Source: an uncultured Pseudomonadota bacterium (GTDB lineage: Bacteria; Pseudomonadota; Gammaproteobacteria; Enterobacterales; Succinivibrionaceae). Taken from it: a stretch of DNA of 39,937 bases. Positions 1 to 39,937 of this stretch are shown here, in pieces (the stretch's first letter is position 1; each line of letters opens with the position of its first letter). The notes beneath the pieces were generated by a model, which saw only the letters and a program-made list of their open reading frames with translations, was not told the DNA's origin and did not search any database. A program made the translations under genes and the position numbers. Location: positions 1 to 39,937 of the forward strand of contig OMYE01000047.1 in assembly GCA_900315145.1 (NCBI GenBank), read 5' to 3'.

Positions 1-96
1 CAGTTAGCAGAAGGTATCGAAAAAATTGGAGCAGAAATCATTGTTTTTAAGGACATTTCTGGTAGCAGAAATCCGGACAAACTAGCAAATCATTGA
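1..96 (+). CDS. 3' end of an unidentified gene, cut by the window edge
   Basis: The first 96 bases are open in frame 1 and end with TGA, giving a 31-residue C-terminal piece that begins QLAEGIEKIGAEIIVFKDIS and ends DKLANH. The composition is protein-like, but it is too short to assign to a family. A weak hairpin (AAAGC/GCTTT, 118-132) follows the stop. The gene body lies upstream of the window. Confidence 0.5.
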   Translation, partial: QLAEGIEKIGAEIIVFKDISGSRNPDKLANH

Positions 97-928
97 CAAT
101 GAGCAAAGAAAGAAACAAAAGCACTGAGCTTTAGGCATTAATTTAAAGACCACTCCTGACTAAAGGATGGTATTTTCACCAGAATAAATATTCCTGAACA
201 GCAAGTATTGACTCCATAATTACATTTTTAGAAAAAATTGCGCTATATGCTCATGCTAAGAGTTTTCGGTATCTTTACCTACATGAATCAGCCAAAGGCC
301 TCTATGACAAAAATTCGATATTAATGGTTCGCAGATGGTATTTGTTCTCATTTCAATGACAATGAATAACATATAAAGAGAAAGAGAATAAAAGCGAAAG
401 ATACTACATAAGAAATAGTATACGCAGTGAAATATTGTTACATTTTCCAAAAGACTAATGAAAGAAGCTGTCATTAAAGATATAAGAAACTTGTTGAATC
501 ATGGTGATAGAATGATTAATTTTAGTAAATCAAGTGATTATTTTCATGATTAATTGCTAGTTTAACACTGGGTAAAATTAGGATATTTTTTCATTTTCTC
601 TTATTTTTCAATACTTTTGTTGTTATTGTTCTATTAATATTTACCATTTTTTCTTATTTAATTTCTTATTTAATATTGAATAAATACTACCTTTTAAATT
701 TAAATAAGAGCACATTATTTTAAATTTAATTAATTCCTTATTTAAATTTAAATTATTTTATTTTGAATAATAGATTATAAGATATTTATATTTGATTTTC
801 TTATTTAAAATATCACTAATTTTCTTATTTAAAATAAAGTAAATTTAAAATGATTAATAATAGCTATTTTTATTTTTAATATATAAGAAAATTTCATTTT
901 TACCCCTTTTCCCAGGAGGTGGTTTTTG
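97..928. other. AT-rich gap without a credible gene; TTATTTAA motif array at 645-860
   Basis: I see no supported gene here; the short open frames lack ribosome sites and look random. From about 645 to 860 the DNA is extremely AT-rich and repeats a motif close to TTCTTATTTAAAAT. Direct copies begin near 651, 663, 734, 798 and 821, an inverted copy (TTTAAATAAG) lies at 699-708, and TTTAAATTTAAA-type palindromes lie between them. Some copies are 12 or 24 bases apart. A similar motif recurs at 2278-2350, on the other side of the 204-residue gene. Confidence 0.5.
645..860. repeat. Cluster of TTATTTAA-type motifs
   Basis: At least five direct copies and one inverted copy of CTTATTTAA(A/T) fall within about 200 bp, mixed with TTTAAATTTAAA palindromes. 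The arrangement is reminiscent of an operator array or iteron-like binding region. AT-rich drift alone could produce some of this; the shared cytosine and the 12/24-base spacing of some copies argue that it is not all chance. Confidence 0.45.
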
Positions 929-981
929 TGTAATTTATACTGTAATATATATGTAATTATTAGTGTAAATTACACTGTAAG
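929..981. repeat. Five TGTAA direct repeats with 11-12 bp period, containing a palindrome
   Basis: TGTAA (TGTAAT, TGTAAA or TGTAAG when the next base is included) occurs at 929, 941, 952, 964 and 976, so the period is 12, 11, 12 and 12 bases, close to one helical turn. Within it 962-976 is a 15-base palindrome, AGTGTAA-A-TTACACT. This looks like a binding site for a DNA-binding protein on one face of the helix. It adjoins the AT-rich motif cluster and the remnant frame at 970-1317. Confidence 0.4.
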
Positions 982-1317
982 TATTTTTATATCACTTTTC
1001 TCTGATACCTGTAGTATGACCTTATATTCACGTCTATCTTCTTCATTCTTAGTTATGCGAATCTTTACTCCCCTACTTTCCTACATTAGCTTAAAACACA
1101 AAATTATCCGGTTTATTCATTCAGGAACGTCCATCACTTCTTCCGTATTTTTCCATACTCCATTCATTACTCTCTCTTTCAGTTTATTTCTTTCACCTCC
1201 CCGCCCCCGTATAGTTACTACCAGACATACCTTGTCCATGTGCAGTACGCTGCACATAACAGCTCCACCATTAAACAATAAGATATCCAAACGACGGATT
1301 GGGGGATAAAGGGACAA
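970..1317 (-). pseudogene. Stop-interrupted remnant of an unknown gene
   Basis: One minus-strand frame reads protein-like on both sides of two stops. It begins at a TTG near 1317 and passes VTIRGRGGERNKLKERV and NGVWKNTEEVMDVPE to a TGA. After a TAG a little further on it continues ESRGVKIRITKNEEDRREY and KVILQVSEKSDIKILTV to TAA at 970-972. The charged, helical composition on either side of the stops suggests a broken gene rather than noise, but no family is recognisable. A plus-strand frame over the same bases (926-1309) is Ser- and Phe-rich and looks like the shadow. Confidence 0.3.
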
Positions 1318-1632
1318 GGGATATGAATATATACTGGGAACAACGGATGATATAGGAGGAGCAATCAGCTTATGTACAACAACTCAAAAATCAAGGAAAA
1401 GGGATATGTCTCGTTCAGAGGCTGCAGTGCTGAAAAATAAAGGATATAATTGAGAAGGACAAAGCTTCTAATGAGAGGTCGTACGCCTCATAACAAGGCA
1501 TACTTTACGGCCGAATCAGAACAAAAAAAAATAATGGAAGCCGCAACTTAAAATAGGCAGGAACACGATTACATCGCTAAAAACCAAAAAAAAGCCCCAA
1601 GACAACACACCATCTCGGGGACAAAGACTAGC
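1318..1632. other. Short gap with one possible mini-ORF and the terminator of the 204-residue gene
   Basis: A TAGGAGGAG ribosome site at 1353-1361 precedes an ATG at 1372, which opens only a 22-codon frame (MYNNSKIKEKGYVSFRGCSA, then Glu-Lys-stop). It could be a leader peptide or a remnant. An imperfect palindrome (GAGG-T-CGTACG-C-CTC) lies near 1474-1490. Otherwise nothing is seen. Confidence 0.35.
1584..1620 (-). terminator. Rho-independent terminator of the 204-residue gene
   Basis: On the minus strand CCCCGAGA and TCTTGGGG pair (8 bp, one G-T) around a 10-base loop, followed by C and a run of eight T. It sits 13 bases beyond the stop codon at 1633. Confidence 0.8.
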
Positions 1633-2247
1633 CTAAGCTATATTGAGAGTTTTAATCAGTGATTCATTTAATGCAGAAATCTTTATCAGATAATCGTATG
1701 AAAGCCTTATACAGCTGCATGTGTGAAGGTTTACCTCACGATTAAGCTTATCCATACCTATTAACAGAGGAGAATTGCTAATCTGCATTAAATAACAAGT
1801 ATTCGTTAACTTATCGTTTTCAACTACAACGAAATCCCCTTCACTGGACCTACCACCAGCCCGAGTGTAATTAGGGACAGCTATCACTACTTCACCTATT
1901 TCCGGAGCTCTTCCACGACCACAGCTCTTAAAGAGATGGTCTACAGGATTAAGCTTCTTATGGAATCTGCGTGTAGCCACAGCGTTGTAAGCAAGCAAGC
2001 ATTTTTCATCATCAGAGAAGGGAAAATCAGAAAAACTTTCGCGAAACTCTTTAAAACACGCTATGTCGTCTCTTGTGAATCCGCATTCACCAGGAAAATC
2101 GTCGCAAAGGTTACTTCTGCTCAATAAGGTCGGGCCATTATACACACCGTTAGTTGTAATAACTGTAATGCATAAGCGGTCCATGTTGGCATTATACTGC
2201 CACTTAAACCGTTCCCATTCATTATGAATAACCAGACCCTGCGACAT
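1633..2247 (-). CDS. Hypothetical protein, 204 residues, unrecognised
   Basis: I do not recognise this protein. It is soluble-looking, with no signal peptide or membrane segment, and has seven cysteines (for example Cys26, Cys48 and Cys55). The first half is acidic and aromatic (NEWERFKWQYNANMD). The central segment RAPEIGEVVIAVPNYTRAGG looks beta-rich and the C-terminal third mixes strands and helices. It has its own terminator and stands alone between AT-rich motif clusters; its upstream region (2248-2363) carries three TTATTTAA-type motifs like those at 645-860. The start is the first ATG after the upstream AT block; no strong ribosome site is visible. It may be a lineage-specific or mobile-element gene. 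Confidence 0.6.
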   Translation of the reverse strand: MSQGLVIHNEWERFKWQYNANMDRLCITVITTNGVYNGPTLLSRSNLCDDFPGECGFTRDDIACFKEFRESFSDFPFSDDEKCLLAYNAVATRRFHKKLNPVDHLFKSCGRGRAPEIGEVVIAVPNYTRAGGRSSEGDFVVVENDKLTNTCYLMQISNSPLLIGMDKLNREVNLHTCSCIRLSYDYLIKISALNESLIKTLNIA

Positions 2248-2277
2248 TTATATATCCCGTTGAATAAATTAAATTAT

Positions 2278-2350
2278 TTATCTCTTATTTAATTTGAGTT
2301 TAAACTTTATTTAATTTTAAATCAACAGAAAAATATTTATTTAATTTAAA
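2278..2350. promoter_or_regulatory. TTATTTAATTTAAA-type motifs upstream of the 204-residue gene
   Basis: Three related motifs (CTTATTTAATTT, TTTATTTAATTTTAAAT, TTTATTTAATTTAAA) lie within about 70 bp immediately upstream of the minus-strand start at 2247. They match the cluster at 645-860 and could be operators, or simply part of an AT-rich promoter. Confidence 0.35.
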
Positions 2351-2363
2351 AAACCTCAAAATA

Positions 2364-3389
2364 TTATAAGTAGTTCACGATATTTTTAATTAAAGCAGGA
2401 CCTTTGTAAATAAAACCGGTATAAATCTGAACTAATGATGCTCCGTTTTTAATTTTCTCGGCAGCTGCCATTGGAGAATCTATTCCCCCGACACCGATGA
2501 TAGGAATTCTTCCCTGAATGTGCTGATTAATCTTTGCCAGCACCTCGGTACTCTTTTTGAATTCCGGTTTACCACTCAACCCCCCTGCTTCAGTTACATG
2601 CGGCATATTGGCAATCATATCGCGATCTAAAGTGGTATTGGTAGCAACTATCCCGTCTACTTCGTTTTCCAGGAAGATATTGCAGATATTGGCAATTTCC
2701 TCATCACTTAAATCAGGAGCAATCTTTATGGCGATAGGAACATATTTATTACGTGACTGCGCCAGTTCCTTCTGTTTTTTCTTCAAAGCCTGTACCAGTT
2801 CAACAAGAGCGTCGCCTAACTGCAGGGTGCGAAGATTAGGAGTATTAGGAGATGAAATATTCACGGTAACATATGAGGCATAGTCATATACCTTTTCCAG
2901 ACAGTACAAATAGTCGGAAACGCTGTCCTCTATCGGAGTAACCTTATTCTTACCGATATTTACACCGAGAATCCCCTTATAACGTGATTTCTTAATGTTT
3001 TCCACGAGATTATCCACGCCGAGATTATTAAACCCCATACGATTGATAATACCTTCAGCAGGTTTTACTCTGAAAAGTCTAGGCTTGTCATTTCCAGGCT
3101 GAGGCTTCGGAGTAACAGTTCCTACTTCAATGAAACCGAATCCAAGAGCTGCAAAAGCATCAATAGCCTCACCATCCTTATCAAGACCGGCAGCAAGACC
3201 GACCGGATTAGGAAATTCAAGTCCCATTACTTTACGAGGTCTTGATTCAACCTGCTGGGAAATCATTCTGGTAAACAGAGGTACAGAGCCGGCAAATCGC
3301 ATCATATTCATGGTTAACACATGGGCTTTTTCCGGATCCATGGTAAACAGGCAAGGTCTTACCAACGGCTCATAAAGTGAATAAAGCAT
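2364..3389 (-). CDS. pyrD: Dihydroorotate dehydrogenase, class 2 (quinone-linked)
   Basis: Oxidises dihydroorotate to orotate in pyrimidine synthesis, passing electrons to quinone at the inner membrane. At 341 residues it is close to the enterobacterial enzyme and reads along its whole length like PyrD. The N-terminal helix of class 2 enzymes is present (residues 1-40, with MDPEKAH). FMN-barrel motifs are AAGLDKDG near 66-73, [18 protein letters not shown] near 90-107, [10 protein letters not shown] near 115-124, the active-site-serine loop NISSPNTP near 177-184, NTTLDR near 251, and the phosphate-binding IIGVGGID near 297-304. The start ATG has AGGAACCAGGAAA just upstream. It is a single gene with its own intergenic promoter region, which contains the palindrome TGACAGTTCTGTCA. 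Confidence 0.97.
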
Positions 3390-3805
3390 AGTTTCCTGGT
3401 TCCTATTAGAGGTTTAACAATAATTAATAGAATATCTGACAGTTCTGTCATTGTTAAGATAAACTCAACCGGTGTATCGTATTCGTTCAATCCGGATTTT
3501 TTTTGCCGGAATGACACCAAAATAACATTCTCAAACGCCAGAATCTGATAACCGCCCTATTTTATCACTTATGTGCTTTTTTATCTCTTAAAATCAACCT
3601 TTGACCGTATGTATTCTCATATACCCACTCCTGGCCATAACCGGCCTCCCCGTTCTGATTGTTCTTTCTCTGAAACAAACTCCACCGGCAGGAATCCATA
3701 ACTCTGGAGAGATGTCAGAAGTCAAAAAAAGAGGAATTACCTCAGCAATTCCCCTTCTTTACATAACATCAGCGGAACAGAACACCGCTCCTGATGATTC
3801 GTAAA
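3390..3805. other. pyrD promoter region and pepN terminator
   Basis: A perfect 14-base palindrome (TGACAG-TT-CTGTCA, 3436-3449) lies about 50 bases upstream of pyrD and may be an operator or a short hairpin. The rest is AT-rich. The open frame at 3601-3804 has no ribosome site and looks spurious. Confidence 0.45.
3724..3760 (-). terminator. Terminator downstream of pepN
   Basis: On the minus strand GGGGAATT and AATTCCTC pair around an 8-base loop and a run of seven T follows. It lies about 50 bases past the pepN stop. Confidence 0.65.
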
Positions 3806-6466
3806 CTATGAGCTTTGTTTTAAAGCCTTGTCAATTATCTCAAAAATGGAATCACTCAGTTTAGGCAGCTTCAGCAGTCTGTTGAAGCACTGGGTAATCA
3901 TTGACTTACGCTTATTATCCAGTCTGTTAAGATTAAGCATCGGTGTCATGATTCTTGCTGCTACATGAGGATTGGTTTCGTTTAACTTTTCAACGATTTC
4001 TGTCATAAATTCATAACCGCTGCCGTCAATACAGTTAAAGCATTCCGGATTAGCTGCGGCAAAGGCCCCTATCAAGGCTCTTACCCTGTTCGGATTAGCC
4101 AGATCAAAACACTTATGCTGCATCAGTTCCTTGACTCTGCTGAGAGTTTCAGGGAACGGAGCAGTAGCCACGGCACGGAAATAATTATCGAAAACCAGAG
4201 GATTATGCTGCCACTTATTTTCAAAATCACTGAGAATATCATTTTCCACTGCCAGATTTTCACCTACGGCAGTATTCATGGCAATCAGAACATCAGTCAT
4301 ATTGTCTGCATTCTGATAGTATTCCATAACAATTTCACCTGCTTTAGCGGCTTCACCGCGCATTACCAGTCCCTTAACATAGAACCTTAAAGCAGTTCTG
4401 GTCAAATCTCTTGAACCAATCTGTTCCTCCGTGCATTCATACTTTATGCCTGCGCTCTGACGCTTAAGCAGTTCGGCATAAAGCTTCTGGAAAACAGCCT
4501 GCCATATGTCAAACAATGAATCACTGAGAGTCTTGATCAGCTCCTTTCGGGCTGCGACTATTGCATCAATATCAATTACGTTAAAGAGCTCCATTAAGGT
4601 GCCAACCGGAGGAATACGCAGAATGTAGGCCATAAATCTGTTATCAAGACCTGACTCTTCAAGAATATATCTGAAACTCTGAATAACCAGCTCAGAATGC
4701 CCGAAAGGCAGCTTTCTCTGTGCATTCACAGTATTCAGAACCACATAGCTGTTAATGACGTTCTGCAATGACTCGTAACGCACCAGCGGATCCTCGGCAT
4801 ACTTTATTAAAGTCAGAAGCTCACCTTCTCCATACGGATATTCAACCTTTACCGGCGCACTGAAATTCTGCAGCAGAGCCGGTACCGGCTTTTCCGGTAC
4901 ATTTTCAAATACCAGAACATTATGCTCCTCGGCAAGGATCTGTACCGGAGAAACCTCAACCCCGTTCCGGACCAGCGGAATCTTTCTGCCGTCCATGGTA
5001 TATAAAGCCATACTCATAGGAATGACAAAAGGTTTCTTGGTAACCTGTCCCGGTGTTGGCGGAGTTGTCTGATTAAAAGTAAATACCGCAGTCTTTTTCT
5101 CACTGTCATAGCTCATGGAGCCGGAAACCTTAGGTGTACCGGCCTGACTGTACCAGTTTCTGAACTGAGTAAGGTCAATACCAGAGGCATCCTCCATTGC
5201 TGACACGAAATCCTCGCAGGTTACCGCACAGCCGTCATGACGTTTGAAGTAGAGCTTCATACCCTTCTGGAAGTTATCCTCACCGAGAATAGTATGAATC
5301 ATTCTGATTACTTCAGCCCCCTTATCATAAACGGTTACTGAATAGAAGTTATTCATCTCCATTACATAGTCAGGACGTATCGGATGAGCCATAGGACCTG
5401 CATCCTCGGTAAACTGAGCACCTTTAATGACGTTCACCGCCTTGATACGTTCGATGGCACGACAGCATAAATCACTGGAGAACTCCTGATCCCTGAATAC
5501 GGTAAGACCTTCCTTCAGGCTCAGCTGGAACCAGTCACGGCAGGTAACCCTGTCCCCTGTCCAGTTATGGAAATACTCGTGACCGATAACAGACAGCACA
5601 TTTTCGAAATCTGTATCGGTGGCTGAAGCCTCGTCAACCAGCACGTACTTGGAATTGAATATATTAAGGCTCTTGTTTTCCATGGCTCCGGCATTGAAGA
5701 AATCCACCGCAACCACATTAAATCTATTTAAGTCATACTCCAGATCAAAACGTTTTTCGTCCCAGGCCATGGATTTCAGAATTGATTCGATAGCCACCTC
5801 ACCGCAGTGAGCCTGTCCCTTGTCAACATAGAGATAAACATCCACATGCTTGCCGCTTTTGGTAATAAATTCACGGCGGAGTTCATCAAAATCACCGGCT
5901 ACCAGTGCGAAGAGATATGAAGGCTTCGGGAAAGGATCCACCCAGGTAACAGTCCGTTTACCGTTTGCGACAACATCCTTCTCCAGATTACCATTGGAAA
6001 GCATATACGGATAGGCATCCTGAGGAGCGATAATATTGGTAGTGTATCTAGCCAGCACATCAGGACGGTCAATAAAGTAGGTTATTCTTCTGAAACCTTC
6101 CGGTTCATTTTGGGTACAGAACTTACCGTCTGATACATAAAGTCCCATTAATGCAGAATTTTCCTTAGGGTTGATTCTGGTCTTAACGGTTAAAGTAAAT
6201 TCATCCGGAACACAGGCTATGGTAAGAGAGCTGTCATCTTCGACAAAGTCACAGTTCTTTCCATTAATTTTTACATCAAGAAGAGTCAGGGAGTCGCCGT
6301 CCAGCACCAGAGGGAGTTCCTTGTTGTCACAGAGTCTTTTTACTCTGCTTACGGCTGTTACCACGGTCGCAGTAAGATCAAGTTCAAATGTAAGCTCAAC
6401 ATCTGTGATGGTAAAATTCGGTTCCAGATAGTCAAGTCTGCGTTTCTCGTGACGGATAATCGCCAT
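3806..6466 (-). CDS. pepN: Aminopeptidase N (M1 family zinc metallopeptidase)
   Basis: Cytosolic aminopeptidase that trims N-terminal residues from peptides during protein turnover. The 886 residues match the usual PepN length. The exopeptidase motif GAMEN is at 260-264, the zinc site HEYFH at 296-300 is followed by NWTGDRVTCRDWF, and the third zinc ligand is Glu319 in LKEGLTVFRDQEF. The N-terminal domain is beta-rich (QNEPEGFRRITYF near 119-131, used in substrate binding). A DUF3458-like Ig domain and a helical C-terminal domain follow. A strong ribosome site (GGGAGG) precedes the ATG. It is a single gene with its own terminator. One small departure is GDRVT where GNRVT is commoner. Confidence 0.97.
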   Translation of the reverse strand: MAIIRHEKRRLDYLEPNFTITDVELTFELDLTATVVTAVSRVKRLCDNKELPLVLDGDSLTLLDVKINGKNCDFVEDDSSLTIACVPDEFTLTVKTRINPKENSALMGLYVSDGKFCTQNEPEGFRRITYFIDRPDVLARYTTNIIAPQDAYPYMLSNGNLEKDVVANGKRTVTWVDPFPKPSYLFALVAGDFDELRREFITKSGKHVDVYLYVDKGQAHCGEVAIESILKSMAWDEKRFDLEYDLNRFNVVAVDFFNAGAMENKSLNIFNSKYVLVDEASATDTDFENVLSVIGHEYFHNWTGDRVTCRDWFQLSLKEGLTVFRDQEFSSDLCCRAIERIKAVNVIKGAQFTEDAGPMAHPIRPDYVMEMNNFYSVTVYDKGAEVIRMIHTILGEDNFQKGMKLYFKRHDGCAVTCEDFVSAMEDASGIDLTQFRNWYSQAGTPKVSGSMSYDSEKKTAVFTFNQTTPPTPGQVTKKPFVIPMSMALYTMDGRKIPLVRNGVEVSPVQILAEEHNVLVFENVPEKPVPALLQNFSAPVKVEYPYGEGELLTLIKYAEDPLVRYESLQNVINSYVVLNTVNAQRKLPFGHSELVIQSFRYILEESGLDNRFMAYILRIPPVGTLMELFNVIDIDAIVAARKELIKTLSDSLFDIWQAVFQKLYAELLKRQSAGIKYECTEEQIGSRDLTRTALRFYVKGLVMRGEAAKAGEIVMEYYQNADNMTDVLIAMNTAVGENLAVENDILSDFENKWQHNPLVFDNYFRAVATAPFPETLSRVKELMQHKCFDLANPNRVRALIGAFAAANPECFNCIDGSGYEFMTEIVEKLNETNPHVAARIMTPMLNLNRLDNKRKSMITQCFNRLLKLPKLSDSIFEIIDKALKQSS

Positions 6467-7681
6467 ATTACCTCCCTTTTTTTTCAGATTCTTCTTTTTC
6501 CTTTATGCCTGTTCATAGTCGCAGGTTTAAAGACTGTACGACCATAAAAATTTTATTTGTTTTTTTGTCTGTGACATGTCAGCAAATGTTAATTTTCAGC
6601 TCCACAGTATAGATTATTTACGTTCATATTGCACTGTAAAAATTGTCACTTACGAAGAATCAATTTTTCCCCAAAATACCCTAGCACTCCGTAAAAATAT
6701 TGAGATTACCGATTATCGTAAGCTTTAACATATATCAGGCATTTTTTTTATACATCAAAAATTACTATTTATTTTTTATAAAAAAAATCAAAACATCATT
6801 TTATAACCACTTTTCGATGATACTGATGACTTTATCTTTATTTTTATGTCTTTCTGAAAGCTGCTGATAATCTGCGGTATTTTTTTAATATAGAAAAAAA
6901 CATATTTATATCATACTTTAATAAAATTAAGAATAAACATATGCATGATAAATGACTCAGATAATAACAATATTGAATATTTTTATTTATAGTAATTCTC
7001 AGGATAACAATTTCTTTTTTTATATAGAGCATCGTCTTAAAACAATATATGTAATTCTAAAAAAGAAAATCACATTATTCAGGATTTCCCATATTACAGA
7101 ATCACGAATACAGCTTATGACAGATAAAAATGTCGGTTTAGAATAATACCTGCGGAAGGAAGACAGCAGAAGCCGAAAAAGAATCTGTTAAAGAAAACAG
7201 CAGTCAATGTTCTTTAAAAACGCAGAAAAAATCATCAGCTGCACATTTCTTCTGAGAAATGTATCATTTTTAACCAATCTATCTAATGGAGATATCGAAA
7301 TTAATGAATTAAAACTAAAGGGATTATCAGGACTGTAGTGGAATAAACTTTAGGATTGAGTTGGATAGAGATTGGCACGGAATGTGCCACGGATTTATTC
7401 TTAAGGACCTAAGACACATTCCACGAACTCTTTTTTTCAGCGAAGTCTACTGAGGTAGCTTCATACCTATTAATGAAAAATCAGTTAAAAAGAAACCTAA
7501 ACACCCAATACGTGTTTAGCATTTACATTCTAGCAAAACAGTCTCTTTAGTCAAGTCTTGGTTCAGTTATTTAATAGCTGTAATAATTTTATTTGAAGTA
7601 TCTCTTATAAAACAACGTAAAAAAATCCTAATTTCGGATAGCCCCAAAAATCTGAATTCTGATAATCAATAAAAAACTGTT
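6467..7681. other. 1.2-kb gap between pepN and the reverse transcriptase: AT-rich, with gene debris and hairpins
   Basis: 6480-6950 is very AT-rich with homopolymer runs and no gene. Protein-like scraps occur on the plus strand. A frame opening after TAG near 7140 encodes a charged tail ending SQCSLKTQKKSSAAHFF. An ATG at 7207 opens a 43-residue frame to 7338 (MFFKNAEKIISCTFLL and on) without a clear ribosome site. From about 7350 to 7520 there are several hairpins. This looks like the debris of one or more genes plus a structured RNA or terminator, and it lies downstream of the RT gene. Confidence 0.45.
7369..7440 (+). terminator. Terminator-like inverted repeat followed by T7
   Basis: GGAATGTG and CACATTCC form an 8-bp inverted repeat with a long loop, followed a few bases later by TTTTTTT. 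A nested hairpin GGCAC/GTGCC overlaps the left arm. No intact plus-strand gene lies upstream, so this may end the decayed frame at 7207-7338 or an RNA. Confidence 0.35.
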
Positions 7682-10423
7682 CTATTTTTTATTATTTCTT
7701 TCTATGATTTCATTAACCATTTTCTTCAGATTGTAGCAGGTCTTCATATATGCATCATTTATTTTCCGGTGCAGATGATGACTGTGTGAACGCATCTGTC
7801 GTCTTATGGTATTATTTTTATCATTTCCACCAAAAATTCTGGCGGCATTCATGGCGTAACTGATGAAGTTTCTATTGGATCTGAAAGAGTACACTCTGTG
7901 CAACCTTTTTACATTTGGCAAAAAAGCTCTTCTATATTTTACTTTTCCCGTTATTTTATCTATATCAGTAAGCACAAATCTGCTGACAAGATTATTTATC
8001 ATCGCCTCAAACCAGTAATCATTACTGATAGACTGATACTTGTCAGCACAGCGCCGGTTCATTCTCTCTCTAGCCTGATCCTGATATTTTTCAGGTAAAG
8101 AATCACCGGTGAAGGCGATACCATCTTTATCGTAGTATTTAACACACTCTATTTTCACTTTGTGGAGTTTATTCCTGAAAAGATAACCCGTGCTTCGCTC
8201 TTTTATTATTCTTCCTTTGATTCTTCTGCATGTACGTAAATAACTGGCTGTTACAGCTTTATCCATATTTCTGTAAAAACCGGCAATGCTTCCCTCTCTG
8301 ATCCGGACTTCTGAACCATTAAAGTAAAATCCAAGGTACTGCATAGGCAGCTTTTTAATATCAGGTGAACTGAAATCGTAAACCTGGCTCTTTGAGTACG
8401 GATTATAAAAATCCTGAATAAACGGATGCAACTTAAGCTTAAGACCTCTTTTTCTGATCTCTCCGGCAATAAATTCATAAACCTTCATAATGTCATCATG
8501 AGCTATATCTCCGACAAGCATTATATCGTCACAGTAGCGTCTGTAGAGATATCCTTTTTCTCTGGCATATGCACTGACAGCCTTATCAAAAGGTATCATG
8601 TATATATTAGACAGGATGGCGGAAATACTAAGTCCTTGTGGTATACCGCATGGAGCATCTTTATAAGCCAACCCAGGATTTTTATGAAAACTGTTGTGAG
8701 CAGCGTACTTTGGGTTCTGACTATACCATTTTCTGAATTTTCTGAAATCTCCGATACTAGTAAAATATTTTCTTAGTATCAGCCTCTCCTGGGTCGTACA
8801 AGGCTGATTATTATTGATATTTTCGGAACCAGCACCTGCTTTTACTGTGGCATTTTTTTCTGCATTGTCTGTTTTCCTGCCTTCCGCACTATCCATATAC
8901 CTGACATATTCTTCTATTTCACTACGTTCAACATAGCAGTACCGTGTCAGAGCCTTATAGATGTTGTAATGATCCGCCGGCAGTTCGTCAACACCGAGAA
9001 CTTTTTTCCATTCCTTCTTCAGGTTTTGATGATCAATACAATCAAAGAATGAAGACATATCAAATGCCAGTGCCACGCATTTATTATTATGATTTTTAAC
9101 ATACTGCACCACATCATAAACCGCCGGTATGGTTCTAAAAGAGCATTTAACACCATTGATTTCTGCAATAGGGGTATTACGATAGGCCAATACACATTCG
9201 GAAAAACCTAAATCCCTGGTATATTTCTCATAAAATTCCCCTAACATCCTGCTGTAGTGAGCAAAAACCAGAGTGTCTCTGTTAGAACACATTCTTATAG
9301 GTCTCTTTTTCACCGGACCGTTTTTCTTAAACTTAGCAATACCATCCCTGCATAATTCCTGCACCTGAGGATTGGCTGTCTCTTGCAGAGTTTTTTCATA
9401 GAAACGGAATTCTTCAATTTTTCGCTTCTGTCGGGATACTATTTCATTGGAAATCAAGGGAAGAAAGGAATGACAGGCTATTTTTTCAGGATCATTCAGC
9501 CAGTCTCTGACAGCTTTAATGTCGTCCTCTGTTTCCAGTTTTACCGGCATATCGAAATGAAAACATTTCTTTTCCTTCATAAAATATGATTTTATTGAAG
9601 GGATTTCCTTTTTAATGAATCTTAACAGTTCCCTCTTCCGGACAGTCTCAAGCTTGGATTTTTTCACCCTGCGCTCAGAGTTTCCGGAATTCACTTCATC
9701 CTTAACCAAAGAAATATCTGAAGCCTTATCACTAGATTCAGTGGAGCCTTCTTCGTCAGCACTGCCGGTGATTTTTCTGGATAAATCATCAGGTGTTTGA
9801 TTTTTTAGCCGGTATCGACCTTCTTTGGCTGTTTTTTTGAGGTAATCACTTACACATATATCTATATCCAGAATTCTTTTTAGACTATTATTTCTATCAG
9901 ATTTAATTGTATCAGCATCTGAGAAAATAGTCTCATCGAAACATTTAAGCAAACTCTTCTCTTCTTTATTCTTTATATTAACAAGCGGGTTATATTTTTC
10001 TTTCACCCCTTCATGCATTTCTTCATCCCCGAATAATTTATCAATCTGTATTTTCAGGGATAGCTCTTGTCCAAAAAAATCGTCCTGAGAAAACTTTGTA
10101 GTATCGTCAATAGCAAACAGCAATTCATCCCAGTCTTCTTCTGTAGAGGATTGATATTTATTTAAAAGATTACAAGGCTGTTTGTTGATTACTTTACTCT
10201 CCGCACTTTCATTTAAATCGGGCTGACTTTCATGCATGGTATACTGTCTAAGCTGCTTAATATGTTTACGCAGAGTCTTGATCCTGACTTTTAACCTTCT
10301 CTTAAGTTTTTTCTTGAACTTTGCTTTTAATTTGGATTTTATTTTTGATTTAAGAGTTGCTTTAGACTTATTTTTCTCTTTCTTTTTTCTTTCTAAAGAA
10401 TGATGATTGCCGTTTTTTGCCAT
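7682..10423 (-). CDS. Reverse transcriptase of the defence-associated (DRT2/UG-like) type with a long basic N-terminal extension
   Basis: RNA-templated DNA polymerase, 913 residues. Residues 1-60 are mostly Lys and Arg. Residues about 62-250 are an acidic, Ser-rich, low-complexity linker, and the RT core starts near 285. Core landmarks are KKRPIRMCSNRDTLVFAHYS (373-392), ECVLAYRN (409-416), motif A VALAFDMSSFFDCIDH (450-465), motif B GIPQGLSISAILSNI (593-607), the catalytic YCDD (630-633) with its two Asp, and MQYLGFYFNG (694-703). A basic tail with His-rich RSHSHHLHRK follows. No group II maturase, endonuclease, Cas1 or retron VTG signature was seen. From memory, the overall pattern and YCDD fit the Abi-like 'unknown group' RTs, especially DRT2, which uses an upstream non-coding RNA. 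Such RTs are usually about half this length, so the 270-residue extension is unusual. ATG 10423 is preferred over an in-frame TTG at 10462 because GGGGGCGG precedes it. Confidence 0.85.
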   Translation of the reverse strand: MAKNGNHHSLERKKKEKNKSKATLKSKIKSKLKAKFKKKLKRRLKVRIKTLRKHIKQLRQYTMHESQPDLNESAESKVINKQPCNLLNKYQSSTEEDWDELLFAIDDTTKFSQDDFFGQELSLKIQIDKLFGDEEMHEGVKEKYNPLVNIKNKEEKSLLKCFDETIFSDADTIKSDRNNSLKRILDIDICVSDYLKKTAKEGRYRLKNQTPDDLSRKITGSADEEGSTESSDKASDISLVKDEVNSGNSERRVKKSKLETVRKRELLRFIKKEIPSIKSYFMKEKKCFHFDMPVKLETEDDIKAVRDWLNDPEKIACHSFLPLISNEIVSRQKRKIEEFRFYEKTLQETANPQVQELCRDGIAKFKKNGPVKKRPIRMCSNRDTLVFAHYSRMLGEFYEKYTRDLGFSECVLAYRNTPIAEINGVKCSFRTIPAVYDVVQYVKNHNNKCVALAFDMSSFFDCIDHQNLKKEWKKVLGVDELPADHYNIYKALTRYCYVERSEIEEYVRYMDSAEGRKTDNAEKNATVKAGAGSENINNNQPCTTQERLILRKYFTSIGDFRKFRKWYSQNPKYAAHNSFHKNPGLAYKDAPCGIPQGLSISAILSNIYMIPFDKAVSAYAREKGYLYRRYCDDIMLVGDIAHDDIMKVYEFIAGEIRKRGLKLKLHPFIQDFYNPYSKSQVYDFSSPDIKKLPMQYLGFYFNGSEVRIREGSIAGFYRNMDKAVTASYLRTCRRIKGRIIKERSTGYLFRNKLHKVKIECVKYYDKDGIAFTGDSLPEKYQDQARERMNRRCADKYQSISNDYWFEAMINNLVSRFVLTDIDKITGKVKYRRAFLPNVKRLHRVYSFRSNRNFISYAMNAARIFGGNDKNNTIRRQMRSHSHHLHRKINDAYMKTCYNLKKMVNEIIERNNKK

Positions 10424-10651
10424 ACCGCCCCCGTTTAAAAGCCGTAACTGGATAACTGCCAATCTGAGATTTTTAATGAAATCTCTGCATTTCAGAATCG
10501 CGTTGTTTTTTTATTTTGCAGAAAAACAATTTTAATCGATATCAGATAGAAAAAACATGCTTTTGGTCGTAGTTTCTACGCTCTAAGACGGAAAGCTGAT
10601 ATAAACCAGTCTGAAGCTATTGACAGACTTATGGCGGGGAAATTGAACAAC
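10424..10651 (-). ncRNA. Candidate structured leader RNA upstream of the reverse transcriptase
   Basis: About 230 bases lie between the prc terminator and the RT start. Read on the minus strand they contain an AGTCTG/CAGACT stem with 10-base loop (10609-10629), a compact CGTAG-AAA-CTACG hairpin (10568-10580), T-rich stretches, and GAGATTT/AAATCTC with 6-base loop (10466-10485) just before the ribosome site. DRT2 systems are known to carry their template RNA directly upstream of the RT gene, so position and structure fit. RNA identity, ends and template function are inference. No continuous stop-free frame was evident by eye. Confidence 0.35.
10598..10626 (-). promoter_or_regulatory. Possible promoter for the RT locus
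   Basis: On the minus strand CTGTCA (4/6 of the -35 consensus), a 17-base spacer and TATATC (4/6 of the -10) are correctly placed after the prc terminator. A transcript starting here would have a leader of about 165 nt before the RT start codon. Confidence 0.3.
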
Positions 10652-10705
10652 AAAAAAAAATGACGATCAAAGCAATTCTTAGCAACCATTACTTTAACCG
10701 TCATT
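10652..10705 (-). terminator. prc terminator
   Basis: On the minus strand AATGACG pairs with CGTCATT around an interrupted inner stem (AAAG/CTTT), followed by a run of T. It separates prc from the RT locus downstream, so the RT probably needs its own promoter. Confidence 0.75.
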
Positions 10706-10762
10706 TATTCTTAACTTGTAAACCGTCTGCGAAAAAAAGTACTCCGAAACGGTTATTATTTT

Positions 10763-12829
10763 TTATTTTTTCTGTAAATCAGCTAAATCCAGAGCTATCC
10801 GGGCACTTTCATCAAGGTAGGCATCAAAAGGCTCATACTTGTTTGGCAGATCCTTAAGATTGCTGATTTCCGGCTTGCCGGTTTCCTTAAGGTTTCTGTT
10901 GATTACAGCCAGACTTTCGGCATCATCAGCCTTCTTCTGAGCACGACGCTTTTCCAGATTCAGAGAAATACTGTTCTTATTGTATTCATCCCAGAACTTG
11001 GCTTCTGCTCTTTCCACGTCCTTAAAGAATTCATTACCCTTGATACGATCATCATGCTTGGCAGTCAGCTTTTTGATATCACTGCTGAGATCGGTGGCCT
11101 TATATGATACGGAACCAATCATATCCCATTCCAGTGCATTAGGCTCATTCTTTTCACCTACCAGATCATAGCTGATCTGCTTAGGGAACATAATATCAGG
11201 CTGAACACCTTTTATCTGAGTGCTGCCGCCGTTGATGCGGTAGAACTTGGCAATAGTATAGTGGATACTGCCGAGAGGATCGCTGTTATAATCAAAAATT
11301 CTATCCAGCGGACGGCTCTGCTGTACTGTTCCCTTACCGAAAGTAGTGTCACCTACGATAACGGCCCTGCCGAGATCCTGTAATGCAGCAGCCATAATTT
11401 CTGAAGCAGATGCACTCAATCTGTTTGTAAGAACAACCAGAGGACCATCATAAGCAGTACCAGGAATGGTATCCCCCTTGACGGCAACATTACCTACACC
11501 GTCTCTAACCTGAACAAAAGCATCATTGTCAATAAAGAGACCGGTTGACAGAAGTGCTTCATTAAGGGCACCGCCGCCGTTATAACGCAAATCAAGAACT
11601 ATAGCCTCAACATTCTGTTTTCTGAGATTGAGAAGTTCTTTTTCAATATCCTTCCATAAATTAATATAGAAGCTCTTAACAGTCAGAACCCCTACCTTGC
11701 GTCCGTTTATTTCCTTAATTGTACCCTTGGCGGCACTTTCTTCAAGGCGGATGCGGTCACGAATCAGATCCACGGTGAATGTTGTTACATTACCGTTGTT
11801 GTCTCTCTGAATCTCCAAAGTAACCTTTGAGCCCTTCTTTCCCTTAACCATTGGCACAACATCTTCAAGACGCATACCCACAACATCAACCATCTGATTG
11901 TTCTTGCCGGACTCATGCTGTTTGATACCGACAATATAATCGTTAGGCTTTAATTTTTTGCTGAGTTCTGCAGGTGAGCCCGGAACCAGAGAAACGATTT
12001 TTACATAATCGTCATCCTTGGTAAGCATTGCTCCGATACCTTCCATAGCGAGACTCATCTCATCCATAAACTTGATACTGTCATCCGGAGAAAGATAAGA
12101 GGTATGCGGATCTATGGCATGGGCAAAAGCATTCTCAAAAGCACTGAATGCATCTTCATTCTTTGATTCGGTAATCAGTCTCAGCTGGCTGGTATAACGC
12201 TTCTTCAGGAATTCCTTGGCTTTTTCCTCTGTCTTGTCGTTAAGCATCAGCTTGATTATGTCATTAGTAACCAGCTTCTGCCATAAATCTTCAAGCTCAG
12301 CTCTGTTCTTAGGATATGGAACCTTACTGCGATCATTGTACATAGACTCGTTTGAATCCAGTTTAACCGGCTTTTCCAATACCTTAAGATAGAATGAAAG
12401 ACGTTCAAACTTTCTTCTCAGAACCTTTTCATATAAAGCATAAGGATACTCAAGACGGCAGAAATTCATTGCTGCTGATACGTCCTGGGTATGAGAATAA
12501 ATTTCGTTTATTTCATCTTCTGTAAATAAAGAATGGAAACGATCATTTTCATACAAATAAGAATCAAGAACCTTTTTGGCAAAATCTTTATTCAACTCAA
12601 TTTCTTTGTAATGAGATCTGGTAAAGAAACTGGAAACACGTCTGCAGGAAAGATTGTGTACCTGCTGAGCCTTAAGGTCTGGCAGATCTGAAATCTTAGG
12701 TACGGGCAGCTTGGCTCTTTCTGCACCAAAAACCTGACCGCCAACGAGAGCGGCACCGATAATAACAGGCAATAACAGTTTCTTTATATTGAGCTTTGTA
12801 TTCATATTGTCCCGATTTTTATTTTTCAT
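10763..12829 (-). CDS. prc: Carboxy-terminal processing protease (tail-specific protease, S41A)
   Basis: Periplasmic Ser-Lys protease that cleaves proteins by their C-terminal tails and helps regulate murein hydrolases and penicillin-binding protein processing. At 688 residues it is close to E. coli Prc. There is a signal peptide (about 12-36, LLLPVIIGAALVGGQVFGA), an N-terminal helical region, a PDZ domain (about 255-345, GIGAMLTKDDDYVKIVSL), and the S41 core. The catalytic pair is inferred as Ser474 in RLSASASE and Lys499 in TFGKGTVQQ, 25 apart as in E. coli. A C-terminal DUF3340-like region follows. ATG 12829 has AAGG 9 bases upstream; ATG 12805 is an alternative. proQ lies upstream on the same strand, as in enterobacteria, but with about 770 bases between, so they are probably not one transcript. 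Confidence 0.96.
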   Translation of the reverse strand: MKNKNRDNMNTKLNIKKLLLPVIIGAALVGGQVFGAERAKLPVPKISDLPDLKAQQVHNLSCRRVSSFFTRSHYKEIELNKDFAKKVLDSYLYENDRFHSLFTEDEINEIYSHTQDVSAAMNFCRLEYPYALYEKVLRRKFERLSFYLKVLEKPVKLDSNESMYNDRSKVPYPKNRAELEDLWQKLVTNDIIKLMLNDKTEEKAKEFLKKRYTSQLRLITESKNEDAFSAFENAFAHAIDPHTSYLSPDDSIKFMDEMSLAMEGIGAMLTKDDDYVKIVSLVPGSPAELSKKLKPNDYIVGIKQHESGKNNQMVDVVGMRLEDVVPMVKGKKGSKVTLEIQRDNNGNVTTFTVDLIRDRIRLEESAAKGTIKEINGRKVGVLTVKSFYINLWKDIEKELLNLRKQNVEAIVLDLRYNGGGALNEALLSTGLFIDNDAFVQVRDGVGNVAVKGDTIPGTAYDGPLVVLTNRLSASASEIMAAALQDLGRAVIVGDTTFGKGTVQQSRPLDRIFDYNSDPLGSIHYTIAKFYRINGGSTQIKGVQPDIMFPKQISYDLVGEKNEPNALEWDMIGSVSYKATDLSSDIKKLTAKHDDRIKGNEFFKDVERAEAKFWDEYNKNSISLNLEKRRAQKKADDAESLAVINRNLKETGKPEISNLKDLPNKYEPFDAYLDESARIALDLADLQKK

Positions 12830-13540
12830 AATTTATAACCTTGTATTCTTCTTTTTACTTAGAAGATAACATTTCCATTTTTATACATTATAGTCATGTA
12901 GCCTGATTTTTCTGCTACAGAAAACATACAGTGATCTAAGTGATCTATCTGTTATATCCAATCAATTCCATTCACATCTAGATACCGAATTTTCAGTATA
13001 TCTATAATCGTCCAGGAACCCAAACCTTTTATTTTCTCTCTTTAAAGCATTTGAATGCCACCAAGCCTGTTCCGTTAAAAGATGATTATGTCATTATACG
13101 CCTATAATCACTTAGTCATAAGTTAAAAACTAACTGTATTTTCAGTGATCAGACATCTCTCACAGTATAACGTTCAAATCATTGATTTCTAACACTTCAG
13201 TATCGGTTTATCCATCATTTTCATTAAAAAATCATGTCTAAAATAATATCTACCGGCTCATTTCATGCCGTATTTTTATATTCAGGGGATCCGTCAGGTG
13301 AAAAAACAATCGCTTTAAATAGAAAACAGTTCTGATATTCAGTAATAGCAACACATTGAGATTTGTTACATCTTCCGCTTGTCACATATCCTAAATTATA
13401 ATATAAACCTTAAACTGTCAACCGGCAGAAGATATTTTCCATAATTACCAACCTTTCTGCCGCAACTCAACAGCATATTACACCAGTCAGACACCAGAAC
13501 GGCAGTGCCGGAAATGAACCGTTACCGGTTAAACAGGATC
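12830..13540. other. Gap between proQ and prc, no gene seen
   Basis: About 710 bases of AT-rich DNA without a supported open frame or RNA. It must contain the prc promoter. The proQ terminator bounds it on the right. Short inverted repeats such as ACCGG/CCGGT near 13520-13530 are too weak to call. Confidence 0.4.
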
Positions 13541-13574
13541 AAAAAACCGCGAAGATAGCTTTTTCTTCGCGGTT
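13541..13574 (-). terminator. proQ terminator
   Basis: A perfect 11-bp stem on the minus strand, AACCGCGAAGA with TCTTCGCGGTT, has an 8-base loop and ends in a T run. It is a strong intrinsic terminator about 25 bases beyond the proQ stop. Confidence 0.9.
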
Positions 13575-13598
13575 AGATTTACGGTTACGTTTTATTCT

Positions 13599-14390
13599 TT
13601 ACTTACCTACGCAATCGGCATTGACAGAGATAGTCATACCTGTTGCCAGCTCCACACCAACCTTATCCTTGAGAAGTTCGGTTACTGTAGCTTCAACAGC
13701 ATTTGAACCGCCGCAGAGAACATGAACCTTTGAACCAACAGATAAAGTACTGATATCAACACGTTCGAAGCTTGAGCTCTCAATTGAATTAACCTTTGGA
13801 GCTTCACTGCCTCTTGAGAATGTACGGCTTCTCTTTTCTACAACTTTAACAAATGAACGGCCTTTACCGCCATTCTTTGCATTGCCTTCACCGTCCCTTC
13901 TGTTCTGTCTATAAATTTTCTTTTCGCCGTTCTTGTTGTCAAACTTCTTCTGATCAGCACCGTCACGGTTAAATCTTCTTCTGATTAACTTCTTTTCACC
14001 AGCTTTCTGTTCAGCATTCTGAGCAGCAAGTTCTCTTTCCTTCTTTCTGGCAGCAATTTTTTCTTCTGCAGCTTTACGTAAATCCTGAGCATATGCAATC
14101 TGTTCTGCAGTAATTACTTCAATTTCATTACCGTCCAGATCCACGCGCTTGGCACCTTCAACAAAAGAATTAAGATAGGTAATATTTGAAGTGTAGTATC
14201 TTAAAGCCTGACGTACACGTGTTCTTGACAGACCTGGATTTTCTTCATTGCAGACTCTTTCAGCCAGATCTGCAAAAATACCAATCTTTAAAGGTTTGCA
14301 ACTATCTTTTGCAAAAAAGCAATTCGGGAACTTTTCTATTAAAAAAGAAATAACGTCACCCGGGGTTGAAAATTTATTCTCGTTTTCCAT
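13599..14390 (-). CDS. proQ: RNA chaperone ProQ
   Basis: ProQ/FinO-family RNA-binding protein that binds structured small RNAs and mRNA 3' ends in the cytosol. The 263 residues contain an N-terminal ProQ/FinO domain (about 8-120, with DVISFLIEKFPNCF, LKIGIFADLAERV and VRQALRYYTSNITYL), a basic Lys/Arg/Gln linker (about 120-205) and a C-terminal Tudor-like domain (about 213-263, LSVGSKVHVLCGGSNAVEAT). E. coli ProQ is about 230 residues, so the linker here is longer. AGGTGG precedes the ATG. It is located upstream of prc on the same strand, a conserved neighbourhood, and ends at its own strong terminator. Confidence 0.95.
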   Translation of the reverse strand: MENENKFSTPGDVISFLIEKFPNCFFAKDSCKPLKIGIFADLAERVCNEENPGLSRTRVRQALRYYTSNITYLNSFVEGAKRVDLDGNEIEVITAEQIAYAQDLRKAAEEKIAARKKERELAAQNAEQKAGEKKLIRRRFNRDGADQKKFDNKNGEKKIYRQNRRDGEGNAKNGGKGRSFVKVVEKRSRTFSRGSEAPKVNSIESSSFERVDISTLSVGSKVHVLCGGSNAVEATVTELLKDKVGVELATGMTISVNADCVGK

Positions 14391-14656
14391 ATATTAATCC
14401 ACCTGTCAAAGTTCGTCAGCGTTTAGTGAGCCGGGCATTCCGGCAGAAAACATGACAAAAAAAATTCTCATTCTGCATAAAATTCAACTTCAGGCAGAGG
14501 ACTCATCACACGATGCATTACCGGATGATAAATCGCAGAAGGATTTTTATAACTCAGACAGTCTGTTTTTATCCTAAAAATAAGCTAATTAAATGAATAA
14601 CGGTTTAAAAAAACGGCATTCGTTCTGATATTTTATTGTTAACTTGTATACCATAG

Positions 14657-14703
14657 AAAAAAAAGCAAAGCTGTAATTTTCAATAAACTACAGCAGTTTT
14701 TTT
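14657..14703. terminator. Bidirectional terminator-like hairpin in a divergent gap
   Basis: GCTGTA (14670-14675) pairs with TACAGC (14689-14694) around a 13-base loop. Seven T follow on the plus strand and eight T on the minus strand. Confidence 0.4.
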
Positions 14704-15146
14704 CCATGTCTCATAACAAATGATAAAACCGAAATTCTTATTGATAAAAGTAAATGCGTAACCGCAAAAATGCAGGTGAGATTATAACACATAATAGACC
14801 GCAAAAATCAATAGCTCCATGCTATAAAACAGCATGGTTTTGCCTAATACAGCTGTATTTTTCTGATTTATATCACAACTGCCCGGTAATCTTAGTCATA
14901 ACTAACTCAATAAATAGATGTTTATTTACTTTCACGTTTATTATCCTGTATTAAGCGCTTTTCGGGTTTGACAGTTTTCCTGCCTGTTTCTGCTATACTT
15001 TTCATTACTATTTAAAGTATTTTCTGTTTATTATCTGCTTATTTTTTTCTTCAACTGTAATAATCCGGTCCGGCATTCAATCAACTGTACATGATGTATG
15101 TTTTCAGTTTTTTAAAGGATAATCTTTTTCACCATAAATAAACGTA

Positions 15147-15175
15147 ATGATAAATAACTCCTCCTCATGTATAAT
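15147..15175 (+). promoter_or_regulatory. Promoter of the 15318 gene
   Basis: ATGATA (4/6 match to TTGACA), a 17-base spacer and a perfect TATAAT. This gives a leader of about 135 bases before the ATG at 15318. Confidence 0.45.
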
Positions 15176-15317
15176 ACCTGCGAAAAACAAAGAACTCCTG
15201 CATCAAACGAATACAAATACTGAGATAGATAACAGATAGATATTATAGAAGACACAAAAAATATAGATAATCGAACATTCCCCTGTTTCCAGTAAAAACA
15301 AATAAAGAGAGCACGCC

Positions 15318-16037
15318 ATGACAGATAATATGGACAATTTTAAGGAACTGGCAGAAATAGTAATGGGCTGCCATGATGACGATTGTAATGACGGTGTTAA
15401 CGGTTCCTATAAACCACAGAGAAAGATTGAATTTTTAAAAGCAAGACTGGCTATGATCGTTGATCATGATCTTTATCAGCATGTAGGAATGGACGGAGTT
15501 CTCAGTCTGGCTACAAAACTTAACCAGCACAGTATCATGCTTTTCAGTACAGACAGTGACTTCATCAGAGATTTTACAGCTACAGCGGAAAAACTGGAAG
15601 GTCTTGCTACCTTATATGCTCCTGCAGATGACAGTCTGACAACCTTCAAGCCTATCTGTTCTCCTAAAGCTGCCAAAATCCCCAAAAATAAAGTCATGAC
15701 CCGTGATACCGATATACTGGCAAGCTTTGCAGACGAGGATCTTCTTTATACCCTGTGCGATGTTCAGGTGAAAAATGAGCTCAGTCTGATACCGCTTCCG
15801 GTAACCGATATGCTTATACTTAAAAGTATCACTACTGTCCAGCCATACGATCTCCCCCTGGCAAGACATTATCTAAAGCAGTATTCCGATGCCAAAAAAG
15901 CTCTCTCACAGGAGGATTTTGCGCTTATAAGGGAAATCAAGGAAAAGGGACTTCCTACATCAAGCGACAGTTATAACAATGAAGTACGCGCTTTCCTGAA
16001 AATAGAAAAGAAACTGTATTTGCAATACATGAACTAA
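15318..16037 (+). CDS. Hypothetical protein, 239 residues, unrecognised
   Basis: I do not recognise this protein. It has no signal peptide or membrane segment and reads as a soluble, largely helical, acidic protein. It contains a Cys/Asp cluster near the N-terminus (MGCHDDDCND, about 16-25) that could bind metal, KIEFLKARLAMIVDHDLYQ in the first quarter, a middle part with KNKVMTRDTDILASFADED, and a charged helical C-terminus (EVRAFLKIEKKLYLQYMN). The ATG follows a weak AAAGAGAG. It is monocistronic, with a promoter upstream and a terminator downstream, next to the orphan CRISPR region but with no evident functional link. Confidence 0.7.
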   Translation: MTDNMDNFKELAEIVMGCHDDDCNDGVNGSYKPQRKIEFLKARLAMIVDHDLYQHVGMDGVLSLATKLNQHSIMLFSTDSDFIRDFTATAEKLEGLATLYAPADDSLTTFKPICSPKAAKIPKNKVMTRDTDILASFADEDLLYTLCDVQVKNELSLIPLPVTDMLILKSITTVQPYDLPLARHYLKQYSDAKKALSQEDFALIREIKEKGLPTSSDSYNNEVRAFLKIEKKLYLQYMN

Positions 16038-16139
16038 CTGTTATGTTTTTACTGGAGTTCATTCAGCGAAATCACCTCAGTACAAACATAGCTATACAGT
16101 AAAGTTCTATACTTGTCCGGCATCTAAAAGACGAAACCC

Positions 16140-16172
16140 AAAAGGAGCAATAAAAAAACAGCTCCTTTTTTG
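16140..16172 (+). terminator. Terminator of the 15318 gene
   Basis: AAAGGAGC and GCTCCTTT form an 8-bp stem around a 12-base A-rich loop, followed by TTTG. Confidence 0.8.
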
Positions 16173-16237
16173 TTATTGGGATCATATATACATGGTTATT
16201 TGAATCAATTATGCTTATAAAAAACCAATCAATACCA

Positions 16238-16453
16238 TTAATTCAACAGGTCTTTAACATCAAAAGACGCAGTCAGTTCTCCATTTTCATCTTTACTCAG
16301 TCTTACATCACCAATTGGTTCAATATCAAGTTCCGGAGAGTCAGCATTCAGCTTACCGTACTCAATATACCAATCACCGCACCACATAATGAAGTACGCA
16401 TCAGGATATTTTTCCCAAACCTCTCTAATTGTTTTAACAGCTTTATCAGGCAT
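16238..16453 (-). CDS. Small acidic protein, 71 residues, unrecognised
   Basis: A real small gene: AAGGAGAT lies 6 bases before the ATG. The protein begins MPDKAVKTIREVWEKYPDAY, has a Trp/Tyr-rich centre (FIMWCGDWYIEYGKL) and an acidic C-terminal half (SPELDIEPIGDVRLSKDENG), with no membrane segment. It resembles a small alpha-beta domain of the immunity-protein or SMI-like size class, but no family can be named. It lies between the 15318 gene's terminator and the decayed end of the CRISPR array. No toxin partner is visible beside it. Confidence 0.75.
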   Translation of the reverse strand: MPDKAVKTIREVWEKYPDAYFIMWCGDWYIEYGKLNADSPELDIEPIGDVRLSKDENGELTASFDVKDLLN

Positions 16454-16673
16454 TTAATATCTCCTTAATTGACAATTTATTCAGTTTGGCCAACTGAACT
16501 ACCTATTACTTCCCGCTACATTTCATCGAAGAGGGGAAACCACATTTCATTTTACTTATTATTATTTATTGTACTAAAAAGAATTCCATTAAGTTCATCT
16601 GCCAATAAACGGCATCAGCGAACTTTCAGGAGCATGGAAAGACACCATCTGCATCTTTTTTATAATGGTGCCT

Positions 16674-16791
16674 GTTTCAAGTAGTTATCGAGGAACAGTA
16701 TTTACAACGCACTCATGTTACAGGCCATGGTGCTTACAGCACCTATTTCTCTACCTTTGCAACAAATTCGCTACGCATTGCGTATCAAAAT
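16674..16791 (-). repeat. Degenerate CRISPR repeats at the old end of the array
   Basis: 16674-16708 matches the array repeat at most positions (it keeps GTTTCAA, TATCGAGG and CAAC, lacking one base). 16728-16763 keeps mainly the last ten bases, CCTTTGCAAC. Spacing between them is irregular. They look like worn repeats at the leader-distal end. Confidence 0.5.
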
Positions 16792-17121
16792 CAATCAATC
16801 CCTTTATCGAGGGACAGCCTTTGCAACAAGAACTCGGTAAATCACTCTCTGACTGGAGTAGAGAGAAGTTTCAATCCCTCTATCGAGGGACAGCCTTTGC
16901 AACGAGAATGCGAAATAAATGGAAAACCAACTGATCTGGTTTCAATCCCTCTATCGAGGGACAGCCTTTGCAACCTGTCTGGAGTTTTCAACTACCCAGT
17001 CACGGTCTTGGAGTTTCAATCCCTCTATCGAGGGACAGCCTTTGCAACTTTAGAAAGCTGACATTTGATTACTCTCAAGAATGTAGTTTCAATCCCTCTA
17101 TCGAGGGACAGCCTTTGCAAC
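16792..17121 (-). CRISPR. Orphan CRISPR array, 5 repeats and 4 spacers
   Basis: The 36-base repeat begins GTTTCAATCC and ends CCTTTGCAAC on the plus strand. Copies are at 16868-16903, 16939-16974, 17013-17048 and 17086-17121 (identical), plus 16792-16827, which differs at its first four bases and at position 13. Spacers are 40, 35, 38 and 37 bases. An internal CCCTC-TATC-GAGGG hairpin is present. On the minus strand the repeat ends in ATTGAAAC, the 8-base 5' handle typical of many type I and III crRNAs. Repeat decay is on the left. Both signs indicate transcription leftward from a leader at about 17122-17400. No cas gene is in the window, so subtype cannot be fixed, and effectors in trans are needed if it is active. 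Confidence 0.95.
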
Positions 17122-17400
17122 AGAATCGTTGTAGAAGCCTTTATTTCCAATAGTTACAACATGCTGTTTTTCTAACCTATAGCTAGTAATTATATTTTAA
17201 CGAATAAAAAATCTATTTACTATAAAAAATCCTTAAAAATCAAAGGTTTCTCACGTTTCTAACCTATACTGTTCGTTTTTTTCAAAAAATCCTTATAAAT
17301 CAATGGTTCAACCTTTGTTTTTGGCTTTTTGAAAAAAAATTCTCCGGAGGTTAGCAAAAAGCAATTTTTTGACACATAATATCGATTATCGTATTAGTAA
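17122..17400 (-). promoter_or_regulatory. CRISPR leader with two pairs of direct repeats
   Basis: AT-rich DNA immediately right of the intact repeat end. TTTCTAACCTATA occurs at 17169-17181 and 17256-17268. AAAAAATCCTTA(A/T)AAATCAA occurs near 17224 and 17284. On the leader strand these read TATAGGTTAGAAA and GATTTNTAAGGATTTTTT. They alternate A-B-A-B, suggesting a duplicated leader module for promoter or adaptation-factor binding. Confidence 0.55.
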
Positions 17401-17554
17401 CTCTATGATTTATCCTTATGACGTGCTATAACTGATATTCCTTTTGCCCTAAAAAGCAACAGCTGGACTGAGACTAAATGTTAAATCCAAAAATATATCT
17501 AACCTCCTTTGATTCATACAACATAAGGAAGTTAATTCTATCCTGTCATCAAAG

Positions 17555-17563
17555 TGTTATAAT
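17555..17563 (+). promoter_or_regulatory. yciN: Extended -10 promoter of yciN
   Basis: TG-T-TATAAT is a perfect extended -10 element; the -35 region is poor, as is common for extended -10 promoters. The start would be near 17570, about 50 bases before the yciN ATG, so the longer in-frame ORF from 17478 is not translated from this promoter. Confidence 0.5.
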
Positions 17564-17621
17564 AAACAAAAAAGATAATCAATTGAACATTAATGACCTT
17601 AACTATAAGGAATTTACTACT

Positions 17622-17882
17622 ATGTTTATGGGACAGGAAGATACCAGAAAAGAAGCTTCTGCAGAAGAAATTCTTGCTTTAGCAAATAAAATGATTCAGA
17701 GTGACTATGACTACATGGACGGTATGAAAGCAGACAGCGTTATTCAGAATGGAGAAGTTTTAGTATTCAAGGGAGAATTCTTTTTAGATGAAGAAGGACT
17801 GCCTACTGCTAAAACCAATGCTGTTTTCAATATGTTTAAAAAGGTAACCACTACTCTTTCCAAACAGTACAAACTGAAGTAA
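17622..17882 (+). CDS. yciN: YciN family protein (DUF2498)
   Basis: Small cytosolic protein of unknown function conserved in gammaproteobacteria. The 86 residues align along their length with E. coli YciN: LALANKMIQ near the start, then GEVLVFKGEFFLDEEGLPTA and NAVFNMFKK, ending LSKQYKLK. ATG 17622 is chosen because AAGGAA lies about 10 bases upstream, a promoter sits at 17555-17563, and the length then equals the family. The frame is open upstream to 17478, but that stretch is AT-rich and not YciN-like. It faces dapE and shares a bidirectional terminator with it. Confidence 0.93.
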   Translation: MFMGQEDTRKEASAEEILALANKMIQSDYDYMDGMKADSVIQNGEVLVFKGEFFLDEEGLPTAKTNAVFNMFKKVTTTLSKQYKLK

Positions 17883-18018
17883 TAAAAAAGTTTTCTTTTA
17901 TATTTCAGAAAATAAGAGAATTAATCTTTTTTTGTGAACGAAAAATCTGGATTACGACAACTTGAGGACACACTGAAATAACTCCTAAAAATTGTGTATA
18001 AAATCCAGGACATAACCC

Positions 18019-18052
18019 CAAAATCTCCGGTGTACAGCTACCGGAGATTTTT
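18019..18052. terminator. Bidirectional terminator between yciN and dapE
   Basis: A perfect 12-bp stem, AAAATCTCCGGT with ACCGGAGATTTT, around an 8-base loop. T runs exist in both directions, serving the two convergent genes. Confidence 0.85.
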
Positions 18053-18094
18053 CATATTAAAACAGAATTCTTTCACAATACCTATAAAAGGAAC

Positions 18095-19252
18095 TTAAAG
18101 CAGAATTCTTTCCAGGATCTTTTCATAAACCAGCGCCAGTTTATCAAGTTCTTCAGCACTGGTACACTCATTTGCTTTATGAATTGTTTCACTTAAAGGT
18201 CCAAGCTCGATTACCTGACAGGAAGGAAACTTGGCAATAAATCTGCCGTCTGATGTTCCTCCGGCTGTAGATTCTTTGACTTCTACGCCGCACACCTCCA
18301 TTACGGAGGCTCTCACAGCTTCTATAAGTTCTCTTGATTCAGTAATAAAAGGATCACCGCTGAATGACCAGGTGATTTTGTAGTTAAGACGGTATTTAGA
18401 AAATATCTCGTTGGTAACCTGCTTTATCTTCTCAGCGGTAGTCTCTGTATTGAAACGCCAGTTTACCTGAATATAGAGCTCTCCAGGTATAACGTTATTC
18501 GCACCGGTACCTGCTTTAATATTAGGAATCTGCATTGATGTTGGCGGGAAATAGTCATTGCCGTTATCCCAGACATAGGAAACCAGCTCAGCAATAGCCG
18601 GAGCAGCCTCATGGATAGGATTTCGACCGAGATGAGGATAAGCCACATGCCCCTGGATCCCGAAAACCTTAATATCGGCAGTAATAGACCCCCTTCTGCC
18701 TATTTTTATGGTATCACCGGCAACCTTGTCTGAGCTAGGTTCACCTACCACACAGTAATTAATGTGCTCGTTTCTTTCCATCAGTCTGCTGACTACATGT
18801 GGTGTACCGTTAACAAAGTCACCTTCCTCATTACTGGTAAAAATAAATGAAATGGTTCCTTTATGGTCAGGATGCTTTTCAACGAAGCGTTTGGCGGCAA
18901 TAACCATGGCCGCATCACCTCCCTTCATATCAGCAGTGCCGCGACCATAGATCATTCCGTCATGTATAACCGGTTCAAAAGGACTGTAGGCCCATGCCGA
19001 CAGTTCCCCTGGAGGAACCACGTCGGTATGCCCGGCAAAACAGAAATTAGGATAGCCCTCACCGTGAGTAGCGTAAATATTCGATGTATCGATATGAGTA
19101 AAGTTTTCTATATGAAAACCTGAATCACGCAGTTTAGTAGCCAGTAGCTGCTGACACCCTTCATCCTTTGGTGTAATGGAAGGCCGGCTGACCAGTTCCA
19201 TACAAAGTGCCACCACCGGACTGTTTTTCTTTTCACCTTCAATTTCTGTCAT
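18095..19252 (-). CDS. dapE: Succinyl-diaminopimelate desuccinylase
   Basis: Zinc-dependent M20 hydrolase that releases succinate from N-succinyl-LL-diaminopimelate in the lysine and peptidoglycan-precursor pathway. 385 residues, about ten more than E. coli DapE because of an N-terminal extension. Metal ligands and active site are visible: His75 in FAGHTDVVPPG, Asp108 in GRGTADMKGG, Glu142-Glu143 in TSNEEGD (usually SDEEG), the GEPS motif near 170, and the last His in SETIHKANE near the C-terminus. The dimerisation domain lies between (GIQGHVAYPHLGRNP). AAGGATGG precedes the ATG. Monocistronic. Confidence 0.96.
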   Translation of the reverse strand: MTEIEGEKKNSPVVALCMELVSRPSITPKDEGCQQLLATKLRDSGFHIENFTHIDTSNIYATHGEGYPNFCFAGHTDVVPPGELSAWAYSPFEPVIHDGMIYGRGTADMKGGDAAMVIAAKRFVEKHPDHKGTISFIFTSNEEGDFVNGTPHVVSRLMERNEHINYCVVGEPSSDKVAGDTIKIGRRGSITADIKVFGIQGHVAYPHLGRNPIHEAAPAIAELVSYVWDNGNDYFPPTSMQIPNIKAGTGANNVIPGELYIQVNWRFNTETTAEKIKQVTNEIFSKYRLNYKITWSFSGDPFITESRELIEAVRASVMEVCGVEVKESTAGGTSDGRFIAKFPSCQVIELGPLSETIHKANECTSAEELDKLALVYEKILERILL

Positions 19253-19891
19253 TTTTAGCCATCCTTTTTATTTTTTATTGTTATTCTGTATCCTTTGTTA
19301 TTCTTATATTTTGTACGGACACAATGCTGAAATATCCTTTGTGAACTGGCGCTTCCTATTACTTTAATATCACTCAGGAACTCTTTGCACCATAACAGAG
19401 CCTTACAAAACAGCTTTAATCAGCACATATACCAACATTCTATCCAATTTTGACCACTCATCAAAACAAAGAAACAATATCTCATTTAATTTTGCAACTG
19501 TAAGCTTATTTTTAGTGAATACTGCTATTTCTCATACATAGGGAACAGCTACATTGTCTGTCAACACCGAAAAAAAACGCATTTAGCATTCATCTCAACA
19601 GTCATGCAAAATCAGTACCATAAACAGAAACTCCTAAGGGATACCACATTTTGCCTAAAGACCTACCTTCTAGCTTAACATGAACTGTGAATCATAAGCC
19701 GGAAAATAACAGATACCGAATTATAAAAACAGAATTTACAGAAGTTACAGAATTGAATTGGGATTAAGAAACTGGAGAAGTGAACCGGAATGGTAATAAC
19801 GATATGAACAAAGGGAAAAATAATAATAAAAAGAGCAGAAAAATTACTACCGAAAATTAAGAAAAAAGGTGGCTGATACAGAAAAATCAAA
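19253..19891. other. Gap between pykF and dapE, no gene seen
   Basis: About 640 AT-rich bases. A minus-strand frame at 19675-19890 is dominated by Phe and Ile and lacks a ribosome site. The segment must contain the dapE promoter; no site is clear enough to name. Confidence 0.4.
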
Positions 19892-19931
19892 TAAAAAAAA
19901 CAGCATGAAAAAAACTCCGTTTATCATGCTG
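19892..19931 (-). terminator. pykF terminator
   Basis: On the minus strand CAGCATGA and TCATGCTG pair around a 15-base loop, and a run of eight T follows. Confidence 0.85.
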
Positions 19932-19987
19932 TTTCCTTACTTTATCGTTATCAGGCAGAACACCTTCTGCCTGAACATTCTGCTATA

Positions 19988-21403
19988 TTAGAGAACGTGT
20001 ACTGATGAAGTGTTAGTAGTACCAGCTGGAACTAAAGCACCAGATACCATAACAACAGTATCACCTGGCTTAGCAAGACCAGACTTGATAGCTAAATCCT
20101 TACCAGTCTTGAAGAAGTCGTCAGTTGACTTGAATTCTTCAACAACCATTGGAGTAACACCACGAACAATACATAACTGACGAGCAGCCTTAACGTTATC
20201 AGTTAAAGCAAGGATGTTAGAGGTTGGGAAGTACTTACGTAATGCTCTTGCAGACTTACCTAAGTGGGTAGCTACAACGATTAATGGAGACTTCAGGTGT
20301 TCAGCGATTTCTACAGCACCCTTACAAACAGCTTCAGTTACGTGTAAAGATGAAGGTGGAGTATCGATGAAACGTGGCTGTACCATAGTATCAGTAAGAT
20401 CACAGATAGAAGCCATTGTACGAACTGCTTCACGTGGATACTTACCCTTTGCAGATTCGCCTGAAAGCATTACAGCATCAGTACCGTCGAAAATAGCGTT
20501 AGCTACGTCACCTGCTTCAGCGCGGGTTGGACGTGGGTTCTTCTGCATAGAGTCAAGCATCTGGGTAGCGGTAATAACAATCTTACCTACTTCGTTACAA
20601 CGACGGATGATGTGCTTCTGAGCAATGATAACTTCCTGAGGTGGAATTTCAACACCGAGGTCACCACGGGCAACCATGATACCGTCAGATGCAGCAAGGA
20701 TGTCTTCGAAGTTATCGAGACCTTCCTGGTTTTCGATCTTAGAAATGATCTTAACGTCCTGACCGCCGTTGATGTCGAGCCAGTTACGAACGTCTTCAAC
20801 GTCCTTCTTTTTACGTACGAAAGAAACAGCGATAAAGTCAACACCTCTTTCGATACCGAATACGAGGTCACCCTTATCCTTTTCGCTTAAAGCTGGGAGG
20901 TTGGTGATAACGCCTGGAAGGTTAACACCCTTCTTGTTACCGAGCATTGCGTTGTTTAATACTTCACAAACAGCTTCAGTTTCGTCAGCATTCTTTTCTA
21001 AAACCTTTAAGCCGATTAAACCGTCGTCGATAAGGATGGTATTACCTACAGCGATATCCTTAACAAGACCGGCATAGCTAACTGAACAACGTTCGTTAGT
21101 GGTGTATGAAGGGTAGTCAGTAGTTACAGTGAACTTCTGGCCTTTCTTTAATTCAACTTCGCCGTCATTAGGTACTTCACCAGTACGAATTTCAGGGCCC
21201 TTGGTATCAAGAACAATAGCAAATACCTTGCCAGTTTCCTTCATAATAGCATTGATGGTAGTAATACGTGCGCCCTGTTCGTCATGATCGCCGTGAGAGA
21301 AGTTTAAACGCATTGCATTCATGCCGGAATTAAGAAGATCCTGAAGAACTTCACGTGGCTCGGACTTTGGTCCGATAGTACATACCATCTTAGTCTTTTT
21401 CAT
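19988..21403 (-). CDS. pykF: Pyruvate kinase I
   Basis: Final glycolytic step: transfers phosphate from phosphoenolpyruvate to ADP. The 471 residues match PykF-type enzymes nearly end to end ([16 protein letters not shown] start, [18 protein letters not shown] end). Active-site motifs are RLNFSHGDH (32-40), [10 protein letters not shown] (65-74), Lys222 in [10 protein letters not shown] with Glu224, Asp248 in [10 protein letters not shown], and [16 protein letters not shown] (278-295). The C-terminal allosteric domain is complete. Codon choice is strongly biased and unlike its neighbours, as expected of a highly expressed gene. AGGGAACG precedes the ATG. Monocistronic, with a strong terminator. 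Confidence 0.97.
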
Positions 21404-21884
21404 AAAAAACGTTCCCTAAAAATTACATAGATTTAATGATAACTTTCCCTATACAAGCGGAAATTTTTGCGCATTTTACAAGAATTTTTATCAAATTTAA
21501 AGTACTATCATGCATTAAGCTGAAAAAATATCATTTTAGCCGTCATATCATCTTTTTAATTTCAAAAAAGAACTCTGTTTTCCGTTATTTTTCTTTCAAA
21601 ATGACCATTCATCAAATAACCTCAGCCAATAATCCGGATATTTCACCTTTTATTTCCCTGATATCCTCTCTTATTTTTCCTGATGTCATCTATTATTAAT
21701 GATCCTCCGGCTGTCTAAGGCTATAATTAAACACAAAGACCAATCCGCAACCGGCACATATCATTTCGGTATTTTTAAGTACCGGCATTATGAGACTTCA
21801 TCATGCCGTGTAAGCGTGCAATATAAGACAGTATCATATAGATGCAGCCTGCGGAAAGAACGTCCAGCTGAAGGAGAACAAAAT
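21404..21884. other. Divergent promoter region between pykF and the nitroreductase
   Basis: About 480 bases with no RNA or gene supported. Frames at 21436-21699 and the upstream part of the nitroreductase frame (from 21699) lack ribosome sites. It should carry the pykF promoter on the minus strand; TTGTAA and TGTATA elements occur there but their spacing is not convincing. Confidence 0.4.
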
Positions 21885-22418
21885 TTGAATACCATAATTG
21901 AAGCTATGAAACAGCGTCGCAGCATCAGAAAATTCAAACCTGACATGCCTTCCAGAAAGGATATAGAGGCAGTTGCTGAAGCAGGAATTTATGCTGCCAA
22001 CGGCAGAGGTAAACAGGAAACCATCACTCTTGTGGTTACCGATAAAGCATTAAGAGACAGAATCTCCCGGGTAAACTGCAGCATCGGCGGCTGGGACAGC
22101 AGTTTCGATCCTTTTTACGGCGCTCCGGTTATTCTGATTGTTCTTGCCAATAAGAATCATACAACCCACCTCTATGACGGAAGTCTGGTCATGGGCAACA
22201 TGATGCTTGCCGCCCACTCTCTCGGTCTCGGCAGCATATGGATTCACCGTGCCCGCGAGGAGTTTGAAATGCCGGAATACCGCCAGCTTCTTAAGGATCT
22301 CGGCATAGAAGGGGAATGGGAAGGAATAGCCCATTGTGCTTTAGGCTACGCTGACGGAGATATCCCGAAAGCAGCACCTCGTAAAGAAGGCCGCATAAGA
22401 TGGATTGAGGCGGTATAA
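21885..22418 (+). CDS. Nitroreductase family protein
   Basis: FMN-dependent oxidoreductase of the nitroreductase superfamily, 177 residues, probably a cytosolic homodimer; its substrate is unknown. The flavin-phosphate motif RRSIRKF lies near the N-terminus (IIEAMKQRRSIRKFKPDMPS). The conserved SLVMGNMMLAAHSLGLGSIW is in the second half, and ALGYADGD near the C-terminus completes the fold. A TTG start at 21885 is chosen because AAGGAG stands 8 bases upstream and family members begin about ten residues before RRSIR. The frame is open further upstream (to 21699), but that portion is not family-like. No operon partner. Confidence 0.9.
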   Translation: MNTIIEAMKQRRSIRKFKPDMPSRKDIEAVAEAGIYAANGRGKQETITLVVTDKALRDRISRVNCSIGGWDSSFDPFYGAPVILIVLANKNHTTHLYDGSLVMGNMMLAAHSLGLGSIWIHRAREEFEMPEYRQLLKDLGIEGEWEGIAHCALGYADGDIPKAAPRKEGRIRWIEAV

Positions 22419-22609
22419 AAGTCTTTTTTTCTTTTTAGTCGTGTGGATTGTCAATTCCTGATTTCAAAACCAAAAGGAAAGATGTTCCACCCCAAAGCAA
22501 TCCGCCACCGGGAAATGCATGATTTCCGGATAATCATGCATTAGGATTTGACATAATTAAACAGACTTACCGCTGTGAATCCTGCGGGTCACTCACGGAT
22601 ATAGCCGGA

Positions 22610-24184
22610 GTGAACAGCTACTTTCTCGAATGGCGCCGGCTTCATCAGGAAAGCCTCGGTGCAAATCCCGAAAGCGGTAAATATGAGGAACACTCATGTC
22701 CGGGTTGCGGAGCCGTATTCGCATTCAAAAAGGATGAGGCATCAGTTACCTGTGTGTACTGCGGCAGCAGACTTATCCGGAAAAGCCTCGTCGAAAAAAG
22801 TCAGGTTCCCGACATAATTATTCCGTTTTACATCACTGCCGCCGAAGCTAAAGAACGTTTTCTGGAATGGGCTGATGCCCGCAAAAACTCAGAGGAAACG
22901 GCATGTCTCCGCAACAGTATCGATAAGATACAGTGCTACTACCTGCCGTACAGACTGTTCCGCGGTCCGGCGTCGGCTGTTATATACCGCGATGAAACAG
23001 ACAGAAGATATCATGTCCGGGGATTTATTGAAGGTGTCGCCGTTAATACAACCGAACAGCTGGATAACACCATTCTCAATGAAATGGAACCATTTGACTG
23101 GAGCGAAATCAAACCTTTTTCTCCGTTCTATGTCGCCGGACATCCCGTACAGATGTGCAATCTTTCCGGAGATAAAATCATTGACAGAATGAAAAGAGAA
23201 ATAGAGTTCGATTTCACTCCTCTGTGTGCTAGAATCATGCACAGTCAAAAAATCACCCTGAGAGTAAGAGACTTTGATGTTGAGTCGGTATCCGCCCTTC
23301 TGCCGGTATATTTTATTAAAGCAGGTCGTCTTACCGCCGTAATGAACGGACAGACAGGCAGAATAGCAGTCTCCACCGGAAGAACAGTATATGACTATGT
23401 CTATTATCTGAGATATATTGACCGTAATCCGCTGCCCTTTACCATTACAGCAGGTGTTGCCGGTGCGGTCTCCGGTATTACGGCTGCAACTACTACCGGA
23501 GTGCTGAGTACCGTTTCTTCAGCTGTCTTTTATATGGTAATCACTCTGCTTACCGTTATCACTGTGGCCATATGTACAGTATCCTACCGCGGTTTCAACC
23601 TGAAAGACGGCAAAAAGCAGATTATTCTCAAAACTGAATCAGCCCGAGTCTCCAGAGAGGACGGAGGATTAATCCGGGAGTTTCAGAATATTCTCAAAAA
23701 TCCTTTCAATAACACTCCGGTATTTATTGAAAAGGATGGTAATGATTCATATCCCGTGGAAATCAGATTTATTACCGCAGGCAGAGTACTCGGTTTTCTA
23801 TCTGTCTGCGCACTCTTTTTTCTTTTACCGCTGATCCTGTTTGGCGGAGTTCTCACAGCCTGCGGTATCAGCATGGAACAGAATTTATCCATTCTCTTTT
23901 TCTTAATAATGGTCACCCTTTTCTGGACGGCCGTTTCGGTATATTTCGTTATTCTCTATTTTATTCAGGTGTTTCTTATAGATGTATACGAGCGACCGCT
24001 TATATACAGAATTAATGAGGACGGTACCAGAGAGTTCATTAAACAGAAAAATAAAACCGGACTGTCTCTTTTCAGAATATTTTCAAGAGAAAGCATGGCC
24101 CGGGTAAATAAGGGCTTCGGCTCCATGATTATTCTTCTGCTGATTTTTTCTCTTGGCATTGCTGTGAAGCATCTGATTAGTTAA
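22610..24184 (+). CDS. Zinc-ribbon membrane protein (TFIIB-type ribbon); real start uncertain
   Basis: From GTG 22610 the product is 524 residues. Residues about 29-55 are a zinc ribbon (CPGCG ... CVYCG). A soluble domain follows, then membrane segments near 275-325 and two near 390-460, and a final one at the C-terminus (MIILLLIFSLGIAV). The frame is open upstream to 22523 and encodes another half-ribbon, YRCESCGSLTDIAG, which GTG 22610 would cut off. GTG 22610 has no proper ribosome site, and no ATG, GTG or TTG lies in frame before it. ATG 22482, after AAAAGGAAAG, is out of frame; one extra base near 22523 would join it to the body. So the N-terminus looks frameshifted. Function is unknown; such proteins are often annotated as TFIIB-type zinc-ribbon proteins. 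Confidence 0.75.
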   Translation: MNSYFLEWRRLHQESLGANPESGKYEEHSCPGCGAVFAFKKDEASVTCVYCGSRLIRKSLVEKSQVPDIIIPFYITAAEAKERFLEWADARKNSEETACLRNSIDKIQCYYLPYRLFRGPASAVIYRDETDRRYHVRGFIEGVAVNTTEQLDNTILNEMEPFDWSEIKPFSPFYVAGHPVQMCNLSGDKIIDRMKREIEFDFTPLCARIMHSQKITLRVRDFDVESVSALLPVYFIKAGRLTAVMNGQTGRIAVSTGRTVYDYVYYLRYIDRNPLPFTITAGVAGAVSGITAATTTGVLSTVSSAVFYMVITLLTVITVAICTVSYRGFNLKDGKKQIILKTESARVSREDGGLIREFQNILKNPFNNTPVFIEKDGNDSYPVEIRFITAGRVLGFLSVCALFFLLPLILFGGVLTACGISMEQNLSILFFLIMVTLFWTAVSVYFVILYFIQVFLIDVYERPLIYRINEDGTREFIKQKNKTGLSLFRIFSRESMARVNKGFGSMIILLLIFSLGIAVKHLIS

Positions 24185-24262
24185 TTGAACAGCAATTCTC
24201 ATCAGGTTGCAGTTACCTGATGTATATGTACGGATTAACTCATCAACACAGCCGTTTATCAT

Positions 24263-24305
24263 GCCTGCCGGTTCCGGTATCCGTTTTTCCGGCAGGCGGT
24301 TTTTC
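24263..24305 (+). terminator. Terminator of the zinc-ribbon membrane gene
   Basis: GCCTGCCGG pairs with CCGGCAGGC around a 17-base loop, followed by GGTTTTTC. Confidence 0.75.
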
Positions 24306-24410
24306 AACACCAGCATACCGTTTTTTCCTATCTTTGCTCCACCGTTACCGCATATTTCTACATTCCGTGATATTCCATAATAATCACTGTCATCTACGTA
24401 TCAGCTGCAT

Positions 24411-24683
24411 TTAATTACGGCTAAAAAGATAAATAAAGACTCCTAAATCCTCTGTAATGGTGATTTCACATTTATCAATGCCGTCAGAGGATGTCATAAG
24501 GTACTCCATCCCCGAAAAAGTAAAGAAGAGCTTATCCTGCTTTTTCTCTCTGCCGGCAGGAGCCTTCCTGTATCCGTAGAGACATCCGGACTGTCCATCA
24601 GGATTTACATCCGGCTTATCATCATATTAAGCCCATTCCGTAACGGATACCTGATTCTCTGGGTTTTGATAAATGCAATTCAT
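24411..24683 (-). pseudogene. Small gene interrupted by an in-frame TAA
   Basis: On the minus strand ATG 24683 opens MNCIYQNPENQVSVTEWA, then an in-frame TAA at 24627-24629. The same frame continues for about 70 codons (YDDKPDVNPDGQSGCLYGYR, then KLFFTFSGMEYLMTSSDG, ending VFIYLFSRN) to TAA at 24411. The reading on both sides is clearly protein-like and alternates hydrophobic and charged residues as in a small beta-rich domain. No family is recognised. It overlaps the region just upstream of the TraG-like gene on the opposite strand. Confidence 0.45.
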
Positions 24684-24712
24684 CCAGTGTTTTTTACGGA
24701 GTCTTTCACCAT

Positions 24713-27664
24713 ATGTGGGTTATCTATTCCATCGGCGACAGCAGTTTTCTGTCAGCTATTCTGACCTCTCTTGCCATGTTCTTTAACAGTAGCATTCCTG
24801 ATTCTTTAGCTGCCATCGGACTGCTTGCCGGACTTATCTACCAGGGATTTTACGGAGCCGCCTCCGGACGAGGCATAGCCTTCGGAAAAATGCTTATAGC
24901 CGCTCTTTTCTACCTGCTTTTTCTGGTGCCGCAGACATCGGTAAACGTACATGACTGCTATACCGGCACGGATACCAAGGTTGATCATGTACCTTTGGGA
25001 CCAGCTGCCATGGGGGCGGTAATCTCAGGACTCGGCCACCATATCTCCGGCTATATCGATGAGGCCTTTTCCCTGCCTGATTATGACGGAGGCAGTTATA
25101 TTTCAGCAATATCGGAACTTAACGGCGTCAGAAAAAGAATAACCGATTTGGCCAGGCTCGAGAGTATTAATAATATTGCCGGTGGCGATTTCAGCAGATC
25201 CTGGCTCAATTATTTCCGTGAATGCACCCAGATTGGTATCGATCTGGGCCTCATTGACGAAAAAAATCTTTTCGGCAGCCGGAATATTCTCTCCGGCGCA
25301 GCCTTTAAGTCAGCAAACTACGGAACAGCCGTTTATCTTGAAGGGAAGGAGGAGCTCCTCACCTGTACGGAAGCCTACACCAGACTTGTAAATCACACCA
25401 AGGCACACTACATTCCGGAGATGCTGGATGCCATGGACGGTACCGAGACCTACGATGATAATCTGGCAGATAAAAAAGGCGCCCCGGGAGGTCACTCCTA
25501 CCGTCAGAGAGTAAACAGTGCACTCCATGCACTGGGACTTGTTAATACCAGACTTGAGGATTACGTTATCTCCACGGTACTGCTCCCGGTATATATCCGG
25601 GCGGCCCGGCACAAATATCTCGATGAACAGGCGGCAGGCTCCGCCCTGATGCTTAATCAGCTCATCAACCGGCGCAATACGGAAAACAGCATCCGACAAA
25701 GCATGTTTTTTACCATGGTGCGCCCGCTCCTTACGTTTTTCGAAGCGCTTGTTTTCATGTTCACTCCGTTTATGCCGCTTATAATCATGGTCTGCGGAGA
25801 CAATTTCAAAATACTGGGTAAATACTTTGCCGTACTGGCCTGGGTGGAACTCTGGCATCCTCTCATGACCATGATAAATCTCTACCTTGTCATGGCCGCC
25901 TCAAGAACTCTTTCATCACTTACAGTCCCGTTAACCAGCTTTGCCGGAGTTACGGCCTTAGAAAGAGAACTGGAGAACTACCTGTCACTCGGCGGATATC
26001 TTGCCACCTCAGTGCCTATGCTTGCCATGATGCTTTTATTCGGAACCACCTCTGTTCTAAGTTCAATCACCGGTGATGCAACCGGATCCTCATCAGGAAG
26101 CAGTCCTGTTCCGGAACTAACACAGCATGAACCGGTACTAAAACATGGTTCGGTATTTACCGCCTCCCAGTCAGGAGGCATGAGCCGCTCCGGCTCGGAA
26201 GGAATTCTGCCATCACTGTCATTAACCAGCAGCTATAAGGAGGCCTTAAGCAATGCTGAATCTAAGGCTGAGAGCGCCGAAGAGACTTTTGGCAGTCTTA
26301 TAGGCAGAAGCACAGCTTCATCAAAAAACGAATCCCTCACTCTAAACCGCGTAACCACCGAAGGCATGCGTGTTCAGAGCAGTACCGCTGAAAGCTCAGC
26401 CATGATCAACGGTCTCGCCAGAAGTGTGGCCCTCAATAACAATCTGAGCTCGGCTGATGAAAACTCCCTTCGAGGAGCTTTATCCATGATGTTAAACGGT
26501 CAGGCAGACTTGCCCGGCAGTCTGAATACTTTAGCTCAACTATCATCGGGAAACAGTTCATCGGTAAGTATCAGTCAGCTTAATTCCGAACTGCAGAGAA
26601 TATCGGGAGATGCGGGTCTGCGGGCTGAGTACAATCAGGCTCTTGCGCGAGACATCAGCTCCGGAAAAGTTGAATCAAGCACTTTCAGCGACAGTGAAAC
26701 GGAACGCCGGGAAATAAGCCGTGCGGCAAGAGAGGCAGTAAGCACCAGAAAAACAGCCGATCGCCTGAAATCTATCGATACCGCCATGAGCGGCGGCTAC
26801 CGGCTTGACGGCATATCCGTATCTAAAGCTGTATCTAAAAGTCCGGAGGCCATGTCCGCCCTGCGCAGCCGTCTCGCTGAAGACCCGGAACTCCTTAAAA
26901 GAACCCGGGACCTCTCTCCGGTTATGGAAAGTATTCTTCCGGATCGCACTCAGGCGGAAGCTGCCAGCGGCCTGCGGGCATTATTAGAAAAGCATCCTGT
27001 AGAGGCTATGGATATTATCAGGGAGGCTCTGGATATTCAAAATGAGTTTTCAGGAGAACCGGTGAGTGACATTTCCGGATACAGCGGAAACACTGCCGGA
27101 CTGCCTGCAGACATTCCTTTGGAGAACGACCGGCCGCTTTCCGGAAATACCGGAGCCTACGGATATAAAACCGGGGATAATATTCCTGCCGGAAATTACG
27201 GCTACGGAGATGATTCCTATATAAGAAATCACTATGAAAAGGCAAGAAACAGAATCAATGAAAGATTAAGAAACAACGATGACAGTTCAGGTAAAACAGG
27301 GACTGAAGTTCCTGATACCCCGGCTGTTTCCTCCGGGAATGACCGTTTCCTTGCCGATAAAGTGCGTCATCTCTCTCCCGGAGGCGCCGGGGAGAGACTC
27401 ACGGATAGTCCTCATTTACGCGGCGGATATGCCGCAGTCAAATACGGACTGGAACACGGTCTCACCTCTGCACAGGCTACTGTTTTTGCCTATTATACAA
27501 ATGATATGGAACCGCGTGAGGAGGATTTACGAATACTGAAGGCTGAATCAGGTGAGCATTTCGACAGTATAAATAAACGCCTGTCCATGGGCGGAAAAGA
27601 GGCTCTTGCTGAGGTTGCCGGATTCAACCGGGCACTTTCTGCTAAGAGTCCGGGTTCGCATTAA
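24713..27664 (+). CDS. TraG-like conjugal transfer / mating-pair stabilisation protein, isolated
   Basis: 983 residues, similar in length to F-plasmid TraG (about 940). The N-terminal half has the TraG_N layout: membrane segments near 10-28, 33-50 and 58-78, then PQTSVNVHDC and KVDHVPLGPAAMGAVISGLG (in F TraG, a TSVQIIDN-type and DNVPVGLA-type stretch), a periplasmic domain (FRECTQIGIDLG), and a second membrane cluster near 330-455 (MFFTMVRPLLTFFEALVFMF, WVELWHPLMTMINLYLVMAA). The C-terminal half is a long Ser/Ala-rich coiled region (about 460-983), which in F TraG is the mating-pair-stabilisation and entry-exclusion-related part. No other type IV secretion gene is in the window, so it is alone. 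GC is higher than in the left half. Start ATG 24713 has GGAG about 11 bases upstream. Confidence 0.8.
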   Translation: MWVIYSIGDSSFLSAILTSLAMFFNSSIPDSLAAIGLLAGLIYQGFYGAASGRGIAFGKMLIAALFYLLFLVPQTSVNVHDCYTGTDTKVDHVPLGPAAMGAVISGLGHHISGYIDEAFSLPDYDGGSYISAISELNGVRKRITDLARLESINNIAGGDFSRSWLNYFRECTQIGIDLGLIDEKNLFGSRNILSGAAFKSANYGTAVYLEGKEELLTCTEAYTRLVNHTKAHYIPEMLDAMDGTETYDDNLADKKGAPGGHSYRQRVNSALHALGLVNTRLEDYVISTVLLPVYIRAARHKYLDEQAAGSALMLNQLINRRNTENSIRQSMFFTMVRPLLTFFEALVFMFTPFMPLIIMVCGDNFKILGKYFAVLAWVELWHPLMTMINLYLVMAASRTLSSLTVPLTSFAGVTALERELENYLSLGGYLATSVPMLAMMLLFGTTSVLSSITGDATGSSSGSSPVPELTQHEPVLKHGSVFTASQSGGMSRSGSEGILPSLSLTSSYKEALSNAESKAESAEETFGSLIGRSTASSKNESLTLNRVTTEGMRVQSSTAESSAMINGLARSVALNNNLSSADENSLRGALSMMLNGQADLPGSLNTLAQLSSGNSSSVSISQLNSELQRISGDAGLRAEYNQALARDISSGKVESSTFSDSETERREISRAAREAVSTRKTADRLKSIDTAMSGGYRLDGISVSKAVSKSPEAMSALRSRLAEDPELLKRTRDLSPVMESILPDRTQAEAASGLRALLEKHPVEAMDIIREALDIQNEFSGEPVSDISGYSGNTAGLPADIPLENDRPLSGNTGAYGYKTGDNIPAGNYGYGDDSYIRNHYEKARNRINERLRNNDDSSGKTGTEVPDTPAVSSGNDRFLADKVRHLSPGGAGERLTDSPHLRGGYAAVKYGLEHGLTSAQATVFAYYTNDMEPREEDLRILKAESGEHFDSINKRLSMGGKEALAEVAGFNRALSAKSPGSH

Positions 27665-27705
27665 AGCATATTGAATTACCGGCAGCAGGTCCTTAAACAG
27701 AATAC

Positions 27706-27757
27706 TGAAATCCGGAAGTTTCTTCCGGATTTCATGAAACCTGCCGGATTCCGGCAG
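27706..27757. terminator. Two strong hairpins between convergent traG-like and glgC genes
   Basis: TGAAATCCGGAAG and CTTCCGGATTTCA form a perfect 13-bp stem with a TTT loop (27706-27734). CTGCCGG/CCGGCAG with a 3-base loop follows at 27741-27757. There is no T run, so termination is likely but not certain. Confidence 0.5.
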
Positions 27758-27836
27758 CAGTTACTCTGTAGACAGAACCGGTACTTAACGGGAGATAAAC
27801 AGTTCCGGCTTAACCATGAGAAAAAATCCCCTGCCT

Positions 27837-29144
27837 TTACTGTTCAGCAAAAAGCTCAGGACGATCCTTCCGGAGTTCCTTCAGCATTTTACTGTTCACC
27901 AGCACCACACCCTTTGGAGAAACGTAGAAATGTTTACGATCCTCCTCCTCGTCATAGCCGATTTCCATATGTGCCGGCAGCACGCAGTTTCTCTCAATAA
28001 TGGCTTTTCTTATCCGGCAGCCCTTATTAATGACCACGGACGGGAAAATCACCACCTGTTCAAGGTGACATTCAGGTTCAACCCTTACTGAGTTGAAAAG
28101 AACCGAATAATATATCTCGGATCCGAATATGACACAGCCTACTGATATAACCGAATTAACTGTCACCGAGGTTCGCTTTTCCGGATCTCTGATAAACTTT
28201 ACCGGAGGCTGTTGTGCCGCCTTGGTCCAGATCGGCCATGATGTATCATAAATATCCAGATCCGGATATTCCTGAGTAAGGTCGAGATTGGCGGCCCAGA
28301 AGCTGTCCACTGTTCCCACATCCTTCCAGTAGCATATCTGTTCCTTGGCCCGGTTGCGGACACAGCTCATTTCGTAATTATGGGCATGGACATATCCCTG
28401 CTTCACAATCTTCGGAATAATATCCTTACCGAAATCATGAGAGGAGTTCGGATCTTTATTATCCTCCTCAAGAAGTTTAAAGAGGAAGGATGATTCAAAT
28501 ATATATATACCCATTGAGATCAGGGTTTTATCGGGCTTGCCGGGAACTGCCGGAGGATTCTCCGGCTTTTCAATAAAATCGACTATCATATTGTCTTCAT
28601 CAACCTGCATGCATCCGAACGCGGATGCCTCCTCCCTTGGTACTTCAATACAGGCAATGGAGCAGGAGCAGATGCTCTTGATATGATCCATCAGCATTAC
28701 TGAATAATCCATCTTATACACGTGATCCCCTGACAGTATCAGTACGTACTCTCCGTCATAGGAACGCAGAATATCCAGATTCTGGTATACGGCGTCAGCA
28801 GTTCCGCGGTACCAGTGTATTTCATCAATACGCTGCTGGGCCGGAAGAACTCTGACAAACTCCCCCATATGATTATTATTAAGAAAGGTCCAGCCGTCCT
28901 GAATATGGCACAGCAGAGAATCAGATTTATACTGGGTCATAATACCCATCTTTCTGATTCCGGAATTAAGACAGTTGGACAGGGCAAAGTCTATGATACG
29001 GAACTTTCCGCCGAAATGAACTGCCGGTTTGGCTCTGATATCGGTAAGCTCTCTGAGACGCGAGCCTCTTCCTCCCGCCAGAATTAATGCTGTTGTTTTC
29101 TTTATGGCTAAAAGCTGGTTGGAAAAATTGAAAGAATTTGACAT
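27837..29144 (-). CDS. glgC: Glucose-1-phosphate adenylyltransferase (ADP-glucose pyrophosphorylase)
   Basis: Makes ADP-glucose from ATP and glucose-1-phosphate, the committed step of bacterial glycogen synthesis. 435 residues, matching the enterobacterial enzyme. The nucleotide-binding loop ILAGGRGSRLRELT (21-34) runs into RAKPAVHFGGKFRIIDF (37-53). Asp140 in LSGDHVYKMDY is the expected metal-binding acid. DFIEKPENPP, MGIYIFES and SHDFGKDIIPKIV follow, then the C-terminal left-handed beta-helix. No other glg gene is adjacent, which is unusual because glgC commonly lies in a glg cluster. AGG lies just upstream of the ATG. The gene converges with the traG-like gene. Confidence 0.97.
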   Translation of the reverse strand: MSNSFNFSNQLLAIKKTTALILAGGRGSRLRELTDIRAKPAVHFGGKFRIIDFALSNCLNSGIRKMGIMTQYKSDSLLCHIQDGWTFLNNNHMGEFVRVLPAQQRIDEIHWYRGTADAVYQNLDILRSYDGEYVLILSGDHVYKMDYSVMLMDHIKSICSCSIACIEVPREEASAFGCMQVDEDNMIVDFIEKPENPPAVPGKPDKTLISMGIYIFESSFLFKLLEEDNKDPNSSHDFGKDIIPKIVKQGYVHAHNYEMSCVRNRAKEQICYWKDVGTVDSFWAANLDLTQEYPDLDIYDTSWPIWTKAAQQPPVKFIRDPEKRTSVTVNSVISVGCVIFGSEIYYSVLFNSVRVEPECHLEQVVIFPSVVINKGCRIRKAIIERNCVLPAHMEIGYDEEEDRKHFYVSPKGVVLVNSKMLKELRKDRPELFAEQ

Positions 29145-29446
29145 GGACTTACCTAACTTTTTTAATACAAAAACATACGAAATAAATCAACACAGAATTT
29201 ATCAGCCGCAAAACCACGATATCCAGTCTGATTATTTATCTGTTTATCTCACAAAAAAACATCTGTTATGTTAGCACTCACCGGCAGCATACTCAAAAAA
29301 TATCGCTGAAGAGTTTTTTATTTCTTGCGTAGCTTCAATAACAGTAGCTTTTTTACCTTTAACCTGTTTTGAAAAAATAAATAAAATCAGCCATGAATGA
29401 CACGACTGATTTACCGGTATTTTCAGTTATCCGTTTTTAAGAGTCA
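29145..29446. other. Short AT-rich gap with terminator of the remnant at 29447
   Basis: Holds the glgC promoter region and, at 29370-29412, a terminator for the minus strand (AAATCAG/CTGATTT stem, 15-base loop, T-rich tail). No gene is seen. Confidence 0.4.
29370..29412 (-). terminator. Terminator below the 29447-30271 locus
   Basis: On the minus strand AAATCAG pairs with CTGATTT around a 15-base loop and is followed by TATTTATTTTTTC. Confidence 0.6.
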
Positions 29447-29740
29447 CTACTTGAGATCGTAGCTCATCTTACCGGACTCAAGAGCCATGTAGCCGGTCTT
29501 TTTCTCAGGTTTAAGTCCCTTGGCCTTCGCCATATGGGTAATAACCTGCTGTACCATAGCCTCTCTCACCTGTGGCTGCGTATTCTCCGAAAGAGAGGTA
29601 ATCATCGGATGGTTTTCAACCTCTGCCATATCAATGTCTGCGACATCAGCACTGAATCCCAGAAATCCGGCACCGGCAGGAAGAGCATAGGTATTACCGC
29701 CGTTTTCGTATCCTAGCAGTATGTCTCCGGCAAATACAGC
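29447..29740 (-). pseudogene. 3' fragment of a broken gene, out of frame with its upstream part
   Basis: The frame is open from a TGA at 29741-29743 to TAG at 29447. It reads GDILLGYENGGNTYALPAGA, then GFLGFSADVADIDMAEVENH, ending MALESGKMSYDLK. The only ATG (29629) would remove the conserved-looking first third. Just upstream, a different frame reads RAKGLLYELYLPE before stopping, and it appears to continue the same protein. So at least one frameshift near 29725 has separated the parts. It lies below the gene at 29762-30271 and may once have been its continuation. Family unknown. Confidence 0.5.
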
Positions 29741-29761
29741 TCATAAAGCAGTCCCTTTGCT

Positions 29762-30271
29762 CTAAGAGATACCGGTGATTTTAGTTAAACATACTCCGGG
29801 AGATGCTATATCCAGAAGATATTCCTCAAGCGGAACCGGACGCAACGGCATGGTATCCGTATCAGCACTGCCGATATCCCGGTTGCGGCCGTCCTTATAC
29901 TGGGTTCTTCCCCCGACAACAACAGCCTTTCCTACGTGTCTGCCTCTCGCATCCTTATATGTAAGCTCTTTACCGAAAAGCACTGCGGAACCTATAACAG
30001 CACCTTTTTTGTCTTTAAAGTTCCATTCGTTATTGCCGAAACTGTTCAGCGAACCTACATGCTGTCCGTTGCAATCCTTATATACAATCTCGTTTCCAAG
30101 CTTTCTGGAGGATCCCAGAATCTTTCCGTCCTTTGTAGAGGTATAGATCATTTCATTGCCTAATGTTCTTCCCTCATAGGCAAGATCCCCGTTTTTTATC
30201 TTAATTGTCCACGCCCAGCATGGTGAAGAGGCCAAAAGACATACAAGAAGAGTTAAAAGACTGTTTTTCAT
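29762..30271 (-). CDS. Secreted protein with tandem ~21-residue repeats; possibly truncated
   Basis: 169 residues with a clear signal peptide (MKNSLLTLLVCLLASSPCWA). Four or five degenerate repeats of about 21 residues follow, each with YKD..G..(V/I)G at its end: YKDCNGQHVGSLNSFG, FKDKKGAVIGSAVLFG, YKDARGRHVGKAVVVG, YKDGRNRDIGSAD. They probably form a short beta-solenoid-like rod in the periplasm or outside the cell. The C-terminus after about residue 145 (LEEYLLDIASPGVCLTKI) ends abruptly. Coding-like sequence continues downstream in other frames, so the natural protein may have been longer. A 13-bp tandem repeat lies 60-140 bases upstream of the start. Function unknown. Confidence 0.7.
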   Translation of the reverse strand: MKNSLLTLLVCLLASSPCWAWTIKIKNGDLAYEGRTLGNEMIYTSTKDGKILGSSRKLGNEIVYKDCNGQHVGSLNSFGNNEWNFKDKKGAVIGSAVLFGKELTYKDARGRHVGKAVVVGGRTQYKDGRNRDIGSADTDTMPLRPVPLEEYLLDIASPGVCLTKITGIS

Positions 30272-30660
30272 TGTTCATCCTTGTGACTCATTATCATCAT
30301 ATCCATCCATTAACCGGAATAATTCCGGCCACTTCAATTACCGTATTCAATTACCGTATTCAATTACCGTATTCAATTACCGTATTCAGTTACGGTATTC
30401 AGTTACGGTACTCCGATTACCTGTGTTATGTTATTCTTTACGGATATTCTTTTCATATATTCTTTCCGGAAACAGCCGGTAACCGAAAAAACGCTTAGGT
30501 TATTATAGCCACCGGCATAAAAACCAAATACTTTCCTCAGTTATTTTTGTGGTATCAGTTTCAACAATTTTTCAGAGAGTAACTTTTCTGCATAAATACC
30601 ATGAATAGAAATCATTCATGTACTGAATAAAAACCACGAATAAAAAAACGAGGTTACAAT
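30272..30660. other. Upstream region with the 13-bp tandem repeat
   Basis: Besides the tandem repeat at 30333-30410 this gap holds AT-rich DNA and no supported gene. It should contain the promoter of the secreted repeat protein. The frames crossing the tandem repeat are repeat artefacts. Confidence 0.45.
30333..30410. repeat. Six tandem copies of a 13-bp unit
   Basis: Four copies of TTCAATTACCGTA are followed by two of TTCAGTTACGGTA. Copies start at 30333, 30346, 30359, 30372, 30385 and 30398. The block lies about 60 bases upstream of the minus-strand start at 30271, where a change in copy number could alter promoter spacing or the number of protein-binding sites. Confidence 0.95.
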
Positions 30661-30819
30661 ATGTCTGTTTTCTATAAACGGAGATGCTGCAGCAGAAATA
30701 AAAGAAAATACTACAGCAGAAAAAAAACACCATACCGGAAATCAAACGGAGAGTTAAGTTTTCCATGGAACAGCCGGAAAACAGTGTTTCTGCCGGAAAA
30801 ATACACGAAGTTAACATAA
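30661..30819 (+). CDS. Possible small basic protein, 52 residues
   Basis: ATG 30661 follows ACGAGGTTACAAT, a fair ribosome site. The product is very basic (MSVFYKRRCCSRNKRKYYSR and on, ending LPEKYTKLT) with a Cys-Cys pair. No family is recognised; it could be a short nucleic-acid-binding peptide or a chance frame. The opposite strand is also open here but is Phe/Cys-rich and less plausible. Confidence 0.3.
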   Translation: MSVFYKRRCCSRNKRKYYSRKKTPYRKSNGELSFPWNSRKTVFLPEKYTKLT

Positions 30820-30872
30820 CTCAGTAAATATAAATAATAATTATTGCAGCAATTCCGGAAAATAATGTTTAA

Positions 30873-31070
30873 TGTTTACCTTTTGATAAATGTCCCTACT
30901 GCGGATCTGCAAATATTGAAGTGAGAAACGGCCTGTCAGGACAGGGTGGCGGACTGGTACGGAATCTTATGCAGAAGCTGGCCGGCAGAACCATCCGTCA
31001 GGGACCTCTTGCCGGAAGCTTCCGTATCATATGCAAGGACTGCGGTAAAGAATCTTTAATTCAGAGCTGA
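30873..31070 (+). pseudogene. Small zinc-ribbon protein lacking an in-frame start
   Basis: The frame encodes DKCPYCGSANIEVRNG, then a middle with QKLAGRTIRQGPLAG, then IICKDCGKESLIQS: two CxxC knuckles forming one zinc ribbon of about 60 residues. There is no ATG, GTG or TTG before the first knuckle in this frame; the frame opens after TAA at 30870-30872. ATG 30872 is one base out of frame, and loss of one T from the TTTT run at 30881-30884 would fuse it to the body. So it is either a frameshifted gene or uses an unusual start. Its partner is unknown. Confidence 0.5.
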
Positions 31071-31375
31071 TTTCGGAGTAGAAGATTAATTGTGCAGACA
31101 AAACAAAGCGTCGTAAGACGCATTCTGATGTACATTTAAAATTCCCGTCTCATCGAGTTATTCGACTGACTGTGACCAGCAATGATCCGATACCTGATAT
31201 CCGGTGTAACACCTTTAAATACTGCGCATCACCGGAACACCATTTATAAACAGAACAGAAACATGCTCTAGTCTATAACATATATACTCTGTATCATTTG
31301 ATATATATTATTACAAAATACTTTATAAATACCATAAAGCATTTTGCATTATTTTATAAGATTTTTAGATAAAGA
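31071..31375. other. AT-rich gap between convergent genes
   Basis: A GCGTC-GTAA-GACGC hairpin at 31108-31121 lies soon after the zinc-ribbon stop and may end its transcript, although no T run follows. The remainder to 31375 is AT-rich with no gene seen. Confidence 0.4.
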
Positions 31376-32470
31376 CTATATGAAATAGAATAACAGAAAC
31401 GCCACGGCATCCACACAGCAGAGGAATAAAAGCGTACAGAAATTTCCGGCCCATACGTGTATTCTCCACGGCTTTGCCGGCATTCTGCCGCAGGAAACCT
31501 TTTTAAGCCCCCCTTTAGCTGAAAAGAACCGCAGCACCAGCCATCCTCCGGAAAACAGCACCAGATTGAAGGAAACAAGTGCCAGCAGAACATTCAGTTC
31601 CCAGCCGAGATAACAGAATACCGAGGCCAGTCCGCTTATCACCCCGAGTAACCCGAAACATGAGGCAAAACTCATACGGTTGAATATTTTTTTATAACTG
31701 CGGAGCGTTGAAGCCTGAAACAGCTTTCCGGCACGTGCTGATATGGACATAGCCCAGGCGCTGAAGACACCGTATATTAACAGCGGAGAGGCGGCAGTAA
31801 TTTTATACCAGACAATGATGTTCTTTATCACCCGGTCGTAATATGTCAGCAGATCTCCGTATATTACCGTCCATACAGCCTGAAGTCCCTCACTGAATGT
31901 ATCCGTACTGGTGTAATTCAAACCGCGCAGTCCGTCAACCAGAGAGTACAGTGGTTTAAACACGAGAGATGACACCCCCTGAGCTACGGCATTATATATA
32001 GCTCCGACACTTAAAAAAATCAGAATTATAAAAGCGGTAACACTGATTATCAGCAGAAAAACAATAACGAGCTGAATTCTCATCTGGGAATGCAGCGCCC
32101 GGGCAAGAGCCTGCTCTTCAGGACTGAAAAGAGACTCCTCAGCCCCTTTTTTACCAAAAATATTTCCGAATTCCCATTTATGACGGGGACGCCTGTCATC
32201 ATTACCGGCAGTATCGCCTGATGATTTATTATTATCATCCGCGCCGCTCTCTGCCGGTTCAGTTGAGGTCACCGCATCCTTTCTGACAGGAGTACCGCAC
32301 ATCGGACAGAATCTTTCATCAGATTTCAGCACTCTGCCGCAGGACGGACAGTTCTGCGCCGTCAGGATATCACCGGAGGAAACAGGAGTTTCTTTCTCTG
32401 AGTTGTTACTGCTTTCCGGAACAGCATCTTCTGACACGGATGCATAGTCTTTATCATGCTCATTGAACAC
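31376..32470 (-). CDS. Zinc-ribbon membrane protein; N-terminus probably longer but out of frame
   Basis: 364 residues from GTG 32470. An acidic, Ser-rich N-terminus leads to a zinc ribbon (NCPSCGRVLKSDERFCPMCG, about 40-59), a second disordered acidic stretch, and then four or five membrane segments (about 132-158, 225-245, 270-290, 290-312, 340-364). The layout matches 'zinc-ribbon domain-containing' membrane proteins of unknown role. The frame stays open upstream to about 32626 with the same Ser/Glu-rich composition (SSENIEETASLSTGESS) but without a start codon. ATG-ATG at 32607-32602 would join if the T6 run at 32596-32601 were T7. GTG 32470 has GGAGG only two bases away, a poor spacing. 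Confidence 0.7.
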   Translation of the reverse strand: MFNEHDKDYASVSEDAVPESSNNSEKETPVSSGDILTAQNCPSCGRVLKSDERFCPMCGTPVRKDAVTSTEPAESGADDNNKSSGDTAGNDDRRPRHKWEFGNIFGKKGAEESLFSPEEQALARALHSQMRIQLVIVFLLIISVTAFIILIFLSVGAIYNAVAQGVSSLVFKPLYSLVDGLRGLNYTSTDTFSEGLQAVWTVIYGDLLTYYDRVIKNIIVWYKITAASPLLIYGVFSAWAMSISARAGKLFQASTLRSYKKIFNRMSFASCFGLLGVISGLASVFCYLGWELNVLLALVSFNLVLFSGGWLVLRFFSAKGGLKKVSCGRMPAKPWRIHVWAGNFCTLLFLCCVDAVAFLLFYFI

Positions 32471-32968
32471 TTCCTCCGTCTGAGATTTCTGTCCATGGTC
32501 TGAGGCTATGTAATCTGATTTTTCAATAGAATTCTCTCTTTCTGACGAAGATTCTCCGGTGCTGAGAGATGCAGTTTCCTCAATATTTTCTGATGAAAAA
32601 ACATCATAATAATTATTATCGTTCCTTCACATAATTAAATGGAATTTCCGGCAAATGATTCTTTGAAGGACTCGACAGAAAGTATAAAGAGTATATGTAC
32701 GTACATACCGTATGTATATACTCTAGGTAAATTCCGGCAATCACTGCAGGTTCATCGAAGTCTCTTCATTCTGTTCAGTTTTTTCTAAATGAGAGTTTTT
32801 TAAATGAGAGATTTTTCTGAACAGAGTATCCTGCAGACATTAGAGAACACTACTTATTTTAAACACTCCTAAGACAGGAAAGGTTCTCAAAAGAGAACCT
32901 TTCCTCTAAATAATAAGGAACTTCAATCAAATTAGTTTGACTCTCAGTTCCAGGTGGAGTTCCTGAAA
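32471..32968. other. Gap holding the likely N-terminal extension of the 31376 gene and two palindromes
   Basis: 32471-32626 continues the open frame of the zinc-ribbon gene. 32688-32724 is an imperfect palindrome with AGAGTATAT/ATATACTCT arms, flanked by near-copies of AATTTCCGGCAA. 32876-32905 is a terminator hairpin. No other gene is seen. Confidence 0.45.
32876..32905 (-). terminator. Terminator hairpin downstream of the glycosyltransferase-like gene
   Basis: AGGAAAGGTTCTC and GAGAACCTTTCCT form a perfect 13-bp stem with an AAAA loop. There is no long T run on either side. Confidence 0.6.
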
Positions 32969-35299
32969 TCAGGCCTCACCATCCGGCTTTTTTTCCTCGG
33001 TGATGGAAGTTTTAGGAAGAGGGATTTCCCCTCTCTTTCCTTCAGCCTCAACCGGCTGTCCGACAACGGCATTATTATCAGAGGTCTTTTCCGGTACTGA
33101 GGCCTCACTCTCACTGTCTGGATTCTGCTGCTCCGCCTTAGGGGCTGATTCAGTTATTTCGAGACTTTCAGTATCCTTCGGCTTTTCTTCATCATTTGGT
33201 TTTTCTTCATCCTTTGACTTTTCAGCATCATTTGGTTTTTCTTCATCCTTTGACTTTTCTAAAGCAGCGTCAGAGCCGGTGGTATTTGCTGAGGCTTCAG
33301 CTGCTGAGGTATTTCCGGAAGTCTCAGTACTTCCGGTATTTTCATCAGTATGAGTATTCCCGGATGAGGCGGCATCACTGCTCTTTTCACCTGATTGAGA
33401 ATTGCTGTTTGCCACTTTGCCGGCATCGCCTGTAGCTGATGAAGATGTCTTCTCATTTTCACCGGTGGTATTACCCGCTGCAGAACTCCCTTCTTCTCCT
33501 TCATTATCAGTATTTTCCGGATTATCATCGGAAACCTTGGCAGGATCATATACATACAGTCCCTTTTCCACCTCATTGTAGTGATTTCTGATAAAGCGGA
33601 CAAAAGCGAGCTCCTGAGGAGAGTACTCATCAAGCTTACCGGCCTTGAAATTCTCTCTGAATTCATCTACCGCCTTTTCTCTGATTATCACATATTTCGG
33701 ATGGAAATAGTTAAGGCTGTTCAGAATCTTTGTTGTAAAGTCATACGGAGCCATAAACTTATTGGTAATGAGATAAGGAGAGGCAGTAGTTCTGTCTGTC
33801 CAGATATAATACTGGAACATACTACCGTCAACCCAGATTTTATCGTTAATGTCAGTGTTTTCCCTGATGATCTGCACCTTTTTAGCGGTACTGTCATCCC
33901 ATGGTGTACCTATGGTATGACCTATGGTTAAAGCATAAATACAGATAATGAATGAGATAAAAATGCTCAGGCAGAGGAATACCGTATGGTTATGTCTGTA
34001 GTACCCGACCTTTTTACGGAGGGCAAATACAGCAGAACACAGGAGAAGTGCACAGAGGGCGTCAGCTCCGGCATGCCAGTATACGGTGGAAATTTTCCAT
34101 TCCTTATGATCCCACGGCCAGAACACATGCTCTGACACCAGAAAAACAATAAGGAACAGAATAGACAGGAAGCTTACATGAATATCCTGTTTAACATGAA
34201 GATACCGGTGCATCAGAAATGCCAGCGGGATAAACATGAACGGCAGGAACAGCTGATCGTAATGGTCATAGACATGACCGGTAAGACTGTTGGCGACCAC
34301 GGTATAACCCACACCCAGCACCAGATACAGCATGAACCACTTGCGGTAGTCACTGCCGTCACGACCGAGGAATATCTTATTGTCTCTGCTGTAAACCAGC
34401 CATACAAAACCTAAAACAATAATCCATAAACCGGTGCGGGCAAAACCTACAAAGCCGGCCGCAAAATCTGGAATTGATGAATTGTAGTCAAATTCATTAA
34501 GGTGAATGAACAGACTGAAATAAAGAACATTGTGTACCAGTTCCTCACCGCCGATACTGTAGAAATGGGCAATAAAGCATCCCCATACAAAGAGACAGGT
34601 TAACACGGCTGAACCGGCCAGCTTGACAGCCTGTTTAAAGGTACCGTTGGAGCAGTAGAACAGAAAAAGCATGGTATACCATGCCAGAAAATAAGAGCCG
34701 TTATTGAAATTAATAGCAGTGGTAAAAGCAAGTCCCAGAGCAGGAACCAGACCGATAACCCAGTTGAATCTGCGCATCCCGAAAAGGAGAGCAAACGGAT
34801 AGCTGGCAATCATGGCGAGATATACCGCATAATCCTCAACCATGTTACCGTAATAATAACGAAGACCAAGAAGGGAAATCACCGTAGTAATGGAGCAGAA
34901 TCGGGAAAGAGGACTGAATTTAAAAACCCTGAGAGCCAGATCCACACTGACCATCCCGAAAACCAGAAACAGAGTTTCGATAAAAGCTATGCCGGGATAC
35001 CCGCCGATACGGTAGCCTATCATATTTATGAAATAAATAGCCGGCCCCTTTATATCAATCATATCCTGGTATATAACTTCACCGTGAGACCACATCTTCC
35101 CGAAAAGAGCATAAACAGAGGCATCAAATCCCGGCGCGTGACCGTACCAGAGAGGGTTAAGTAAAGAAAAAACTATACCGACTATGCACAGTGCCACCAG
35201 AATCATTTCATGCTCCCTTACATGAAATACTCTTTCGACGAATGATCGGGGCTGCGCACCACTTTTCTCTACATCATTGGATCTGTTACTTTTATCCAT
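32969..35299 (-). CDS. GT-C-type membrane glycosyltransferase-like protein with low-complexity C-terminal tail
   Basis: 776 residues. About 30-470 form some ten to twelve membrane helices. The first periplasmic loop has GHAPGFDASVYALFGKMWSH and then VIYQDMIDIKGPAIYFIN, the Asp and D-x-KGP pattern of family 39/83-like GT-C enzymes that use polyprenyl-linked sugars. A soluble domain follows (about 470-570, PKYVIIREKAVDEF). Residues about 575-776 are disordered, rich in Ser/Thr/Asn then Glu/Lys/Asp/Pro, with two and a half copies of a 12-residue unit EKSKDEEKPNDA (DNA 33178-33262). The acceptor is unknown; a cell-surface glycan or protein is likely. GGAG lies 9 bases before the ATG. No glycan cluster is nearby. 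Confidence 0.8.
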   Translation of the reverse strand: MDKSNRSNDVEKSGAQPRSFVERVFHVREHEMILVALCIVGIVFSLLNPLWYGHAPGFDASVYALFGKMWSHGEVIYQDMIDIKGPAIYFINMIGYRIGGYPGIAFIETLFLVFGMVSVDLALRVFKFSPLSRFCSITTVISLLGLRYYYGNMVEDYAVYLAMIASYPFALLFGMRRFNWVIGLVPALGLAFTTAINFNNGSYFLAWYTMLFLFYCSNGTFKQAVKLAGSAVLTCLFVWGCFIAHFYSIGGEELVHNVLYFSLFIHLNEFDYNSSIPDFAAGFVGFARTGLWIIVLGFVWLVYSRDNKIFLGRDGSDYRKWFMLYLVLGVGYTVVANSLTGHVYDHYDQLFLPFMFIPLAFLMHRYLHVKQDIHVSFLSILFLIVFLVSEHVFWPWDHKEWKISTVYWHAGADALCALLLCSAVFALRKKVGYYRHNHTVFLCLSIFISFIICIYALTIGHTIGTPWDDSTAKKVQIIRENTDINDKIWVDGSMFQYYIWTDRTTASPYLITNKFMAPYDFTTKILNSLNYFHPKYVIIREKAVDEFRENFKAGKLDEYSPQELAFVRFIRNHYNEVEKGLYVYDPAKVSDDNPENTDNEGEEGSSAAGNTTGENEKTSSSATGDAGKVANSNSQSGEKSSDAASSGNTHTDENTGSTETSGNTSAAEASANTTGSDAALEKSKDEEKPNDAEKSKDEEKPNDEEKPKDTESLEITESAPKAEQQNPDSESEASVPEKTSDNNAVVGQPVEAEGKRGEIPLPKTSITEEKKPDGEA
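33178..33262 (-). repeat. 36-bp tandem repeat coding for a Lys/Glu/Asp/Pro unit
   Basis: Two nearly identical copies and a partial copy of a 36-bp unit encode EKSKDEEKPNDA/E within the tail of the glycosyltransferase-like protein. Copies could expand or contract without shifting the frame. Confidence 0.8.
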
Positions 35300-35372
35300 T
35301 AATGTTACTCCGCCTTTTATCCGTTATTATTTTTCATTTATTTACTGACTGTATTCTTTCAGTATATCAATT

Positions 35373-35410
35373 AACTGCTATCGCCATAACGCAAAAGAAC
35401 TGATAGCAGT
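35373..35410. terminator. Hairpin between the TerC/CBS gene and the glycosyltransferase-like gene
   Basis: ACTGCTATC pairs with GATAGCAGT (9 bp) around a 19-base loop. It lies about 60 bases past the TerC/CBS stop; there is no T run, so function is uncertain. Confidence 0.35.
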
Positions 35411-35469
35411 ATTATCTTAGGTTAAAAATCACAAATAATCAGAAACTGCTGATTACCAGAGTATGCCTG

Positions 35470-37062
35470 TTAGTCTTCAGACTGCTTTTCTCCGCTTTGA
35501 GTTCCATTAATTTTTCTGAGATTAACTGCCATAATGGTGTGGTTCTCAACTTTGGTTACCGTAATCAGCCATTCACCTGCTTCAAGAGAAGTACCTTCCC
35601 CGGGTACGGTCTGGAGTTTTTCTATGATATAACCGGCAATGGTATGATAAAGCACATCCATAGGAATGGAGCATCCGGTCTGACGTTCAAGCTCGGTAAG
35701 TGCCATATCCCCCTGAATATCATAGGAGCCGTCCTTGTTTCTGACGCAGTCGGCTATTTCTGATTTCTCCGGAAGATCACCGGCTATTTCCTCCATGATA
35801 TCCCTCAGAGCGACAATACCTTCAAAATTACCGAATTCATCTACAACAAAGGTAGTGTAGGTCTTAGCCCGTTTCATCTCCTCAATACAGGTCAGAACAC
35901 TGACGGTTTCCGGAATATAAAGCGGTTTACGCACCAGCTTCTGCAGAACCACCTCTCCCTTGGAATTAATCATTTTCTCAAGAAGCTCGGACTTACTGAT
36001 AAATCCCAGCGGGGCATCGCGGTTGTCATCGATATAGGCCACAATATGGGAGAAGCTGTTCTTCACCATTTTTCTGAGAACATCCTGATAAGGCTCACCG
36101 ATGTCAACCATGGCAATATCTCTTCTCAGAGTCATGATGGCTTTTACCGGCTGGTAGTCCAGACCGAGAACACGGGATACGAGATCCTTCTCCTCTCTGG
36201 CAAAAACATTATCCACCGGAGGTGAAACAATGGATTCCTTGATATTCTGCAGATGGTTTTCACTTTTAGCACCGAGAATACGCAGTACAAGACCGGCGGC
36301 AAATTCACGGCTGTTGTTACGGATATTCTTGTCCAGCTTCAGATTGTTCTTTCTGGCAATCTGATTGAATATTTCAATAAGAATGGAGAAACCGATGGCA
36401 GCATAGAGATATCCCTTAGGTACATGTATATGCAGACCGTCCGCCAGCAGACTGAAACCTATCATCAGCAGGAAGCTGAGACACAGAATAACCAGTGTCG
36501 GATGACTGCTCACGAAATCAGTCAGGAATTTACTTAAGGATACCATCACGGCCATGGCAATGATTACCGCAAACATCATGATAAATACGTGTTCACACAT
36601 ACCTACGGCGGTGATTACGGAATCGAGAGAGAAGATGGCATCAAGAACCACAATCTGCAGTACCACCATTCCGAATGCTTTGGCCACTGCCTTGTCAGAG
36701 GCATGAGCCGCAGTATCCCGGCCTTCAAGCTTTTCATGAAGCTCACTGGTTGATTTAAAGAGCAGGAATAGACCTCCTACAATCAGAATCAGATCTCTGA
36801 CGGAAAGTCCCAGACTGCCGATGGAAAGCACCGGATCATTCAGAGTAACAACCCAGGAGATGGCGGCAATCAGGCACAGTCTGGTAAGAAGGGCCAGTCC
36901 AAGACCTAAGTATCTGGCTTTATCCTGAAGTTTTAGCGGAAGTTTGGATGCCAGAATGGCAATAAAAAGAAGGTTATCAATACCAAGAACAATTTCAAGA
37001 ACAACAAGAGTCAACAGGCCAATCCAGGCGGAAGGCTCGTAGATCCACATCATGTCAAACAT
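35470..37062 (-). CDS. TerC-family membrane protein with CBS pair and CorC/HlyC domain (YoaE/YegH-like)
   Basis: 530 residues, the same length and domain order as E. coli YoaE and YegH. The TerC membrane domain (about 12-240, seven helices) carries LEIVLGIDNLLF and DAIFSLDSVITAVGM with their conserved Asp residues, proposed to move metal ions. A CBS pair follows (about 305-425, VKAIMTLRRDIAMVDIGEPY and TTFVVDEFGNFEGIVALRDI), then a CorC/HlyC transporter-associated domain (about 440-520). It is an inner-membrane protein whose substrate is unproven. Single gene with an AT-rich promoter region upstream. Confidence 0.92.
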   Translation of the reverse strand: MFDMMWIYEPSAWIGLLTLVVLEIVLGIDNLLFIAILASKLPLKLQDKARYLGLGLALLTRLCLIAAISWVVTLNDPVLSIGSLGLSVRDLILIVGGLFLLFKSTSELHEKLEGRDTAAHASDKAVAKAFGMVVLQIVVLDAIFSLDSVITAVGMCEHVFIMMFAVIIAMAVMVSLSKFLTDFVSSHPTLVILCLSFLLMIGFSLLADGLHIHVPKGYLYAAIGFSILIEIFNQIARKNNLKLDKNIRNNSREFAAGLVLRILGAKSENHLQNIKESIVSPPVDNVFAREEKDLVSRVLGLDYQPVKAIMTLRRDIAMVDIGEPYQDVLRKMVKNSFSHIVAYIDDNRDAPLGFISKSELLEKMINSKGEVVLQKLVRKPLYIPETVSVLTCIEEMKRAKTYTTFVVDEFGNFEGIVALRDIMEEIAGDLPEKSEIADCVRNKDGSYDIQGDMALTELERQTGCSIPMDVLYHTIAGYIIEKLQTVPGEGTSLEAGEWLITVTKVENHTIMAVNLRKINGTQSGEKQSED

Positions 37063-37183
37063 ATAATATCCGATCCGATAACGGTTCCGGCCATGACGTA
37101 TAAAAAGTTTTACCTAAAACTTCCGTGAACGCCGGCGGTAAAACCGTAAATAAAAAAAATAACAGCAGTCCTGTCTGATAAAA

Positions 37184-37222
37184 CTAAATAAAAAAACACT
37201 CAGTTATATGTAACTGAATTTT
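37184..37222. terminator. Bidirectional terminator hairpin
   Basis: CAGTTA and TAACTG pair around a 4-base loop, with AATTTTTT on the plus strand and GTGTTTTTTT on the minus strand. It is probably a second stop for rluB transcripts. Confidence 0.6.
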
Positions 37223-37361
37223 TTCGCCGGCAGCTCCCCACAGCTCCTTTCTGCACCGGACTGCTTAAAAAATCACGTACACAACCGGAGGATCATGTAC
37301 GTATTCATTAATAATCATCAGAAAGTATGGAGAACACCGGCTCGGGTAATCCGGAAATCAG

Positions 37362-37402
37362 AAAAAAATCCGGTGTTAAGACCGGCCTGTACGGCCGGGG
37401 AA
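37362..37402 (-). terminator. rluB terminator
   Basis: On the minus strand CCGGCC/GGCCGG-type pairing is followed by CCGGT-CTTAAC-ACCGG and ATTTTTTT. It starts about 25 bases past the rluB stop. Confidence 0.65.
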
Positions 37403-37428
37403 AAAGGTTAGCCTTTTTTTATAAAAAA

Positions 37429-38694
37429 CTACCTTTCACCGTTACGTCTTTTAGAAGCAAACTTTCTATCACCTTTTCTGTCAAAACCGCGATCAGACTT
37501 TTTACCGAAGGCTTCCCTGCGGCCGGCTCCTCTAAAGCTGTCACGATCACCGCTTCTGGAACCTTTTCCGGATCTTTCCTCATCACGGAATCTGCCGGAG
37601 AAGGACTTCTCACCGGTGCCGGTATCACGACCTTTGTCTCTGCGAGACTTCTTTTCATCATTGAAAGGAGCAAATCTGTTTACGGAACTGCCGTCACGAC
37701 GTTTAAAATCACCTGAACGGCCTCTGCCTCTGGAGTTTTTATCTGCTTCATTAATGGCTTCAAACATTTTATTTTCAAAAGCATCATCGCGATCAAGCCC
37801 CAGACCGAGTCTGTCATTCTTTCTGCTGAAGGATGCTCTGCCTCTGGCATTATTCTGCTCTCTGTTGTTGAAGTTACGCACTGCACGGCGAACCTGTCTG
37901 TTCTTAACGTACTGTTCACGTACGGAAAGCTCCTTATCCTCAACAAAGGTTTCAGTTTCAGGCTTCATGCCGGCAACACTTCTCAGAGCGTTTACCTCGG
38001 CAAGATTCAGCTCGCGCCAGCCGCCGAGCGGCAGCTTGTCAAGCTCTACATTGGCATAACGGATACGCTTCAAACGGCTTACCTTAAAACCGAGAGTTTC
38101 CCATAATCTGCGTACCTCACGCTTACGGCCTTCCTTGAGAACAACATGATACCACTGGTTCATGCCTTCACCGCCGACGAAAGTAACACTGTCAAAATGA
38201 GCCATGCCGTCCTCAAGTTCAACACCGGTCTGCAGTTGCAGGATCTGTTCCTTGGTAACATTGCCGAATACTCTTACAGCATACACTCTTTCAACAGCAT
38301 GACTTGGATGCATCAGTCTATTGGCCAGTTCGCCGTCGGTGGTAAAAAGAAGCAGACCGGAAGTATTGATATCGAGTCTGCCGATATACAGCCATCTACC
38401 GTTGTTAACGACCGGCAGACGGTCAAAAACAGTTGGACGTCCTTCAGGGTCTGAACGGGTACACATCTGCCCTTCCGGCTTGTTATACATCAGCACACGA
38501 CAGACATTTTTTGGAGAAGTGGCGGTATGGATAACCTGACCGTCCACTCGGATAACCTCAGTACCCTCCACTCTGTCGCCTAATTTGGCAATCTTGCCGT
38601 CAACACTTACACGACCTGCTGAAATGTATTCCTCCATGGTACGGCGGGAGCCGATACCGATGGTAGCCAAAACTTTATGTAATTTTTCACTCAT
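37429..38694 (-). CDS. rluB: 23S rRNA pseudouridine synthase B
   Basis: RsuA-family enzyme that makes pseudouridine in 23S rRNA (position 2605 in E. coli). 421 residues from ATG 38694. The S4 RNA-binding domain is about 1-60 (MSEKLHKVLATIGIGSRRTM). The catalytic domain is about 65-225, with NKPEGQMCTRSDPEGRPTVF and the catalytic Asp108 in GRLDINTSGLLLF. KEGRKREVRRLWETLGF is typical of the group. A tail of about 180 residues rich in Arg, Gly, Ser and Asp follows and probably binds RNA; RluB proteins commonly have a basic tail, this one is long. The frame is open to 38766, but the extra 24 residues are not family-like, so MSEKLHK is taken as the start. Confidence 0.95.
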   Translation of the reverse strand: MSEKLHKVLATIGIGSRRTMEEYISAGRVSVDGKIAKLGDRVEGTEVIRVDGQVIHTATSPKNVCRVLMYNKPEGQMCTRSDPEGRPTVFDRLPVVNNGRWLYIGRLDINTSGLLLFTTDGELANRLMHPSHAVERVYAVRVFGNVTKEQILQLQTGVELEDGMAHFDSVTFVGGEGMNQWYHVVLKEGRKREVRRLWETLGFKVSRLKRIRYANVELDKLPLGGWRELNLAEVNALRSVAGMKPETETFVEDKELSVREQYVKNRQVRRAVRNFNNREQNNARGRASFSRKNDRLGLGLDRDDAFENKMFEAINEADKNSRGRGRSGDFKRRDGSSVNRFAPFNDEKKSRRDKGRDTGTGEKSFSGRFRDEERSGKGSRSGDRDSFRGAGRREAFGKKSDRGFDRKGDRKFASKRRNGER

Positions 38695-39145
38695 AAAAAA
38701 AACTCTATGCGATTTATTCTGCCTCACGGCAGAAAAAAGTGTCTGATGACACCTAACCTGTCTCACGACAATTTAAAAAAATAAAAATAATCAGACCGGG
38801 AAGACCTTCATTAAAACAGTCTTCTTTTAACAAAGCGGCCTGAAAATATCCGGATTTTCCCTATTATACTTTATATGAGCCGTAAAATCATATTTAATTA
38901 CTGCCAGATGCCTCTTTCTGGGCAAGGCAAAAACCTGTTACGGAACAGATACTATCTCAAAGAGCAGAAATTTCCGGCTGACGGAAATTCCGGCATATCC
39001 CGGCGCGTCACGAATAAAAAAACAGCATTACGGATAAACAAAAACAGCGAACCGGAATAATCTCTTATCCGCCTGTTCACTGTTTATCATATCCGGTATA
39101 TAACCGGGAAAACCGGCGGACAGCCGGTTTTCCCTCTGTTCGCAG
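38695..39145. other. Gap between rpiA and rluB
   Basis: Contains the rluB promoter region and the rpiA terminator. A plus-strand ATG at 38875 opens 61 basic codons to 39060, preceded by a TATACT element but no ribosome site, so I do not call it. GAAGAC/GTCTTC followed by TTTT (38810-38836) is a weak hairpin. Confidence 0.4.
39104..39134 (-). terminator. rpiA terminator hairpin
   Basis: GGGAAAACCGGC and GCCGGTTTTCCC form a perfect 12-bp stem with a GGACA loop, about 12 bases past the rpiA stop. Confidence 0.7.
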
Positions 39146-39808
39146 TTACTGTCTGCTTGAAACCTTTACACCGTCTTCAGTACCGACAATAAGCACATCA
39201 GCACCTCTCTTACCGAAAATACCTACGGTAACAACACCGGGGATGGCATTTACCAGCTGTTCAAGCTTCTTAGGTTCGGTAATACGAAGATCATGCACGT
39301 CAAGAATATGATTACCGTTATCGGTAACACAGCCTTCACGGTAAACAGGTCTGCCTCCAAGTTTGGTCAGCTCTCTGGCGACATATTCTCTGGCCATAGG
39401 AATAACCTCTACAGGAAGAGGAAACTTACCCAGTACATCTACAACCTTGGTATCATCAACAATGCAGATGAACTGCTTGGCAACAGCGGCAACGATTTTT
39501 TCACGGGTAAGAGCAGCACCGCCCCCCTTAATCATATCCATTTCAGGATTGATTTCATCGGCACCGTCAACGTAAATGTCAAAGCTGTCAATTTCATTAA
39601 GGTCAAAAACCTTGATACCCATGGCTTCAAGCTTCTTTGTTGATGCAACAGAGCTTGATACGGCGCCTTTAATTTTGTCCTTAATCGGTTCCAGACCATC
39701 AATAAAATAATTAACAGTAGAGCCGGTTCCTACACCGAGAATGGCATTTTCCTTAACATATTTTACAGCCTCGGCTGCAGCACTCATTTTCTTTTGGTTC
39801 TGATCCAT
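39146..39808 (-). CDS. rpiA: Ribose-5-phosphate isomerase A
   Basis: Interconverts ribose-5-phosphate and ribulose-5-phosphate in the pentose phosphate pathway. 220 residues from ATG 39808, one more than E. coli RpiA. With that start the catalytic residues fall at E. coli numbering: Asp81 and Asp84 in [10 protein letters not shown], Lys94 in MIKGGGAA and Glu103 in LTREKIVA. The phosphate loop [12 protein letters not shown] is near the N-terminus. The longer frame from TTG 39859 is rejected because a promoter -10 overlaps it. Single gene with its own promoter and terminator. Confidence 0.97.
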
Positions 39809-39850
39809 TTTTGACAAACTCACATTGGGATGAATACTAAAAACAAAGGT

Positions 39851-39879
39851 ATTATACAACGAAATTTGCTATTTGTCAT
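39851..39879 (-). promoter_or_regulatory. rpiA: rpiA promoter
   Basis: On the minus strand ATGACA (5/6 of the -35 consensus), a 17-base spacer and a perfect TATAAT. Transcription would begin near 39844, leaving about 35 bases of leader before ATG 39808. Confidence 0.7.
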
Positions 39880-39937
39880 AAAATGTGATGAATATAACAA
39901 TTTTTAAAATAAGTGATTACATGTACAATGCATCAGC

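Follow-up and report, generated by a model that had tools for sequence, protein, structure and literature searches.

An enlarged DRT2-family reverse transcriptase and a putative partner RNA encoded downstream of it in a rumen Ruminobacter genome

Introduction

In canonical DRT2 systems the ncRNA is reported to lie upstream of the reverse transcriptase (RT) gene, with apparently one promoter serving both (PMC11100668). According to the structural study of K. pneumoniae DRT2, the ncRNA is contacted by an insertion in the RT fingers, on which its 5' handle docks, and by the long thumb, which holds the 3' part; the template is described there as weakly conserved between conserved ends (PMC12039810). 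Other arrangements have been described in related families: the DRT3 ncRNA is encoded downstream of the RT genes (PMC13174585), and the ncRNAs of DRT9 and DRT10 are reported to template repeats without protein coding (PMC12632851). Among the matches listed by a literature search at abstract level, neither a downstream ncRNA for DRT2 nor an enlarged DRT2 was found.

Here we present a computational analysis of an RT locus in a 39,937-nt stretch of DNA (the window) from a Ruminobacter genome originating from the rumen. The window RT shares with K. pneumoniae DRT2 (9c0i) the RT core and fold, the YCDD motif and a DRT2-type thumb, and an RNA encoded near it may resemble the K. pneumoniae ncRNA in its 5' handle hairpin with a 7-bp stem (loop TGNAGN in 3 of 4 new copies). 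The two systems differ in the size of the RT (425 aa in K. pneumoniae; 913 aa in the window, with an extension and inserts) and in the RNA, which is 280 nt long and upstream in K. pneumoniae, but about 155 nt long and downstream, behind its own promoter-like site, in the window. Neo-type DRT2 is characterized by a neo template and a junction promoter; neither was found at the window locus, nor was a reading frame common to the RNA copies. The downstream position of the putative ncRNA is shared with DRT3, which however has two RTs, and the window RT is not DRT3a.

A DRT2-family reverse transcriptase between pepN and prc

The first-pass annotation had reported an ORF with motif A, GIPQG and YCDD and had named DRT2 as its closest family. 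The ORF and its motifs are present on the minus strand, as follows:

7682-10423, minus strand: DRT2-family reverse transcriptase, 913 aa (profile, fold, tree, PDB sequence matches, Pfam)
9029-9064, minus strand: motif A, FDMSSFFDCIDH (read from the ORF translation)
8633-8647, minus strand: GIPQG (read from the ORF translation)
8525-8536, minus strand: catalytic YCDD (read from the ORF translation)
6467-10762, no strand: stretch between pepN and prc, 4296 bp (comparison with congeners)

The ATG start at position 10423 follows a GGGGG run, and an alternative TTG start at 10462 would give a protein of 926 aa.

The family assignment was upheld by profile, fold and tree. The PADLOC Drt2 profile PDLC03757 matched the protein at 1.2e-100, followed by UG17 (1e-23), with the DRT3a profile reaching only 2.2e-16; Pfam returned RVT_1 alone (E 0.001). 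Three distinct sequences were matched in the PDB, two of which carry the name Drt2 in one or more entries; the alignment to the third is almost identical to that of the first. An AlphaFold2 model of the full-length protein, built from nine input sequences (mean pLDDT 56.8), was used in a fold search, in which the DRT2 RNP 9c0i ranked first (E 1.6e-13, TM 0.66 by target) and DRT9 was far weaker (2e-6). In a 27-row tree, all 18 DRT2 rows were placed on one side of a branch with support of 100/99. Placement with group II intron, retron or diversity-generating RTs had been named in advance as evidence against the assignment; the window RT stood apart from the group II intron and retron rows, as well as from those of DRT3a and UG17, in a tree whose outgroups were labelled by profile, whose long outgroup branches (DRT3a, retrons) may be misplaced, and which held no DGR or DRT9 rows. 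The window RT belongs to the DRT2 (UG2) protein family.

Within the tree, the window RT formed one clade (100/99) with the RTs of R. amylophilus DSM 1361 (G002, NZ_FOXF01000003.1) and of MAG RUG12740 (G007), hereafter the clade. Its sister is a compact DRT2 protein of 572 aa (genome G051; 100/99), and two further long forms (G045 and G036) belong to a different branch. One scan of genome contigs for relatives of the clade RT returned R. amylophilus and RUG12740 only. Neither such a relative nor the exact RNA signature described below was found in viral contigs, and a plasmid search with the window RT matched 28 records, none of them covering 80% of the query.

The gap between pepN and prc measures 4296 bp with the RT in the window, compared to about 310-315 bp in three congeners (G001, G002, G003). 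The simplest reading of this difference is acquisition, and the stretch carrying the RT is probably an acquired segment. The R. amylophilus RT occupies a different site, after a kinase-DUF6273 gene.

The N-terminal extension and inserts in the fingers and thumb

Three of the regions that distinguish the window RT from compact DRT2 proteins are:

10235-10402, minus strand: residues 8-63, Lys/Arg-rich, modelled as one helix (composition, structure model)
9665-10234, minus strand: residues 64-253, low-confidence, probably disordered linker with acidic excess (composition, structure model)
7919-8221, minus strand: thumb insert, residues 735-835, missing from compact DRT2 proteins (landmark comparison)

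The extension, described in the first-pass annotation as unusual, is true coding sequence: its 285 open codons are improbable at its base composition (p about 2e-11), the other two frames contain 19 and 42 stops, and the codon score is best in frame (-0.03 bits/codon; the two alternative frames give -0.92 and -1.41, and the opposite strand -0.51 to -0.98). The conserved HFD position lies at residue 289 in the window RT, compared to 15-20 in six compact DRT2 proteins. It lies at residue 176 in the 779-aa R. amylophilus relative, and since HFD is far from the N-terminus there too, the extension is not an assembly join; the suspicion of a misassembled neighbouring gene was not borne out.

The proposed basic/acidic character of the extension was confirmed for the Lys/Arg block (27 K/R and 3 D/E in residues 1-65), while the linker (43 D/E, 35 K/R and 22 Ser in residues 66-270) is of mixed charge with an acidic excess, not purely acidic. 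The full-length structure prediction yielded a basic helix followed by a disordered linker (pLDDT below 50 for residues 61-253). No domain passed a Pfam cut-off in a search of the extension, and its PDB sequence matches were at E 0.2 or worse. Homologues sharing the extension were found in kind, as it is common to the clade, but not in sequence: residues 1-284, searched against 56 family genomes, gave no match to the RTs of R. amylophilus or RUG12740 (best other match 9e-4), although the latter two proteins have a segment in common with each other. As the first-pass annotation suggested, the extension may hold RNA or mask activity. The long N-termini of the G045 and G036 RTs lie on another branch, and therefore N-terminal extensions probably arose more than once.

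The enlargement is not confined to the N-terminus. Measured between conserved landmarks against the compact DRT2 protein of locus L057, about 25 residues were added in the fingers (P312 to R374: 62 vs 37), about 50 between motif A and GIPQG (128 vs 80) and about 90 in the thumb (155 vs 67). The inserts in the fingers and thumb were found across the clade. Since the fingers and thumb of K. pneumoniae DRT2 contact the ncRNA, the regions that grew would include, by analogy, those touching RNA in DRT2. The region noted earlier as a His/Arg-rich tail has its counterpart, by alignment, in the C-terminus of other DRT2 proteins.

A structured RNA gene downstream of the clade RTs

Comparison of the RT flanks revealed a conserved stretch downstream of the RT gene in the window, in R. 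amylophilus (two copies) and in RUG12740 (E 8e-13 to 2e-9). The four copies align, each comprising a promoter-like site, a 5' hairpin, a variable centre and a 3' stem-loop. In the window these elements are:

7368-7522, minus strand: structured RNA gene, about 155 nt, proposed relocated DRT2 ncRNA (flank comparison, covariation, models)
7527-7554, minus strand: promoter-like TTGACT-16-TAGAAT with TG before the -10 (same place in other RNA copies)
7497-7519, minus strand: 5' hairpin P1, proposed DRT2 5' handle (loop longer here than in other copies)
7423-7495, minus strand: variable RNA centre, 73 nt, proposed template region (four-copy comparison)
7373-7422, minus strand: 3' stem-loop P3 with conserved stretch CTTAGGTCCTTAAGAATAAATCC (four-copy alignment, covariation)

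The first copy begins 159, 94 and 74 nt after the RT stop codon in the window, R. amylophilus and RUG12740, respectively. The promoter-like site has TAGAAT in all four copies and a TTGAC-like -35 that is weak in RUG12740; by number alone, such sites are not above chance in the region (10 vs 7.5 in shuffles).

The window copy folded singly is not unusually stable (z -1.6 to -1.8), so the predicted structure rests on covariation among the four copies, which come from three genomes of one bacterial family. In this sample, 11 of the 31 pairs changed on both sides yet remained paired, and 93.5% of cells were paired, compared to 28-49% in slid alignment registers. None of 500 shuffles scored as high on four of five measures, with 69 of 500 doing so for pair types. 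Identity between copies is 78-92% in P3, 57-91% in P1 and 39-52% in the centre. Rfam gave nothing at gathering score for the region. Taken as a whole, the comparison points to a structured RNA gene of ~155 nt downstream of each clade RT, which departs from the single-gene layout originally proposed for the locus. No such downstream RNA was found with the long forms of G045 and G036 or with the compact sister of G051, and the covariance model of the four copies (R2) found nothing in the one DRT3 locus searched (L109).

Search for an upstream ncRNA and a neo template

An ordinary neo-type DRT2 system could still be present if its ncRNA, lying upstream or overlapping the RT gene internally, were too divergent for our searches, in which case the downstream RNA would be an accessory. 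Following PMC12039810, the neo test sought a segment flanked by a repeated triplet, with a length divisible by three, whose circularized cDNA has a stop-free frame and a TTGACA-16/18-TATAAT promoter rebuilt at the junction (maximum score 12). Among 19 other DRT2 loci used as controls (L066 counted with L057 as the same contig; the partial loci L058 and L071, which lack the start of the RT, set aside), 14 scored 11-12, several of these being close relatives, and 5 scored 10 (Psychrobacter L063, A. lwoffii, L081, G161 and L073). Because the largest score among 40 shuffles per locus was 9 to 11, a score of 10 means nothing and 11 is at most suggestive.

In the 400 nt upstream of the RTs, the test gave 9 for the window, 8 for both R. 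amylophilus and RUG12740, 7 for both G045 and G036, and 9 for G051. Anchored on the core of the window RT, the best score before it was 10, and no candidate of at least 11 was found in 5.4 kb around the gene, against 1.1 expected from shuffles. A few candidates at 11 occur in G002, G045 and G036, away from the expected place. Upstream of the RT, inside the extension and downstream on the RT strand, no canonical ncRNA or neo template of the window exceeded what shuffled sequence gives.

A covariance model of the canonical ncRNA 3' domain (R1; 12 sequences, without the pseudoknot) recovered the held-out loci L072 (1.2e-6), L080 (2.3e-6) and L064 (0.019) and missed the DRT2 loci L063, L060, L073 and A. 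lwoffii (L084). It gave nothing near the window RT, with its best site elsewhere in the window at E 0.09, as a model that also misses divergent DRT2 loci. The upstream flanks of the three clade RTs had nothing in common better than E 0.1, in contrast to the strong alignment of the downstream RNA. The strong fold signal upstream of the window RT proved to be mostly a terminator-like hairpin, in a folding scan that is a poor detector (one of three control loci lacked any stretch at z below -1.8).

The usual upstream ncRNA with a neo template was thus not found at the window RT by these searches. A divergent neo-type system is an alternative that we consider unlikely. It is favoured by the five control loci that also score just 10 on the neo scan, all but L081 of which are missed by R1, by a TGTCAA (the -35 element in the ncRNA sense) upstream of the window RT, and by the remark of Tang et al. 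that Neo annotation is more challenging in divergent DRT2 clades, where other mechanisms are possible (PMC11100668). Since the neo-type feature was searched for and not found, we do not class the locus as a neo-type DRT2 system.

Two further folds were observed: a strong one 420-600 nt before the R. amylophilus RT, and another that lies within the window ORF (+720 to +940; z -2.7 to -2.9).

Relation of the downstream RNA to the RT and to DRT2 ncRNAs

The downstream RNA might instead have no partnership with the RT, being an independent small RNA or the RNA of a co-travelling mobile element. The second R. amylophilus copy, 840 nt after the RT stop and beyond a Cys_rich_CPCC gene, would fit such an origin. 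On the other hand, a perfect match to the RNA signature is present in 3 of 56 family genomes, and these are precisely the three that carry a clade RT (1/C(56,3) = 3.6e-5, for genomes that are not independent). R2 gave 144-159 bits for the four copies from which it was built, the next site in the 56 genomes reaching 24.8 bits, and among 394 order genomes the same three alone passed E 0.01, again counting the source sequences. No strong RNA copy without a clade RT was therefore seen in either set. A signature site with two mismatches elsewhere in the genome of the window has surroundings unlike the RNA by eye. The order and orientation of RT and RNA are the same in the three genomes, though the RT sites differ between the window and R. 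amylophilus.

Further evidence came from the 5' hairpin. R2 matched the canonical ncRNA of G556 weakly, starting at its 5' handle (0.016 among 16 sources). In seven distinct contigs the canonical handle consists of TG, a 7-bp stem beginning with C, the loop TGNAGN and G. Both R. amylophilus copies carry this pattern and RUG12740 has TA for TG, while the window copy and the remaining canonical loci have variant handles. The motif, written after inspection of both the canonical and the new groups, occurred only at those handles in 26 loci (355 kb, both strands) and not once in 11.7 Mb of shuffled sequence. A fairer test was provided by a model of eight canonical handles that included none of the new copies (R3). 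With default filters, it found the held-out canonical handle of L061 (0.013) and none of the new copies. With filters off and 4.6 kb per locus, the R. amylophilus copies took ranks 1 and 2 (0.0046 and 0.0078), and the hairpins of the window (E 0.42) and RUG12740 (E 0.13) each ranked first, neither being significant alone.

The three loci together suggest that the downstream RNA begins with a hairpin resembling a DRT2-type handle, a resemblance which is weak in two of them taken singly. Only this handle appears to tie the RNA to DRT2, because the search with R1 for the canonical 3' domain had no hit close to the window RT; this, too, leaves room for an unrelated RNA, to which we assign a small probability. 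We read the downstream RNA as a relocated, shortened DRT2 ncRNA.

The variable centre and the possible product

The centres of the four copies are 73, 71, 77 and 81 nt long, compared to 111-144 nt in the control loci, and these lengths do not agree modulo three. Two copies have one cDNA frame that stays open over the whole centre, whereas the remaining two have no such frame, so that no reading frame is open in all four. Given the lack of a frame common to the copies, and of any neo-type junction promoter in our searches, a Neo protein is an unlikely product of the downstream RNA. The RT could instead make DNA that is itself active, a possibility suggested by DRT9 and DRT10 (PMC12632851).

A telomerase-like A-B-A' repeat in the P3 loop was considered and set aside: TCTTAGGT/TCTT is present in both R. 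amylophilus copies, but with a chance of about 0.28 in a shuffled loop, and RUG12740 has three matching bases only.

A proposed two-part module

The explanation we favour, and regard as reasonably probable, is a two-part module, carried on a small and probably acquired segment. It would consist of an enlarged DRT2-family RT and a ~155-nt RNA that derives from the DRT2 ncRNA and has a transcript of its own, and its product is probably not Neo. For this module we infer an RNP, template use, a product, a trigger and an antiphage role. The RNA would be transcribed from its own promoter; the enlarged fingers would receive its 5' handle and the enlarged thumb its 3' stem-loop, with the basic N-terminal helix helping to form a resting RNP. 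Upon phage infection, the RT may copy the short variable centre, perhaps repeatedly via template jumping, as in DRT2, and the product would act as DNA or as another RNA, probably not through a Neo protein.

That the RT needs no ncRNA template, a mode of action reported for certain other UG RTs, and has the basic extension in place of the RNA would agree with the extension, the inserts and the canonical upstream ncRNA not being found, but is very improbable for a clade that sits inside DRT2, whose studied members are described as RNA-templated (tree; PMC12039810), and that keeps the fingers and thumb regions which bind RNA in DRT2.

The two-part module allows a more far-reaching proposal, which we put forward only tentatively. 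This branch of DRT2 may have given up de novo gene synthesis: the ncRNA would have moved behind the RT under its own promoter, the template would have shrunk to no more than about 70-80 nt and would lack a coding frame, the protein would have been rebuilt around the RNA, and the effector would be the cDNA or its transcript instead of a Neo protein. The different position of the RNA in the clade suggests that the branch may make a different DNA product, and Wilkinson et al. anticipate that the ccDNA of diverse DRT2 systems will be quite different (PMC12039810). The locus is a concrete case of a divergent DRT2 in which both the RT and the RNA gene are defined and a cultured type strain carries a relative, so that the question of whether DRT2 enzymes can work without making a gene is open to direct testing. 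A search for ncRNAs confined to the region upstream of DRT2 genes would overlook the window branch. The RTs of DRT10 (UG17), which is reported to need a SLATT protein (PMC12632851), and of DRT9 lie on other branches than the window RT, as indicated by the tree for UG17 and by the weaker fold match for DRT9.

The R. amylophilus locus and its RNA loops

The locus of the related RT in R. amylophilus (L048) carries the following genes around the RT and the downstream RNA, which is present there in two copies:

608-2995, protein kinase-DUF6273 fusion, upstream of the RT
6338-6682, Cys_rich_CPCC gene, between both RNA copies

The loop of the 3' stem-loop (P3) contains TCTTAGGT followed by TCTT in both RNA copies (at 6127-6138 of L048 and in the second copy). 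This arrangement resembles the A-B-A' pattern of DRT10 templates, a likeness of the TCTTAGGT/TCTT loops that, taken alone, is near chance.

Related RTs in other genomes

At the locus of the compact sister DRT2 (L050, genome G051), neither the neo signature of canonical upstream DRT2 ncRNAs nor the downstream RNA was found, and the match reported there contains one TGA. In the same bacterial family, the UG17 (DRT10) RTs encoded at L028, L012 and L013 (genomes G003, G027 and G011, respectively) are likewise long, at 642-684 aa compared to the 429 positions of the profile; no additional Pfam domain passed the cut-off in these proteins.

Other features of the window

The following features were also recorded in the window:

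10652-10703, minus strand, hairpin of very high stability with a run of nine T behind it, located after prc
15318-16037, ORF of 239 aa, no Pfam match
22610-24184, ORF of 524 aa, no Pfam match
24713-27664, 983-aa protein with a TraG_N domain

The hairpin with its T tract is probably the terminator of prc. The TraG_N domain of the 983-aa protein points to the presence of a conjugative element in the window.
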